Shown: one piece after another, positions 1 to 56,641 of the stretch
Numbering within the stretch: position 1 is the stretch's first letter
How the letters are laid out: the number at the start of each line of letters is the position of its first letter
Assembly: GCF_000178155.2 (NCBI RefSeq)
Contig: NZ_ADKM02000069.1
Location: forward strand, 1-56,641
Source: Hominimerdicola alba 8
Lineage (GTDB): Bacteria > Bacillota > Clostridia > Oscillospirales > Ruminococcaceae
Reading direction: 5' to 3'
DNA: 56,641 nucleotides
Notes under the pieces: generated by a model
The model's input: only the letters and a program-made list of their open reading frames with translations
What the model was told of the DNA's origin: nothing
Database searches by the model: none
Program-made: the position numbers and the translations under genes

Positions 1-1191
1 GCTTCGAGAACGAGTCAATATAAAAATATTCTTTATAGGTAGTGCCGAGAACAGAAGCATCTGTGTCATACAGACACAGGGACAGAGCTTTTGCTCCGAT
101 CACATTTTTCATATTGTTGACACTTTCACCGCTAAACTGATAGCGGCTGTATGGGCAATGATCGTAATCATATCCGTGAGGATACAGTGAACCCATAGCA
201 TACCACTTGCCGCCGTTTGGTCTGTCGGGATAGCTCTCAAAGGGTTCTCTTCCTCCGCTGACTTCATCACGCACTCCATTGACAGCGTGAAGAAGTGTCC
301 TGAACACGAAAAAGCTCTCCAATTTGATAGCCTGTTCTTCGGTTTGAGTGTTGTAATATGCACGCCGGCGCAGCTCATCAAGCCCCTCGTCAACAATCTC
401 CCATATCTCGGAGCATAGCTCTTTTGCAAGACTTAATTGCAGATCAAGCGAAGCAAGTCTTTCATCCTCGGTGTGAATGATGAAATCAGTATAAACCTTA
501 TCTGATACCTTTTTCATCAGTTCACCATCCACAAGCCGTTCTACTATCGGCTCAATATATGTAGTCGAAATGCCTATCGCCTTTGAAAGCTCGGTCAGTG
601 TGACGGGCTGCTCGTAGGCGAGTATCAGCAGATTCATAGCGATACGATCTTGACCGACCAGCTTCCACGGCTCATCATCAATACCTGTCTGACCCGTACT
701 GGCTATCCAAAGATCATCAGGTTCATAGCTCTGCTTAGTGTAATTCTCCATAGTAAACTCCTTCCGAATATGCTTTCTGCCGGTGAACAAGCGGTTCTTG
801 ACGGTGTTCTCAGGAATACCAAGTCTTTCTGCAATCTCGGCAACGCTTTTGCCGTTCATATAGTGCTGAACCATGACTTCACGGTATATCTTTGTTAGAT
901 TAGCAAGACAACGGCGGATATTCTCCACATCTTCCGAGCTGTCATCAAAGCCGCTTTCATCGGATATCTCCCCAACAACATCGATGCAGACTGTCGGTTT
1001 GCGGTATTTCTGCCGCAGCATATCATAATACCTTCGGCTATCTCCCTGCCGTTTTCGATAGCTGTCAGCGCAACAAGTAGGGTCTCCTGCACCAAGTCCT
1101 GAGCATCTGCGAAATCATCACACTTGCGCACAGCCGCCTGCAGAAGCAGCTCGGCATATTCTGTTAATTCATTCTTGTTTATCTTATTCAT
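1..1191 (-). pseudogene. RNA polymerase sigma factor with C-terminal domain, frameshifted and partial
   Basis: Read leftwards from an ATG at 1191. The first frame gives a sigma region 2 start (residues 1-54, with VQETLLVAL) and goes astray near 1040. A second frame then encodes region 2/4 sequence starting YYDMLRQKYRKP, a region 4 helix-turn-helix (SVAEIAETLGIPENTVKNRL), and about 220 residues of an additional domain with a winged-helix look (LTELSKAIGISTTYIEPIVERL), still open at base 1. The usual short linker of region 2 is missing at the junction, so a small deletion plus frame change is more likely than a single-base error (inference). Family role: would direct transcription of a small regulon and sense something through the C-terminal domain. 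Probably non-functional here. Confidence 0.7.
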
Positions 1192-1291
1192 GGGCGCACC
1201 TCTTTTTGAAGCTTCACTTATTAGTCGCAGAAATGGGCGGAAGGTTTGGTGGGTTTTATTATACCATAATTTATATTTTCATGCAAGGAAA

Positions 1292-1320
1292 CGGCATACC
1301 CACACTTAGCAGGTACGCCG
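1292..1320. repeat. Hairpin of a repeated type, copy 1
   Basis: Arms CGGCATACC (1292-1300) and GGTACGCCG (1312-1320) with an 11-nt loop, one mismatch. It sits just past the stop of the leftward XRE gene and matches the arm sequence and spacing of the hairpin at 2558-2586. Likely an intergenic repeat that also acts as a transcription stop for the leftward gene. Confidence 0.6.
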
Positions 1321-1326
1321 CGATAA

Positions 1327-2448
1327 TCAATCTAAACTATTTATCCTCTCTTTGACTTTCGCAAATCTCTCATTACCGTTAAGAGCCGAATAGCACTCCT
1401 TGCTCAGCATATCATCAAGAATTATCTGCGCTCGAGAGCGAGAATCTGCCGTATGCCATATTGTCTGTCCCACCGAACCTCGTACAAGCGGTGTAGTGTA
1501 GGTGTACCATTCGGGCAGCTCATAGTAATTTTCGAGATAGTCGCAAGCCTTTTCACTATAGGCAAGGGCTTCATCAAGTCTGTCAAGCGAGATAAGGTCG
1601 GGTATCACAGTTTCAAAATATCTCTCTGAAACTGTTAAATTGAATAATCCATTGTCCCCCTCGTCAAACACAAGAGCCTGAATATCCTCTATCACCTTCA
1701 TAAGCCTTATGCGTTCCTCAGCGGTATAAACAGGATCAATACCCGTGCCTTCTATCATCATCGCCTGAATGTAATATTGCAGACAGCCCACCGAGCTGCA
1801 AATACGTCTTCCGTAATGGTCAAGCAGCTCGTCGCCCCTCAGCGCTGACTGGATATTTTCCTCATAGCAGCTTTCTATGGGCGGCAAAGTCTCAAGTATT
1901 TTCCGCCCCTTTTCAAGATCGTTAAAGTCATTACAGTAAAGATTGGCAAGCCTTATCTTTACTCTGAGGCGCAGATCGTCATCGGTGCAGCCTGCAAGTA
2001 TCTTCTCACCAAGACTGCCTATCTCCTGCTTGTGTTTTTCCCTGTTTTCTTCCCAATCGGGATTTCCCGCACTTTTTTCACCCGACTTAAATAGTGCTTC
2101 CATTAAGGCGTTCATCAGCTCATAGCTGTGGGGAAACTCCTTTAGTCCGGCACGGGCGATCTCTATGCAGTCGTTCACTCTGCCGCTTTTTATTGCCGTT
2201 TCAAAGTCGTTCATATACTGCTCGTGGAGCGCTTTGCGTTTCTCGCTGTCCACACCCAGCAGAGTTTCAATGCTCACCCCGAAATACTCCGCGATTATCG
2301 GCAAAAGCGTAATATCGGGGCTTGTCTGACCGTTTTCCCAGCGGCTTACAGCCTGCGTCGATACCGAGAATGCCTCGGCAGCCTGCTCCTGTGTAAGCTC
2401 ACGCTCACGGCGGAACTTCTTAAATACTTCACTGAAACTTATGTTCAT
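1327..2448 (-). CDS. XRE-family transcriptional regulator with helical-repeat C-terminus
   Basis: 373 residues. Residues 9-65 form a classic Cro/C1 helix-turn-helix (LTQEQAAEAFSVSTQAVSRWENG, quoted here as LTQEQAA...AVSRWENG), followed by about 300 residues rich in paired helices, resembling TPR-type signal-sensing domains. Family knowledge: DNA-binding repressor or activator acting in the cytoplasm, with the helical domain binding a ligand or peptide. It lies between two sigma-factor genes in the same direction, each separated by an intergenic hairpin, so it is probably its own transcription unit. The target is unknown. Confidence 0.85.
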   Translation of the reverse strand: MNISFSEVFKKFRRERELTQEQAAEAFSVSTQAVSRWENGQTSPDITLLPIIAEYFGVSIETLLGVDSEKRKALHEQYMNDFETAIKSGRVNDCIEIARAGLKEFPHSYELMNALMEALFKSGEKSAGNPDWEENREKHKQEIGSLGEKILAGCTDDDLRLRVKIRLANLYCNDFNDLEKGRKILETLPPIESCYEENIQSALRGDELLDHYGRRICSSVGCLQYYIQAMMIEGTGIDPVYTAEERIRLMKVIEDIQALVFDEGDNGLFNLTVSERYFETVIPDLISLDRLDEALAYSEKACDYLENYYELPEWYTYTTPLVRGSVGQTIWHTADSRSRAQIILDDMLSKECYSALNGNERFAKVKERINSLD

Positions 2449-2557
2449 AAGTGTTACCTCCGTGTGTTTTATTCCGACGTCGTTATAATTATTATAACAG
2501 ATTTTCGGCTGAGGTCAATCACTTATTTGATGATTAAAATTCAACTAAAGTGAGAAT

Positions 2558-2586
2558 CGGCATACCCGCACAAGGCAGGTATGCCG
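2558..2586. repeat. Hairpin of a repeated type, copy 2
   Basis: Perfect 9-bp stem CGGCATACC / GGTATGCCG with an 11-nt loop, immediately past the stop of the leftward sigma-factor gene. Same arm sequence and same loop length as the hairpin at 1292-1320. Probable terminator or intergenic repeat. Confidence 0.65.
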
Positions 2587-2592
2587 CAAACC

Positions 2593-3849
2593 TCAGAATA
2601 TATACTCACTCACACAATCATACCAATGCACATAAACCTCGCCGTTGACCATCAGTCTCTCATTGTCTGGAAGAGTCTCTGTCCACAGCTTGCCATAGCG
2701 GTCAAGCGCCCAGTCATTGCGGTTGAACCTGCGCCACAGTATCGTTCTGCCGTTTTTGTCAATGAACTGCTCACTGAGAATACCATCATTGTACGTCCCG
2801 ACATCGATAACACATACAGTATCATAGCTTTTGCCATTTATCTCAATGGTGTATCTGCCTACTATGTCAAGCGGAGCTTTATCGACATTTACAGTAATAT
2901 CGCTGCCGTTCTTGACGATTATCCCCTTGGGCGAGAGGTTGATCTCATTGCCGCAGTTGTCCTCGCCGTAGCCCCAGTTCGGCAGAAAATCCTCTCCGTC
3001 AAGGAATGTGTAGAGTTTCCTCACGCCGTTTACAACGTGGCTCTCGGCAAGATAACGGCAATGTGTGTCGGTAAGCTGCGCCACAAATCTGCGCTCGGTG
3101 CAGGGCTGTGTCTTATCAAAATTGCCCTCCTTAGAGATTATCTCGATGCCCTCTATGCCGTGTATCTCTGCTTTTCCGATGACCTCCATTTCATAGAAAT
3201 AATCACCCTTTCGGGACGGCTGGTCGTATATCGCAAAGGTCAGCTTTTCACCTACCTTCGGAACAATAAACCAGCCCATAAGCTCCTCCCACCTGACCGT
3301 AAACGGCTCCTTGTCACTGGGAATGATCTTGTATTCGGGTATTATCTTCGGTAATTTAAACATAATATCTGCTCCTTTCGGCGGATATGGGTATGCGTTT
3401 TTGAAATTGCGCCTTGCGGTGTTCAGGCGGCTTTTGACTGTACCAAGCGGTATGCCGAGCCTATCCGCGATCTCATTCTGCGGCATATTCTCGAAATAGT
3501 AAAGTATGAGTATCTGTTTATCGTTATCGCTCAACCTGTCGATAGTCTCATGAACAGGCGAATACTCCACAAGTCCATAACGGCTCTGAACAAGTTCGCT
3601 CTCGGGCAGATCGTCAATGTCGATAGTTTCCTGCCTGCTGCGGAAATAGTCCTTGACCTTGTGGCGTGCTATCCCTATGACCCAATCCTTGAAGCTGCTC
3701 TTGTTTTTTAGCCTGTCAAACTGTCTGTATGCCGCCAGCCAGACCTCCTGCAAAACGTCATCGCTGTCAGCCTTAGACGGAATATTATACCGCACATACC
3801 GTTCGACAGCGCCACGATGCTCACTTACGAGCATTTCAAATTCGCTCAT
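2593..3849 (-). CDS. ECF-like RNA polymerase sigma factor with large C-terminal domain
   Basis: 418 residues. Sigma region 2 spans about 16-70 (DDVLQEVWLAAYRQF, FKDWVIGIARHKV), region 4 about 107-152 (EIADRLGIPLGTVKSRL). Residues about 165-418 form a separate domain rich in aromatic residues with no anti-sigma or membrane features that I recognise. The start is fixed by AGGAGG 8 bases upstream of the ATG. Core sigma-70 family members of this kind direct RNA polymerase to a specific regulon; an appended soluble domain suggests a one-component sensor, which is inference. A perfect CRE-like palindrome lies 24 bases upstream of the start codon, suggesting carbon catabolite control. Confidence 0.85.
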   Translation of the reverse strand: MSEFEMLVSEHRGAVERYVRYNIPSKADSDDVLQEVWLAAYRQFDRLKNKSSFKDWVIGIARHKVKDYFRSRQETIDIDDLPESELVQSRYGLVEYSPVHETIDRLSDNDKQILILYYFENMPQNEIADRLGIPLGTVKSRLNTARRNFKNAYPYPPKGADIMFKLPKIIPEYKIIPSDKEPFTVRWEELMGWFIVPKVGEKLTFAIYDQPSRKGDYFYEMEVIGKAEIHGIEGIEIISKEGNFDKTQPCTERRFVAQLTDTHCRYLAESHVVNGVRKLYTFLDGEDFLPNWGYGEDNCGNEINLSPKGIIVKNGSDITVNVDKAPLDIVGRYTIEINGKSYDTVCVIDVGTYNDGILSEQFIDKNGRTILWRRFNRNDWALDRYGKLWTETLPDNERLMVNGEVYVHWYDCVSEYIF

Positions 3850-3872
3850 ATCCTCACCTCCTGATTTTTATT

Positions 3873-3886
3873 TGAAAGCGCTTTCA
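3873..3886. promoter_or_regulatory. CRE-like operator (candidate CcpA site)
   Basis: TGAAAGCGCTTTCA is a perfect 14-bp palindrome that fits the Gram-positive catabolite-responsive element consensus. It lies in the leader of the leftward sigma-factor gene starting at 3849, a position where bound CcpA would block transcription. Confidence 0.65.
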
Positions 3887-3932
3887 TTTATATAGTCGGA
3901 GAATTTGGGCGAAAGGTTCAGATTACGTAAAA

Positions 3933-5297
3933 TTATTCCTTCTTCTTCCGATTCTTAAAACTCCCATATAGCCAGTTCTCGAACTCCTGCGGCGTGATCT
4001 CCCCGTCCTGACATCTATCCCGCATCTCACAAGCCTTGTAATTCCACTCCCTGAACTTGTCGGGCTTGATTTGATTGACCTTCGTCCTCGCATAGTATCT
4101 CTTGTAATACTTGCGGAACAGCGCAACAGCTTCGTCAGTTTTCAGCCTCTCATCATACTTCCTCTGCGCCCCGATCTGTTGACAGGTGCGAGTATTGCCT
4201 TCACGAACACGATTGCAAAAGTCGGACACATAATTTCCCTTAATGATAAAATACCGTCCGCAGATCTTGCACTTGTGCAGCCGAATGTCGTACTCCAGCA
4301 TTTTTGTGAACTCCAGCTCCAGCATATCGTGAATGGTGCTGACACTGTACTCCGCCGCCATGAACCTCGGAACATGATAGAATATCTGAACCCTGCCCGC
4401 TTCAAGCCCCAACGCTTGCTCAAGCGGGCTTTTTTCGTCTGTCGGCACATGACTTGTGAGCCGCTGAACGATCTCCGCAGGGTCAATGTTTCCTCGCTTT
4501 AACTGCCGGGCGCTATAGTTACCAAGCATAGTAAATCGTTCGTCGCGGTTGAAAGAAAGCGGCGTATCGTACACATCGGCATAGAGCGAATATCGTTCAC
4601 AAGGTAAGAACTTTGACAGCTCATCGGGATAGAACTCGTCATCGAAAACAAATTCAATGCGACGCATCATCTCTTTCCGTACCTCGGTGATATATCGAAT
4701 AAATGCAGGAATGGTCTCTTTAGTGTATTCGTAAATATACGGCGGGAAAATGCTGCTGTACACCGACTGGTAAAGATAATCACCAAGCGTTGTGAGCGTA
4801 TCTTCCATGTGTTCAAGCTCGACCTTGTAAACTTCTTCGCTGTTCCGAACTACCTCCTGCTTCTTCTTTCTGTGACTGAATAATGCTCCGAAAAGCATAA
4901 TATCGTCCTGTTCCTTAGTGAAATCTGTGTAGCAAAAGTCGAGAATGCCCTCTCCGACGGGAAACGAAATGTCAAGCCCGGTGAACGGATTCAGTTTCCG
5001 TGTCGGCGCAGTATGATTCCGAGTTCTCAGAGTGAAGGCGTCACGGTAAACATAGTCGCCATTCGCATTTATGATGTCAAGTTCGTCAACGGGCTTGATA
5101 GGTTCACGTTCCTCACCCTCGGCGGGCGGCGTGTAGTCCTCCATTTCGTACCGGGTGCTGACGTGGATATGTGCTATGTGCTCGTCCTCGTCGAAATAGA
5201 CCTTGTTAAGGAAACCGTCATAGGCTATGTCAGGGCGGTTCGCACGAATTGCGTGATAGACCTCCAGCGGTGTATATTCGTATGACTCTCTTTTCAT
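3933..5297 (-). CDS. DUF6076-type protein, mobile-element associated
   Basis: 454 residues, start supported by GGAGG 7 bases upstream. The C-terminal third carries a four-cysteine cluster (C343, C346, C361, C372; CKICGRYF...DFCNR...TC) typical of a zinc-binding knuckle, then a basic helical tail ending in RKKKE. The N-terminal part is acidic and lacks recognisable enzyme motifs. Proteins of this family are common in Ruminococcus and relatives beside recombinases; their function is not known to me. Upstream lie three ACAATAAT half-sites that could be its operator. Family name given from memory of the cysteine pattern, so moderately sure. Confidence 0.7.
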   Translation of the reverse strand: MKRESYEYTPLEVYHAIRANRPDIAYDGFLNKVYFDEDEHIAHIHVSTRYEMEDYTPPAEGEEREPIKPVDELDIINANGDYVYRDAFTLRTRNHTAPTRKLNPFTGLDISFPVGEGILDFCYTDFTKEQDDIMLFGALFSHRKKKQEVVRNSEEVYKVELEHMEDTLTTLGDYLYQSVYSSIFPPYIYEYTKETIPAFIRYITEVRKEMMRRIEFVFDDEFYPDELSKFLPCERYSLYADVYDTPLSFNRDERFTMLGNYSARQLKRGNIDPAEIVQRLTSHVPTDEKSPLEQALGLEAGRVQIFYHVPRFMAAEYSVSTIHDMLELEFTKMLEYDIRLHKCKICGRYFIIKGNYVSDFCNRVREGNTRTCQQIGAQRKYDERLKTDEAVALFRKYYKRYYARTKVNQIKPDKFREWNYKACEMRDRCQDGEITPQEFENWLYGSFKNRKKKE

Positions 5298-5317
5298 TTT
5301 TGTTCCTCCCGATTTTG

Positions 5318-5385
5318 GACAATAATAATTTCAAAACTTAATCTACAATAATTGTAGTTCTAATAATTATTGTACAAAACCATTG
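5318..5385. promoter_or_regulatory. Cluster of ACAATAAT half-sites
   Basis: Three copies of ACAATAAT or its complement (from 5319, 5345 and 5374) precede the DUF6076 start, the middle one forming the perfect palindrome CTACAATAATTGTAG at 5343-5357. A similar ACAATAATTGTA occurs at 15760-15771 beside the MobC-like gene. This looks like an operator for an element-encoded regulator; no regulator is identified. Confidence 0.45.
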
Positions 5386-5521
5386 CAATTTTGTCAAGGG
5401 GGTGGTATAATAAAATTGAGCTCAAACGAAGAATGTTTCGGAACATCGCAAGAAAGGAGAAAGTCAGTATGCAGACGTAGTACATCGGGTACATTATTTG
5501 ATCATTATCCCTATCGTGGAT

Positions 5522-5638
5522 ATGTCTTCGGAACAGAATAACGATTATGTTCCTTTTTACCCTCGTTCAGAACCGGTTCCAACAGGTACATTTTCGCGAT
5601 TTTGTACTTATCCCAACAAGGAGAGGATTCCGATGTAA
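5522..5638 (+). CDS. Possible 38-residue peptide
   Basis: An ATG at 5522 opens 38 codons (MSSEQNNDYVPFYPRSE...) ending with TAA at 5636-5638. The frame stays open upstream to the AAGGAGA at 5453-5459, whose own ATG at 5469 is followed by a stop after three codons, so a longer peptide may once have started there. Proline and tyrosine rich, no known motif. Weak evidence: no clear ribosome binding site for the ATG at 5522. Confidence 0.25.
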   Translation: MSSEQNNDYVPFYPRSEPVPTGTFSRFCTYPNKERIPM

Positions 5639-5639
5639 A

Positions 5640-5800
5640 AATATCAGCCCATACGGGCTAATCAAATGGATTGATAATCGGTAAATTTTAAGCTAAGAAT
5701 AGCAAGTATAGAAAGTGGTGCATACTCCTCCCACTTTCTTCCAATTATCAGCCTTTCGTCTGAAATTGGCTGTTAAGGGAACCCGTTGCCCTTAACGATG
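5640..5800 (+). other. Hairpin-rich intergenic stretch, candidate structured RNA or element end
   Basis: Between DUF6076 and the next rightward gene (about 760 bases) this part holds at least four stems: AGCCC/GGGCT near 5645, AGAAAGTGG/CCACTTTCT at about 5708-5737, CAGCC/GGCTG near 5751-5770, and TTAAGGG/CCCTTAA at 5774-5796. No coding frame of note crosses them. The density suggests an RNA structure or recombinase/transfer site, but I match it to no known RNA family. Confidence 0.35.
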
Positions 5801-6063
5801 AAAATATTGCTATGCAAAAATATGAAACAAATTGGAATATTGCTATCTGAATTATTAAAAATGAAATGTATGGGATTATTCAGAGAATTGCATAAACTGC
5901 AAGGGAAGAAATCTGTCGTAATTGTACCAAAGCTAATGGTCTAATAATAACAAAATCTAAGAATAAACAAAGGGGTGATTGCCATGTTTTATTTCCTGCT
6001 GCCATGGGAAAAGATTCCGTGGCGGCGTTGTGACAAACGAGGTAAAAAAGAAAGGAAGATGCT

Positions 6064-6435
6064 ATGCCGAAAAAGGTAACACTTGAAATGAAGATTGCTA
6101 AGCGTGAAAAGTACAAGGAAAAAATCGAGAAAAACCGTGCAGAGATACAGCCGACCATTGATGCCTACAATGCTCTTGATGCTGAGATAAAAGCCGAACT
6201 CGCACAGCTCGAACAGAAGAAAAGAAACGCTGTTTATGACCATGTCATATCGGTGTTCGGGGAATCATTATCCCCCGAGGAGGTTATCGTGAAATTCGAC
6301 AGAATAATGAATGATAACCGCAACAAGGGCTTTATCGAGCAGCTCAAACGTGAGCAAGCCAAGCGTGAAAAGTCAGTAAACATAGGAAAAAATTCTCCCG
6401 AGGATTCGCCTGCCACGGGTAAAACTACTTCATAA
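6064..6435 (+). CDS. Hypothetical coiled-coil protein of the element
   Basis: 123 residues, start preceded by AAAGAAAGGAAG. Highly charged and predicted helical: residues 1-60 (MPKKVTLEMKIAKREKYKEK...) look like a coiled coil, the middle contains VISVFGESLSPEEVIVKF, and the tail is polar. I do not recognise the family with confidence; short proteins of this style accompany conjugative or mobilisable elements. It lies 115 bases before a second small gene and the serine recombinase in the same direction, probably one unit. Confidence 0.65.
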   Translation: MPKKVTLEMKIAKREKYKEKIEKNRAEIQPTIDAYNALDAEIKAELAQLEQKKRNAVYDHVISVFGESLSPEEVIVKFDRIMNDNRNKGFIEQLKREQAKREKSVNIGKNSPEDSPATGKTTS

Positions 6436-6521
6436 AAAACATCATCGTCGTGTATGCTGCTGCAACGCCAAGCAGCAGGCTGCCAGAGCGGATTCGCCAA
6501 CCGCTTAAGGCAGCGTCATAC

Positions 6522-6544
6522 CTCCTTTCGATAATCGAAAGGAG
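6522..6544 (+). promoter_or_regulatory. Palindrome covering a ribosome binding site
   Basis: CTCCTTTCGAT-A-ATCGAAAGGAG is a perfect 11+1+11 palindrome. Its right arm contains AAAGGAG, the ribosome binding site of the TTG-start gene at 6552. As RNA it would form a 10-bp stem with a 3-nt loop and hide the binding site; as DNA it could be a repressor operator. Confidence 0.6.
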
Positions 6545-6551
6545 AAAATAT

Positions 6552-6743
6552 TTGAAAGACAACAAAGAGAAACAGAACAAAAGTGAAAATATCGAACTGT
6601 CCGAAGAGGACAAAATTGCCTTCGTAAAGGCGATGAAAATAGGCTACTACAAGGAGTTTCACAAGCAGGGGCTTATCACCGATCAGCAGCTTGAAATGCT
6701 GATAGCCATGCAGGACAGAACCGATATTTCACAGACAGCTTAA
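6552..6743 (+). CDS. Small SHOCT-like protein upstream of the recombinase
   Basis: 63 residues starting at TTG 6552, chosen because AAAGGAG lies 7 bases before it; no ATG is well placed. After a polar N-terminus the protein has a short helical motif (EFHKQGLITDQQLEMLI) like SHOCT oligomerisation segments. It precedes the serine recombinase by 106 bases in the same direction, and similar small genes often precede TndX-like recombinases, so it may help control excision (inference). The palindrome over its ribosome binding site suggests tight translational or repressor control. Confidence 0.6.
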   Translation: MKDNKEKQNKSENIELSEEDKIAFVKAMKIGYYKEFHKQGLITDQQLEMLIAMQDRTDISQTA

Positions 6744-6849
6744 ACGATTTTTGAACAGTCGGGCGGAGGTCTTGACTTCCGCCCTTTACTGTGCTAAACT
6801 GAAATTGTGCAGGGGAATTATTCCCGAAATAATCGGGAGAGGAGGTACA

Positions 6850-8475
6850 ATGTATAGAGATAATAAAAACAGAAAAGTTGCCGCTTACGCAAGAGTAAGC
6901 ACGGATTTGACCGACCAGCTCCATTCGCTGGCGGCACAGATAAAATATTTCACCGAGTATATTTCCGCCCACGATGGCTGGGAGCTTATCGAGGTATATT
7001 CCGACGAGGGCATCACAGGAACAACGACAAAAAAGCGTGACAATTTCAACCGAATGATAAAGGATTGTGAGGAAGGAAAGATCGACACTATCCTGACTAA
7101 AGAAGTCAGCCGCTTTGCGAGAAATACCGTTGACACTCTGAACTACACCCGAAAGCTGTCGCAGATAGGTGTGAATGTCATTTTTATGAATGACGGGATC
7201 GACACCAACGACAAGGACGGAGAGCTGCGGTTGACGATCATGGCATCTATCGCTCAGGAGGAATCACGCAAGATATCCGAGCGTGTTAAATGGGGTATCC
7301 GCAGGAAAATGGAGGACGGCTGGGTGTATGGATATTGCACCATGCTCGGTTTCAGGACTGTTGACGGCAAGCTGGAAATAGTACCCGAGGAAGCCGAGAT
7401 CGTCAAGCGAATTTTCCACAGCTACGTCTATGAGGGTAAAGGCTGTCACACTATCGCAAACGAGCTTAATGCCGCAGGGCTGCTCACAGTCAGAGGAAAA
7501 ATGTGGCGTGAGGACGGAGTTTGCAGGATACTCAAAAATGACAAGTATGTGGGTGATCTGACGCAGTGGAAACACTATTCCACCGATTTTTTGACCAAGA
7601 GAGTTTTGCAGAATAACGGTGACAATCCCGATACTCCGCTGATTACGATCAAGGATCATCATGAGGGTATCATTTCAAGAGAGGTCTGGGATCTGGCTCA
7701 GAAGCAGATTTACGAAAGAGGTCTGTTGTCCCGTGAAGGCAGGAAATATTCCAGGCATTATTGGTTCAGCAGCAAGGTGACCTGTGGCTGCTGCGGGTAT
7801 TCGTATAATGTTTCGGGTAAAGCAACCGAAGAACGAAGAACGCTGCATTGTGTGAACAGAGCAAAATACGGCTCCATTCATCGCATTGATAAAAACGGTG
7901 CAGAGGTAGGCTGTGCAAACAAAGGCATCAATGAAAAAACGCTGGAGTTCTGCATGAAGTACATCATTGAGCAGATCAAGGATTCGGAAAGCAATATCGT
8001 TGAGCAGCTGCTTGCCGACATAAAGCTGATGCAGCAGAATGATGTCAGAGTCGATGTTCAGCCGATGAAGGAGCAGATCGAGAGCTTCAATCTGAAAAAG
8101 AGAAAAGCGATAGACCTGATGATCGACGGGCTCATCACCAAAGATGACTTGAAAAAGCAGACCGAGTATTATGATGACGAGATCATAAAGCTGACCGAGC
8201 AGATCGCAAAAAGCCAGGACATCAACACCGCCCACAAGCAGCAGCTTGACAGGATCAAGAGCTACATCACCGATGTTAAGAAAACAGCGTCGTCTGACAG
8301 TGAAAGCACTGAAGTTTACGGTGAGCTGCTGAAAAAGGTGGTAGTTCACGAGGAAGGCAGGACGGATTTTTATCTGAACTGCGTACCGTTCGGGTTCAGA
8401 ATGAAATACCGCATTCACAGGTATAACAGAGGTCAGGTGATCGACGTAATGGTCGATAAATGCGAGATCATTTGA
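6850..8475 (+). CDS. Large serine recombinase (TndX/TnpX type)
   Basis: 541 residues from the ATG at 6850, preceded by GAGGAGG. The N-terminal resolvase domain has the active-site serine S17 in AAYARVS, with downstream catalytic arginines (VSRFARNTVD). A recombinase domain follows (GYCTMLGFRTV...), then a zinc ribbon (CGCCGYSYNV...C...C) and a long coiled coil (about 400-480). Large serine recombinases cut and rejoin DNA at att sites to integrate or excise elements without sequence duplication. The gene is intact and full length, so the element it belongs to may still move, although its partners seem partly decayed. Confidence 0.93.
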   Translation: MYRDNKNRKVAAYARVSTDLTDQLHSLAAQIKYFTEYISAHDGWELIEVYSDEGITGTTTKKRDNFNRMIKDCEEGKIDTILTKEVSRFARNTVDTLNYTRKLSQIGVNVIFMNDGIDTNDKDGELRLTIMASIAQEESRKISERVKWGIRRKMEDGWVYGYCTMLGFRTVDGKLEIVPEEAEIVKRIFHSYVYEGKGCHTIANELNAAGLLTVRGKMWREDGVCRILKNDKYVGDLTQWKHYSTDFLTKRVLQNNGDNPDTPLITIKDHHEGIISREVWDLAQKQIYERGLLSREGRKYSRHYWFSSKVTCGCCGYSYNVSGKATEERRTLHCVNRAKYGSIHRIDKNGAEVGCANKGINEKTLEFCMKYIIEQIKDSESNIVEQLLADIKLMQQNDVRVDVQPMKEQIESFNLKKRKAIDLMIDGLITKDDLKKQTEYYDDEIIKLTEQIAKSQDINTAHKQQLDRIKSYITDVKKTASSDSESTEVYGELLKKVVVHEEGRTDFYLNCVPFGFRMKYRIHRYNRGQVIDVMVDKCEII

Positions 8476-8479
8476 TCGG

Positions 8480-8660
8480 TGTGTTTTCATATGGTTGAGA
8501 CATCTGCACGCCAGTCTTCTCATTTATGAGGGTGTAGATGTGGTATCAGTTTCGGCTGACATGGGGCACAGCGTCGTAGGAACGACTATCCCCGTTCCAA
8601 ATAGTAACACGAAACCAGTAGCAGTACCTACCGACAAGAACAATCATTATAATAACGAAT
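8480..8660 (+). pseudogene. Tyrosine recombinase C-terminal remnant
   Basis: One frame through this gap reads ...LRHLHASLLIYEGVDV then VSVSADMGHSVVGTT. This matches the HxLRHTHAS...LGHxxxxTT boxes of phage-type integrases, with the R and both H positions visible. The catalytic tyrosine region is replaced by unrelated sequence ending at TAA 8658-8660, and there is no N-terminal part. It lies just past the intact serine recombinase, marking an element junction. Confidence 0.7.
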
Positions 8661-8663
8661 AAG

Positions 8664-8700
8664 GGCGATACCTGACAACGCATAGGTATCGCCTTATTTT
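8664..8700. terminator. Bidirectional terminator
   Basis: GGCGATACCT (8664-8673) pairs with AGGTATCGCC (8684-8693), followed by TTATTTT on the plus strand. It separates the rightward recombinase region from the leftward truncated SLOG gene. Confidence 0.75.
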
Positions 8701-8705
8701 CCTTT

Positions 8706-9005
8706 TCAGAAGCCTATTCCCTTTTCGTCTGCAAGGTTCACTATCTTCTTGCCCTGTTTCTCTGCATAGCGTATCGTGGCATAAGCTCCTCCGCTTTTAT
8801 GCTGTATACAGCATACCACAAGGTCTGCTCGGTCTATCATACTGCGGTTGCGTACTTGGATAGCGAACTTTGGGTGTGCTTCGGACGATCCGGCACACAC
8901 CTCAACTTCATCATAATAGTCAAGGTATTCCTTTTCGTTGTCACGGTACTCCGATTTCATGTATGGCGGGACGAGCGTAAAATGGGTATTGCCACAAGCG
9001 TGCCA
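8706..9005 (-). pseudogene. SLOG-family (YpsA-like) protein, N-terminally truncated
   Basis: The translation from about 9005 (GNTHFTLVPPY, EYRDNEKEYLDYYDEVEVC, RNRSMIDRADLVVCCI, GGAYATIRYAEKQGKKIVNL) aligns along its length with the C-terminal two thirds of the intact gene at 18704-19171. The N-terminal glycine-rich start (VAFFGHRE) is missing, and upstream sequence is unrelated, so this is a broken copy. SLOG proteins bind nucleotide-like ligands in a Rossmann-type fold, and some serve in defence or toxin systems. Confidence 0.75.
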
Positions 9006-9087
9006 TAGGCAACACCTTAACAACGATTATTTGGGTTATGTTTGGACGGTTGGTTTTACAACAATAAAACCGAAAGGACAGATACAA

Positions 9088-9306
9088 ATGATCGATGCGA
9101 TGTTGGGTTACAGACAGGGTGAAATTCACTCTGACGAGTGGGGCAAGCTCTGCATACCGTTTGAGGATTCGCTGAGCGAGGAGCAGATCGATATATTCCA
9201 CAAGATACTGGACTGCGTGAGCGAGACTGCCTCCGCTGAGATGAGAGCTGCCTACAAAGTCGGTTTCAAGGACGGTGCGACTATGATGCAGGAGATTCAG
9301 GACTGA
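9088..9306 (+). CDS. Small hypothetical protein
   Basis: 72 residues from the ATG at 9088, with GAAAGGA 11 bases upstream. Acidic, mostly helical, with EEQIDIFHKILDCVSETASAEMR and a C-terminal GFKDGATMMQEI. No membrane segment. I have seen similar small accessory proteins in Ruminococcaceae but cannot name a function. It is followed by a hairpin terminator at 9329-9366, so it is probably its own short transcript. Confidence 0.65.
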   Translation: MIDAMLGYRQGEIHSDEWGKLCIPFEDSLSEEQIDIFHKILDCVSETASAEMRAAYKVGFKDGATMMQEIQD

Positions 9307-9328
9307 TATAATCACAGCATAAGGAAAT

Positions 9329-9376
9329 GGCTATGTCCTCCGTGACCGTGTATGGAAGGCATAGCCTTGCTTTTTC
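9329..9376 (+). terminator. Terminator after the small gene
   Basis: GGCTATG (9329-9335) pairs with CATAGCC (9360-9366) and is followed by TTGCTTTTTC. Immediately after it, 9378-9412 resembles the 3' end of the truncated SLOG gene (TTTTCAGAxGCCTATTC in both), a tail remnant of another copy. Confidence 0.5.
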
Positions 9377-9429
9377 TTTTCAGATGCCTATTCAGTTTTG
9401 TCTGTAAGGATTTTTTGATGGGTTTTGAC

Positions 9430-9458
9430 TTGACACACTCTTTTTACAGATGTATAAT
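9430..9458 (+). promoter_or_regulatory. Consensus promoter for the flavoprotein gene
   Basis: TTGACA (9430-9435), 17-base spacer, TATAAT (9453-9458): a perfect sigma-A-type promoter 29 bases before the start codon at 9488. Confidence 0.8.
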
Positions 9459-9487
9459 TAAAATACAACTCGACAGGAGGTATCGCT

Positions 9488-10048
9488 ATGTCCCATATTC
9501 TCGTCCTGAACGGCTCTGCCAGACCAAATGCGTTTACGGCTGCAATGATAAGATCATTCTGCAAGGGAGCAGAATCGGTCGGTCACACTGTCACAGTCAT
9601 TGACTTGTGTAAGCTGAATATCCATAGCTGTATCGGCTGTCTGAACGGCAGCAAGGATAAGGAACACCCCTGCGTACAGCGTGATGATATGGATACCGTC
9701 TATGTAGAGTTCCGCAAGGCAGATTTGACCGTGTTTGCGACTCCGCTGTTCTTCTGGTCGTACAGCGGTCTGCTCAAAAATGTGATCGACAGGTTGTGGG
9801 CGTTGGCAGAGTATGACCGTAGTGAACTGATCGGCAGGGGCAGAGGCGGTGCTTTGTTGGTCGCAGCAGGAGGAAGTCACCCTGAACCGCTGTATGAGCT
9901 TTTCGATTATATGATGAAACGGCTTGCGTGGAAGAATCTCGGCAAGGCGGCTCTGCTTCATACCGATGATATGGATATGCAGGATATCTCCGAATGTGAA
10001 GATGCCTATATGCTCGGTGCATCTATCGGAAAGCGTGAAGAACCATGA
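9488..10048 (+). CDS. Flavodoxin-like NAD(P)H-dependent oxidoreductase
   Basis: 186 residues. The N-terminus ILVLNGSARPNAFT is the FMN phosphate-binding loop of NAD(P)H:quinone/azo reductase-type flavoproteins. CIGCLNG and the PLFFWSYSGLLKNVIDRLW motif are typical of the iron-sulfur flavoprotein/NADPH-dependent FMN reductase family. It probably reduces a quinone, nitro or disulfide substrate in the cytoplasm. The start is fixed by AGGAGG 7 bases upstream. It overlaps the following LysR gene by 4 bases, so the two are translationally coupled and the regulator likely controls or accompanies this enzyme. Confidence 0.88.
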   Translation: MSHILVLNGSARPNAFTAAMIRSFCKGAESVGHTVTVIDLCKLNIHSCIGCLNGSKDKEHPCVQRDDMDTVYVEFRKADLTVFATPLFFWSYSGLLKNVIDRLWALAEYDRSELIGRGRGGALLVAAGGSHPEPLYELFDYMMKRLAWKNLGKAALLHTDDMDMQDISECEDAYMLGASIGKREEP

Positions 10049-10947
10049 CAGTACAGCAGTTAAAATATATCATCACGGCAGCAGAGATCGGCTCGATCAC
10101 CGAAGCCGCAAGACAACTCTTTATCTCCCAGCCCAGCCTTTCGGGTGCGATCAAGGAAGTCGAAAATGAAGCTAAACTCACGATCTTCAACCGCTGTCGG
10201 GCAGGTGTCGCACTGACACCGGAGGGAATGGAGTTTGTCGGCTATGCAAGGCAGGTTGTTCAGCAAATGGAACTGCTGGAGTCACGCTTTGTCAACGGTC
10301 AACCTGAAAAACAGCGTTTCTGCGTATCCACACAGCATTATACCTTTGCAGCGAACGCCTTTGCTGACCTCATCATGCAATACGGGCAGGAACGCTATGA
10401 GTTCATCATGAACGAAACGCAGACGCATCAGATCATTGAAGATGTGCGAAACAGGTTCAGCGACTTAGGTCTGCTGTATCTCTGCGGATCCAATGAAAGC
10501 GTCCTGCAAAAGCTGTTTGAGGACTACAATCTCACTTTCTATGAGCTGTTTACGGCTTCTCCCCATATCTTCCTTGACAGAGATCACCCGCTTGCAGCGA
10601 AAAAAGCCCTTACGCTTGCAGAATTGAAGCCCTATCCGAGACTGAGTTTTGTTCAGGGAGCGTATGAGTCCTCAAACTTCGCAGAGGAACTTTTCAGCAA
10701 TGAAACAGTCGATAAGAGTATCCGTGTGAGTGACCGTGCGGCGGTGGTCAATCTGATGATCGGATTGCAGGCGTACACCATTTCCAGCGGTATCTATGCG
10801 AAATATCTCCACGGTGACAGGATCATTTCCGTTCCGCTGAAAGAAAAAGAGACAATGCACATCGGCTATATTATCAACAAAGACCGCACACTTTCAGAGC
10901 TTGGTGCGCGTTTTATCGAGCTGATCGGGCAGTATCAGGAAGCATAG
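10045..10947 (+). CDS. LysR-family transcriptional regulator
   Basis: 300 residues. N-terminal winged helix-turn-helix (residues 1-60: GSITEAARQLFISQPSLSGAI) and a periplasmic-binding-like effector domain (about 90-295). It overlaps the flavoprotein gene by four bases. Unlike the usual divergent LysR layout it is cotranscribed downstream, so it may autoregulate the pair and perhaps the LysE exporter that starts 90 bases later. Same subfamily as the LysR protein at 31286-32215, judged by the shared N-terminal pattern. Confidence 0.9.
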   Translation: MTVQQLKYIITAAEIGSITEAARQLFISQPSLSGAIKEVENEAKLTIFNRCRAGVALTPEGMEFVGYARQVVQQMELLESRFVNGQPEKQRFCVSTQHYTFAANAFADLIMQYGQERYEFIMNETQTHQIIEDVRNRFSDLGLLYLCGSNESVLQKLFEDYNLTFYELFTASPHIFLDRDHPLAAKKALTLAELKPYPRLSFVQGAYESSNFAEELFSNETVDKSIRVSDRAAVVNLMIGLQAYTISSGIYAKYLHGDRIISVPLKEKETMHIGYIINKDRTLSELGARFIELIGQYQEA

Positions 10948-11036
10948 GCTTAACCTATGAAATAACGAAGTATAAAAGTATTACCTATCGCAAGGCGTTC
11001 CGTGGTATAATAAAACTACGGAAGGAGGCATAAGAT

Positions 11037-11621
11037 ATGCCGGCTTATGTGATAGGTAATTTTGTTTTATATTGTGTGATCAATGCGTTTACCCCCGGAC
11101 CGGGCAATATCCTTGCACTGAACACGGTGACGAACTACGGCTGGAAGAAAGGCAGGCCGCTGTTTTTCGGCATCTTTACTGGATATTATGTGGTACAGCT
11201 TATCTGTGCTGTGTTTGTATTCGGCATCGCTGCATTTCTGCCGTCTGTCCTCGGTGTGATGAAGTACATCGGTGCTGCCTATATCCTGTGGCTTGCGATA
11301 CATATTGCGCTCAGCAAGCCTGAAAAGGACGATGACAGCAGATCTGCATCTTACATGAAAGGCTTTCTCCTGCAATTCGTCAATGTGAAGATCTATCTGT
11401 TCGGTATGACCGCCTTGACGGGCTACATCACAGACTACTACACCTCGCTGACTGCACTTGTGATCGCTGAACTGTTTATTGCCACACTCGGCAGTTTCGC
11501 AACGCTCACATGGATCGGAATGGGTGCGCTGATACAGAAATTCTATCTGAAGCATTATCGTATCATCAATATTCTGCTGGCACTTACGCTTGTGGAGTGT
11601 ATCATCGGCATATTGAAATGA
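11037..11621 (+). CDS. LysE-family amino-acid/metabolite exporter
   Basis: 194 residues with about six hydrophobic helices. The N-terminal signature NAFTPGPGNILALNT is diagnostic of the LysE/RhtB superfamily. Members export amino acids or related solutes using the proton gradient. Start preceded by GGAAGGAGG. A TATAAT at 11012-11017 gives it a promoter of its own; a TTACCT 19 bases upstream of that box is an unusually spaced -35 candidate. Substrate unknown; proximity to the LysR gene suggests shared control. Confidence 0.88.
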   Translation: MPAYVIGNFVLYCVINAFTPGPGNILALNTVTNYGWKKGRPLFFGIFTGYYVVQLICAVFVFGIAAFLPSVLGVMKYIGAAYILWLAIHIALSKPEKDDDSRSASYMKGFLLQFVNVKIYLFGMTALTGYITDYYTSLTALVIAELFIATLGSFATLTWIGMGALIQKFYLKHYRIINILLALTLVECIIGILK

Positions 11622-11706
11622 CGAAGGGTTTGATTGTGAGATCGTGCAGAAGGCGCTGAAAATGCTGTATTAACGCTTGATCTTTGGTATGATCTTTTCA
11701 AGGCTA

Positions 11707-11735
11707 TTGACTTCTCTATGAAAAATGTGTATAAT
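11707..11735 (+). promoter_or_regulatory. Promoter upstream of pdxS
   Basis: TTGACT (11707-11712), 17-base spacer, TATAAT (11730-11735). A second -10-like TATAAT lies at about 11862-11867 with no good -35, close to pdxS. The 276-base gap otherwise shows no gene. Confidence 0.55.
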
Positions 11736-11898
11736 AAACTTAGTAATATGATAGATTTAATATGTTATTTCAGATGATGTGGTACTAAGACCGTGCTTTC
11801 AAGAATGATCTGATCCTATAAAATAAAACAAAACTGGATATATGCAGTTCCGAAAATATCTGATATAATGATAAAAAACATGAAAAGAGGTTATCATT

Positions 11899-12780
11899 AT
11901 GAATGATATCAAGGAAAGACACCAACTCAACAAGGAGCTTGCACAAATGCTCAAGGGCGGCGTTATCATGGACGTTACAACTCCCGAACAGGCAGTCATA
12001 GCTCAGGAAGCAGGTGCGTGTGCTGTCATGGCACTTGAACGGATACCGGCGGACATAAGAGCCGCAGGCGGCGTATCAAGAATGAGCGATCCTGCTATGA
12101 TACGTTCAATTCAGGAGGCTGTAACGATTCCTGTTATGGCAAAATGCCGTATCGGTCATTTTGCAGAAGCGCAGATCCTTGAAGCCATAGAGATCGACTA
12201 CATTGACGAGAGTGAAGTCCTTTCTCCTGCCGATGATGTTTATCATGTTGATAAGCGGCAGTTCAAGGTACCGTTTGTCTGCGGTGCGAGAGATCTCGGA
12301 GAAGCGCTGCGCCGTATTGCCGAGGGCGCGTCCATGATACGCACAAAGGGCGAACCCGGCACGGGAGATATCGTGCAGGCTGTCAGACATATGAGAATGA
12401 TGAATTCTCAGATACGCCATGCAGTATCTCTCAGTGAAGATGAACTGTATGAGGAAGCAAAGAAGCTGCAAGTGCCGTATGATCTGCTGAAACAAGTCCA
12501 TGACAGCGGCAGACTTCCTGTTGTTAATTTTGCGGCAGGCGGAGTGGCTACACCTGCTGACGCAGCACTTATGATGCAGCTCGGTGCAGAGGGTGTGTTT
12601 GTAGGTTCGGGCATATTCAAATCAGGCGATCCCGTAAAACGTGCTTCGGCAATCGTTCAGGCTGTGACAAACTATACCGATGCAAAGCTGATAGCAGAAC
12701 TTTCATCAGGACTTGGCGAAGCAATGGTCGGTATCAATGAACAGGAAATAAAGCTCATCATGGAAGAAAGGGGCAAATAA
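11899..12780 (+). CDS. pdxS: Pyridoxal 5'-phosphate synthase, PdxS subunit
   Basis: 293 residues, the family's standard length, with the (beta/alpha)8-barrel signatures [31 protein letters not shown] and [21 protein letters not shown]. PdxS condenses a pentose phosphate and glyceraldehyde 3-phosphate with ammonia supplied by PdxT to make PLP. The stop overlaps the pdxT start by one base (TAATG), consistent with equal production of the two subunits. Preceded by AAAAGAGG. Confidence 0.97.
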
Positions 12781-13346
12781 TGCGTATAGGTGTTCTTGCC
12801 CTTCAGGGAGCATTTGCAGAGCATATATCCAAGCTGAAACAGATAAATGTTGAAGCATTTGAGATCCGTCAGCTAAAAGACATAAGCGGACATTTTGACG
12901 GACTTATCCTCCCCGGCGGTGAAAGTACAGCTATGCGAAAGCTGTTAGGTGATCTCTCTCTGTATGGACCGCTGAAAGAAATGATACAGAACGGCTTGCC
13001 TGTATTCGGGACCTGCGCCGGAATGATACTGCTTGCCAAAGAAATAGAGGACGAAGAGCCCTGCTTCGGAACCCTTGATATTACCGTAAAACGAAACGCT
13101 TACGGCAGACAGCTCGGCAGTTTTCGCTGTGTTGATGAGTTTACAGGAAAAGAAATTGAAATGCCGTTTATCCGTGCGCCCTATGCAGAACGTGTTGGAG
13201 AGGGTGTGAACGTGCTTTCCAGAATCAAAGGAAAAATAGTTGCTGTACAGCAGGATAATCAGCTTGCGACAGCCTTCCACCCTGAACTTACCAATGATAC
13301 GTCTGTATACGAATATTTCATCAAAATGGTTGAAAACCGCCGGTAA
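12780..13346 (+). CDS. pdxT: Pyridoxal 5'-phosphate synthase glutaminase, PdxT subunit
   Basis: 188 residues, typical length. Class-I glutamine amidotransferase: nucleophile C79 in FGTCAGM, the PGGEST motif at 46-51, and H167/E169 in AFHPEL completing the triad. It releases ammonia from glutamine for PdxS. Overlaps pdxS by one base; followed by a PdxR-like regulator 41 bases later. Confidence 0.97.
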   Translation: MRIGVLALQGAFAEHISKLKQINVEAFEIRQLKDISGHFDGLILPGGESTAMRKLLGDLSLYGPLKEMIQNGLPVFGTCAGMILLAKEIEDEEPCFGTLDITVKRNAYGRQLGSFRCVDEFTGKEIEMPFIRAPYAERVGEGVNVLSRIKGKIVAVQQDNQLATAFHPELTNDTSVYEYFIKMVENRR

Positions 13347-13387
13347 AAGTAGTATAATAAAGAAAAATATACAAAGGGGTGCAGAGA

Positions 13388-14482
13388 ATGTACATTGAGA
13401 TAGATCACAGCAGCACGCTCTGTGCCTATATGCAGATTTATCAGGAATTGCGAAGTCGTATCATCTCAGGAGCATTTGTGTACGGTGCGAAGCTCCCGTC
13501 AAAACGTGTGCTTGCAAAGGAGTGTCTTGTCAGCATTATAACAGTTGAACACGCATACCAGCTTTTATGCGATGAGGGGTACTGCCGTATGAAGCCCAGA
13601 AGCGGCTGTTATGTAAAGTATTGTGCCGACAGTTTCTTTCCCGTATCTGACGGGCAAAATGATTCTGTATCACCTGTTGTTTCGGCTGTTCTTCATATTG
13701 ACAATATCTCTTTCTCAGCAGTTTCGTCGTTACTGAGAAAAGTAATTCTTGATTACGGAGAGCGTATTCTCATGAGATCTCCGGCAGGCGGCTGTGCTGA
13801 ACTTCGAGATGCTATATGCCGTTATCTTGCAAGATGCCGCAGCATAAACGTATCCAGCGAACAGATCATCATAGGTTCAGGTGCGGAATATTTGTACGGA
13901 GTTTGTATCCAGATGCTTGGCAGGGATAATATGATCGCTCTGGAATCTCCTTCGTATGAAAAGATAAGGGCTGTGTATACGGCAAACGGAGCAGTATGTG
14001 ATATGCTTGAAATGGACAGTGAGGGAATCCGTACCACTGAGCTTGAACACACACAAGCCAAAATACTGCACGTTACGCCGTTCAACAGCTTCCCGAGCCT
14101 GATAACCGCATCGGCTGAACGCAGACGTTTTTATCTTAACTGGGCTTCTCAGAGAAATGCGGTCATCATTGAAGATGACTATGACTCGGAGTTCGCTTTG
14201 AACGGAAAAGCACCTCAGACGCTTTTTGCACAGACAGCGGACGAGAATGTTATCTATATCAACACATTTTCAAAAACGATAGCACCGTCACTAAGAGCAG
14301 GATATATGGTTCTTCCAAAGAAGATATTGAAGCAGTATAACGAAAAAGTAGGATTTTATTCCTGTACCGTTCCGATGCTTGAACAATTTTTCCTTGCGGA
14401 ATGGCTTGACAGCGGAGAATTCGAGCGCACAATAAACAGGGCAAGAAACAGCATTTTGTCAAAACAGGAGTATAATCAGTGA
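13388..14482 (+). CDS. MocR/PdxR-type regulator, C-terminally truncated
   Basis: 364 residues from ATG 13388; AAAGGGG 9 bases upstream favours this over the GTG at 13379. GntR-type helix-turn-helix at residues 8-75 (GAKLPSKRVLAKECLVSIITVEHAY, in part) and a fold-type-I aminotransferase domain with the PLP lysine in NTFSKTIAPSLRAGY. Full-length MocR proteins are about 460-490 residues; this one stops shortly after GEFERTINRARNS, losing the small C-terminal subdomain. PdxR proteins activate pdxST when PLP is short. The position right after pdxT fits that job, but the truncation may impair or alter it. Confidence 0.8.
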   Translation: MYIEIDHSSTLCAYMQIYQELRSRIISGAFVYGAKLPSKRVLAKECLVSIITVEHAYQLLCDEGYCRMKPRSGCYVKYCADSFFPVSDGQNDSVSPVVSAVLHIDNISFSAVSSLLRKVILDYGERILMRSPAGGCAELRDAICRYLARCRSINVSSEQIIIGSGAEYLYGVCIQMLGRDNMIALESPSYEKIRAVYTANGAVCDMLEMDSEGIRTTELEHTQAKILHVTPFNSFPSLITASAERRRFYLNWASQRNAVIIEDDYDSEFALNGKAPQTLFAQTADENVIYINTFSKTIAPSLRAGYMVLPKKILKQYNEKVGFYSCTVPMLEQFFLAEWLDSGEFERTINRARNSILSKQEYNQ

Positions 14483-14501
14483 ACTGAAACAGGTGAAAAA
14501 A

Positions 14502-15182
14502 ATGAATTTCAAAGTAGAAAAAGCAGTCCTCGACAGCGGAGTAAAAATAATCTTTGCAGTCGTCGAGGGCATAGACAACCATAGAAAAGGCGAGGAATGG
14601 CAGGCTTACCGTACAAAACGTATTGCAGAGCTGTACGAGGAATACAAGGACTTGGACATACATTCCGCCCCTGTACTTGAGGGCTTCAATATCCTGCACG
14701 ACAATGTGGGAGTCAAACGAAGAAAAAATATTCCAGCCAGCGAGAATCTTATCAAGCTTCTTGTCAAGCGTCAGGAGGTATTATATATCAATCAGGCGGT
14801 TGACATCTACAACCTTATCTCGCTGGAAAGCAAGCTGGCACTGGGAGCGCATAATATCGACAAGACTGAGGGTAACGTAACTCTGCGTTTTACAGACGGC
14901 ACCGAACGGTATGTTCCGCTTGGGGCAACAGAACCTACCCCGGTCGCACCTCACGAATACTGCTACTGCGATGATTCAAACGAAATTCTTTGCCGTCTGG
15001 AGATCAGGCAGGTGAATAAGACCGCCGTTGACGAAAATACAACAAACATCTTTTATATCGTTCAGGGCAACGCCGCCACATCCGACGAACTTTTGACCGA
15101 GACCGCACAGAAAATAATAGACACTACCACAAAATACTGCGGAGGCACAGGGCGAATCGTTGTGCCTGATGTGGTTTCGTAA
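14502..15182 (+). CDS. B3/B4-domain protein (PheT-like tRNA-binding domain)
   Basis: About 226 residues from ATG 14502; a GTG at 14493 is an alternative. The sequence (FNILHDNVGVKRRKNIPASENLIKLL..., VDIYNLISLESKLALGAHNIDK, split here) matches stand-alone B3/B4 domains related to the editing domain of phenylalanyl-tRNA synthetase beta subunit. Such proteins are proposed to clear mischarged tRNA or bind amino acids, but roles are not settled. It starts 20 bases after the truncated regulator and may be cotranscribed with pdxST. Confidence 0.8.
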   Translation: MNFKVEKAVLDSGVKIIFAVVEGIDNHRKGEEWQAYRTKRIAELYEEYKDLDIHSAPVLEGFNILHDNVGVKRRKNIPASENLIKLLVKRQEVLYINQAVDIYNLISLESKLALGAHNIDKTEGNVTLRFTDGTERYVPLGATEPTPVAPHEYCYCDDSNEILCRLEIRQVNKTAVDENTTNIFYIVQGNAATSDELLTETAQKIIDTTTKYCGGTGRIVVPDVVS

Positions 15183-15330
15183 TAAGCTCAAAATATAGAT
15201 ATAAAAAACAGTGTCCTTAGCCCGTAGTCTATTGGAACTCCTATAATCCGTTCCGTACAAGTCCATTTAATCATTATGGCGCGCGCCAAAATGACGGCAT
15301 ACCCTTTTGAAACTGAATAACAGAAAAAAG

Positions 15331-15373
15331 CCTGAGATTTGCTCTTACAAGCACTTCTCAGGTCTTTTCTTTT
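15331..15373 (+). terminator. Terminator after the B3/B4 gene
   Basis: CCTGAGA (15331-15337) pairs with TCTCAGG (15356-15362), followed by TCTTTTCTTTTC. It ends the rightward pdx region and faces the leftward element genes. Confidence 0.65.
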
Positions 15374-15479
15374 CAGGCGGTTAGTTTTCCGCTCCGCAGG
15401 CTCGGACGGCTCTGAGGGGCGTTTCCGTTCGTCACAGGACATAGCAAGTGCGAGCTGCCGAAACAACTCGCACTGCTGA

Positions 15480-15692
15480 TTATTCGTCCTCATCACTGCA
15501 CTCGCCAAGCCCGTGCGTGAGCTGAATATAAACGCATTCTGCTCGGTCATGTTCCTCGCCGTCCGCAGACATCATCATTTCAAGGAAATAAGCCTTTGCC
15601 TGTTCGTAGTCCGTCCAGACCTCACGCCTGCCGTTGCATACGGTCGTGACCTTGCTTGACCTCGGCATTGCCAATTCGGGTATTGCTAACAT
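15480..15692 (-). CDS. Small conserved element protein
   Basis: 70 residues from ATG 15692 with GGAGG 8 bases upstream; a TTG five codons earlier is less likely. The core (SKVTTVCNGRREVWTDYEQAK) and the acidic C-terminus ECSDEDE recall a small protein of unknown function that recurs in Firmicutes conjugative elements. It lies downstream of the MobC-like gene in the same direction, where a relaxase gene would be expected. Function unknown. Confidence 0.65.
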   Translation of the reverse strand: MLAIPELAMPRSSKVTTVCNGRREVWTDYEQAKAYFLEMMMSADGEEHDRAECVYIQLTHGLGECSDEDE

Positions 15693-15752
15693 ATACTGCA
15701 CCTCCAAAAAGAATTGTAAGATTATTATAGCCTATTCCATTTTCGGAGTCCA

Positions 15753-15789
15753 GCCCTGCACAATAATTGTAATAATTCTTGTGCAGGGC
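15753..15789. promoter_or_regulatory. Inverted repeat with ACAATAATTGTA loop
   Basis: GCCCTGCACAA (15753-15763) pairs perfectly with TTGTGCAGGGC (15779-15789). The interior contains ACAATAATTGTA, the same motif as in front of the DUF6076 gene at 5343-5357. It lies between the MobC-like gene and the small gene downstream of it, and could be an attenuator or operator. Confidence 0.5.
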
Positions 15790-15826
15790 GCAGCAATATA
15801 AGCGTTTTCCTCGGTGCATTTTTCTC

Positions 15827-16234
15827 TTATTTTCTCACGTCCTCGTGAGCCTTATCGACTATCGCTCTGAACGTCTGCGGTGTCACAGCAAAGCGTTCCA
15901 ACTTTGATTGGTACTCTGCAAGCCTTGCGGATATTTCATCAATTCCCTGACGTATTTCCTGCATATCTTCGGGATAAATATTTCCCGTCTGATTGACCTG
16001 AATTGCTATGGAATTTATGCTGTCGGCAATCTCTTTGAATCTTGCCTTGTCGGGTGCAAGCTCCTCGTCCGTCAACTCGATGATTGGTGTCGCAAGAATC
16101 GAATTGTAAATATACTGCGACATTGAGCGCAGACCGCTTTCCTCCGTGTATTGTTTCAGCTTAGCAAACTCCCTGTCATTCAGGCGTATTTTCAACACTT
16201 TTGACTTCCGTTCATCATCACTTTTTACATTCAT
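15827..16234 (-). CDS. MobC-like relaxosome accessory protein
   Basis: 135 residues from ATG 16234 with GGAGG 7 bases upstream (a TTG two codons earlier is unlikely). N-terminal ribbon-helix-helix region (SKVLKIRLNDREFAKLKQYTEESGL, in part), then helical sequence with DSINSIAIQVNQTGNIYPED, the motif seen in MobC/MbeC-type proteins. These bind near oriT and help the relaxase nick plasmid or element DNA. No relaxase gene follows, so the transfer module is incomplete. Confidence 0.75.
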   Translation of the reverse strand: MNVKSDDERKSKVLKIRLNDREFAKLKQYTEESGLRSMSQYIYNSILATPIIELTDEELAPDKARFKEIADSINSIAIQVNQTGNIYPEDMQEIRQGIDEISARLAEYQSKLERFAVTPQTFRAIVDKAHEDVRK

Positions 16235-16299
16235 AGACAAACCTCCAAAATCTTAGTATTCGCCCATTTTCATTATCAATTATATCACTTTTTCTTTCA

Positions 16300-16460
16300 T
16301 TTTTCAAGCGGGGTCTTAGGGGTGCAAAACCCTCTAACAAGCTGTTGTATTCAGGGTGGTCATTTTTCAAACTGTACCCCATGAATACCGTGCTTGCTGG
16401 TAGAGTTTCGCCCCAGTGGGGCGAATGTCATTTCCGAGCCTTTCGGCTCGGTCTTTTTTC
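16300..16460. other. Candidate origin of transfer
   Basis: Directly upstream of the MobC-like gene, this stretch holds three inverted repeats: an imperfect TTAGGGG...CCCTCTAA (16316-16337), the perfect TTCGCCCC-AGT-GGGGCGAA (16407-16425) and CCGAGCC-TTTC-GGCTCGG (16434-16451, followed by TCTTTTTT, also a possible terminator). G-rich imperfect repeats next to mobC are typical of oriT regions; the nick site is not identified. The gap from 16235 to 17467 has no convincing gene. Confidence 0.4.
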
Positions 16461-16683
16461 TCGATTCCGAGAATTGGAGCTGTGCGACTTTCTCTATATC
16501 GTCGCTCCCCATAATCAATATAGCGCACTTTCCCGATCACGTCAATAATAAATTTCAGATTCTTTATGTTCGTTCAAAATCGCTTCGTCAAAATGACCGG
16601 ATAGCGTAAACGGCGTAATAGGTCAATAGTCCCACAGAAGTTTTTCAAAACCAACCATTTTACAGACAATACTGCGGGTTTGC

Positions 16684-16716
16684 ATACCCCCGACATCGTG
16701 TAGGTGTCGGGGGTAT
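16684..16716. repeat. Strong hairpin in the intergenic gap
   Basis: ATACCCCCGACA (16684-16695) and TGTCGGGGGTAT (16705-16716) form a perfect 12-bp stem with a 9-nt loop; the following TTGCTTTAC is only weakly T-rich. Terminator-like or an intergenic repeat. Confidence 0.55.
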
Positions 16717-17354
16717 TGCTTTACAAATAATTGACCTGCTCATTAAACATCTTACAGCTAGTATACCAAGATTTGCATACAGTCATATTATAATGGTATG
16801 GCTCAGATTATAATCGAAATATAAATAAGCATCGTACAAAGCCTGAATGATAGATCTGTACATGAGTATGGCTTTGCACATATAATCAGGTTCTTTTGAT
16901 TTTGTATGGTGTTTTATTGCTTTATACTGTACTATTTCAGATAGCCCCTTTCCGGCATTTATGTGCGGGAAGGGGTTTATAGTGTTTTTATCAAAAAATG
17001 GTTGTGCATGATTCTCAGGTATCATAATGGTATAAAAGTTCATTCCTCATAGAAATTGTGCTAAGCATTCAAAAATATTATTATTTTTGCTAACCAAGAA
17101 AACACCAGCTCCGTGTAATTTGTGCAAAACGGAGAAAACGTGCTAATTGACCTAAAAAAATCGGCTTCTCAACCCCTAACTTATGAGAGGTGAAAATTAT
17201 AAGGCTCTCTCATAAAGGTTAGAATAAGTTCATTTCGCCAATCTTAGTGGTGCAGTGAACTGATTCGTAACTTGAAAATTTCGAGATCGGTCACAGTACC
17301 GATTTCGGAAAATAAAAAATATTAAACTGGAAAACGCAGAAAAATACAGAAGCG

Positions 17355-17374
17355 TTTCGCAAAATCAATCATTT
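17355..17374 (+). repeat. Left arm of a 20-bp inverted repeat around the integrase
   Basis: TTTCGCAAAATCAATCATTT, whose exact reverse complement occurs at 18623-18642. The pair encloses only the tyrosine recombinase gene. Confidence 0.9.
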
Positions 17375-17467
17375 GGAGAAATGACAATAAGCCACATTCT
17401 CTATACTGTTATTATACACGATTTTGCACCGATTGTCAATTATGCAGATAGAATTTTGGAGGATAAA

Positions 17468-18553
17468 ATGATAAGAGGGACAACATATAAAAGAAAGGAC
17501 GGTCGCTGGGAGTGCAGGATCTCGCTTGGCAGCGAATCGGGTCATAAAAAATACCGCTCCTTTTATGGAAAGACCAAGGAAGAAGCGGAGTTGAAAATGG
17601 TCATGGCTTGTCAGAGCGAGGAGCATTGTAACGAAGAAATAACGGAAATGACCGTCAAGGAACTGGCGCTCGAATGGTTCTCCGTAAGCAAAAACAGGAT
17701 TAAGGAATCCACCGCCGCCAATTACCGAATGAAGATAGAAAAACACATCATTCCGCCGTTTGGCGGCATGAACGCTGCGCTTATAAAAGCAAAAGCAGTC
17801 TATGAATTTATGGAGAAAAAGCTGCATGACGGGCTTTCTGCACGTTATATCAGTGATATTATGGTTGTACTAAAGTCGATTTTTCGCTATGCAGCCCGCG
17901 AATACCGTATCAATAACGTAATTGACGGTATAATCATGCCGAAGAAAGCCAAGCCCGAAATAACAATTATGAGCAAGGACGAGCAGAAAAGGCTCGTGAC
18001 CTATATCAACGATAATCGCAGTACTTCCACGCTCGGAGTGGCTCTTTCGCTTTACACTGGCATGAGAATAGGCGAGGTTTGCGCCCTGCGTTGGGAGAAC
18101 ATCGACACAGAAAAACGTGTTCTGACCGTCAGGCACACGATACAGCGTATACAGTGCTTTGAGGGCGACAACAAGACGAAAGTGATTATCGCCGAGCCGA
18201 AAAGCCAATCCTCGCGCCGTGAGATACCCATTCCCGATTGCCTAATCCCCATGCTCAAAGAGCTGAAAGGCAAGAACAGTGCATTCATACTCACGGGGAC
18301 AGAGAAGCCCATTGAGCCGCGCACCATGCAGTATCGCTTTAAGCGTATTCTTGAAAATGCCGGCGTCCGCGAGTACAACTATCATGTGCTCCGTCATTGC
18401 TTCGCGAGCGGTGCAATCGAACTCGGATTCGATGTAAAAACGCTTTCCGAGATTTTAGGACACAGCAGCGTCCAGATCACACTTGACCGTTACATTCATA
18501 CGTCTATGGAGCATAAGCGCAATTGCATGAACCTTTTGACGATAGCTTCTTAA
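17468..18553 (+). CDS. Tyrosine recombinase / site-specific integrase
   Basis: 361 residues from ATG 17468, with GGAGG 6 bases upstream; an earlier in-frame start at 17381 has no ribosome binding site. N-terminal arm-binding domain (1-50), SAM-like core-binding domain (60-150), and a complete catalytic domain: R200 (TGMRIGE), K245, H306 and R309 (HVLRH), H332 (LGHSS) and Y342 (DRYIHT). Such enzymes exchange strands at paired core sites to integrate, excise or invert DNA. The gene is intact and enclosed by a perfect 20-bp inverted repeat, so it may invert the segment carrying itself. Confidence 0.93.
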   Translation: MIRGTTYKRKDGRWECRISLGSESGHKKYRSFYGKTKEEAELKMVMACQSEEHCNEEITEMTVKELALEWFSVSKNRIKESTAANYRMKIEKHIIPPFGGMNAALIKAKAVYEFMEKKLHDGLSARYISDIMVVLKSIFRYAAREYRINNVIDGIIMPKKAKPEITIMSKDEQKRLVTYINDNRSTSTLGVALSLYTGMRIGEVCALRWENIDTEKRVLTVRHTIQRIQCFEGDNKTKVIIAEPKSQSSRREIPIPDCLIPMLKELKGKNSAFILTGTEKPIEPRTMQYRFKRILENAGVREYNYHVLRHCFASGAIELGFDVKTLSEILGHSSVQITLDRYIHTSMEHKRNCMNLLTIAS

Positions 18554-18622
18554 CGTAAATGGTTCGTCAGAAAAGTAGCTTGAAAATTGAATAATAGCGC
18601 CAAAAACTCAACTTTTATCCCG

Positions 18623-18642
18623 AAATGATTGATTTTGCGAAA
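18623..18642 (-). repeat. Right arm of the 20-bp inverted repeat
   Basis: AAATGATTGATTTTGCGAAA, exact reverse complement of 17355-17374; it lies 62 bases before the SLOG gene start, where a promoter would be expected. Confidence 0.9.
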
Positions 18643-18703
18643 TTGGGCTTACTTGTCTATTATATATCAGAGTGCAAGCATTATTCAAGAGCAGGAGGTT
18701 GGC

Positions 18704-19171
18704 GTGAATACATATACCGTAGCATTTTTCGGTCACAGGGAGCTTTCCGACCAATACACAATAGAGGAACGGCTAAAGCCTATTCTGCGTGACCTTATCA
18801 ATAGCAAGGAGTATGTTGAGTTTCTTGTGGGGCGGGACGGTGACTTCGATCAGGCTGCCGCATCTGCTGTTCGTGAGGCTATAAAGCTGTATGGGTTCGG
18901 CAATACGTCGCTTGTTCTGGTTCTGCCTTATGAACGTGCGGAGTACCGAGACAATCGTGAGAGTTTTGAGCAGTATTACGACGAGGTGGAGATATGTGAG
19001 AAATCCTCAAAAGTACACCCGAAAGCAGCTATTTTTGAAAGAAACAAGAGCATGGTTGATCGCAGCGACCTTGTAATCTGTGCTATTGAACATAATGGCG
19101 GCGGAGCGTATAAAGCCGTTAGTTATGCTGAGAAACAGGATAAGAAAATCATAAATCTGTTCGCAGAATAA
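18704..19171 (+). CDS. SLOG-family (YpsA/DUF1273-like) protein
   Basis: 155 residues from GTG 18704, chosen for AGGAGG 5-6 bases upstream. It begins TYTVAFFGHRELS, a Rossmann-type nucleotide-binding start. It continues with a conserved FLVGRDGDFDQ, LVLPYERAEYRDN, RNKSMVDRSDLVICAIEHNGGGAY (split here) pattern. SLOG proteins are predicted to bind or make nucleotide-derived ligands, and some act in phage defence or stress signalling. A truncated relative lies at 8706-9005. The next gene start is that of a helicase fragment, which suggests they once formed a module. Confidence 0.78.
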   Translation: MNTYTVAFFGHRELSDQYTIEERLKPILRDLINSKEYVEFLVGRDGDFDQAAASAVREAIKLYGFGNTSLVLVLPYERAEYRDNRESFEQYYDEVEICEKSSKVHPKAAIFERNKSMVDRSDLVICAIEHNGGGAYKAVSYAEKQDKKIINLFAE

Positions 19172-19267
19172 AAATGCCGAAATAGCGTTGATTCAGCTAT
19201 CTCGGGGTGTCGTGAAATAGCATATTTCGAGAGAACAATCGACCCGAAAGTCTGAGAAGGTGAGGAT

Positions 19268-19657
19268 ATGTTTCTGCATAAACACAATCGTGAGACTTAT
19301 GCAAACATGGTGCGCCTTTTTCAGACCGAGCAGCGAGTGGCTGCGGTACAGCCAACCGGAACCGGGAAGAGTTATCTTATCATGCAGCTTATCGAGGATA
19401 ATGTTGATAAGAGGTTTGCGGTCTGCTCTCCCTCAACTTACATTTTCGAGCAGATGAAGTCGCTTGCGGAGGGAAATAACATTTCTCTTGAAAAAAACGA
19501 TTTCCTCACATACACAAAGCTGACTCAGACCGAAGCGTTCTCGGAATATGACTACCTTATACTGGACGAAATGCATCGTTGCGGCGCAAGCTGTTGGAGC
19601 ATTGGTGTTCAACGATTAATTGACAGCAACCCGAACGCTAAAGTGTTCGGAACGTCG
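19268..19657 (+). pseudogene. DEAD/DEAH-type helicase, N-terminal fragment
   Basis: Starts at ATG 19268 with GAAGGTGAGG just upstream. Walker A QPTGTGKSY near residues 28-36, and a DEMH Walker B box (LILDEMHRCGA) near residue 105. The frame leaves helicase sequence after KVFGTSA, where motif III and the C-terminal RecA domain should follow; the sequence then becomes the tail of an unrelated acyltransferase. Helicases of this type (superfamily 2) occur in restriction and defence islands. Only about 130 residues remain, so it cannot work. Confidence 0.8.
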
Positions 19658-19800
19658 GCAAGGTCGATGCTGTGTGCAATCCTGGTACTGTCATAGGCAG
19701 ACATAGTAATGTTTATCCGACTTCTTGCGTTAGGGGCGTTGTGCCTGCTGATTCGATTTGGAATGACAATGGCGAGATTATTCACAAGGAAGATAGGTAA
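19658..19800 (+). pseudogene. Hexapeptide acyltransferase C-terminal fragment
   Basis: From about 19663 the frame reads VDAVCNPGTVIGRHSNVYP then TSCVRGVVPADSIWNDNGEI and stops at TAA 19798-19800. The NPGTVIG and SNVYP periodicity is that of a left-handed beta-helix acetyltransferase tail. No N-terminal part exists; the fragment abuts the helicase fragment directly, marking a deletion or insertion junction. Confidence 0.6.
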
Positions 19801-19848
19801 ATAAGAGCACAATTCGGTGTGCTTTTTCCAAAAAGAATGGGGTAAAGT

Positions 19849-21084
19849 ATGGCAGCAGAATTGAGCACGACACAAATTGCATTATTAGAGGCGATAAAAG
19901 CATCGTTATTTGGAACAGATCCTAATTATCCCACTGATACAGATTGGACGGAGGTCGTAAAAGAAGCAAAACCGCAGACGGTCTTAGGAATCATTAGTCC
20001 TATTATTCCTGTGAAAGATGTAAGTGTTGAAATGGGTAAGGCAACGTACATGAGGCTTCTGTTTGAGCAGGATAAACTTATAAAGCTGCTTGATGCCAAT
20101 GATATTCCTTGTGTTATACTCAAAGGTTCTGCTGCTGCACAGTATTACCCGAAGCCGCATTTAAGGGCTATGGGGGATGTGGATTTTCTTGTACCTAAAG
20201 ATATGTTTGAGACTGCTATAATGCTTTTAGAATCGAAAGGGTATGAATACCATCATGGCAAAACTAAAGACGGCAAGATACCCGAAGATGTTAGACATAT
20301 TGGTTATGTGAAAAATGGAATCGAATTTGAATTACATCATCATTTTAGCTCATATGGATTTAATATTGACGATATTATTGAATTGGCAATTTATAAAAAG
20401 GAGTATCGTAATATCGATGGATACAATATTCCTGTGTTGCCGGATTTTGAAAATGGACTTGTACTATTAGGACATATTAACCAGCATTTAATATCTCAAA
20501 ACTTAGGGTTAAGGCAGATAATAGACTGGTCAATCTATATTCATACTGAGATATACGAGTTCATCAAATCAAAAGGATATATCGGTTCTGTTGCAGCGAT
20601 ACGAATGTTTATGCAAAAAGAACGGGCTCACGCTAAAAGGTTAGGTCTGCATGGCGGAAAGGACTATATTCATAGGATTACGCTTTCTCAACTCGTATAT
20701 CGCAATCTGGAAGATGTAAAGCTGATCACTCAGGATCAATATGAAGCGCTTCTTAAACAGTATCCGGAACTTGCTGCTTTATATGGCATCTTAAGAGATT
20801 TCCATCGTATTGTCTTCTCTAAAAAAGCAGAAGATCTTGAACACTGGATAGAACAGGCTTCCCATTTGGATGCCGTCCCTGAATTAAAGTCATTTGTTGA
20901 CGGTTTGAAACATGATATATTTGCAATAAAAAATGCAATTATGTTCGATTACAACAATGGCCTTGCCGAGGGCAGCGTGACAAAAATCAAACTCATTAAG
21001 CGAATAATGTACGGTCGAAACAGCTTTGCTCTGCTTAAAGCTAAAGTCCTGATGCATGAGCTTTTATACGCAAACAGCAACTAA
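19849..21084 (+). pseudogene. Nucleotidyltransferase-like gene fused to an ISL3-type transposase tail
   Basis: One open frame of 411 codons. Residues 1-231 resemble the PF14907 nucleotidyltransferase-like family (IPCVILKGSAAAQYYPKPHLR with the following MGDVDFLV, split here), linked to polysaccharide or peptide modification loci. From base 20543 on, the sequence is that of the transposase at 32448-33752 with one amino-acid difference noted (DFHRIV against DLHRIV). The insertion happens to keep the frame open. The hybrid keeps the likely catalytic GSxxxxxx...GDVD centre but loses the family's C-terminal region; it may be made as a chimeric protein but is more probably dead. Confidence 0.8.
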
Positions 21085-21098
21085 CATTGGAAAGAGCC
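20543..21098 (+). mobile_element. ISL3-type insertion sequence, 3' fragment
   Basis: 556 bases nearly identical to the 3' part of the element at 32434-34282, ending with the terminal GGAAAGAGCC at 21089-21098. The 5' part is missing. A further 13 bases beyond the end (GATTATACGCTTA, 21099-21111) are also shared with the flank of the complete-length copy. Confidence 0.88.
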
Positions 21099-21145
21099 GA
21101 TTATACGCTTAAGTTAGACGTTGCAAATCAGCAATCACAACAACT

Positions 21146-21182
21146 AGCAAACAGTTGGGTGTTATATACCCAGCTGTTTGCT
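21146..21182. terminator. Long hairpin after the IS fragment
   Basis: AGCAAACAGTTGGGT (21146-21160) pairs with ACCCAGCTGTTTGCT (21168-21182), 15 bp with one G-T pair. The following tract is only AT-rich, so termination strength is uncertain. Confidence 0.5.
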
Positions 21183-21233
21183 ATTATCATATCTTATATA
21201 AACATTCAGAAAATAAAAATTCCTGTTATTAGC

Positions 21234-21430
21234 TCAAAAGATTTTTACCTTTACCGTGTGCTGCGATTTAGTTATATCCGAAATATTGATTTTTCCGTCA
21301 TTATTAACATAGGCAAATTTCTGAGCATTTTCATCAAGAAGTTTTTTACCCTTAACGTGTACAGCTACTTTAGTTATGTCGGTGATGTTTATTACAATGT
21401 CAACATTCACATACCCCATAAGAAGTGGTT
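21234..21430 (-). pseudogene. Dockerin-domain remnant
   Basis: Leftward frame with YVNVDIVINITDITKVAVHVK followed by FAYVNNDGKINISDITK (split here), the two calcium-binding repeats of a type I dockerin with eroded metal-binding positions. No signal peptide or catalytic module is attached and the tail is off pattern, so this is the leftover end of a former cellulosomal or surface protein gene. Confidence 0.6.
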
Positions 21431-21516
21431 TGAATTCTCTTGAATCGGTATCTTCATTTAAATAATGGTAAGGGCTTAGAGATGCCAGAGGTCTGATTGT
21501 AGGGTGGAATCAGACA

Positions 21517-21585
21517 ATGGCTAATATAAGGAAAAGAGGTAATACATATCAGGTACGTGTCTGCTGCTGTTACGATACTATATAA
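21517..21585 (+). pseudogene. Integrase N-terminal remnant
   Basis: ATG at 21517 opens MANIRKRGNTYQVRV, the typical start of phage-type integrase arm-binding domains, then ends at TAA 21583-21585 after 22 codons. It is followed by a hairpin at 21606-21631 (GCTCCCG/CGGGAGC). The rest of the gene is absent. Confidence 0.65.
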
Positions 21586-21902
21586 AGTCTTACATTCGTA
21601 AAACTGCTCCCGGAATTAGAATTTCGGGAGCTTTGCTTTCATAAACACTTTGATTCTTAGCGCTAATTGAAACAGCCTGTTCTAATTTTATCGGCGGTAG
21701 ATAAAATTAACAATGATATTTCAGCCATATTGGATATGCTTTTATTTAGATATTATTTTATGGTGTTGCTTACGTCATTCTATCGGCAAATTCTCATTCC
21801 GGATAATTCATCCAAGTTTCAAGCTATAAATTCCAAAATCGGAATTTTATATCGACAAGTAGATCTGGATATGATATATTAAGGGAAAGTGAGGTGCATA
21901 AT

Positions 21903-22060
21903 ATGGTAGAACGTACAGAATATCTTGAAAAAAATAAAGGTTTGGCGTGAAGAACAGGTCATAAAGGTCGTTACTTGTATTAGGCGATGCGGAAAGTCCA
22001 CTCTGCTATAAGCAATACCGAGACTATCTTCTCAGCACAGGCGTTATGGTTTATGAGAAG
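21903..22060 (+). pseudogene. AAA-family ATPase remnant with two frameshifts
   Basis: ATG 21903 starts MVERTEYLEK; a shift in an A-rich run gives KVWREEQVIKVVTCIRRCGKSTLL (split), which is the Walker A region of DUF4143-type ATPases. A second shift gives QYRDYLLSTGVMVYEK. The rest is missing. Clearly a decayed gene. Confidence 0.7.
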
Positions 22061-22129
22061 CCGGCGGTCTTATTCGGGGCTGTCGTTTTTTCACTTTATT
22101 CGGATATGCCAACAAAAAATTCCACAATG

Positions 22130-22165
22130 AAAAAAGGCATCATCGTTCGGTATGAACGCGATGTC
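22130..22165 (-). terminator. Terminator of the hydrogenase operon
   Basis: Read leftwards: GACATCGCGTTC, a 5-nt turn, GAACGATGATGCC, then TTTTTT. The stem has a few imperfections. It lies about 40 bases past the hydA2 stop. Confidence 0.6.
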
Positions 22166-22202
22166 TTTTCTCAGTATATATCAGTTATGCAAAAACAACA
22201 GG

Positions 22203-23639
22203 TCACATTTTAAGTACCGATATCGCATCGGTGATGGTCTTTTCGAGGGCTTCCCTGCCATAAGCATCCACCTGGGCTTTGTTCTTCTCGCCGTGAGTAA
22301 GACAGCCTGCGCCACCTATGCAACCTCCGCTGCAAGCCATTCCCTCGATGAAATTCTCGGTAAGTACTCCGCGCTTTTTCTTCATCAGCGCTGTTTGGCA
22401 CTCTTCAATGCCGTCACAGGAACATGGCTTTAGATCAAAATCCTCTATTCCCTGTTCCTTTATCGCTTCGGCGACAGCGTCTGAAAGTCCGCCGCTTCGT
22501 GCGAATATCCTGCCGAAATATGAAGCGTTGTCAAGAGCTTCTTCTTCAAGCTGAGTTATGTCAAGATCACGGCTGTCAAACAGCGCCTGAAGCTCTTCAA
22601 AAGTCAGCACAGAGTCAACATAAGCTTTGACCTCTTTCAGCTGAGCTTCAGCTTTTTTTGCAGTACATGGACCTATGAACACCACCTTGGCAGATGGTTC
22701 GATATCCTTTATGTACTTGGCGATCGCCGCCATTGGTGAGGGATTATGGGATATATGCTCGGTCAGTTCGGGGAAAGCTGACTTTACGTATGACACAAAT
22801 GCAGGACAGCATGAGCTGGTAAGAAAGCCTTTTTCCACAAGCTCTTTCGACTCGGAATATGCTACCATATCCGCACCAAGCGCCGCTTCAACTACCGCGT
22901 GGAAACCCAGAGTTTTCAGTCCCGAAACCACTTGTCCCAGCTTAGCGTAGGTGAACTGGCTGGAAATCGATGGTGCCACCACCGCATACAGCTTCGATTT
23001 TTTATCGCGGCTGTTTTTCTTTATCATGTCGATAACATCCAGTATAAAGGATTTATCGGTTATAGCTCCGAAAGGACACTGGTATACGCAGGCACCACAG
23101 GATATGCACTTCTCATTATCGATGGCTGCACCGCCGTCCTCGTTTATGCTTATAGCCTTTATCTTGCAGGCATTCTGGCAGGGGCGGACACGGTTGGTTA
23201 TCGCCGAATATGGGCAGACCTTTGAACATCTGCCGCACTCAACGCATTTGCTCTTATCGATATGTGCCACATGGTTGTGATCGAAGGATATAGCACCTCT
23301 GGGACATACGTCCTCACAGCGGTGCGCAAGACAGCCGCGGCATGAATCTGTGACTTCATATCCTGCCGCAGGACATTCATCACAGGCAATATCTATAACT
23401 TCGATAACATTGGGATTTTCCTTGTCACCACCCATAGCTATCTTTACGCGCTCCGCGATTATGGCTCTTTCCTTGTAAACGCAGCAGCGCATGGTGGGGG
23501 TCTTGCCTGATACTATTTTCTTCGGGATATCCAGAAGATCTTCAAGCAGCGTATCATCCCACGCTTCTCTGGCGACCTCTCGCAGGACCTTGTATTTCAG
23601 GTATTGTACCTTGGTATCAAATACTCTTTTGTTTTTCAT
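22203..23639 (-). CDS. hydA2: [FeFe]-hydrogenase, monomeric group B type (HydA2-like)
   Basis: 478 residues. Cysteine-rich ferredoxin-like part at about 86-193 (CDECP, CRGCLAHRCEDVCP, CVECGRCSKVCP, CISCGACVYQCP), then the H-cluster domain: L1 TSSCCPAF at 274-281, L2 IGPCTAKK at 322-329, L3 MACSGGC at 434-440. This form is thought to make H2 from reduced ferredoxin in the cytoplasm. In R. albus the homologue, HydA2, is the non-bifurcating enzyme and is encoded with hydS and adhE. It is the last gene of the operon here, 17 bases after the phosphatase gene. Confidence 0.93.
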   Translation of the reverse strand: MKNKRVFDTKVQYLKYKVLREVAREAWDDTLLEDLLDIPKKIVSGKTPTMRCCVYKERAIIAERVKIAMGGDKENPNVIEVIDIACDECPAAGYEVTDSCRGCLAHRCEDVCPRGAISFDHNHVAHIDKSKCVECGRCSKVCPYSAITNRVRPCQNACKIKAISINEDGGAAIDNEKCISCGACVYQCPFGAITDKSFILDVIDMIKKNSRDKKSKLYAVVAPSISSQFTYAKLGQVVSGLKTLGFHAVVEAALGADMVAYSESKELVEKGFLTSSCCPAFVSYVKSAFPELTEHISHNPSPMAAIAKYIKDIEPSAKVVFIGPCTAKKAEAQLKEVKAYVDSVLTFEELQALFDSRDLDITQLEEEALDNASYFGRIFARSGGLSDAVAEAIKEQGIEDFDLKPCSCDGIEECQTALMKKKRGVLTENFIEGMACSGGCIGGAGCLTHGEKNKAQVDAYGREALEKTITDAISVLKM

Positions 23640-23655
23640 TTATCTGTTCACACCC

Positions 23656-24825
23656 TTAAAAATAGCTGACCTTGATGCGCTTGCCCATCTCTCCCAGAGC
23701 CTTTGAGAGTTCCTGCACAAGGTTCATCTTGATGTTGAAATTTATTGGCAGTTCGGGGTTCTGATGTGCGGGATTTATTGCCCTGCCCACGTAGAAATTT
23801 ATATCCGTGGCTTCCTCGAAAAGCATTCTGCTGATGAGGGATGCGCCGTCCCTGCCGTGGCTCCATTTCTCGTATAACAGATTTTCGCCGATATGATCTT
23901 TTGCGTATTCAAGCACGCGGTTGACGGTTATGACACCCTCAGTCACAAGGTCAACACCCTCGATAGTCGCAATGGGCGGTACGTCGCTGTGCTCAAAGCT
24001 GAGGCTTGCAACCAGCGGCTTTTTCAGCCACTGGGAAGCAATTGTCGAGGTAGTACCGCCGCAGATTATGTGCTTGCCCTCTTTAGAGAAAAACAGGCTC
24101 ATCATTCTGTCGCAGTCATCTTTGTTTGATGGCGGACCGAAGAGAATATTCATCGGCACACGGCGGCGTATGCGCACAACGCAGGCAGTGGTATCATCAC
24201 CGGGCTCGTGTCCGTAAAGATTGTCGCACTCATCTACAAGTATGGTAGAGAGGGTCTTTGCTGTATACCCCACAGGTGCAAGCATCTCCATAAACGCCGC
24301 GATATCCTCACGCTTCCAGCCGAAATTGTAAGCCAAGCCTATACCCGCATGGGGGCAGCCGTCACTCATGGATATGATAAGATCATTCTCTTGTAATCTT
24401 ATCTCGGAGCGATATATCTTCTTTCCGCCGATGTTCATTTCTGTTTTGGGATAGTCACATACTTTTTCATTGCGGATAAGTATGCTCAGTGGATTGTCAT
24501 ACTGAATCAGCACAGCAGTTTCGTTATTGATGATATGGATTATGGTGAAAGTGGAATATGCAACGCCCCTCACCGAACATATGGGCAGAGTGCCTGCGAT
24601 AGTTGAAACGCAGTCTTCAAGGGGAAGACCTGCTGCAAGCATGGTGGAGATAATCTTCGAGGTAAGGGTCGAGAGTATGCTCGCCTTTACGCCGCTGCCG
24701 AGACCGTCCGCAAGGACTATGACCGTGGAATCGTCGTTCTCCACGATATCGATATGGTCTCCGCACAGCTGTTCACCTGTATGATTTATGCTTTTGAATC
24801 CGATATCCGCACACAAGTTATTCAT
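23656..24825 (-). CDS. SpoIIE-like serine phosphatase
   Basis: 389 residues. PP2C/SpoIIE signature motifs: VLADGLGSGVKASILSTL near residues 36-53, ISMSDGCPHAGIGL in the middle, and GDDTTACVVRIRRR. The C-terminal third is a further domain of unknown role. SpoIIE-type enzymes remove phosphate from serine or threonine of a regulator. The gene overlaps hydS by 8 bases and precedes hydA2, and hydrogenase sensors of this class are known to sit beside such phosphatases, so it is probably the output stage of H2 sensing (inference). Confidence 0.88.
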   Translation of the reverse strand: MNNLCADIGFKSINHTGEQLCGDHIDIVENDDSTVIVLADGLGSGVKASILSTLTSKIISTMLAAGLPLEDCVSTIAGTLPICSVRGVAYSTFTIIHIINNETAVLIQYDNPLSILIRNEKVCDYPKTEMNIGGKKIYRSEIRLQENDLIISMSDGCPHAGIGLAYNFGWKREDIAAFMEMLAPVGYTAKTLSTILVDECDNLYGHEPGDDTTACVVRIRRRVPMNILFGPPSNKDDCDRMMSLFFSKEGKHIICGGTTSTIASQWLKKPLVASLSFEHSDVPPIATIEGVDLVTEGVITVNRVLEYAKDHIGENLLYEKWSHGRDGASLISRMLFEEATDINFYVGRAINPAHQNPELPINFNIKMNLVQELSKALGEMGKRIKVSYF

Positions 24826-26494
24826 CCTGCATCGACTCCTTGAGCTTTGAAAGCGCTATCTTCGTTTCGGCAGTAGTTTCGCCGAGAAGCGACGCTATCT
24901 CCTGAACTATCCTCATCTGCTTCTCAATTACCTTATCAGCTACCTCGATGGTATTTCGGCTTATCTCTTCCTTTTTGCTGCGGGCATTTTCCTCATCGGT
25001 AACATCACGCATGATACAGATGAGCATTTTGCTCTCGCGGTCAAGGACGATAGTGCGCTCGGCATACCTCTGGTATTCGGTCAGGAATATCCTTTCATTG
25101 TACACGCCCTTGCCTGTACGCTGAACGTCTATAAATATCTTCGGGTCGAGTATCCTTACTACCTGATCTCCCAGCACATCTGAAGCGTAGCGAATATTCA
25201 TCATCTCCATAGCCGCGGAGTTTATCTGCTGTACTTCCAGCGAATCATTCAGCACGATGATGCCATTGGGAGTATTTTTTACAATAGTATCGGAGAAGCT
25301 TTCCGCCTTGTCTTTCAGGAAAGGCAAGCACATGGATATATCCGCCTTGCCCTGATATATGGCTATGGCTTTCTCGCGACAGGTGTTGTATCCGCACGAA
25401 CCGCAGTTCAATTCATCGGAAGTATCGAACTTGCCCATTTGCGCCAGTATCTGATGTATCTCCGGCTCGGTGGGCTGTGCATGACCAAGGTCAATCAGTG
25501 TGAACTGCTTTTTCATATACAGCTTGTCGGGCTGTTCAACGTCATAATCCTTCGAGCCTGCATATCTCGCAATCAGCATCTGATCTTCAACGGGAGTATA
25601 GCGGGCATTTTCCATAACAGGACCGCCTATACAGCTTCCCTTACAGGCTGACATTTCGATGAAGCATTTGTGTATGCTCCCCTTTTCAAGCTCCCGCAGA
25701 ACGGATATGCACTTTTCGATACCGTCTATTGCTATGTATGTGTAGTCTGGCAGGTCGCAGTCCATGGTTTTAAGTATGCCACCAGCCGTAGGGAAAAATC
25801 TTGCTCGGCTATTTTCATCAGCAGAAAATCCCCGCTCTATCTCGATATTCTCTTCTTTCAGCCAGACTGAAAGTTCCTCAAAGGTGAGCACAGCATCAAC
25901 TGTATCGCCGTAATGCTGTGCTTCATCCTTTTTGGAAACACACGGACCTATGAAGACTGTCTTGGCATCGTGGATACGCCTTTTGATATCTGCACAGTGT
26001 GCCTGCATGGGGGAAATAACATCTGCAAGCATGGGCAGAAGATCGGGGAAGTACTTCTGTATCAGCAGATTTACGGAATGACAGCAGGATGATATTACAA
26101 CATCCCTGTTTTCTTCTTTTAGTATCCGCTCATATTCACGCTTTACATGGGTCGCACCTACAGCTGTTTCTTCAACATCATAAAAGCCAAGCTTTTTTAG
26201 CGCGTCACGCATCTGCTCAATGCCCGCTCCGTCATAATTGGCGATAAATGACGGTGCAAGACTAACAACAACAGGCGAACCGCTCTGGAGAAGCACCCTG
26301 ACTTTCTCCGATTCATCGACGATCTGCTTTGCATCCTGTGGACAGACTACCACGCACTGTCCGCACAATATGCACTCCTGTTCGATGATGTGCGCCTGAT
26401 TGCCCGAAAATCTTATGGACTTTACAGGGCAGTATCTTATGCATTTATAGCAGTTTTTGCAGTTTGATTTTTTTAATGTTAAGCAACTCCTCAT
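24818..26494 (-). CDS. hydS: Putative sensory [FeFe]-hydrogenase with PAS domain (HydS)
   Basis: 558 residues. Two 4Fe-4S sites (C12-C22, C41-C51), a compact H-cluster domain (L1 ISSCCHSV at 134-141, L2 IGPCVSKK at 182-189, L3 MSACKGSC at 281-288), an extra cysteine site at 364-389 (CGSCGYNTC...C), then a PAS domain (about 398-500) and a helical tail. L1 has HS where catalytic forms have a proline, in keeping with a sensor rather than an enzyme. Expected role: detect H2 and pass the signal through PAS to the partner phosphatase. Its ribosome binding site is weak, so coupling to the upstream gene is likely. Confidence 0.92.
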   Translation of the reverse strand: MRSCLTLKKSNCKNCYKCIRYCPVKSIRFSGNQAHIIEQECILCGQCVVVCPQDAKQIVDESEKVRVLLQSGSPVVVSLAPSFIANYDGAGIEQMRDALKKLGFYDVEETAVGATHVKREYERILKEENRDVVISSCCHSVNLLIQKYFPDLLPMLADVISPMQAHCADIKRRIHDAKTVFIGPCVSKKDEAQHYGDTVDAVLTFEELSVWLKEENIEIERGFSADENSRARFFPTAGGILKTMDCDLPDYTYIAIDGIEKCISVLRELEKGSIHKCFIEMSACKGSCIGGPVMENARYTPVEDQMLIARYAGSKDYDVEQPDKLYMKKQFTLIDLGHAQPTEPEIHQILAQMGKFDTSDELNCGSCGYNTCREKAIAIYQGKADISMCLPFLKDKAESFSDTIVKNTPNGIIVLNDSLEVQQINSAAMEMMNIRYASDVLGDQVVRILDPKIFIDVQRTGKGVYNERIFLTEYQRYAERTIVLDRESKMLICIMRDVTDEENARSKKEEISRNTIEVADKVIEKQMRIVQEIASLLGETTAETKIALSKLKESMQDE

Positions 26495-26505
26495 AGATGA
26501 TTAAC

Positions 26506-26757
26506 TCACTTTCCTATACGGCTCAATACAGCGTTCTGAAAAAACTCGGCGAAGCCCTCCGGGGTAACGCCTGTGTATACTTCGTCATCAACAGTGACAG
26601 TAACACCCACACGATTACACCTGCCAGCACAGAAACTGCCGGCAAGTGTAACTTCGTTTTCAAGATCATGGGTCGATATCGCCTGTTTCAGCAACTCTAT
26701 CATATCCTCTGAACCTTTCAGGTGGCATGATGAGCCGACACATATCTGAATGATCAT
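26506..26757 (-). CDS. NuoE-like thioredoxin-fold [2Fe-2S] protein, second copy
   Basis: 83 residues. Cysteines in CVGSSCHLKGS and FCAGRCN give the four-ligand pattern of NuoE/HndA-type [2Fe-2S] ferredoxins (C6, C11, C43, C47). It ends VGVTVTVDDEVYTGVTPE, like its neighbour. Small proteins of this fold carry electrons to or from flavin or hydrogenase subunits. It directly precedes hydS by 11 bases. Two tandem copies suggest separate partners or a heterodimer. Confidence 0.88.
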   Translation of the reverse strand: MIIQICVGSSCHLKGSEDMIELLKQAISTHDLENEVTLAGSFCAGRCNRVGVTVTVDDEVYTGVTPEGFAEFFQNAVLSRIGK

Positions 26758-26760
26758 GTT

Positions 26761-27003
26761 TTATTTTACCTTCTGCTTTATCTCTTTCTCGAAGAACTCT
26801 CCCACTGTTTCAGGAGATACCGAGTAGAATTCATCATCAACAGTAACGCATACGCCCTGCTGACATTTGCCCATGCAGAATGTTCCGCCGAGCTTGACCT
26901 TGTCTCCGAGATCCTCTTTTGCGATAAGATACTGAAGCTGCTCGACTACCTGACGTGAGCCTTTCAGATGGCAGGAAGAACCAATACATACAGTTACCTT
27001 CAT
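26761..27003 (-). CDS. NuoE-like thioredoxin-fold [2Fe-2S] protein, first copy
   Basis: 80 residues from ATG 27003, with GAGG 8 bases upstream (a GTG at 27012 overlaps that site). Pattern VCIGSSCHLKGS and FCMGKCQQG matches the neighbouring copy, with which it shares about half its residues by eye. Only 3 bases separate the two genes. Likely electron carrier of the hydrogenase/sensor system. Confidence 0.88.
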   Translation of the reverse strand: MKVTVCIGSSCHLKGSRQVVEQLQYLIAKEDLGDKVKLGGTFCMGKCQQGVCVTVDDEFYSVSPETVGEFFEKEIKQKVK

Positions 27004-27020
27004 ATTAAGCACCTCACATA

Positions 27021-27770
27021 TTACATATAGTCTACAACGTCTACCCAGGAGAGCAGGAATTCACGCTCTTTTTCGTTGCCTTTTACCGATTGCGAAGCCG
27101 CAACGATGGGCATCCACTTCTGAACATACTGCTTTGCGGTATTACTCTTTTCGCAGAATATATCAAGATACATATCTGCGCCCTCAATATCGCCGTCAAG
27201 CCAGAAGCAAAGGTATGTTCTTGCTGCGTCTGCGGAAGCGTTGCCCTGTGTAGCGTGTGCCCAGTCGATGATATAGGGAGTACCGTCCTCGGTGATTATA
27301 ACATTTGAGGGGTTGAAATCGCCGTGGCAGAGCCTGTAGTGCTTGGGCATACCCTCAAGACGGGTATGCAGATCATATCTTGTTGTAGCATTCAGGTCTG
27401 TCTGACTTATCTTGCTGTTCATCTTGTCTTTCAGCTTTCTCAGCATGGGACAGACTTTAGAGTGTATATCCAGATGGATATCAACCAGCTGTTCGATATA
27501 CTCTTTCTTCTTTTCGGGCTGCTCCTCCATCATCTGTGCAAGAGTCTTGCCGTTTATATATTCCGATACGATAGACCATTTACCGTCGATCATCAGCACT
27601 TCTTTAAGGCGGGGCATATTGATGCCTGTTTCCTCAACCATGGACTGATTCAGTGCTTCGTTCAGCACTTCCGACTTCTTGTATGTATCATTAAATACCT
27701 TTATGCACTTGTCACCGTCACGATACACCGTCTTGGTATTTCTGACAGCTATTACACGATCCAGATTCAT
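27021..27770 (-). CDS. APH/choline-kinase-like phosphotransferase
   Basis: 249 residues. Kinase-fold motifs: KCIKVFND (ATP lysine region), LCHGDFNPSNVI (catalytic loop, H-G-D-x-N-P-x-N) and IIDWAHATQGN (metal-binding D). Family members phosphorylate small molecules such as choline, sugars or aminoglycosides, and a few phosphorylate proteins. The position inside the adhE-hydS operon, 16 bases after adhE, is unexpected for a drug-resistance enzyme; a role as the kinase opposing the SpoIIE-like phosphatase is possible but only inference. Confidence 0.82.
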   Translation of the reverse strand: MNLDRVIAVRNTKTVYRDGDKCIKVFNDTYKKSEVLNEALNQSMVEETGINMPRLKEVLMIDGKWSIVSEYINGKTLAQMMEEQPEKKKEYIEQLVDIHLDIHSKVCPMLRKLKDKMNSKISQTDLNATTRYDLHTRLEGMPKHYRLCHGDFNPSNVIITEDGTPYIIDWAHATQGNASADAARTYLCFWLDGDIEGADMYLDIFCEKSNTAKQYVQKWMPIVAASQSVKGNEKEREFLLSWVDVVDYM

Positions 27771-27785
27771 ATTCCGTCCCTCCGT

Positions 27786-30503
27786 TTATACTCTTTTTTT
27801 GCCGCTGCTTACTGCGCGGTTGAAAGCCTGCTTGAAATCCTTGCTGCTGTCAGCACTGTCTATCTGACCTGCATCGGGCTTCTCGGTCTCAACGAAAGTT
27901 CTGCCGTAGTATACGTTCATGTATATCTGCTTCAGCTCGCTGATGAGAGGATATCTGGGGTTAGCACCTGTACACTGATCGTCAAAGGCATCTCTTGACA
28001 TCTTATCCAGTGTTGCGAGGAAGTCTTCCTCGGAGATACCGTATTCAGCGATGGTCTTCTTGCAGCCCACAGCTTCCTTGAGTTCTTCGATCTTATCGAT
28101 AAGACCGTCTACAAGTTCAGCGTCACTGTTGCCCTGTACGCCTAGGTATCTTGCGATCCTTGCATACTTAGCGGCAGCCTGAGGATATTCGTACTGAGGG
28201 AAAGTACCCATCTTAACAGGAACATCAGAAGCGTTGAATCTGATGACTTCGCTTATCACCAGTGCGCAGCAGATGCCGTGGGGCAGGTGGTGATATGCAC
28301 CCAGCTTGTGTGCCAGTGAGTGACCAATACCCAGGAAAGCATTAGCAAAAGCCATACCTGCCATAGTTGCGGCATGAGCCATATTCTCTCTTGCCCTTAC
28401 AGCTGTCTGACCGGTTTCTACACATTCGGGCAGATTATCAAAAGTCATTTTCAGGGATTCGAGAGCGATACCATCGGTAAAGGGCGTTGCCATTACTGAT
28501 ACCAGAGCTTCAAGGTCATGCACCATGCAGTCAAGACCGGAAGCGGCAGTCAGACCCTTGGGTGCGCTCATCATCATATCGGTATCAACGATAGCCATAT
28601 TAGGCATAAGCTCGTAATCTGCAAGAGGATACTTGTGGCCTGTCTTGTCATCGGTGATAACTGCAAAAGGTGTAACCTCGGAACCTGTACCCGAGGAAGT
28701 AGGAACACATATGAAATATGCCTTTTCACCCATCTTCGGGAAGGTGTATATCCTCTTTCTGATATCGACGAAACGCATCGCCATATCCATGAAATCAGCC
28801 TCGGGGTGTTCGTACATAACCCACATGATCTTTGCAGCGTCCATTGCAGAACCGCCGCCGATTGCGATTATAACATCAGGCTCAAAGCTTCTGATAGCCT
28901 TTACGCCCTCCATAGCACAGGCAAGTGTGGGGTCGGGAGCAACATCGGAGAATGTCTCGTGAGTGATGCCCAGTTCATCCAGCTTGTCTGTAACAGGCTT
29001 GGTGAAGCCGTTCTTGAACAGGAAGCTGTCGGTTACGATGAATGCCTTCTTCTTGCCCATGACCCTATCCAGTTCATCAAGAGCAACGGGCAGACAGCCC
29101 TTTTTGAAATACACCTTTTCGGGAGCTCTGAACCAAAGCATATTCTCTCTCCTTTCGGCAACGGTCTTTATATTCAGCAGATGCTTTACTCCTACGTTCT
29201 CGCTAACCGAGTTTCCGCCCCATGAACCGCAGCCCAGTGTGAGGGATGGTGCCAGCCTGAAATTGTAAAGGTCGCCGATACCGCCCTGAGAAGAGGGAGT
29301 ATTCACCAGTATACGACAGGTCTTCATTCTCTCGCCGAACTCGGAGAGCTTTTCCTGCTCGCGTACAGCATCGAGGTAGATAGAAGCTGTATGACCGTAG
29401 CCGCCGTCAGCGATGAGATGTTCTGCCTTGCCGAATGCGTCCTGAATATCGGAAGCCCTGTACATTGCAAGTACGGGAGAAAGTTTCTCGTGAGCGAATT
29501 CCTCGGAGATATCAACGCTTTCAACTTCACCGATGAGTATCTTTGCACCCTCGGGAACTGTCACGCCTGCAAGCTCAGCTATCTTAGCGGCAGACTGTCC
29601 AACTATCTTAGCATTGAGAGCCCCGTTGATAATAATGGTCTTTCTCACCTTATTTATCTCATCGGGTTTAAGGAAGTAACATCCCCTTGCAGCGAACTCT
29701 GTCTTAACTGCGTCATATATGCTGTCAAGAACGATAACGCTCTGCTCGGATGCGCAGATCATGCCGTTATCGAATGTCTTGGAATGGATTATTGAGTTTA
29801 CAGCAAGCAGGATGTCTGCGCTGTCATCGATTATAGCAGGGGTATTGCCCGCACCTACACCCAGTGCAGGCTTACCGCTGGAGTATGCAGCGTGTACCAT
29901 TCCGGGACCGCCTGTTGCCAGTATGATATCAGCCTCTTTCATCAGCATATTTGTCATTTCAAGGCTGGGTATATCTATCCATGCGATTATATCTTCGGGA
30001 GCACCTGCTTCAACTGCGGCTTCAAGAACTACCTTAGCAGCTGCGATGGTGCTCTCCTTTGCACGAGGGTGAGGGCTGATGATGATACCGTTCCTTGTCT
30101 TCAGGGCGATAAGAGATTTGAATATCGCGGTGGAAGTAGGATTGGTGGTGGGTATTACCGCACCGATCACACCGATAGGCTCAGCAATCTTCTTTATTCC
30201 TGCCGATCTGTCCTCTTCAACAACGCCGCAGGTCTTGGTATCACGGTACTTGTTGTATATGTATTCGCTGGCATAGTGGTTCTTGATGACCTTATCCTCA
30301 ACGATACCCATTCCGGTCTCTGCAACAGCCTGTTCTGCAAGATCTATCCTTGCGCGGTTTGCTGCAGTGGCAGCAGCAAGGAATATGCTGTCTACCTGTT
30401 CCTGAGTGAAGGACGCCATCTTTCTCTGTGCTGCCCTTACTCTTTCAAGGGCGGCTTCAAGCTTTTCAACGCCGTCAACGATCTCGTACTCTTTCTTTGC
30501 CAT
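27786..30503 (-). CDS. adhE: Bifunctional acetaldehyde/alcohol dehydrogenase
   Basis: 905 residues, slightly longer than the usual 870-890. N-terminal aldehyde dehydrogenase domain (about 1-450) with catalytic C250 in NGMICASEQ; C-terminal iron-dependent alcohol dehydrogenase (about 470-880) with GGGSAMDAAK and the histidines of GHSLAHKLGAYHHLPHG. It converts acetyl-CoA to ethanol with two NADH, forming spirosome filaments in known members. It follows rex by 16 bases, and AdhE is a classic Rex target, so NADH/NAD balance decides between ethanol and H2 production. The C-terminal tail of about 30 polar residues is unusual. Confidence 0.97.
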   Translation of the reverse strand: MAKKEYEIVDGVEKLEAALERVRAAQRKMASFTQEQVDSIFLAAATAANRARIDLAEQAVAETGMGIVEDKVIKNHYASEYIYNKYRDTKTCGVVEEDRSAGIKKIAEPIGVIGAVIPTTNPTSTAIFKSLIALKTRNGIIISPHPRAKESTIAAAKVVLEAAVEAGAPEDIIAWIDIPSLEMTNMLMKEADIILATGGPGMVHAAYSSGKPALGVGAGNTPAIIDDSADILLAVNSIIHSKTFDNGMICASEQSVIVLDSIYDAVKTEFAARGCYFLKPDEINKVRKTIIINGALNAKIVGQSAAKIAELAGVTVPEGAKILIGEVESVDISEEFAHEKLSPVLAMYRASDIQDAFGKAEHLIADGGYGHTASIYLDAVREQEKLSEFGERMKTCRILVNTPSSQGGIGDLYNFRLAPSLTLGCGSWGGNSVSENVGVKHLLNIKTVAERRENMLWFRAPEKVYFKKGCLPVALDELDRVMGKKKAFIVTDSFLFKNGFTKPVTDKLDELGITHETFSDVAPDPTLACAMEGVKAIRSFEPDVIIAIGGGSAMDAAKIMWVMYEHPEADFMDMAMRFVDIRKRIYTFPKMGEKAYFICVPTSSGTGSEVTPFAVITDDKTGHKYPLADYELMPNMAIVDTDMMMSAPKGLTAASGLDCMVHDLEALVSVMATPFTDGIALESLKMTFDNLPECVETGQTAVRARENMAHAATMAGMAFANAFLGIGHSLAHKLGAYHHLPHGICCALVISEVIRFNASDVPVKMGTFPQYEYPQAAAKYARIARYLGVQGNSDAELVDGLIDKIEELKEAVGCKKTIAEYGISEEDFLATLDKMSRDAFDDQCTGANPRYPLISELKQIYMNVYYGRTFVETEKPDAGQIDSADSSKDFKQAFNRAVSSGKKRV

Positions 30504-30519
30504 TGAACTTTCCTCCGTA

Positions 30520-31122
30520 TCATTTCCTAAGTTTCATGGTAAGATGTGCCAGTGAAAGTGCCAGATTTTCCTGACATACCGTTATATTTTCTGGGACATT
30601 AAGAACAGTGGGCGCAAAATTCCATATCGCCGTTATACCGCTCTTTATCATAATGTCGCAGACTTCTTCCGCACAGGCAGCAGGCACCGTGATTATTCCC
30701 GCGTGGATATCATAAAGCCGACAGTAGTTGGTAAAGTTATCCATGGGGAGTATCCTGTCGCAGAGCAGACGTTTGTCCACATCAAATGCGGCAGATATCT
30801 TGATACCGTATTCATCGAAACCATCAAAATCCAGCAATGCTTTGCCCAGCTTTCCTGCGCCGACTATAACAATGGGGGTAGCCGCCTTTCTGCCAAGGAC
30901 AGATTCAAGTGCCGCAATAAGCTCAGTGGTCTTGTAGCCTATCTTCGGTTTGCCTGTACCGCTGACCGAATTAAGGTCTTTTCTCACCTGAACATCGCCC
31001 AGCCCCAGAGCCCTTGAAATCTCAGCGGCGGAGATATATTCTCCATGGTCGCCTGTTCTCAGGTAATCCAGATATATGGGCAGTCTGCCAAGGGTTGCCT
31101 TTGAAAATACCGGTTCTTTCAC
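30520..31122 (-). CDS. rex: Redox-sensing transcriptional repressor Rex
   Basis: 200 residues. N-terminal winged helix (FSKATLGRLPIYLDYLR, AAEISRALGLGDVQVRKDL) and an NAD(H)-binding Rossmann domain (IVIVGAGKLGKALL near 84-97), plus the C-terminal swap helix. Rex releases DNA when NADH is high, turning on fermentative NADH-using genes. It heads the operon with adhE, hydS and hydA2, so it probably controls itself and them. Start preceded by GGAGGTGAG. The promoter region carries a strong inverted repeat but no obvious TTGTTAA-type Rex box. Confidence 0.95.
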   Translation of the reverse strand: MKEPVFSKATLGRLPIYLDYLRTGDHGEYISAAEISRALGLGDVQVRKDLNSVSGTGKPKIGYKTTELIAALESVLGRKAATPIVIVGAGKLGKALLDFDGFDEYGIKISAAFDVDKRLLCDRILPMDNFTNYCRLYDIHAGIITVPAACAEEVCDIMIKSGITAIWNFAPTVLNVPENITVCQENLALSLAHLTMKLRK

Positions 31123-31143
31123 TTTCTCACCTCCGATGTTTTA

Positions 31144-31212
31144 ATTATATCACCCTTTTTACGAGAACGGAATTACCAAAAAAGTATATCGATATTACCT
31201 TTACCGATATAC
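31144..31212 (-). promoter_or_regulatory. rex operon promoter region with inverted repeat
   Basis: Read leftwards there is a TATAAT (plus positions 31144-31149) with only a weak -35. Upstream lies GTATATCGATA (31184-31194), 7-nt spacer, TACCGATATAC (31202-31212): an 11-bp inverted repeat with one mismatch. Placement upstream of the promoter suits an activator such as the adjacent LysR protein. Confidence 0.5.
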
Positions 31213-31221
31213 CCCTTACCA

Positions 31222-31261
31222 ATAAAAAAACACAGCTCTCCTTTTTACGGAAAACTGTGTT
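31222..31261 (-). terminator. Terminator of the LysR gene
   Basis: Read leftwards: AACACAG (plus 31255-31261), a 19-nt loop, CTGTGTT (plus 31229-31235), followed by a run of T. It separates the LysR gene from rex, so rex has its own promoter. Confidence 0.7.
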
Positions 31262-31285
31262 AAAGTTCGTATTTACGTCACTATA

Positions 31286-32215
31286 TCATTCTTTCGGAAA
31301 ATAAGCCCTCTTCGATTCGATAAGCGCAGTGATAAATTTGCGGTCAAGCTCGGTGAGGTTATATCCTTTCCGATATATCAGAACATCTTTGTACTGTCGC
31401 TTGTTGTCGATGCACTTTTTCTGTACAAGACCATATATATCCAGCACCCTGTCTGGCAGTGGCGAAACCCACATATATGTCTCGGGATTGAGGGACAGCA
31501 GGTCGAACTGACTTCCCCTCTCAAAAATGAATACCCTTCTGCCGATGCTGTCCAGAAGTTCTTCCTTTTTAACGTTTGAAAGGGGCAGTGACGGCACATA
31601 AGGGTCAGCATGAGCTATCTCGATCATATTCGTGAGATCACCAAAATGAACTTTATCAAGCGATGCTAAACTACTCTCCTTACTTGCCACCAGCATATAT
31701 GAAAACTCGGCTATGAGCTCATACTCCAGTCCTTTTTCTTCCAGCGAGCGTTTGAAATACTTATCGTATACGGACGCATACCTGATTATGCCAAGGCTGT
31801 AATTGGAATCAAAGATATTATCTATGGCACGGTGAGCATTGGTTTCGTAGTAGAAAAGCTCTGCCGAATCACCTGTGATAGTCCGCGAAAACTCCGCAAA
31901 GGCTTCCGAGATATAGCTGGCTCTTGGTACAGAGATAGAAAACTTTTGTTTTTTTGGCACGCCCTGACGGTATATACGCTCAACATCGTCTATCTGGTCA
32001 AGTATCTTGCGGGCGTAACCGATAAATTCTTCGCCCTCGGGAGTAAGGTTCATGCCCTTGGAAGTTCGCGAAAATATAGTTATGCCAAGATCGGCTTCAA
32101 GCTCCTTTATGCTTCGGCTGAGGTTCGGCTGTGCTATCAGCAGTTCCTCTGCCGCTTTGTTTATCGAGCCTATCCTCGCCACCTCGACAGCATATTTCAT
32201 ATGTATGATATTCAT
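31286..32215 (-). CDS. LysR-family transcriptional regulator upstream of rex
   Basis: 309 residues from ATG 32215, chosen for GGGGGTG 7-8 bases upstream; an in-frame ATG 29 codons earlier has no such site. Winged helix-turn-helix at 1-60 (GSINKAAEELLIAQPNLSRSI) and an effector domain to the end. It lies directly upstream of, and in the same direction as, rex, with a terminator between. Resembles the LysR at 10045-10947. Possibly an activator of the rex-adhE-hyd operon through the inverted repeat at 31184-31212 (inference). Confidence 0.88.
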   Translation of the reverse strand: MNIIHMKYAVEVARIGSINKAAEELLIAQPNLSRSIKELEADLGITIFSRTSKGMNLTPEGEEFIGYARKILDQIDDVERIYRQGVPKKQKFSISVPRASYISEAFAEFSRTITGDSAELFYYETNAHRAIDNIFDSNYSLGIIRYASVYDKYFKRSLEEKGLEYELIAEFSYMLVASKESSLASLDKVHFGDLTNMIEIAHADPYVPSLPLSNVKKEELLDSIGRRVFIFERGSQFDLLSLNPETYMWVSPLPDRVLDIYGLVQKKCIDNKRQYKDVLIYRKGYNLTELDRKFITALIESKRAYFPKE

Positions 32216-32447
32216 AAGTTCACCCCCGTCAATTTTGTTTATTATATCATCATTCCGTGGAGATGTCAATATCATCATATACGCCATACACGCCAAACGC
32301 ACGATCGATTATTCTTAAATGACTTTCCATTCTCTGTTATGCACAACAGAATGTCAAGAAATGCTGCCTAACTCATAACTAAAGTAGCTGCATACGTTAA
32401 GGGAAAAAACTTCTTGATGGTAAGCGTATAATCGGCTCTTTCCAATG

Positions 32448-33752
32448 TTAGTTGCTGTTTGCGTATAAAAGCTCATGCATCAGGACTTTAGCTTTAAGCA
32501 GAGCAAAGCTGTTTCGACCGTACATTATTCGCTTAATGAGTTTGATTTTTGTCACGCTGCCCTCGGCAAGGCCATTGTTGTAATCGAACATAATTGCATT
32601 TTTTATTGCAAATATATCATGTTTCAAACCGTCAACAAATGACTTTAATTCAGGGACGGCATCCAAATGGGAAGCCTGTTCTATCCAGTGTTCAAGATCT
32701 TCTGCTTTTTTAGAGAAGACAATACGATGGAGATCTCTTAAGATGCCATATAAAGCAGCAAGTTCCGGATACTGTTTAAGAAGCGCTTCATATTGATCCT
32801 GAGTGATCAGCTTTACATCTTCCAGATTGCGATATACGAGTTGAGAAAGCGTAATCCTATGAATATAGTCCTTTCCGCCATGCAGACCTAACCTTTTAGC
32901 GTGAGCCCGTTCTTTTTGCATAAACATTCGTATCGCTGCAACAGAACCGATATATCCTTTTGATTTGATGAACTCGTATATCTCAGTATAAGTTTGACCG
33001 TTGCTGCGCATAGATATGATATCCTGTTCATATGGTGTCAATTTTCCACGCCGTTTTAAGTCATAATGGCCGTTGTGAGGCGAGAAGTCTGGATTCAGAT
33101 AATTCCTTATGGTTTTGGACGAATGATGTGTGGCACATGCTATTTCTGTGACGGTCATCCCTTCATCAAATAATTGTCGGACATGCTTTATTTCGTTCTC
33201 TTTTCGTTTAATTGTTTCATTGTACTGCCTTTCACGGACAGTATCCTTGTCCTTTGGGATTTGATCTTCCGGAATCGAAAGATAATTTTCAACTGTTCTG
33301 ACTCCGGCGTGAAGAAGATAGGCTATTTCCTGTACAGTAAGCCCTTCTTTCCGTTTCGAATGAGCATATCTGATTCTTTGTGTGCGATTTGCAGTATCAT
33401 AAAGCGCTTGCATCTGTTTAGAGTATTCTGTATGAGATTCAATTCCAACTCGAGATGGAAATTTATTTTTGATGTATCTATCAACAACTTCGGCCAGATT
33501 TTTTAATAGATGAAAACGATCAGTTACTTGAACAGCATCCGGATGTGCTTTGGCTCCTGCTGAAGCGTATTCGGACGCGCCATCTCGTGAAATCATTAAT
33601 ATGTTTGGATATGTACTGAGCCATACACTTACTTCAGTACTCTCTCTTGAAGGAATCATATCAATGATTCTGTGAGTATCCCAATCAACCATAACAGTGC
33701 CGTATGAATACCGCTTCTTTAATGCAAAGTCATCAATACAAACTCTATACAC
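32448..33752 (-). pseudogene. ISL3-type transposase, main (DDE) part
   Basis: 434 residues in this frame starting YRVCIDDFALKKRYSYG, the DDE domain of ISL3 transposases. It has the first aspartate region (DDFALKK), DRFHLLKN, a central helix-turn-helix region and the C-terminal NGLAEGSVTKIKLIKR motif with the catalytic glutamate. The N-terminal zinc-finger part lies in a different frame at 33760-34203; the two are separated at a run of nine A (T on the plus strand, 33779-33787). Unless slippage restores the frame, the transposase is inactive. Confidence 0.9.
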
Positions 33753-33759
33753 CTTTGAT

Positions 33760-34203
33760 TTATCTACGATCAGAGGTGTTTTTTTTTAGCAGCGTACAAA
33801 TAGAGCTCTTTCCAATGATGATGTTTTCGTTTTTTAATAACCTACTGGAACAAACAGAACTCATCTCAGAAGATGTTTTTAGTATTCTTTCGATCAGACG
33901 ATTTGTCTTTTGTGCATTTGGATTTACAAACGGATGTCGTTCTGCAAAAGTACTATGTCTGCACTCAGGATTTATGCATTTCATTTTACGTGTGGTCACT
34001 ATAAGGATTGTCTTCCGGTCAGAGATAGGTAGATCCTGTATTTCTCGCGTATGATAAGAATGCACTCTACCGGTCATCGTTTCACAGTATGGGCAGCATA
34101 ATTTTTCCAGAGTTGAAGTTATATATAAAATGATTTCTGAATCGGTAATACGTGTATCACACAGTCTGTAGTTTCTATCCAATGAACTGATTACAGCATT
34201 CAT
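33760..34203 (-). pseudogene. ISL3-type transposase, N-terminal zinc-finger part
   Basis: 147 residues with the zinc finger CPYCETMTGRVHSYHTR...CINPECRHSTF typical of the start of ISL3 transposases, then a helix-turn-helix region. The reading frame ends shortly after the A9 run, with the remaining protein continuing in the +1 frame. ISL3 transposases are normally one open frame of about 430-580 residues. Confidence 0.88.
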
Positions 34204-34284
34204 TTCGCATCCCTCCGATAGTATTTGTCATCTATATTATATAACTTTAATGATTTAATGTCAACTAACATTGGAAAGAGCCGA

Positions 34285-35145
34285 ACTGTCAGCTACAAAA
34301 ATCACAAGGTTATCAAAAATGACGAAGAAGATATGATCGTTGTGAAAAATACGCACGAGCCTATCGTTTCTCAGGAGCTTTGGGACAGGGTGCGTGAGAT
34401 GGAGCAATCGGTGTCGCAGGGCAAGCGTAATAGCAGCGGGTATGTAGCAAATCTCAGCGGTTTGATCTACTGTCAGGACTGCGGAAACAAAGTCCGCCTT
34501 GCGTGGAACAACACCACAAACGGCAGTAAGAAGAAGCCGAGAAAATATCTTCGTCACAATTACAACTGCACTTCCTACATGAAGTTTGGAAAGCGTTACT
34601 GTCCGAGCCATTACATCAAAATGCAGGATATGGACGCTATTGTGCTTGAAGATATTCGCAGCCTTGCACAGCTTGTTGTAGAGGACGAGGAGAAAGCAAA
34701 GGAGCGTTTTCTTGAACGCAAGGCAAAGCACCACGAGGAGCAGTATTCCGTTGACACCAAGAAGCTCACAGAGGGCAAATTTCGCTTGCAGGAGCTTGAC
34801 ACACTGATCCAGAACATCTACGAGGACAAAGTCCTCAGCAAGGTTTCGGAGGATGTAGCGATGAAGCTCATAGCAAAGTACGAGACCGAGCAGAAAGAGC
34901 TGTCCGCCGAAGTCGCAGACCTCGAAGAAAAGTTCTCCACGATCAGGCAGGACGAAGAAGATGTAGCCATGTTTATGGAGCGTCTGAAAAAGTACACGGA
35001 TGTGCAGGAGCTTAGCCGTGAGATGTGCCTTGAACTGATTGAGTATATCACCCTTGATGCCTATATCGAAGGGCAACCCCGTGAGATCTACATCTACTAC
35101 AAACTGCTCGATGAACCGCTCAAGGACAAGAGAAGCCTGTTTTAA
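34285..35145 (+). pseudogene. Large serine recombinase, C-terminal fragment
   Basis: About 287 codons starting TVSYKNHKVIKNDEEDMIVV just after the IS end. Recombinase-domain end (HEPIVSQELWDRV), zinc ribbon (LIYCQDCGNKVRLAW...CTSYMKFGKRYC) and a long coiled coil (about 150-240), ending DEPLKDKRSLF. The catalytic N-terminal domain with the serine is gone. It is a different family member from the intact enzyme at 6850-8475. The upstream in-frame ATG lies inside the IS and is not the original start. Confidence 0.88.
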
Positions 35146-35203
35146 GACGAATTTACGTTGTTTACCCACCATACGAAAGTGTGTTACTATTTGGCAAGAG
35201 GAC

Positions 35204-35285
35204 TACTCTGAACACCTATACCCATATCAGATACGAGGACGCAGAGCATGAGATGAGACGCATCTGCGGTGATAAAACGGCTTGA
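35204..35285 (+). pseudogene. Tyrosine integrase C-terminal remnant
   Basis: The frame TTLNTYTHIRYEDAEHEMRR then ICGDKTA ends at TGA 35283-35285. It carries the catalytic tyrosine context (NTYTHIR) of phage-type integrases and nothing upstream. This marks the edge of an old element just left of the phosphatase gene. Confidence 0.65.
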
Positions 35286-35358
35286 ATTTATCATTATTTT
35301 AACATTTTTGAAGGCAAAAACCTAAGAAAATATAAGAATATTCGCAAAAATATTATCA

Positions 35359-35386
35359 TTTCAGCATTTTTGATAAAATGCTGAAA
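35359..35386. repeat. Perfect 12-bp hairpin upstream of the phosphatase gene
   Basis: TTTCAGCATTTT (35359-35370), loop TGAT, AAAATGCTGAAA (35375-35386). Lies 47 bases before the next start codon; operator or terminator of an older upstream gene. Confidence 0.5.
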
Positions 35387-35432
35387 ACGGCGTAATTATG
35401 CGCTTTTATGCAATTTCGAGAGGGATTTTTAT

Positions 35433-35894
35433 ATGACAAAATTATGTTTCGTCTGCCACGGCAATATATGCCGTTCACCGATGGCAGAATTTGTAATGAA
35501 AGATCTTGTGAAAAAAGCGGGGCTTGAGGACGAATTTGTCATAGCGTCTTCGGCAGTCAGCGCAGAAGAACTTGGTAACCACGTTTATCTGCCTGCCAAA
35601 AAAGTTCTGAAAGAACATGGCATATCTGTGGGTGACAAGCATGCAGAACTGCTCACAAGGCGGGATTATGACCTCTACGACCTGCTGATAGCTATGGATA
35701 CGAGCAATCTGCGAAATATCGACCGAATAATAAGGTCTGACCCCGAAGGCAAAGTGCATCTGCTGATGTCTTATGCGGGCAAATCTGCAAGTGTGGCTGA
35801 CCCCTGGTATACGGGGGATTTTGAAACGGCTTACAATGATATCCGTGAGGGCTGTGAGGGTCTGCTGAGATCGCTGACACAGGGCAGAAAATGA
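35433..35894 (+). CDS. Low-molecular-weight protein-tyrosine phosphatase
   Basis: 153 residues, standard length. Active-site P-loop CHGNICRS at residues 8-15 (C8 nucleophile, R14) and the general acid in DPWYTGDF near 122-129. It removes phosphate from tyrosine residues of proteins, often polysaccharide-synthesis kinases; no such kinase gene lies nearby. Flanked by a hairpin upstream and a strong terminator downstream, so it is a single-gene unit. GAGAGGG 8 bases before the ATG. Confidence 0.95.
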   Translation: MTKLCFVCHGNICRSPMAEFVMKDLVKKAGLEDEFVIASSAVSAEELGNHVYLPAKKVLKEHGISVGDKHAELLTRRDYDLYDLLIAMDTSNLRNIDRIIRSDPEGKVHLLMSYAGKSASVADPWYTGDFETAYNDIREGCEGLLRSLTQGRK

Positions 35895-35923
35895 CGAGCA
35901 CATAGCCGAACAGATCTCCCCTG

Positions 35924-35948
35924 CCGCGTGAGAAACGCGGCTTTTTTG
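35924..35948 (+). terminator. Terminator of the phosphatase gene
   Basis: GCCGCGT (35924-35930), loop GAGAA, ACGCGGC (35936-35942), then TTTTTT. Confidence 0.85.
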
Positions 35949-35952
35949 CTAT

Positions 35953-35981
35953 TGACAGAATGGTGCTATCATGATATAATT
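35953..35981 (+). promoter_or_regulatory. Consensus promoter of the GlpABC-like operon
   Basis: TTGACA (35953-35958), 17-base spacer, TATAAT (35976-35981), 60 bases before the start at 36042. Confidence 0.8.
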
Positions 35982-36041
35982 AATATGTTAATCGAGTGAA
36001 TTATTGTCAAAAATATAACAAATCTATAATAAGCAGGTGAT

Positions 36042-37457
36042 ATGATGTATGATGTAATTATTATCGGCGGCGGAGTGACGGGCTGTGCGGCGGCGGCTGA
36101 ACTGGCAAAGTACCAGCTTGATGTCTGTCTTGTGGAAAAAGAGAGCGATGTCTGCGAGGGGACAAGCAAGGCGAACAGCGCCATCGTCCATGCGGGATTC
36201 GATGCCGAACCCGATACGCTGAAAGCAAAGCTGAACGTTCGCGGAAATGCGATGATAGCAGAGTTATCCAATAAACTGGACTTTGCATTCAAAAACAACG
36301 GCGCTATGGTGCTGTGCTTTGAGAAAGACAGGCTGACTGACCTGAAAAAACTCCGCGAAAAAGGCGAAAAGAACGGCGTTGCGGGTCTGGAGATACTTTC
36401 AGGGGACGAGGCACGCGCGCGTGAACCAAGACTATCCAAAGAGGTGAAATATGCGCTGTATGCGCCGACTTCGGGCATAGTCTGTCCTTTTGAGATGACA
36501 CTGGCGTTTGCCGAGAACGCTTACGCAAACGGTGTTGAGTTCCGCCTTTCCACTGAGGTAACTGCCATCGAGAAAATTTCTAAGGGGTGGAAAGTCACCA
36601 CCGACAAGGGTGAAATTTTGGGCAGATATATTTTCAACTGCGCGGGCGTTTATGCTGACAAGATAGCTGAAATGGCGAATGCAGGCGGTTTCAGGATCAC
36701 CCCCCGCAAGGGCGAATACATGCTGATGGATAAAGACGCAGGCGAAACAGTCAGCCACACCATATTCCAGCTTCCGACTAAGATGGGCAAGGGTGTGCTG
36801 GTAACACCCACCGTTCACGGCAACCTGCTGGTGGGTCCTACGGCTGAGGATATAGATGACAAGGAGAATACCTCAACGACTGCGGGCGGACTTGCCGAAA
36901 TACGCGCAAAGAGCGCACTTTCGGTAGAGGGGCTTCCGTTTGGCAAAGTCATAACAGGCTTTACGGGGCTTCGCGCTGTGGGCGACACCAACGATTTCAT
37001 CATAAACGAGGGCGCAGAGGGCTTCTTCAATGCGGCAGGCATCGAGTCGCCGGGACTGACAAGTGCGCCTGCCATAGCTGAGATGCTGAGAGAGATGCTG
37101 TCCAAAAAGACAGACCTTACACCTAAGACCGACCACATAGATACCCGTAAGGGCGTGGTTCATTTTGCGGAACTGTCGAGAGAAGAGCAGAACGCGCTTA
37201 TCGCAAAAGACCCGACTTACGGCAATATAGTCTGCCGCTGTGAAACTATCACTGAGGGCGAGATACGCGATGCCATCAACAGACCGCTGGGCGCTGTGAC
37301 CCTTGACGGTGTAAAGCGCCGCACAAGAGCGGGAATGGGTCGATGTCAGGCGGGCTTCTGTTCGCCTAAGACCATACTTCTGCTGGCTGAAAAGCTGGGC
37401 TGCGGCATCGGCGGCGTGAGAAAAACAGGTCGTGAGGAGGTGCAGAAAGATGCGTGA
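36042..37457 (+). CDS. FAD-dependent oxidoreductase with BFD-like [2Fe-2S] domain (GlpA-like)
   Basis: 471 residues. N-terminal FAD-binding IIIGGGVTGCAAAAELAKY (residues 5-23), a DAO-type core, and at about 395-455 a bacterioferredoxin-like domain (VCRCETITEGEI...GMGRCQAGFC) with four cysteines. Resembles the catalytic subunit of anaerobic glycerol-3-phosphate dehydrogenase or related 2-hydroxyacid oxidases. Together with the next two genes it forms the compact gene set found in many Firmicutes for glycerol-3-phosphate oxidation. No glpK or glpF is visible in this window. Overlaps the next gene by 8 bases. Confidence 0.88.
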   Translation: MMYDVIIIGGGVTGCAAAAELAKYQLDVCLVEKESDVCEGTSKANSAIVHAGFDAEPDTLKAKLNVRGNAMIAELSNKLDFAFKNNGAMVLCFEKDRLTDLKKLREKGEKNGVAGLEILSGDEARAREPRLSKEVKYALYAPTSGIVCPFEMTLAFAENAYANGVEFRLSTEVTAIEKISKGWKVTTDKGEILGRYIFNCAGVYADKIAEMANAGGFRITPRKGEYMLMDKDAGETVSHTIFQLPTKMGKGVLVTPTVHGNLLVGPTAEDIDDKENTSTTAGGLAEIRAKSALSVEGLPFGKVITGFTGLRAVGDTNDFIINEGAEGFFNAAGIESPGLTSAPAIAEMLREMLSKKTDLTPKTDHIDTRKGVVHFAELSREEQNALIAKDPTYGNIVCRCETITEGEIRDAINRPLGAVTLDGVKRRTRAGMGRCQAGFCSPKTILLLAEKLGCGIGGVRKTGREEVQKDA

Positions 37458-38709
37458 ATTTGACCTTGTCATCGTAGGCGGAGGTCCTGCGGGTATGGCG
37501 GCGGCTATATCAGCGCGGGAGAACGGTCTGGAGAATATTGTTATACTGGAACGTGACAGCGAGTTGGGCGGCATACTCAACCAGTGCATACACAACGGCT
37601 TCGGTCTGCACACTTTCAAGGAGGAACTGACAGGTCCGGAATACGCCGAGAGGTATGCCGAAAAGGTCATAGCGATGGGCATACCTTACGAAACCGACAC
37701 GATGGTGCTGAACATCTCAAAAGACCGCGTGGTGACACTTCTCAGCAAGGGACGCGGAGTTGAAGATATACGCGCAAAGTCGGTCATTCTGGCGATGGGC
37801 TGCCGTGAAAGACCGAGAGGTGCGCTGAACATTCCCGGTTACAGACCTCAGGGCGTTTATACTGCGGGCACAGCACAAAAACTGGTCAACTGCGAGGGCT
37901 ATCTTCCGGGCAAAGAAGTCGTGATACTGGGTTCGGGCGACATCGGACTTATCATGGCAAGGCGCATGACGCTGGAGGGCGCACACGTTGCCGCAGTTGC
38001 CGAACTTATGCCATATTCGAGCGGTCTTAAGCGGAATATCGTGCAGTGCCTTGACGACTACGGCATACCCCTGCTTCTGAGCCACACTGTCGCTGACATA
38101 AAGGGCAAGGAAAAGCTGGAGGGCGTTGTCATCGCACAGGTAGACGAGAAAAACGCTCCGATCGCGGGCACAGAACAGTTCTACCCATGTGACACGCTTC
38201 TGCTGAGTTGTGGGCTGATCCCCGAAAACGAACTATCCAAAAATTGCGGTGTCGATATCGACCCGCGCACTAACGGTCCGCTGGTGGACGAGGGGCTTGA
38301 AACCAGTATCGACGGCGTTTTCGCCTGCGGAAATGTCCTGCACGTACACGACTTGGTGGACTTTGTTTCGGAAGAGTCTGCAAGAGCGGGTGCGAGCGCA
38401 GCAGATTTCGTGAAGCGCGGCGGTACTGCCGACAGCACCGAACCTGTCAAGGTCATACCACAGAACGGCGTGCGCTACACTGTGCCGTCAAAGATACACA
38501 CCGCCGAACTGACAGGCGATGTACACATAAGGTTCAGGGTGACAGGCGTTTTCAAGGACTGCTCGATCGTTGTAAAAGCGGGCGAAAATGAACTTCTGCG
38601 CCGCAAGAGCCGCATTCTTGTACCCAGTGAGATGCAGGATATCATCATCAGGCAGGACAAGCTGGCTGATGTCAGCGAGGATATCTGCGTTGAGATAGAG
38701 GAGGTGTGA
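37450..38709 (+). CDS. FAD/NAD(P)-dependent oxidoreductase (GlpB-like partner)
   Basis: 419 residues from ATG 37450, with GAGGAGG 9 bases upstream. Two dinucleotide-binding motifs, LVIVGGGPAGMAAAISARE near the start and VVILGSGDIGLIMARRM near 157-173. CGLIPENELS and FACGNVLHVHDLVD are typical of pyridine nucleotide-disulfide oxidoreductases lacking the redox disulfide. It likely passes electrons between the substrate flavoprotein upstream and NAD(P). The C-terminal about 100 residues form a beta-rich domain. Only 3 bases separate its stop from the next start. Confidence 0.88.
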   Translation: MREFDLVIVGGGPAGMAAAISARENGLENIVILERDSELGGILNQCIHNGFGLHTFKEELTGPEYAERYAEKVIAMGIPYETDTMVLNISKDRVVTLLSKGRGVEDIRAKSVILAMGCRERPRGALNIPGYRPQGVYTAGTAQKLVNCEGYLPGKEVVILGSGDIGLIMARRMTLEGAHVAAVAELMPYSSGLKRNIVQCLDDYGIPLLLSHTVADIKGKEKLEGVVIAQVDEKNAPIAGTEQFYPCDTLLLSCGLIPENELSKNCGVDIDPRTNGPLVDEGLETSIDGVFACGNVLHVHDLVDFVSEESARAGASAADFVKRGGTADSTEPVKVIPQNGVRYTVPSKIHTAELTGDVHIRFRVTGVFKDCSIVVKAGENELLRRKSRILVPSEMQDIIIRQDKLADVSEDICVEIEEV

Positions 38710-38712
38710 GTC

Positions 38713-39063
38713 ATGACAAGAGAACTGACTTGTATAAACTGCCCGATGGGCTGTGAACTGACAGTCGAGGTCGAGGGTGACCAAGTGATCTCGGTGAGCG
38801 GCAACACCTGCAAACGCGGTGAGATATACGCGCACAGCGAGATCTCCGCTCCCACAAGGACTGTTACCACAACTGTTATTTCATCAGAGGGCAGACCTGT
38901 GCCCGTCAAGACCGCACAGCCTATACCGAAAAACATGATATTCGAGTGTACAGCGGCTATCAAGTCTGCCGAAGTGCATCTGCCCGTAAAGGTGGGACAG
39001 ATCATTGTAGAAGATCTGCTTGGCACAGGCGCACAGGTCACTGCGACAAAAACTGTTAAATAA
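38713..39063 (+). CDS. DUF1667 protein
   Basis: 116 residues. Starts with the DUF1667 signature CINCPMGCELTVEV and a fourth cysteine in NTCKRGEIYA, suggesting a small metal or iron-sulfur site like that at the start of molybdopterin oxidoreductases. It always accompanies the two flavoproteins upstream in this type of operon and is probably an electron-transfer subunit. Start supported by GAGGAGG. Confidence 0.88.
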   Translation: MTRELTCINCPMGCELTVEVEGDQVISVSGNTCKRGEIYAHSEISAPTRTVTTTVISSEGRPVPVKTAQPIPKNMIFECTAAIKSAEVHLPVKVGQIIVEDLLGTGAQVTATKTVK

Positions 39064-39099
39064 GGCATTAATTTTCGCAATAGAAAGGAGGGCGGACTG

Positions 39100-40191
39100 A
39101 TGGACAACGGACTTGAACGCCGCATGTCGAACTATGAACCGCTGTGGAACGAGTGGTACATAGACAGTTTTGCAGGCGAGAACCCAACGGGCGTTATGTA
39201 CCGCCTGAAAGATAAGAACGGCAGGAAGAGCGCTGTACGTGTGCTGACGGTTGACAGCCGTGTCAGCAAGCGCCCGCTTTCTGAACTGACTTCTGCCGCC
39301 ATCGGACGGATAAATGACAAGATGCGTCTTGCGGGAGAAGCATTCATAGTAAGCGCCAGAAATTTCACAGTGAAGAACCACGAAAACATCGGTTCTGCAC
39401 CTGTGGCGGCTGACATACTGGTACAGACTGACGAGTATGAACCGCTTTCTGCCATTACTGCAAAAGGTCAGCTGCCATACATGACTGCCCGCAAACTGGC
39501 TGACAACATATGTCGCGGGCTTAGGACTGCCCACAAAGCGGGCTTCACTTTCGGTGACATCTGCCCTGAGAACATCTGGGTGGACAGTGAGGGACACTTC
39601 TGTCTGGACGCACCATGCACCTTCGACCCGAAACGTGCTGACCCCACTTATGCCGCTCCCGAAACGCAGACTGAGGGCTTCGACCCGTACAAGGCAGATA
39701 TCTACTCCTACGGACTGGTGCTGTACCGCATTTTCAACGGCGGACTTCTGCCGCTTCAACAGCCAGACGGTGACCCCGCAGAGGCAGTCCGCGCACGAAT
39801 GAACGGTGCTGCATTTGACCCGCCGCGCGGTGCACCTCCCGAATTGCAGAGGTTCATCATGCAGTGCTGCATGGCGCACCCCGAAACGCGCTACGAGTCG
39901 ATGGACGAAGTCTACCGTGTACTGCGTCAGCTGACTGTTGACCATGTGCCGACAGAATATGAAGAGTGCAACTTCTGCGACATATGCACGCCGACACCTC
40001 GTCCAAAAAAGCAGACAGTTCATCCCGTATCTCAGCCGAAGGAAGTTCAGCCAAACCAGCCGCAGACTGAGGAACAGCCCCGCGAAATAAGGGAAAGCAA
40101 AGGTATGAAGCTGTATGTCATGGTACTGCTGTACATACTGCTCTTCGCAGGTGTTGGATTTTTATTGTTCTCGATATTCTTTTTGAAATAA
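39100..40191 (+). CDS. Membrane-anchored pseudokinase of the Ser/Thr kinase fold
   Basis: 363 residues. Kinase-like lobe at about 1-290: catalytic-loop remnant FGDICPENIWV instead of HRDxKxxN, LDAP where DFG should be, but intact YAAPE and KADIYSYGLVLYRI. The usual VAIK lysine position reads AVRVL, and no glycine loop is seen, so ATP catalysis is unlikely. A linker with CNFCDICTPTPRP and proline-rich stretches leads to a C-terminal membrane helix (about 340-362), placing the kinase domain in the cytoplasm. Starts after AAAGGAGG, 36 bases behind the DUF1667 gene, and may share the operon. Confidence 0.8.
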   Translation: MDNGLERRMSNYEPLWNEWYIDSFAGENPTGVMYRLKDKNGRKSAVRVLTVDSRVSKRPLSELTSAAIGRINDKMRLAGEAFIVSARNFTVKNHENIGSAPVAADILVQTDEYEPLSAITAKGQLPYMTARKLADNICRGLRTAHKAGFTFGDICPENIWVDSEGHFCLDAPCTFDPKRADPTYAAPETQTEGFDPYKADIYSYGLVLYRIFNGGLLPLQQPDGDPAEAVRARMNGAAFDPPRGAPPELQRFIMQCCMAHPETRYESMDEVYRVLRQLTVDHVPTEYEECNFCDICTPTPRPKKQTVHPVSQPKEVQPNQPQTEEQPREIRESKGMKLYVMVLLYILLFAGVGFLLFSIFFLK

Positions 40192-40196
40192 TAAAT

Positions 40197-40238
40197 AAGG
40201 GATATGTCTTCTGTCAGCGGAAGACATATCCCTTTTTT
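40197..40238. terminator. Bidirectional terminator
   Basis: AAGGGATATGTCTTC (40197-40211), 8-nt loop, GAAGACATATCCCTT (40220-40234) followed by TTTT. It ends both the rightward pseudokinase transcript and the leftward zinc operon. Confidence 0.9.
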
Positions 40239-40253
40239 GCGTATTATCGAAGT

Positions 40254-40844
40254 TTATGCGTTTTCGACTTCCATAGTGGCATCAGCCAGTTCACAGTAAG
40301 TGAAAACACCCTCTTTATAAGTCCTGAAAGTTCCTGTGACCACTATAGGCTCACCTATCTCAGGATAATCTGCGGGATAGCTGAACTCGCCCTCGCGGCG
40401 GAATTCAAGTCCCTGTGAGCAGCAGGCTGCCGCATCAGCAATGAACACTGCGAAATATTCGCCGCCTGTATTCGGGTCGGCGGTATAGGCAAAAGTGCCG
40501 TTGGCGCGTACTGTCTTGCCCTCGTACTTTTCAGGGTCAGAGGTCATCTCGTAGACCTGCGCATAGAGCATATTGGCATTCAACCCTGTCAGGTCGATAT
40601 CGATATCGCCGTTTTTCAGTTCGGCTTCATCTATCTTCGTGGTCTGCGGAACAGGGGAAGTTTCCTTGTTCGCCCAGTAGTCCTCAGCGGTATCCTCAGC
40701 CAGTTTAGCGATAGCTTCATCTGTCTTGTTCAGTGTGACCGTCTGTGCAGTGCTGCTGTTTATCAGTTCATCGACCTTGGATGTATCACCGCAGCCTGCC
40801 AGCAGAAGTGCGGCAGACAGCGCGAAAGGTATCAGCTTTTTCAT
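40254..40844 (-). CDS. Lipoprotein at the end of the zinc operon
   Basis: 196 residues. Signal peptide with lipobox (PFALSAALLLAGCGDTS, cysteine about residue 18), a polar linker, and a C-terminal domain (about 75-190) with ADAAACCSQGLEF and a small beta-barrel look (GKTVRANGTFAYT). The double cysteine recalls the metal-related DUF1980/TIGR03943 group. As the last gene of a zur-znuACB operon, 2 bases or so from znuB, it is probably a surface zinc-handling protein. The function is inferred only from context. Confidence 0.75.
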   Translation of the reverse strand: MKKLIPFALSAALLLAGCGDTSKVDELINSSTAQTVTLNKTDEAIAKLAEDTAEDYWANKETSPVPQTTKIDEAELKNGDIDIDLTGLNANMLYAQVYEMTSDPEKYEGKTVRANGTFAYTADPNTGGEYFAVFIADAAACCSQGLEFRREGEFSYPADYPEIGEPIVVTGTFRTYKEGVFTYCELADATMEVENA

Positions 40845-40845
40845 G

Positions 40846-41748
40846 TCAGTTCCTCCTTGTTATCGCAGAAACAGCGGAAAATCCAAAGAAAACGATAATG
40901 TCCGCCGAAACGATGGTCGAACCTGCAGGTGTTGAGAATAGTATGCTAACTATGATACCCACGCCCGCGCATATCACCGAGATAACTGCCGAGCAGATGA
41001 TAACGCTGAGAAAACTCTTGAAAAGGCGCATTGCTGACAGCGCAGGGAAAATTATCAGCGCCGATATCAGCAGCGAACCGACCAGATTCATCGCAAGCAC
41101 GATGATGAGCGCAGTGATTATGGCGATAAGCAGGTTGTAGCCGTTCGCCTTGACACCGCTTGCCTTAGCAAAACTTTCATCAAAAGTCACAGAAAAGATG
41201 CGGTTATAGAATATCACGAAGACCGCCAGCACAACCACAGCCAGCGCTGCACACAGCCAAACTTCACCCTCTGTAAGGGTAAGTATCGAGGTCGAGCCGA
41301 ACAGCGTGCTGCAAACATCGCCCGCAACATTCGCAGATGCCGAGTACACATTTATCAGCATATATCCGACTGCCAGAGAGCCGACAGATATCATCGCGAT
41401 GGCTGCATCTCCCTTTATTTTGGTGTTCTGACCCGTTCGCAGCAGCAGTACCGCCGCGATAAGCGTGACAGGCAGTATTATCACCATTCCGTTAGTGTCT
41501 TCGAGAAATTTCGCGAAAAGGCTCTCGCCGTGACTTGCCCGCTTCAGCGAAACAGAAAGCACTGTAGATACCGCCATCGCGCCGAATGCAACGTGCGAAA
41601 GACCATCACCGATGAACGAAAATCTTTTGAGCACCAGCGTGACCCCCAGCAGTGATGAGCAAAGCGCTATCAGCAGTCCGACTATCATCGCATACTTAAC
41701 AAAAGGGTAGGAAAAATAGTGCTGCAAGATCTCAAGCTGTTCACTCAT
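40846..41748 (-). CDS. znuB: Zinc ABC transporter permease ZnuB
   Basis: 300 residues from ATG 41748; GGGGG lies about 9 bases upstream and the start overlaps the znuC stop by 8 bases. Hydrophobic throughout, about eight membrane helices, with the family signatures LVLKRFSFIGDGLSHVAFGA and GDAAIAMISVGSLAVGY. Forms the membrane channel of the high-affinity zinc (or manganese) importer with ZnuA and ZnuC. Zinc rather than manganese is inferred from the adjacent Fur-family gene and operon layout. Confidence 0.9.
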   Translation of the reverse strand: MSEQLEILQHYFSYPFVKYAMIVGLLIALCSSLLGVTLVLKRFSFIGDGLSHVAFGAMAVSTVLSVSLKRASHGESLFAKFLEDTNGMVIILPVTLIAAVLLLRTGQNTKIKGDAAIAMISVGSLAVGYMLINVYSASANVAGDVCSTLFGSTSILTLTEGEVWLCAALAVVVLAVFVIFYNRIFSVTFDESFAKASGVKANGYNLLIAIITALIIVLAMNLVGSLLISALIIFPALSAMRLFKSFLSVIICSAVISVICAGVGIIVSILFSTPAGSTIVSADIIVFFGFSAVSAITRRN

Positions 41749-42460
41749 TCTCTTCGCCCCCTTCCGTAAGAATAAAACTCTGTCCCAGACGGCTGTTGAC
41801 ATACTTCTCTTTTGTACCGAAAAACAGCTGTTTTTTACTGCCTATGTGCAGAACATGGCTGGCATATCTCACTGCCGCATGTATATCGTGGGACACCATT
41901 ATAATAGTTATGCCGCCCTTGTTAAGACTTGCGATCAGTTCATAAAGGTCGTTCTGCGCTTTCGGGTCAAGACCTGTAACAGGTTCGTCCAGCAGTAGTA
42001 TCTTACCGGCTGCGCACAGCGCCCTTGCCAGCAGCACACGCTGCTGCTGACCGCCCGAAAGTTCTCTGTAACAGCGCTTTTCCAAGTCTTTTATGCCAAG
42101 CTGAGTCATCGTCTTGTCGGCAAGTTCCTTGTCTTCCTTACGGTAGAAAGGGTGAAACCCGCCCTTGCCCAGACAGCCCGACATCACGATCTCACGTACA
42201 GATGCAGGGAAATCCCGCTGTACAAGTGTCTGCTGAGGAAGATAGCCTATCTCCCCCTGCTTTGACTCTGCCCACTCTATCTCACCGCTCATTACGGGTT
42301 TCAGCCCGAGAAGCGCCTTTATGAGCGTACTTTTACCCGAACCGTTCTCGCCCAGTATACACAGATAATCACCGCTGCTGACGGTAAAATTTATCCCCTC
42401 AGTGACAGCAACGCCCTCATAGCCCAGAGTACAGTTTTTACATTCGATCTGCTTTCCCAT
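41741..42460 (-). CDS. znuC: Zinc ABC transporter ATP-binding protein ZnuC
   Basis: 239 residues from ATG 42460, preceded by CAGGAGAG. Walker A GENGSGKST, Q-loop YLPQQ, signature ELSGGQQQRVLLARAL, Walker B ILLLDEPVTGLD and the H-switch VSHD are all present. It powers import through ZnuB. Begins 19 bases after the znuA stop; ends overlapping znuB. Confidence 0.93.
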   Translation of the reverse strand: MGKQIECKNCTLGYEGVAVTEGINFTVSSGDYLCILGENGSGKSTLIKALLGLKPVMSGEIEWAESKQGEIGYLPQQTLVQRDFPASVREIVMSGCLGKGGFHPFYRKEDKELADKTMTQLGIKDLEKRCYRELSGGQQQRVLLARALCAAGKILLLDEPVTGLDPKAQNDLYELIASLNKGGITIIMVSHDIHAAVRYASHVLHIGSKKQLFFGTKEKYVNSRLGQSFILTEGGEENE

Positions 42461-42479
42461 TTTACTCTCCTGACTCAAA

Positions 42480-43475
42480 TCATCGATCAAGCGCGTTTTT
42501 CAGCGTTTCGCAGTTTTCCTCCATCAGCGAGATATAAGTCACGCCGCTGTCAGCCTGCGCCTTGTCAACAGACTGGAGCGAATTCAGCACAGCTATCTCG
42601 CCCGACTTGTCTTTTCTTCCGTTTATTATCGCCTGCGCTACGCGCCCGTCGCTGTTCTCTATGGTGAATATCGTTTCAGCACCTATCTCGTCAGCCTTTT
42701 CTGCCAGAAAAGCGATAGTTTCAAAGCTGGCTTCCGTTTCAGCCGAACAGCCAACAAACGCCGCATAGTAATCTATGCCGTAATCATCACATAAATACCT
42801 GAACGGGAACCTGTCACCGAAAATAATAGTTTTCGACTTTGCATTTGCCGCCATATCAGCAAACTGTCCGTCCAGCGCAGACAGCTTTTCTGTATACGCC
42901 TGACGATTCTGCTCGTAGACCGACGCATTTTCGGGGTCAGCCTCGCCTATTGCCTTTTCTATCTCACCGCACATTATCTCAGCGTTCTTCACCGAGAGCC
43001 ACACATGCTCATCATACTCAGGCTCTTCCTCAGCTTCGCCCTCTTCTTCTTCCTCAGCCTGCATACCCTCTTTGACCTCTTCTTCCTTAGCGTCAAAACC
43101 ATCGGTATCAAGCAGACGGACTACTTTCATATTTTTATTTGAAGCCTCTTTCAGCGCGTCCTCAGCCCACGTTTCGCTCTCGCCGCCAACATAGACAAAA
43201 ACATCACAGCCCGATATCTTCACGATATCTGCCGCTGTGGGCTGATAGCTGTGCAGGTCGGCACCTTTGTCCAATAAATAGGTCAGTTCGACTTCATCTG
43301 CCTTGTCACCGATTATCTCACGCGACCAGTCATAGCACGAAAAAGTCGTACACACCACGCTGACCTTGCCGCTTTTCTTTGATACGCTCTCAGCAAGTCC
43401 CGCACCGTCACCGCAGGCAGAAAGCCCAATCACAGCCGCACACATTAAAATACTTGCAATTCTTTTTAGTTTCAT
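42480..43475 (-). CDS. znuA: Zinc-binding lipoprotein ZnuA
   Basis: 331 residues from ATG 43475 with GGAGG 5-6 bases upstream. Lipobox IGLSAC (C21), then the cluster-9 substrate-binding fold with metal-ligand histidines in DLHSYQPT and DEHVWLS. Where many ZnuA proteins have a histidine-rich loop, this one has a strongly acidic loop (EEEVKEG...AEEEEEGEAEEE) just before DEHVWLS. It captures the metal outside the membrane and hands it to ZnuB. Second gene of the operon, 16 bases after zur. Confidence 0.9.
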   Translation of the reverse strand: MKLKRIASILMCAAVIGLSACGDGAGLAESVSKKSGKVSVVCTTFSCYDWSREIIGDKADEVELTYLLDKGADLHSYQPTAADIVKISGCDVFVYVGGESETWAEDALKEASNKNMKVVRLLDTDGFDAKEEEVKEGMQAEEEEEGEAEEEPEYDEHVWLSVKNAEIMCGEIEKAIGEADPENASVYEQNRQAYTEKLSALDGQFADMAANAKSKTIIFGDRFPFRYLCDDYGIDYYAAFVGCSAETEASFETIAFLAEKADEIGAETIFTIENSDGRVAQAIINGRKDKSGEIAVLNSLQSVDKAQADSGVTYISLMEENCETLKNALDR

Positions 43476-43491
43476 ATATTCCTCCGAAAAG

Positions 43492-43911
43492 TCAGTTATC
43501 CCCTTTACCGCCGCGACAGCCGCCGCATTTACCCGGCAGTACAGCACTGCTGTCTATCTCAAAGCTGTCCTCCTGCAATATCCGCTCGACCAGTTCACGG
43601 CTCGCCTCATCGTCCATATGATATAGTTTGCCGCAGGTCACACACTTCATGTGCAGGTGATGGTGACAGCTTTCACCATCAGTCAGCTGATAAACGAAAG
43701 TACGGCTGTTGCCGCGAACAGTGCGTTTTACTTCACCCGACTCGACCAGCTGTTTTATAAGCCGATAAACAGTGCTTTCACCGGGCGGTTTTGGTATGGC
43801 GCTGTCAGCTTTCATCAGGTCTGCGATCTCTTTAACGGTATAGGCAGAAGTTCTGTGTCTGCCCAGAAAATCCAGTAATTCGCCCTTTTGGATCGTATTG
43901 TACTGCGCCAC
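43492..43911 (-). CDS. zur: Fur-family regulator, probably Zur
   Basis: 139 residues. N-terminal winged helix (TVKEIADLMKAD...GESTVYRLIKQL), then HHHLHMKCVTCGKLYHMD with the regulatory histidines and CxxC zinc site, and a C-terminal CGGCRGG second structural CxxC. Fur proteins repress when loaded with metal; first position in a znuACB operon points to Zur. Ribosome binding site AGGAGG precedes the ATG. The promoter carries two palindromic boxes that are good Zur-site candidates. Confidence 0.9.
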   Translation of the reverse strand: MAQYNTIQKGELLDFLGRHRTSAYTVKEIADLMKADSAIPKPPGESTVYRLIKQLVESGEVKRTVRGNSRTFVYQLTDGESCHHHLHMKCVTCGKLYHMDDEASRELVERILQEDSFEIDSSAVLPGKCGGCRGGKGDN

Positions 43912-43931
43912 TTTCTGACCTCCTTTTAAAA

Positions 43932-43948
43932 CTGAGAGTAAATTTCAA
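43932..43948. promoter_or_regulatory. Candidate Zur box 1
   Basis: CTGAGAGTAAATTTCAA, between the -10 box and the zur start, agrees at 13 of 17 positions with the perfect palindrome at 44017-44033 (read on the opposite strand). A repressor here would block the operon promoter. Confidence 0.5.
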
Positions 43949-43954
43949 TTTTGT

Positions 43955-43983
43955 ATTATAGCACACCTCGTCCCCGCTGTCAA
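43955..43983 (-). promoter_or_regulatory. Consensus promoter of the zur-znu operon
   Basis: Read leftwards: TTGACA (plus 43978-43983), 17-base spacer, TATAAT (plus 43955-43960), 43 bases before the zur start. Confidence 0.85.
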
Positions 43984-44016
43984 CAGCTTTTGCAGACTTT
44001 TACACATTATTTACAA

Positions 44017-44033
44017 TTGAGAGTTTCTCTCAA
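44017..44033. promoter_or_regulatory. Candidate Zur box 2
   Basis: TTGAGAG-TTT-CTCTCAA, a perfect 7-3-7 palindrome 34 bases upstream of the -35 box of the zur promoter. Confidence 0.55.
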
Positions 44034-44049
44034 AATCAAGCAGACAAAA

Positions 44050-44230
44050 CAACGGCGCCGCAAGGAGAAAAACTCCGTAACGACGCCGATGTTTCGTGGT
44101 AATTTGAATAGGATCAGGCTAATTTAAATTTGGCTGAAGGGAGGTACATCCATATATTTGTAAAATCAACTGCAAAATCGATTAATTTTACAGTTGATTA
44201 CCCAACTCTTCCACTAATAGTTAGTATATC
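44050..44230. other. Intergenic region with alternative hairpins
   Basis: Within the 600-base gap between zur and the aminotransferase gene. A GC-rich stem-like stretch (about 44053-44090, CGGCG...CGCCG with inner GGAG/CTCC) is followed by two overlapping stems that cannot form together: TGTAAAAT/ATTTTACA (44159-44166 with 44185-44192) and AATCAACTG/CAGTTGATT (44164-44172 with 44191-44199). No coding frame of note. Not matched to a known RNA. Confidence 0.4.
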
Positions 44231-44374
44231 ACAACATATTAATTTTTGCAATATGCTATTCATTGAAAATATTGAAATTTTATATGTTTTATTTATAATT
44301 TATATTTAATTGTTGCAATATTATAATCAAATCTCGTTGATCTGAAAATTTTACCGATTTTAGCAGCATAATGC

Positions 44375-44403
44375 TTGAAAGTAGAACTGAAATGTGCTAT
44401 AAT
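44375..44403 (+). promoter_or_regulatory. Promoter of the aminotransferase gene
   Basis: TTGAAA (44375-44380), 17-base spacer, TATAAT (44398-44403). The leader to the start codon is about 105 bases. Confidence 0.7.
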
Positions 44404-44513
44404 AATATGGTATTATATTTGCTTTGCTGATTTCTCTGCCGCTATGCACTTTTTTGTGCATCTGACAGTCAAAATTTCAAGGCACACATTTCAATGAAAG
44501 AGGTCATTTTAAA

Positions 44514-45707
44514 ATGGAGTACAGATTTTCTGAAAAAGTATCGCATATCAAGGCTTCCGCCATCAGAGAGATCCTTAAGTTCACTTCTGAACCCGGTGTC
44601 ATCTCTTTTGCCGCAGGCAACCCTGCACCTGAGGCTTTCCCTGTTGACGAGATAAAGCGCATCTCGGCTGAGATCTTTGCCGAAGACCCCATCTTAGCGC
44701 TCCAGTACAGCATATCTGAGGGCTACACTCCCCTGCGCGATCTGCTGAAAAAAGAACTTGAAAAGAAGGGCGAATTTGTGCCCGGCCGCGATGATCTGAT
44801 AATCGTCAGCGGCGCACAGCAGGCAAACGCTATGATGGCTAAGGTCCTCTGCGATCCGGGCGATATCCTCTGCTGTGAAGCCCCCAGCTTCATCGGTTCG
44901 CTGAATGCGTTCAAATCCTATAATGTGGACTTAAGAGGCATCACCCTCAAAGATGACGGCATCGACCTCGATGAACTGGAAGAAGTCCTGAAAACAGGCA
45001 AAGTCAAGCTGATCTACCTGATCTGCAATTTCCAGAACCCAACAGGTCTTACCACTTCGCTTGAAAAACGCAAGGGCGCTTACGAACTGGCTAAGAAATA
45101 CGGCGCGATAATCCTTGAGGACAACCCTTACGGCGACCTGCGTTTCACAGGCGAGCATGTTCCCTCCATCAAGAGCATGGACAAGGACGGCATCGTAGCT
45201 TATTCGAGAACATTCTCAAAGGTGCTGGCACCCGGCATAAGAGTCGGCTATATAAGCGCACCTAAGGAGATAATCAATAAAATGACCATCTGCAAGCAGG
45301 TCGATGATGTTCACACCAACATCTGGGCACAGGTACTTGCTTACAAGTTCATGACCCAGTGCGATATGCCCGCACACCTTGAGCGTCTGCGTGCTATCTA
45401 CAGACACAAGTGCGGTCTGATGATCGAGCAGATCGAGAAAAATTTCTCTTCAAAGATCAAATTCACCAAGCCTGAGGGCGGTCTGTTCATCTGGTGCACA
45501 CTTCCCGCTGACTGCGATATGACCGCGTTCTGCACTCGCGCTGTCAAGGAGTTCAAGGTAGCTGTCGTTCCCGGCAACGCATTCATGATAAATGAGAGCG
45601 ACAAGACAACATCGTTCAGACTGAACTTCTCGACACCTACAGACGAACAGCTTGTTGCAGGCTGTGAGATGCTGGGCAAACTTTCAAAGGAAATGTTTGG
45701 CGAATGA
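44514..45707 (+). CDS. PLP-dependent aminotransferase (2-aminoadipate/MocR-C type)
   Basis: 397 residues, fold-type-I aminotransferase of normal length. PLP contacts: ISFAAGNPAPEAFP near the start, NFQNPTGLTTS, LEDNPYGDLRF, and the Schiff-base lysine in YSRTFSKVLAPGIRVGY. Closest in pattern to LysN/2-aminoadipate and broad-specificity 2-oxoacid aminotransferases that share ancestry with MocR regulators, but with no DNA-binding domain here. Substrate cannot be read from sequence. Ribosome binding site GAAAGAGG. trpS starts 39 bases downstream. Confidence 0.9.
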   Translation: MEYRFSEKVSHIKASAIREILKFTSEPGVISFAAGNPAPEAFPVDEIKRISAEIFAEDPILALQYSISEGYTPLRDLLKKELEKKGEFVPGRDDLIIVSGAQQANAMMAKVLCDPGDILCCEAPSFIGSLNAFKSYNVDLRGITLKDDGIDLDELEEVLKTGKVKLIYLICNFQNPTGLTTSLEKRKGAYELAKKYGAIILEDNPYGDLRFTGEHVPSIKSMDKDGIVAYSRTFSKVLAPGIRVGYISAPKEIINKMTICKQVDDVHTNIWAQVLAYKFMTQCDMPAHLERLRAIYRHKCGLMIEQIEKNFSSKIKFTKPEGGLFIWCTLPADCDMTAFCTRAVKEFKVAVVPGNAFMINESDKTTSFRLNFSTPTDEQLVAGCEMLGKLSKEMFGE

Positions 45708-45746
45708 TCGATCACAACGATAACGTTTGAAATAAGGAGTAGTAAA

Positions 45747-46763
45747 ATGGCTGAGTTAAATTTTTCAAAAGACAAAAAGCTGATACTGAGCATGATACAG
45801 CCCACAGGCACCTTTACACTGGGCAACTATCTGGGTGCAGTCAAGAACTGGGGTCCTTTGCAGGAGGAATTCAACTGCGTTTACGCGGTAGCCGACCTGC
45901 ATTCGATAACAGTCACACAGGAACCTGCAAAGCTGAGACAGAACTCGCTTCAGGCATACGCACTGCTTATCGCATGCGGAATGGATCCGAAGAAATCTGT
46001 GCTGTTTTTCCAGAGCCACAACTGCAATCACCCCGAACTCAGCTGGGTATTGGGCTGTTCAACACAGTTCGGTGAACTCCAGCGAATGACTCAGTTTAAG
46101 GACAAATCGGCTAAACATGCCGACAACATCAATGCAGGTCTGTTCACATACCCTGTGCTGATGGCGGCTGACATTCTGGCGTACAATGCAGATCTTGTCC
46201 CGATCGGCGCTGACCAGAAACAGCACCTCGAACTGGCAAGAAACATCGCACAGCGCTTCAACCAGCGCTACGGCGACTTCTTCAAACTGCCTGAGCCTTA
46301 TATCCCGAAAATGGGAGCGAAAGTCATGAGCCTCCAGGATCCCACAAAGAAGATGTCAAAATCTGACGAAAACCCGAATGCCTGCATACTGATACTGGAC
46401 GATAAGGACACGATCATCCGCAAATTCAAGCGTGCTGTGACCGATTCCGACACAGAAGTCAGATATGCAGAGGGCAAGGATGGCATCAACAATCTGATGA
46501 CCATCTACAGCGTTGTGACAGGAAAAACTTTCGAGGATATCGAAAAGGATTTCGCAGGCAAGGGCTACGGCGACTTCAAAATGGCTGTAGGTGAAGCAGT
46601 CGCTGACCACCTCGAACCTGTACGCACCGAATTTGCGCGTCTTATGAACGATAAGGCATACCTCAAAGAATGCTATACGGCAGGCGCGGAAAAGGCAAGG
46701 ATCATCACTCAGCGCACCGTTTCTAAGGTCTATCACAAGGTCGGCTTTGTTGATCCCAAGTAA
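45747..46763 (+). CDS. trpS: Tryptophanyl-tRNA synthetase
   Basis: 338 residues, typical length for TrpRS. Class I signatures: PTGTFTLGNYLGAV (HIGH region, 16-29) and KKMSKSDENPNA (KMSKS loop, about 205-216), plus the tryptophan pocket sequence LMAADILAYNADLVPIGADQ (in part). Charges tRNA-Trp with tryptophan. It begins 39 bases after the aminotransferase with its own AAGGAG site; no T-box leader fits in that space. Ends before a strong terminator. Confidence 0.97.
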   Translation: MAELNFSKDKKLILSMIQPTGTFTLGNYLGAVKNWGPLQEEFNCVYAVADLHSITVTQEPAKLRQNSLQAYALLIACGMDPKKSVLFFQSHNCNHPELSWVLGCSTQFGELQRMTQFKDKSAKHADNINAGLFTYPVLMAADILAYNADLVPIGADQKQHLELARNIAQRFNQRYGDFFKLPEPYIPKMGAKVMSLQDPTKKMSKSDENPNACILILDDKDTIIRKFKRAVTDSDTEVRYAEGKDGINNLMTIYSVVTGKTFEDIEKDFAGKGYGDFKMAVGEAVADHLEPVRTEFARLMNDKAYLKECYTAGAEKARIITQRTVSKVYHKVGFVDPK

Positions 46764-46815
46764 TTCACGAAAATTTTCGTTCGGCGTTAATATCGCTGAA
46801 CCAATATCGGGACTG

Positions 46816-46858
46816 AATGCGGACTTTTTATCAGTAAAGTCCGCATTACAGCCTTTTT
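46816..46858 (+). terminator. Terminator after trpS
   Basis: AATGCGGACTTT (46816-46827) and AAAGTCCGCATT (46836-46847) form a perfect 12-bp stem, followed by ACAGCCTTTTT. Confidence 0.8.
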
Positions 46859-46876
46859 ATCATCGGAGGTTTCGAT

Positions 46877-49678
46877 TTGAAAACTGCTTTTCTTAAAGAT
46901 ACCATACGAGAAATACGTGGAAATTTCGGTCGATTTCTTTCCATTTTGCTGATAGTTTCGCTGGGCTGCGGCTTCTTTTCGGGGGTCAAAGCCACTCAGC
47001 CCGATATGGTGGAAACAGCTGCCGATTATTTTCAAAAGTACAAATTGATGGACTTGATGTTCACCTCAGAGATCGGTGTGAGATCAGCAGATGTTGAGGC
47101 AGTAAAGACAGCAGATCACATAAAAGGGGCACATGCGGCGTATTCTAAGGAAGTTTTCTACCGATACGACAACAAAAATATCGTGCTGAAGTGTATCTCA
47201 TTCAACTCAGCTTTACCTGATGACAGTCCAAATCTGATGAACAAGTTAAACGTTATCGAAGGTCGTCTGCCCGAAAAGGACGGCGAGTGCGCTGTAGAAG
47301 TCAAGCTGTCATCACCAAGCACATTTAAACTGGGTGAAAAATTGACCTTTTCGGAAACTGATGATACGAAAGATCTCCTTGATACGCTGGAAAATGACAC
47401 TTTTGAGATAGTCGGCATCGTGACATCACCGATGTACATCGGCTATGAACGCGACCCCACCACAGAGGGTGACGGCACGATAGTTTCAAACGTTTTCCTT
47501 CGTGAAGAAGAATTTATCACGCCGTATTACACAGAACTGTTCGTGGATATCGATGGCGTTGACGAGCTTGACCCGTTTTCTGATGAGTACAAAAATAAAG
47601 TCAACAAGTTTGGAGAAGAGGCATATTCTGCCTTTGAAAACAGCGTAAACAAACGATATTCCGACCTAAAGAAACAGGCTGAAGAGAGGATCGCTTCTGC
47701 AAAGACAACTGCTGACACTTTAAATCAGTACGTTGATATGGACTATTCCATACTCTCGGAAGAACTTCCGAAAATTCAGAAAACTGCTGCGAAAACGCGA
47801 AAAATTTACGAAGCTGAGGTCGCACAAGGAAAGAGAGCTTATCTTGAAAAAGCTGCAATGCTCAAAGCTGAAAAAGCGCTGATGATCGTGCAGGAACTAA
47901 TGAGCGATAACGGCGATAATTCGGGCGTTGCACACAAAAAATATCTGTCGCAGCTTGACTCTGCCTACAAGGAGATAAGCGATGCAGAAGCACAGCTTGC
48001 TGAGGTCAGCGAGCCTGCGATCTACCGTTTTGACCGATTTACTGCCTCAAACGATTACGCTCAGTTCAAAGGTGACAGCAATAAGATCGACTTGATCTCG
48101 CGGGTCTTCCCCGTGTTTTTCGTACTGGTCGCGTCGCTTGTCTGCCTGACGAACATGTCACGCCTGATCGAAGAACAGCGCGGAAACATGGGAATTTACA
48201 AAGCGCTCGGATATTCCCGTAAAACAATACTGGGTAAATATCTGGTCTATTCGGGACTTGCTGCGATCATCGGCGGAGTGTTTGGCTCAGCGCTCGGACT
48301 TCTGTTGCTGCCGAACAGCATTTACGATGGGTACAAATTATTGTACAACATTCAAAAACTCAACACACCGCTCAGACCTGAATTCCTGCTGGGTTCGGTA
48401 GGCGTTTCGGTGATTTGCATCTGCGGTGTGACAGCATTTACATGTCTGCGCGAACTACAGGCAGTTCCCGGAAGCCTTATGCGACCCAGACCACCAAAAG
48501 AGGGCAGGCGCGTTCTTATCGAAAACAACCCGAAGATCTGGGGAAAATTCAGTTTTATGAGCAAAGTCACCACCCGAAATATGCTTCGCTACAAGCGGCG
48601 TTTTTTCATGACGCTGGCGGGCGTTGCAGGGTGTACTGCGCTGATAATCACAGGTTTCGGACTGAAACATTCCATCGGTTCGGTGGTCGATAAGCAGTTC
48701 AGAGATGTATTCGTTTATGACGGCATCGCCGTGATGAACAACCGATATAATTACGATGAAAACAAACGTGAACTAGAAAATGTCGGAGAAATAAGCGTTC
48801 ATATGCAGGCTATGCTCACCGAATTTGAGGCTTTTCACAGCGGACAGGTCTATACCGCAAATGTCTGCGTTCCCGATTTGCCCGCGCAGCTGGAAAATTT
48901 CATCAAGTTAAGGTCAGCAGATGACCTGTCAGAAATTGCGCTTGATGACAGTGGAGCTGTGATCACCGAAAAGCTGGCAAAGCTGCTTGATATAAATGTC
49001 GGCGACTCTATCACGCTGAAAAATTCAGAGGGTCAAAGTGCTGATATCTCAGTGAGCGGTATTTGCAGAAACTATGCTTTCCACTATATTTTCGTTGCAC
49101 CTGAATTATACCAAAACTCTTTTGATAAAGAAGTGCTTCACAACATCGCATTCGTAGATTTAAAGCCGGGTACGGACTTTGATGCTTTCAGATATACGTT
49201 TCTTCGATCTGATCATTTCTATGGTCTGACTTATAAAGAAGATCAGAGTGAGGGTTATCTCAATTCTGCTGACAGCTTGAACACTGTGGTAGCTGTGCTG
49301 ATATTCAGCGCAGGTCTGCTGGCTGTTGTTGTGCTCTACAATCTGGCTGAGATCAATATCAACGAGCGAAAGCGTGAGATCGCAACTGTCAAAGTATTGG
49401 GGTTTTTTGACCGTGAAACAGATGACTATATTTTGCGCGAAAACATTATTTCGGCGCTGCTGGGAGTTATCATCGGCATGCCGCTGGGACGGCTGCTTCA
49501 CTACTTTGTGACCGTCACTGCGGAGGTCGATCTGCTTATGTTCAACCGTGAACTTGCACCGAGCGCATTACTTTACGGCGGCGTGATCACGCTGATATTT
49601 GCACTTGCCGTCAACGTAGCACTTCACTTTGTACTTACAAAGGTCGATATGGTCGGCTCACTGAAAGCGGTCGAGTAG
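46877..49678 (+). CDS. FtsX-like ABC transporter permease
   Basis: 933 residues from a TTG start at 46877 with GGAGG 7 bases upstream. Topology: one membrane helix near 20-38, a large extracellular part with a helical hairpin at about 250-360, three helices at about 400-520, another helix near 580-600, a second extracellular domain, and three final helices. The repeated FtsX motifs are VCLTNMSRLIEEQRGNMGIYKALGY (in part) and NERKREIATVKVLGF. Such permeases pump lipids, peptides or drugs outward or work mechanically with an ATPase. No ATPase gene adjoins it here. Confidence 0.88.
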   Translation: MKTAFLKDTIREIRGNFGRFLSILLIVSLGCGFFSGVKATQPDMVETAADYFQKYKLMDLMFTSEIGVRSADVEAVKTADHIKGAHAAYSKEVFYRYDNKNIVLKCISFNSALPDDSPNLMNKLNVIEGRLPEKDGECAVEVKLSSPSTFKLGEKLTFSETDDTKDLLDTLENDTFEIVGIVTSPMYIGYERDPTTEGDGTIVSNVFLREEEFITPYYTELFVDIDGVDELDPFSDEYKNKVNKFGEEAYSAFENSVNKRYSDLKKQAEERIASAKTTADTLNQYVDMDYSILSEELPKIQKTAAKTRKIYEAEVAQGKRAYLEKAAMLKAEKALMIVQELMSDNGDNSGVAHKKYLSQLDSAYKEISDAEAQLAEVSEPAIYRFDRFTASNDYAQFKGDSNKIDLISRVFPVFFVLVASLVCLTNMSRLIEEQRGNMGIYKALGYSRKTILGKYLVYSGLAAIIGGVFGSALGLLLLPNSIYDGYKLLYNIQKLNTPLRPEFLLGSVGVSVICICGVTAFTCLRELQAVPGSLMRPRPPKEGRRVLIENNPKIWGKFSFMSKVTTRNMLRYKRRFFMTLAGVAGCTALIITGFGLKHSIGSVVDKQFRDVFVYDGIAVMNNRYNYDENKRELENVGEISVHMQAMLTEFEAFHSGQVYTANVCVPDLPAQLENFIKLRSADDLSEIALDDSGAVITEKLAKLLDINVGDSITLKNSEGQSADISVSGICRNYAFHYIFVAPELYQNSFDKEVLHNIAFVDLKPGTDFDAFRYTFLRSDHFYGLTYKEDQSEGYLNSADSLNTVVAVLIFSAGLLAVVVLYNLAEININERKREIATVKVLGFFDRETDDYILRENIISALLGVIIGMPLGRLLHYFVTVTAEVDLLMFNRELAPSALLYGGVITLIFALAVNVALHFVLTKVDMVGSLKAVE

Positions 49679-49775
49679 ATCAATTTTTCTGAAGATTTTA
49701 CTTAGCAATAAATGCACAGCAAAAATCGTTTAATGTCTGTTCAGCAATTTTTGACTGAACACTATTGTACATTTT

Positions 49776-49814
49776 AGCAGACAGCTATTCAATATCTATA
49801 ATGGTCTGTCTGCT
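49776..49814. repeat. Hairpin upstream of the small membrane protein gene
   Basis: AGCAGACAG (49776-49784) and CTGTCTGCT (49806-49814) form a perfect 9-bp stem with a 21-nt loop, about 40 bases before the start at 49857; a possible leader structure or FtsX-gene terminator. Confidence 0.4.
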
Positions 49815-49856
49815 TACGGATAAAAGTTTAAATAATAAAAAACAGGAGGTTTTACC

Positions 49857-50075
49857 ATGAAAGACACACTGAAGACCATCTACTCCAATGAGATCGGAAC
49901 ACCGGCTGTAGGCTACTTCTGGAAAGGTTTTGCGCTTTTCCTGCTGGGCGTTTGCGTTGGATTCTTATTCGCACCCATCAAGAAGGGCATTCAGATCGCA
50001 AGCTGCAACGAGATAAGCAATGCAGAGGACAAGGAATGCTGCGCTATCGAAGATGCTGACTATGAAAATATGTAG
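49857..50075 (+). CDS. Small single-span membrane protein
   Basis: 72 residues with one membrane helix (GFALFLLGVCVGFLFAPI, about 24-41) and a C-terminal soluble tail with ECCAIED. AGGAGG 8 bases before the ATG supports translation. No family recognised; the arrangement (short cytoplasmic start, FAPIKKG after the helix) resembles YtxH-like small envelope proteins. It precedes ychF by 50 bases in the same direction. Confidence 0.75.
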   Translation: MKDTLKTIYSNEIGTPAVGYFWKGFALFLLGVCVGFLFAPIKKGIQIASCNEISNAEDKECCAIEDADYENM

Positions 50076-50125
50076 TCAATAATTGCGGTGAACTCGCATA
50101 ATAATTTCCAAAGGAGAGTAAATAA

Positions 50126-51220
50126 ATGAAATTAGGTATGGTAGGACTGCCAAATGTTGGCAAATCTACACTTTTCAATGCGCTGACAAATGCAGGCGCA
50201 GAGTCAGCAAACTACCCTTTCTGCACCATCGAGCCGAATGTCGGCATCGTTTCGGTGCCTGATAAGCGCCTTGATGCGCTGGCTGAGATGTATCACCCTG
50301 TAAAATTCACCCCCGCAACACTGGAATTTGTTGACATTGCAGGTCTGGTCAAGGGTGCTTCAAAGGGTGAGGGTCTTGGCAATAAGTTCCTCGCAAATAT
50401 CCGTGAGGTGGACGCTATCGTTCATGTTGTGCGCTGCTTTGAGGATGACAACATAATCCATGTTGACGGTTCCATTGATCCCGCACGAGATATCGAAACC
50501 ATCGACCTTGAACTTATCTTCTCTGATGTCGAACTGCTGGAACGCCGCATCGACCGCACCAAAAAGGCAATGAAAGGTGACAAAAGCCTTGGCAGCGTGG
50601 TCGAATTTCTGGAGAAGCTGAAAGCACATCTGGAAGATGGTCACTCAGCACGCAGCTTTGACATGACCGAAGATGAAGCCGAACTGCTGAAAGAAACTCC
50701 CCTGCTGTCGCTTAAACCCGTTATTTACGCCGCAAATCTCAGCGAGGACGACTTCCGCAACAACATTGAAAACAACGCAAACTACAAGAAAGTCTGCGAG
50801 ATAGCGGCTGCTGAAAAGGCTGCTGTGCTGCCCATCTGTGCGCAGATCGAGGCTGAGATATCAGATATGGACGCTGAGGACAAAGCTATGTTCCTCGCTG
50901 ATCTGGGTCTTGAAACCAGCGGACTTGACCGCATCATCAAAGAGGGTTATTCACTGCTGGGTCTGATATCTTTCCTTACCGCAGGCGAACCCGAAGTGCG
51001 CGCATGGACTATCACAAAGGGTACCAAAGCACCGCAGGCTGCGGGCAAGATACATTCTGACTTTGAACGCGGATTTATACGCGCTGAGGTCGTCAGCTTT
51101 GATGACCTGATGCAGTACGGCTCTATGGCAGCTGTCCGCGAAAAGGGACTGGCTCGTCAGGAAGGCAAGGAGTACGTAATGCAGGACGGAGATATCGTTT
51201 TGTTCAAATTCAATGTCTAA
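50126..51220 (+). CDS. ychF: Redox-regulated ribosome-binding ATPase YchF
   Basis: 364 residues, standard length. G1 GLPNVGKST (7-15), G3 DIAGLVKGA, a helical coiled-coil insertion, and the C-terminal TGS-like domain ([27 protein letters not shown]). OBG-family protein that binds ATP rather than GTP and associates with ribosomes. Ribosome binding site AAAGGAG. A strong terminator follows. Confidence 0.97.
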
Positions 51221-51233
51221 AACAATCATTTGC

Positions 51234-51268
51234 ATGTCGTGCAGAGTAATTCTGCACGACATTTTGTT
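51234..51268 (+). terminator. Terminator after ychF
   Basis: ATGTCGTGCAGA (51234-51245), loop GTAAT, TCTGCACGACAT (51251-51262), then TTTGTTT. Confidence 0.85.
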
Positions 51269-51305
51269 TAATATAACGAAATTTGTATTGTTCTATTTAT
51301 CAGAC

Positions 51306-51334
51306 TTGACGTGTGTTATATTAAATGTTATAAT
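51306..51334 (+). promoter_or_regulatory. Promoter of the efflux operon
   Basis: TTGACG (51306-51311), 17-base spacer, TATAAT (51329-51334), with a leader of about 65 bases to the start at 51401. Confidence 0.75.
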
Positions 51335-51400
51335 TATTTTAACTGTGTAGATAAAGATTTTTAACACAGTAATTCCAAATATTTTAAAGGAGGCAAAAAA

Positions 51401-52792
51401 ATGGCAGTAAAGAAAAAAGCTATCATTATACCTTTGGTAGCACTGCTTGTCGTTGGCGGAGGCGCTTACGGCATCTCGAACATGGCTAAATCCGCGAACG
51501 AAGCCATGAAAGCAAACATGAGGTACACTGTTGTACCCGCAGGTCAGAACGACCTTTCGGAAACTATCTCGACCACAGGTTCGGTCATCGGCAACGGAAC
51601 AGTCGATGTTACCACAAAACTGAGTGCGACGGTCAGTGAGGTAAAGGTGAGTCTGGGCGATGTTGTCAAAGAGGGCGACCTGCTCTGCGTTTTTGACAGC
51701 ACCGAACTTAAGGAGGAGTACGACGACCTCAAGAAACAGCTGGATAACAGCGACAAGAAAACTCAGTCGGGACATGACAAGAACGCCCGCGACCTTGAGT
51801 CTGCCAAAAACAAAAAGCAGACAGCCCTTGACCGCGCACAGCGTGCGATCGACAAGGCTATAAAGGAAAGGGACGATGCTTACGAAAAGTACAATAAGCT
51901 GGTCGGTGAGTTTAACGCGGCAATAGATGCGGGTGACGAGTTATACGATTATGACACCGTAAATGCCACACTTGAACAGATGAAACCAACTCTTACAACT
52001 CTTGATGATGCTGTGACAGCCGCTCAGGAAGCGTACAATGACACCTCAGCCCAGTATGATGACACGATACAGGGCATACAGGATATCATCGATGCTGAGG
52101 CGTATGACAGCACCGATAGTATACAGAAGCAGATGGATAAGATACAGGAACAGATAGACCAGTGCGAAGTTTATGCCCCACAGAGCGGCATCATCACTGT
52201 GCTGAATGTCAATGAGGGAAGTCTGCCGAGCGCGCCCACACTCATGACAATCGTAAATACCGACCAGACTGTTATCGAACTGACCGTCAGGGAAACGGAT
52301 ATAACCAAAATAAGCGAGGGCATGCGCGCTATAGTCACTTCAAAGGTACTGCCCGATGAAGAATTCCCTGCTAAGATAACCCGTATCGTCAACGTGGTTT
52401 CCACAGATACGACTGCCGCAGAACCTACCAGCGGCTATAAGGTCGAAGTAACTCTCGACCAGCCAAATGACAAACTGCTGATAGGCATGAGCGCCACTGT
52501 AGATGTGGTCATCAAGGATATCGGTGAAAAACTTAGTATCCCCTATACAGGCATCATCGAAGAAGAAGACGGCAGCAAATATGTGTTCGTTGCCACCGAA
52601 GCTGACGATGAAAAGGGCGGCTATGAAGTCAGCAAGAAGAAGGTAGTTACAGGCGAAGAAGCAGACTTTTACGTGGAAGTGACAGGCGGCGAAGTGAAAA
52701 GCGGCGATCTTATCGTTGAACAGCCGAGCGAAGATGGTCTTGACCCCGTAGAAGAGGGAGCGAGGATACAGGTAAATGAAGAGAAGAAGTGA
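51401..52792 (+). CDS. MacA/HlyD-type efflux adaptor
   Basis: 463 residues. N-terminal membrane anchor (IIIPLVALLVVGGGAYGI), a biotinyl-lipoyl-like half-motif (KLSATVSEVKVSLGDVVKEGD), a coiled-coil hairpin (about 110-240), then the second lipoyl half (VYAPQSGIITVLNVNEGSL) and beta-barrel domains. In Gram-positive cells such adaptors sit outside the membrane and work with MacB-like transporters. First gene of a three-gene operon; overlaps the ATPase gene by 17 bases. AAGGAGG 8 bases upstream. Confidence 0.9.
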   Translation: MAVKKKAIIIPLVALLVVGGGAYGISNMAKSANEAMKANMRYTVVPAGQNDLSETISTTGSVIGNGTVDVTTKLSATVSEVKVSLGDVVKEGDLLCVFDSTELKEEYDDLKKQLDNSDKKTQSGHDKNARDLESAKNKKQTALDRAQRAIDKAIKERDDAYEKYNKLVGEFNAAIDAGDELYDYDTVNATLEQMKPTLTTLDDAVTAAQEAYNDTSAQYDDTIQGIQDIIDAEAYDSTDSIQKQMDKIQEQIDQCEVYAPQSGIITVLNVNEGSLPSAPTLMTIVNTDQTVIELTVRETDITKISEGMRAIVTSKVLPDEEFPAKITRIVNVVSTDTTAAEPTSGYKVEVTLDQPNDKLLIGMSATVDVVIKDIGEKLSIPYTGIIEEEDGSKYVFVATEADDEKGGYEVSKKKVVTGEEADFYVEVTGGEVKSGDLIVEQPSEDGLDPVEEGARIQVNEEKK

Positions 52793-53492
52793 TCCTGTTA
52801 TCCATATGGACGCCATCACCAAGAAGTATTATGTCGGTGAACCTAACGAACTACAGATACTTTTCGATATCGGACTGGATATCTACGAGGGAGAGTTCGT
52901 TTCGATCGTCGGCGCATCGGGTTCGGGCAAAAGTACGCTTATGAACATCATAGGTCTGCTCGACCGCCAGACTGAGGGCGAATATCTTCTCAATGGCAAG
53001 TCCACAAAGGTTTTTGACGATAAACAGCTTTCCCGCATAAGGAACAAGGAGATCGGGTTCGTTTTCCAGAACTTCAACCTGATACCCAAAATAACAGCGC
53101 TGAAAAATGTGGAGATGCCGATGATGTACGCGGGCATTCCTCAGAAAAAACGCACCGAACGTGCGTTGGAACTGATAGATCTTGTCGGCATGAGCGACCG
53201 TTACACCCATGACCCATCAAGGCTTTCAGGCGGACAAAAACAGCGTGTAGCTATCGCAAGGGCAATGGCGAATGATCCGTCTATCATACTGGCAGACGAG
53301 CCGACAGGTGCGCTGGACACCAAAACAGGCAGAATGGTCATGGATCTTTTCCATGAACTGCATGAAAAGCAGGGCAAGACCATCGTGCTGATAACCCACA
53401 GCCCTGAACTCGCCAGTGAAACAGAGCGCATGCTGACCATCAGCGATGGTCGGATAGTTGCCGACCAGACAAGGGAGGTGGGCAGCGAATGA
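52776..53492 (+). CDS. MacB-type ABC transporter ATP-binding protein
   Basis: 238 residues. Walker A GASGSGKST, Q-loop FVFQNFNLIP, signature RLSGGQKQRVAIARAM, Walker B ILADEPTGALD and switch ITHSPE. Belongs to the LolD/MacB group that pairs with FtsX-like permeases. It lies between adaptor and permease, overlapping both, so the three proteins are made together. Confidence 0.93.
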   Translation: MKRRSDPVIHMDAITKKYYVGEPNELQILFDIGLDIYEGEFVSIVGASGSGKSTLMNIIGLLDRQTEGEYLLNGKSTKVFDDKQLSRIRNKEIGFVFQNFNLIPKITALKNVEMPMMYAGIPQKKRTERALELIDLVGMSDRYTHDPSRLSGGQKQRVAIARAMANDPSIILADEPTGALDTKTGRMVMDLFHELHEKQGKTIVLITHSPELASETERMLTISDGRIVADQTREVGSE

Positions 53493-54829
53493 ACTTTACA
53501 GAGAGCATAAAAATGGCGTTCTCCTCGCTGGCTATCAACAAAATGAGGTCTTTCCTGACAATGCTGGGTATCATAATCGGTATCAGCGCGGTCATCACCA
53601 TTACAACCATCGGTAATTCGATCTCCAACACGCTGACCAATACTTTCAACCAGCTGGGACCAAGCAAACTGATAATCTACCCGGAGGTCAGAGAAGAGTA
53701 TGAAGGCGAGTGGGAAGATCTGCCTGAGAATGAGCAGATGACACTTGAACAGATACAGGAACTTATAAACCTGCACCCCAATGAATTGACATACAGCTGC
53801 AACGACATGTATGGCGCTGTTGAAACGGTCAACCTTAACGGCGACCCTGTACAAGCAGGGATGCTGGGCGTTTCAGATGACTATTTCGACCAGTTCAAAA
53901 AACAGATAGTACAAGGCAGAGCGATCAGCAAGGAAGACATGATGAAACAGAAAAACACCTGTCTGGTATCTGAGTTCTTCTGCGAACAGTACTTCGGCAC
54001 AACGGAAAATGTCATCGGCAAGACCATCAAGTACAACACTCTTTCAGGAAGCAATGCAGGCAGAAACCTAAAACTGACCATAGTCGGCGTAATGGAATAC
54101 ACCGATCTTGAGAAAAACGAGCTGGGTATAAATCGTGCAAGAAATGAGCAGGATAAACTGAGCATCAAAACATACATATTTATGCCTTACAACACCATGC
54201 TGAAAGAAAAGAGCCTGACCGCTAAGGAAACGATACTTAATTCTGCTGAGATAGGCTGGACAAATGAATGCAGCAAAGAACAGGCTAAGGCTTATATAAA
54301 AGACTACTTTGACCCTATTTACGAGAAAAACGAGCAGTGGGGAATTGAAATTTATGACAGTGAAGATGATCTGAAAATGATAAACACGGTGCTGAATGTG
54401 GTCACCATCGCAATATCAATAATTGCTGCGATCTCGCTGATAGTCGGCGGTGTCGGCGTAATGAACATCATGCTGGTAAGCATACTTGAACGTACCCGTG
54501 AGATCGGTGTGCGCAAGGCGTTGGGCGCACTGAACACGGATATACGCAGTCAGTTCGTCATCGAAGCAATAATAATCTGTCTGACAGGCGGTACGATAGG
54601 CGTTATCATCGGCATAGTAAACGGCGTGCTGATAAGCAAGATAGCATCTATGGCACTGCAAACATTTGCGGCAGAGTATGCCGAGTACATAATCCTGACG
54701 GTTCAGCCGTCAATACCAGCGATAATAATTTCGCTGGCATTCTCGATGCTGACAGGACTTATCTTTGGTTACTACCCCGCAAAACGCGCAGGCAACATGA
54801 ACCCGATAGACGCACTGAGATACGAATAA
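53489..54829 (+). CDS. MacB-type ABC transporter permease
   Basis: 446 residues, four-helix MacB/FtsX topology: helix near 20-42 (MLGIIIGISAVITITTIG), a MacB extracellular domain (about 50-300), and three helices at the end with the motif MNIMLVSILERTREIGVRKALGA (in part). Overlaps the ATPase gene by 4 bases. Mechanotransmission-type exporter for peptides, antibiotics or toxins; substrate unknown. Followed by a terminator. Confidence 0.92.
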   Translation: MNFTESIKMAFSSLAINKMRSFLTMLGIIIGISAVITITTIGNSISNTLTNTFNQLGPSKLIIYPEVREEYEGEWEDLPENEQMTLEQIQELINLHPNELTYSCNDMYGAVETVNLNGDPVQAGMLGVSDDYFDQFKKQIVQGRAISKEDMMKQKNTCLVSEFFCEQYFGTTENVIGKTIKYNTLSGSNAGRNLKLTIVGVMEYTDLEKNELGINRARNEQDKLSIKTYIFMPYNTMLKEKSLTAKETILNSAEIGWTNECSKEQAKAYIKDYFDPIYEKNEQWGIEIYDSEDDLKMINTVLNVVTIAISIIAAISLIVGGVGVMNIMLVSILERTREIGVRKALGALNTDIRSQFVIEAIIICLTGGTIGVIIGIVNGVLISKIASMALQTFAAEYAEYIILTVQPSIPAIIISLAFSMLTGLIFGYYPAKRAGNMNPIDALRYE

Positions 54830-54834
54830 AAAAC

Positions 54835-54876
54835 AATTGCAGTCTGAGGAATATCTCCACAGGCTGCAATTTTTGT
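54835..54876 (+). terminator. Terminator of the efflux operon
   Basis: AATTGCAG (54835-54842) pairs with CTGCAATT (54864-54871), followed by TTTGTTG. Confidence 0.65.
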
Positions 54877-54920
54877 TGTATATAAAACAGTCAATAATCG
54901 CGCTTGAAATTTTGGCAAAT

Positions 54921-54944
54921 AAAAAAGCCCCCAGTATTCCGGGG
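54921..54944 (-). terminator. Terminator of the dockerin gene
   Basis: Read leftwards: CCCC (plus 54941-54944), GGAATACT loop, GGGGG, then CTTTTTTATTTG. Confidence 0.65.
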
Positions 54945-54967
54945 ACTAATTTGCAAAATTTGTAAAA

Positions 54968-55346
54968 TCAGATGATCTGTCTTTTGACAGCAAAAGCAAT
55001 CTTTACGACATCAATGACATTGACTTTGCCATCACCGCTGACATCAGCAGCAGAGGGATCATCAAGGGACTTGATGCCTTTTACATGTGCGCAAACAAGA
55101 GAAAGATCAGTAACATTAAACTTATCATCACCATTAACATCAGCCCAGACAGGAGCGCTTATCTGCTTATCAGCATCATCAGGTATCTCAGGCTGAGGTT
55201 CTTCACTGGTCACACACTCGGTAACAGCGTCATCATCAAGCACAGGCGCTAAGGGTTCAGCAAAAGCAGAAAAGGAAAAAACTGCAAAGACCGGCAAAAA
55301 CAACTGCAAAAGCGGATAATTTCTTGAAATTCTCGTTGATCTTCAT
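54968..55346 (-). CDS. Secreted dockerin-domain protein with a frameshift in the signal peptide
   Basis: Start ATG at 55346, preceded by GGGGGG. The first frame gives a signal peptide (MKINENFKKLSAFAVVFAG...) and runs into a stop. The dockerin frame joins it if one base of the run of six A at 55276-55281 (plus strand) is dropped, giving ...FSAFAEPLAPV with a clean AFA cleavage site. The mature part is only an acidic linker and a type I dockerin with two calcium repeats (DVNGDDKFNVTDLSLVCAHVK, in part, and DVSGDGKVNVIDVVKIAFAV). It would dock to a cohesin on the cell surface or scaffold; no catalytic module is present. May be slippage-controlled, broken, or a base-call error. Confidence 0.75.
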
Positions 55347-55539
55347 TCTGCATCCCCCCATAAATTTTTGTTAAAATAAAATCTTATTTACTATATTCAT
55401 AATAACACAGAGCAAGTCAAATGTCAACAGTTTAGTTTACACTTTGTATCAATTTACATAAACCGAAGTAAATTGTTTTGACCAATTGACAAACTGAACA
55501 ATTTCATTTCTTGTTAAGACAAGTCAACCGCCAAAGCCC

Positions 55540-55568
55540 TTGAAAAGACCGAAATAATATGATATACT
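55540..55568 (+). promoter_or_regulatory. Promoter of the phosphotransferase gene
   Basis: TTGAAA (55540-55545), 17-base spacer, TATACT (55563-55568). The rest of the 270-base gap is AT-rich without genes. Confidence 0.65.
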
Positions 55569-55618
55569 ATCATCATAGAGAAAAAACAAAATGAAAATAA
55601 TTTAAGAAAGAAGATAAA

Positions 55619-56389
55619 ATGAAAACAGAAAATTACCCGAAAGAGTTGCTTTTGCTGATAAAAGGTCAGGATTTTTGTATAAACAGCACAGGCATGTCAG
55701 GCAGTCAAGTGCTGGAAAGCAACAATGCGGTGCTGAAAATACAGCCATCGGCAGAATGTTTCAGCGAGGAAGTCAAAATGCTGAAATGGCTGGACGGTCG
55801 TATGCCTGTACCAAAAGTGCTGTATCACGGCGTTTCAGCGAACAAAAGCTATCTGCTGATGACCAAGATCAAGGGCAGAATGGCTTGCGACCCGATCTAT
55901 CTGACAGCCCCCGAACTTCTCATACCACTTTTGGCTGATGCACTTAAACGTTTATGGTCGGCAGACATAACAACCTGTCCCAGAAAACGCACACTTGATG
56001 TTGAACTATCAGAGATAGAACCAAGACTTGATATCCTTGAAACAACGCAGTTTATGCGAAAAGAAGGCTTTTCAAGCCCACACGAACTATTCAGATGGCT
56101 GATAGAAAATCGTCCGCAGGAAGAGTATGTACTGAGTCACGGCGACTTCTGTCTGCCAAATATTTTTCTTTCGGGCGAAAGTTTTTCGGGCTATATTGAT
56201 CTGGGCGATGCAGGAATTGCTGACAAGTGGCGTGATATATCACTCTGCTACAGGAGCCTGAAACACAATGTTGACGGCACTTACGGCAGATATGAAGGCG
56301 TTGATCCCGACAGATTATTTATTGAATTGGGTATAAAAAAGGACGAGAAAAAGCTCAGATACTATCTTCTGCTTGATGAGCTTTTCTAA
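55619..56389 (+). CDS. APH(3')-like aminoglycoside/small-molecule phosphotransferase
   Basis: 256 residues. Motifs of the APH(3') group: GMSGSQVLE near the start, AVLKIQP (ATP lysine), VLSHGDFCLPNIFL (catalytic loop with D) and YIDLGDAGIADKWRDI (metal-binding D). The C-terminus KLRYYLLLDELF matches the usual APH(3') ending. It would phosphorylate an aminoglycoside or a related metabolite; many chromosomal homologues have unknown natural substrates. Ribosome binding site AAGAAAGAAG is weak. A HAD phosphatase gene starts 22 bases later. Confidence 0.85.
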   Translation: MKTENYPKELLLLIKGQDFCINSTGMSGSQVLESNNAVLKIQPSAECFSEEVKMLKWLDGRMPVPKVLYHGVSANKSYLLMTKIKGRMACDPIYLTAPELLIPLLADALKRLWSADITTCPRKRTLDVELSEIEPRLDILETTQFMRKEGFSSPHELFRWLIENRPQEEYVLSHGDFCLPNIFLSGESFSGYIDLGDAGIADKWRDISLCYRSLKHNVDGTYGRYEGVDPDRLFIELGIKKDEKKLRYYLLLDELF

Positions 56390-56411
56390 AAATTTTCGTA
56401 AGGAATGTAAA

Positions 56412-56641
56412 ATGAATAAGATAATGTTTTTTGATATCGATGGGACGCTTATCCCCGAAAAAAAGGGCGCTAAAGTCCCGGAAAGCACAATAACAGCCCT
56501 TGAAAAGGCTAAAAAAGCGGGTAATCTGCTTTTTGTTAACACAGGGCGACCTGACGTAAATGTAAACGAAGATATAACTTCGCTGGGATTTAACGGATTC
56601 GTTTATGGATGCGGAACTATGGTGGTATGTGACGGCAAGGA
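56412..56641 (+). CDS. HAD-superfamily (Cof-type) hydrolase, partial
   Basis: At least 76 residues, cut by the right edge. It starts MNKIMFFDIDGTLIPE with the HAD nucleophile motif DxDGT (D8, D10), then VNTGRPDV, typical of Cof-type sugar-phosphate phosphatases. Ribosome binding site AAGGAATG. Same direction as the phosphotransferase gene and likely cotranscribed. Confidence 0.85.
   Translation, partial: MNKIMFFDIDGTLIPEKKGAKVPESTITALEKAKKAGNLLFVNTGRPDVNVNEDITSLGFNGFVYGCGTMVVCDGK

Follow-up and report, generated by a model that had tools for sequence, protein, structure and literature searches.

A probable self-contained invertible promoter cassette upstream of a SLOG-like gene in Hominimerdicola alba 8

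Organization of the locus

The window analyzed in this study is a stretch of 56,641 nucleotides from Hominimerdicola alba 8. It contains a tyrosine recombinase gene enclosed by two inverted arms, followed by a SLOG-like gene and a truncated helicase gene (Table 1). Both arms have the sequence TTTCGCAAAATCAATCATTT, and the 20 bp inverted repeat reported in the original prediction (17355–17374 / 18623–18642) is exact. When the window was shuffled (20 shuffles), perfect inverted repeats within 3 kb were no longer than 12–15 bp, and even with up to 3 mismatches the window holds only the two arm copies (0.03 expected by chance). A chance repeat was therefore rejected. The whole genome (G000) has no further exact copies of the arm, and 3 more places match it with 3 mismatches. 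The left arm is composed of an outer half-site, TTTCGCAAA, and a spacer starting with ATCAATC, and the inner half-site extends to approximately 17381. The segment is thus bounded by inverted repeats in the manner of invertons. Neither an Rfam family at the gathering threshold nor a tRNA was found in the window. One other inverted repeat of at least 20 bp within 3 kb is present in the window (32432–32454 / 34262–34284). It surrounds ISL3 transposase genes, and the corresponding ISL3-type insertion sequence (32432–34284), with perfect 23 bp terminal repeats, adjoins a serine recombinase fragment (34225–35145).

Table 1. Features of the candidate cassette and of the genes to its right
Feature	Position	Strand	Basis
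Left inverted-repeat arm (candidate recombination site)	17355–17374	+	Exact repeat; anatomy from 70 aligned loci
Putative sigma-70-type promoter motif, TTGACA-N17-TATAAT	17411–17439	-	Motif match 12/12; conserved in the family
Tyrosine recombinase, 361 aa, Tn1549/lambda-Int-type fold	17468–18553	+	Pfam PF00589, PF14659
Right inverted-repeat arm	18623–18642	-	Exact reverse complement of the left arm
Weak promoter-like sequence, TTGCGA-N17-TATTAT	18635–18663	+	Motif match 9/12; overlaps the right arm
Likely SLOG ribosome-binding site, AGGAGG	18693–18698	+	Sequence
SLOG-like (YpsA-like) gene, 155 aa, proposed switch target	18704–19171	+	Sub-threshold match of an orthologue
Truncated helicase, 142 aa, presumably follows SLOG in the target operon	19268–19696	+	Related 743-aa ORF of R. 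albus 7 pRUMAL02

The recombinase appears intact, as had been proposed: its catalytic set is complete (R200, K245, H306, R309, H332 and Y342), and all six residues are invariant in an alignment of 20 sequences of recombinase relatives. A longer reading frame starting at 17381 was replaced by one starting at the ATG at 17468, the start common to relatives. An AlphaFold model of the protein (mean pLDDT 86.2) was closest to the solved structure of the Tn1549 integrase (6emz, E 6.3e-15), followed by XerA and lambda Int. The match to the solved Tn1549 integrase covers residues 82–397, and an N-terminal domain of three strands plus a helix is predicted in the model.

It had been suggested that the arms flank only the recombinase gene. 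This is indeed the one recognizable gene inside, but the segment also holds a promoter motif that was not mentioned at the time. The motif is the top promoter-like site in the region 15700–19400, with a perfect consensus (-35 at 17439–17434, -10 at 17416–17411), and sits between the left arm and the recombinase gene. In the assembled orientation, it points to the left, out through the left arm and away from the SLOG-like gene. If the segment were flipped (by arithmetic, x becomes 35997 - x), the -35 element would lie at 18558–18563 and the -10 element at 18581–18586 on the plus strand, approximately 118 bases ahead of the start codon of SLOG at 18704. The internal promoter that faces the adjacent gene of an inverton in one orientation is represented here by this motif match (12/12). 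The distance between the right arm and the start codon is 61 bases (18643–18703) rather than the 62 bases given earlier. The weak promoter-like sequence at the right arm could, judging from the motif, serve as a basal SLOG promoter active in either state.

The SLOG label itself is weak: no family was matched significantly by the window protein, and the YpsA match of an orthologue falls just below the cut-off. PADLOC reported nothing for this protein. A partial second SLOG-like fragment occurs elsewhere in the window (8730–9002, minus strand) and is 57% identical to residues 63–153 of the SLOG-like protein. Just after the truncated helicase gene, a single ORF (19849–21084) combines an NTP_transf_5 nucleotidyltransferase domain with an ISL3 transposase end.

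Distribution of the cassette in related genomes

Homologs of the recombinase were searched for in 61 relatives, in 29 genomes of the genus, 297 of the family and 394 of the order, and in genome_contigs. For the family and order genomes, up to 6 and up to 5 candidates per genome, respectively, were scored, and the counts are therefore lower bounds. Copies with at least 300 aligned residues and at least 190 bits were included, and shorter ones, such as G027:C18 (238-residue match), were left out. At least 118 copies were obtained, including that of the window, and 116 after removal of L177 and L179, which are the same records as L038 and L039. The first set covered approximately 66 of 98 places in the family and approximately 41 of 61 in the order. 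The rest, mostly the weakest, went into a held-out set of 51 stretches, including one copy omitted from the first set; 43 of these passed the filter. Three loci near-identical to L217 (L203, L216 and L218) were kept in the contig-end, spacer and promoter counts and dropped from the GTCA, flip-pair and terminator counts, which refer to 96 cassettes.

Arms scoring at least 14 were found around 99 of the 116 recombinase copies and arms scoring at least 17 around 93, whereas the shuffle maximum was 14 (20 shuffles per copy; 15 for one dropped duplicate record). The arm pair was perfect in 70 cases, and the armed segments were 1203–1593 bp long (median 1394). Held-out copies behaved in the same way (33/43 at 14 or above and 31/43 at 17 or above, with a shuffle maximum of 14 in 860). 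Among 22 more distant tyrosine recombinases, none had arms scoring at least 17 and one had arms scoring at least 14. Armless by score were 17 of the 116 copies and 10 of the 43 held-out copies, some of which are stretches cut by contig ends; a truncated copy on C52 of the window's own genome is one of the armless copies. It had been considered that the arms might be relics of two insertions; this was rejected because such relics would not recur around ~100 homologues. At one locus (L154, G190:C48), the arms belong to a very long repeat with a score of 172, and the outer flanks also resemble each other in inverted orientation.

The outward promoter is likewise a property of the family. A motif scoring at least 11/12 was detected in 51 of the 99 armed cassettes, and a 12/12 motif in 21; the corresponding inward counts were 1 and 0, and dinucleotide shuffles of the armed cassettes gave 0.35 and 0. 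Spacing was 17 in 50 of these 51 cassettes. When cassettes were grouped by identity to the window recombinase, the share with an outward promoter fell with distance, from 12/16 at 50% or above and 23/34 at 43–50% to 16/49 below, and the low share in this most distant part speaks against a general role of the promoter. Held-out, distant armed cassettes had an outward promoter in 13/33 cases and an inward one in 1/33. As a control, the usual polarity was seen upstream of the other genes of these stretches, where a promoter pointed toward the gene in 31/164 cases and away from it in 9/164. One sub-group (L018, L020, L021, L024, L047 and L199) has TATACCA-type arms instead of TTTCG and carries a TATAAT-like motif within the arm or close to it, without a clear internal promoter.

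Inside the segment ends, GTCA motifs 12 bases apart were present (32 and 21 pairs in the 96 cassettes), which we take to resemble arm-type sites; no such pair was seen in the window's own segment. A terminator between the recombinase gene and the right arm was found in 12/96 cassettes and is no general family trait. Of the 87 loci at which both neighboring genes are known, only 2 have both genes reading toward the cassette, which favors a promoter switch.

We assigned Pfam families to 94 of the 109 neighboring genes that read away from a cassette, after setting aside 6 duplicates as well as 9 genes that were cut or very long. LytTR response regulators (15), other integrases (8), HTH proteins (8), ResIII-type helicases (6), signal peptidases (4) and dockerin proteins (3) were found among them. 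In addition, a type III restriction-modification (R-M) system lies behind SLOG in G002, and glycosyltransferase or Wzz-like genes adjoin other cassettes. Such variety of neighboring gene families indicates that the targets of the cassette are diverse. In L074 (G003:C68), the cassette has a MobL relaxase gene on one side and, on the other, a LytTR regulator paired with a GHKL kinase, and clustering indicated the same gene order in L076 (G033:C14). In L206 (G581), it adjoins another tyrosine recombinase of 310 aa, and the flank of L207, from the same genome, is 93% identical to it.

Two recombinase copies surround SLOG in R. albus 7 pRUMAL02 (L066 / L084) and in G005 (L067). One precedes SLOG, and the second, which is absent from the window and armless by score, lies in the opposite orientation between SLOG and the helicase gene, where a 12/12 promoter faces the helicase.

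The occurrence of the cassette at many unrelated sites, where its neighbors include R-M genes, LytTR regulators and dockerin proteins, among others, would also be expected of a minimal mobile element whose ends are the arms, whose recombinase mobilizes the segment and for which inversion is a by-product. The additional recombinase copy in R. albus 7 and G005, the presence of identical left flanks and cassettes in four genomes (L203 and L216–L218) and a fold nearest to that of the Tn1549 integrase are consistent with this explanation as well. However, Tn916- and lambda-type integrative elements leave direct att sites, whereas both sites here are inverted, and, with up to 3 mismatches allowed, the window contains no direct copy of the arm. 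We therefore rejected the possibility that the arms are direct att sites belonging to a larger element. The segment ends also lack the target-site duplication that accompanies the terminal inverted repeats of insertion sequences, the outer flanks being AAAAATACAGAAGCG and TTGGGCTTACTTGTC. Moreover, a mobile element has no evident need for an outward promoter or for paired identical spacers. We regard this explanation as quite unlikely.

Spacer identity, orientation and the downstream gene

To characterize the arms, we aligned 70 of the 99 loci, namely those with a TTTCGyAAA-like half-site and an arm of at most 45 bases. Each site has two half-sites around a spacer of approximately 7 bases. At spacer positions 10–16, the two arms of the same locus differed at 2 of 490 positions, both in one locus, whereas between loci the differences were 0.30 at position 10, 0.71–0.73 at positions 11–15 and 0.48 at position 16. 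Many mismatches were tolerated at the inner half-site positions. The arms were found by similarity, and loci with diverged arms would be missed; nevertheless, such a bias would not easily account for near-total identity within loci at spacer positions that vary freely from one locus to another. Tyrosine recombinases generally require identity in the overlap region, and the within-locus identity of the spacers is therefore a prediction of active exchange between the two arms. In one genome (G639), a single arm sequence is common to three loci (L208, L210 and L211), which would make cross-talk possible.

Natural inversion was observed for a homologous cassette. The IMG/VR contig 3300026549_001598 (L255) and G013:C37 (L072) have colinear flanks, 99.95% identical over 3813 and 3924 bases, and between them a cassette in opposite orientation that is 100% identical over 1381 bases. 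The 1327 bp between the 27 bp arms are identical only when one copy is reversed, and the displayed bases outside the two junctions do not differ. The promoter is directed toward a restriction-type helicase gene in L255 and away from it in G013, where a type IIG restriction-modification gene comes next after the helicase gene. The G013 module also occurs in flipped form in R. albus 7 (cassette 89% and flank 91% identical). Among the 96 armed cassettes, 26 pairs had arm-adjacent flanks at least 80% identical; 20 of these were in the same orientation and 6 were flipped, the latter representing 4 independent groups. In three of the groups, one flank is homologous, and these three alone would also be compatible with insertion in opposite orientations; the fourth (G024:C108 and C208) has both flanks homologous over approximately 300 bases.

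Comparison of the locus in relatives gave a mixed answer. All five comparable SLOG-linked cassettes (the window, G002, G005, G006 and R. albus 7 pRUMAL02) are in one orientation, with the promoter pointing away from SLOG, and reversal was seen in the homologous L255/G013 cassette. The window contig is assembled across both arms, which counts against inversion here. In viral_contigs, neither a match to the window arm nor a relative of the SLOG protein was detected; a viral search with a single protein as query likewise had no hit, and a search of viral_contigs with the promoter motif gave two contigs, neither of which had a related recombinase. A contig end was located within 200 nt outside an arm in 7 of the 99 armed cassettes, compared with 1.36 expected. 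This excess fits mixed orientations that break assemblies and is suggestive only.

The original prediction had also raised the alternative that the arms are accessory binding sites. In this case, the recombinase might occupy them for a regulatory purpose such as autoregulation, and the segment would normally not invert. Operator-like sites around DNA-binding genes are common, and the uniform orientation of the five SLOG-linked copies would agree with this. However, there would be no need for identical spacers at accessory sites, and the spacer is fixed within a locus yet free between loci. The L255/G013 pair, in which a homologous cassette is exactly reversed although its flanks are nearly identical, and the four flip groups argue in the same direction, and this alternative appears highly improbable. 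The idea of a self-inverting cassette, on the other hand, is backed by the arms of the family, the within-locus spacer identity, the four flip groups and the reversed L255/G013 pair.

We consider it very probable that the segment 17355–18642 is a self-contained invertible-promoter switch, and this piece can probably flip and turn the neighboring gene on or off. The enclosed tyrosine recombinase would bind both inverted arms, and strand exchange across the identical arm spacers would invert the 1.25 kb segment, including the recombinase gene and the outward promoter. In the assembled orientation, the promoter would read to the left, away from SLOG (OFF); after inversion, it would cross the right arm and read into SLOG, which starts at 18704 (ON). 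We infer from the family that this copy is inverted by its enclosed enzyme. Going by the sequence, the promoter motif would be active and SLOG expression would follow the orientation of the segment.

The promoters of SLOG orthologues bear on this model. SLOG was found at 19 places in the genus, and in five of them a cassette is directly upstream. In these five, the best promoter within 250 bases scores 7.5–9 and none reaches 10/12, whereas without an upstream cassette a promoter of at least 10/12, and up to 12, was present in 9 of 10 usable places. The probability of this contrast would be approximately 0.002 if the copies were independent, which is not fully so (L236 and L237 are near-identical, and L240, L241 and L245 are alike). 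This comparison excludes L242 and L246–L248, whose alignments lack at least 36 residues at the start, and includes L244 (19 residues unaligned) and L240 (internal stop). Because of this contrast, the cassette seems to substitute for a fixed SLOG promoter. The claim that inversion would change what feeds transcription into SLOG is therefore supported by both the outward promoter and the fixed promoter of cassette-free orthologues.

Since the helicase gene after SLOG is truncated, the target operon may be decayed. It is conceivable, though unlikely, that the family inverts and that this particular copy is a frozen relic, locked OFF or irrelevant. The helicase has been cut to 142 aa, one orientation of the cassette is known at this locus, and the same genome contains truncated sister cassettes (C52 and C92). 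Nevertheless, the window copy has a recombinase with all catalytic residues, perfect arms and a 12/12 promoter, and the reading frame and ribosome-binding site of SLOG are intact. In the sister cassettes L064 (G000:C52) and L045 (G000:C92), the left arm and the outward promoter are identical, and a right arm was not found on either stretch; in L064, the end of the recombinase is lost and the promoter faces a serine-recombinase-type gene.

Relation to known inversion systems

In the Hin/H-segment switch of Salmonella, a recombinase and an outward promoter lie inside a segment with two inverted sites and control a neighboring operon. Hin, Gin, Cin and Pin are serine DNA invertases. The cassette described here also has a recombinase and an outward promoter inside, two inverted sites and a proposed adjacent target. 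It differs in that its enzyme is not a serine but a tyrosine recombinase (PF00589, catalytic Y342) with a Tn1549/lambda-like fold, and in having half-sites around a spacer of approximately 7 bases. Location of the recombinase gene between the arms agrees with that of the hin gene, which is within its invertible segment according to the accessible part of PMC5903667. The best reading of these features is a Hin-like layout that is nevertheless built on a Tn1549-type enzyme of the other recombinase superfamily.

To our knowledge, the promoter-inverting tyrosine recombinases described so far act mostly on short segments from outside. The fimS/FimB-FimE system, RecV of C. difficile and the group 139 invertons resemble the cassette in their inverted repeats, a promoter between them and a tyrosine recombinase, but their segments are short and the recombinase is nearby, whereas the cassette encloses its enzyme and has a median length of 1.39 kb. 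In the accessible part of PMC11892184, group 139 invertons of gut Clostridia (32/33 from Clostridia) are linked to a tyrosine recombinase group, and two examples have, by the printed coordinates, approximately 200–230 bp between the repeats (PMC11892184), which is too short for a recombinase gene. An enclosed recombinase ORF has been described for a putative 844 bp invertible segment near a fimbrial locus of Providencia stuartii; in the text available, this is one example with 14 bp imperfect repeats, and the likeness to the cassette lies in the enclosed recombinase (PMC5903667). The cassette resembles Tn916/Tn1549 integrases in its nearest solved fold and in the GTCA motifs in the segment ends of the family, and the N-terminal domain predicted in the model may be an arm-binding domain, but its sites are inverted and enclose the recombinase gene and no other recognizable gene. 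We did not recognize the cassette family in the accessible portions of the inverton literature (including PMC8987985, PMC11868660 and PMC10333322), which does not establish its absence from print.

In this family, enzyme, promoter and sites form one unit, with more than 100 copies in related bacteria. We lean slightly toward the view that these are widespread portable switches of Ruminococcus and its order, in which the recombinase, the outward promoter and arms with locus-specific spacers would constitute a 1.2–1.6 kb unit that spreads between operons (R-M, LytTR two-component, dockerin or surface proteins and other recombinases), replaces the fixed promoter and makes each operon phase-variable. 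The cassettes also offer small inversion switches that use a single enzyme each and differ in their spacers, and with them it could readily be tested to what extent cross-talk among the switches of a genome is restricted by spacer identity. If this view is true, Ruminococcus and its relatives would switch restriction-modification, regulatory and surface genes by means of a general plug-in device.
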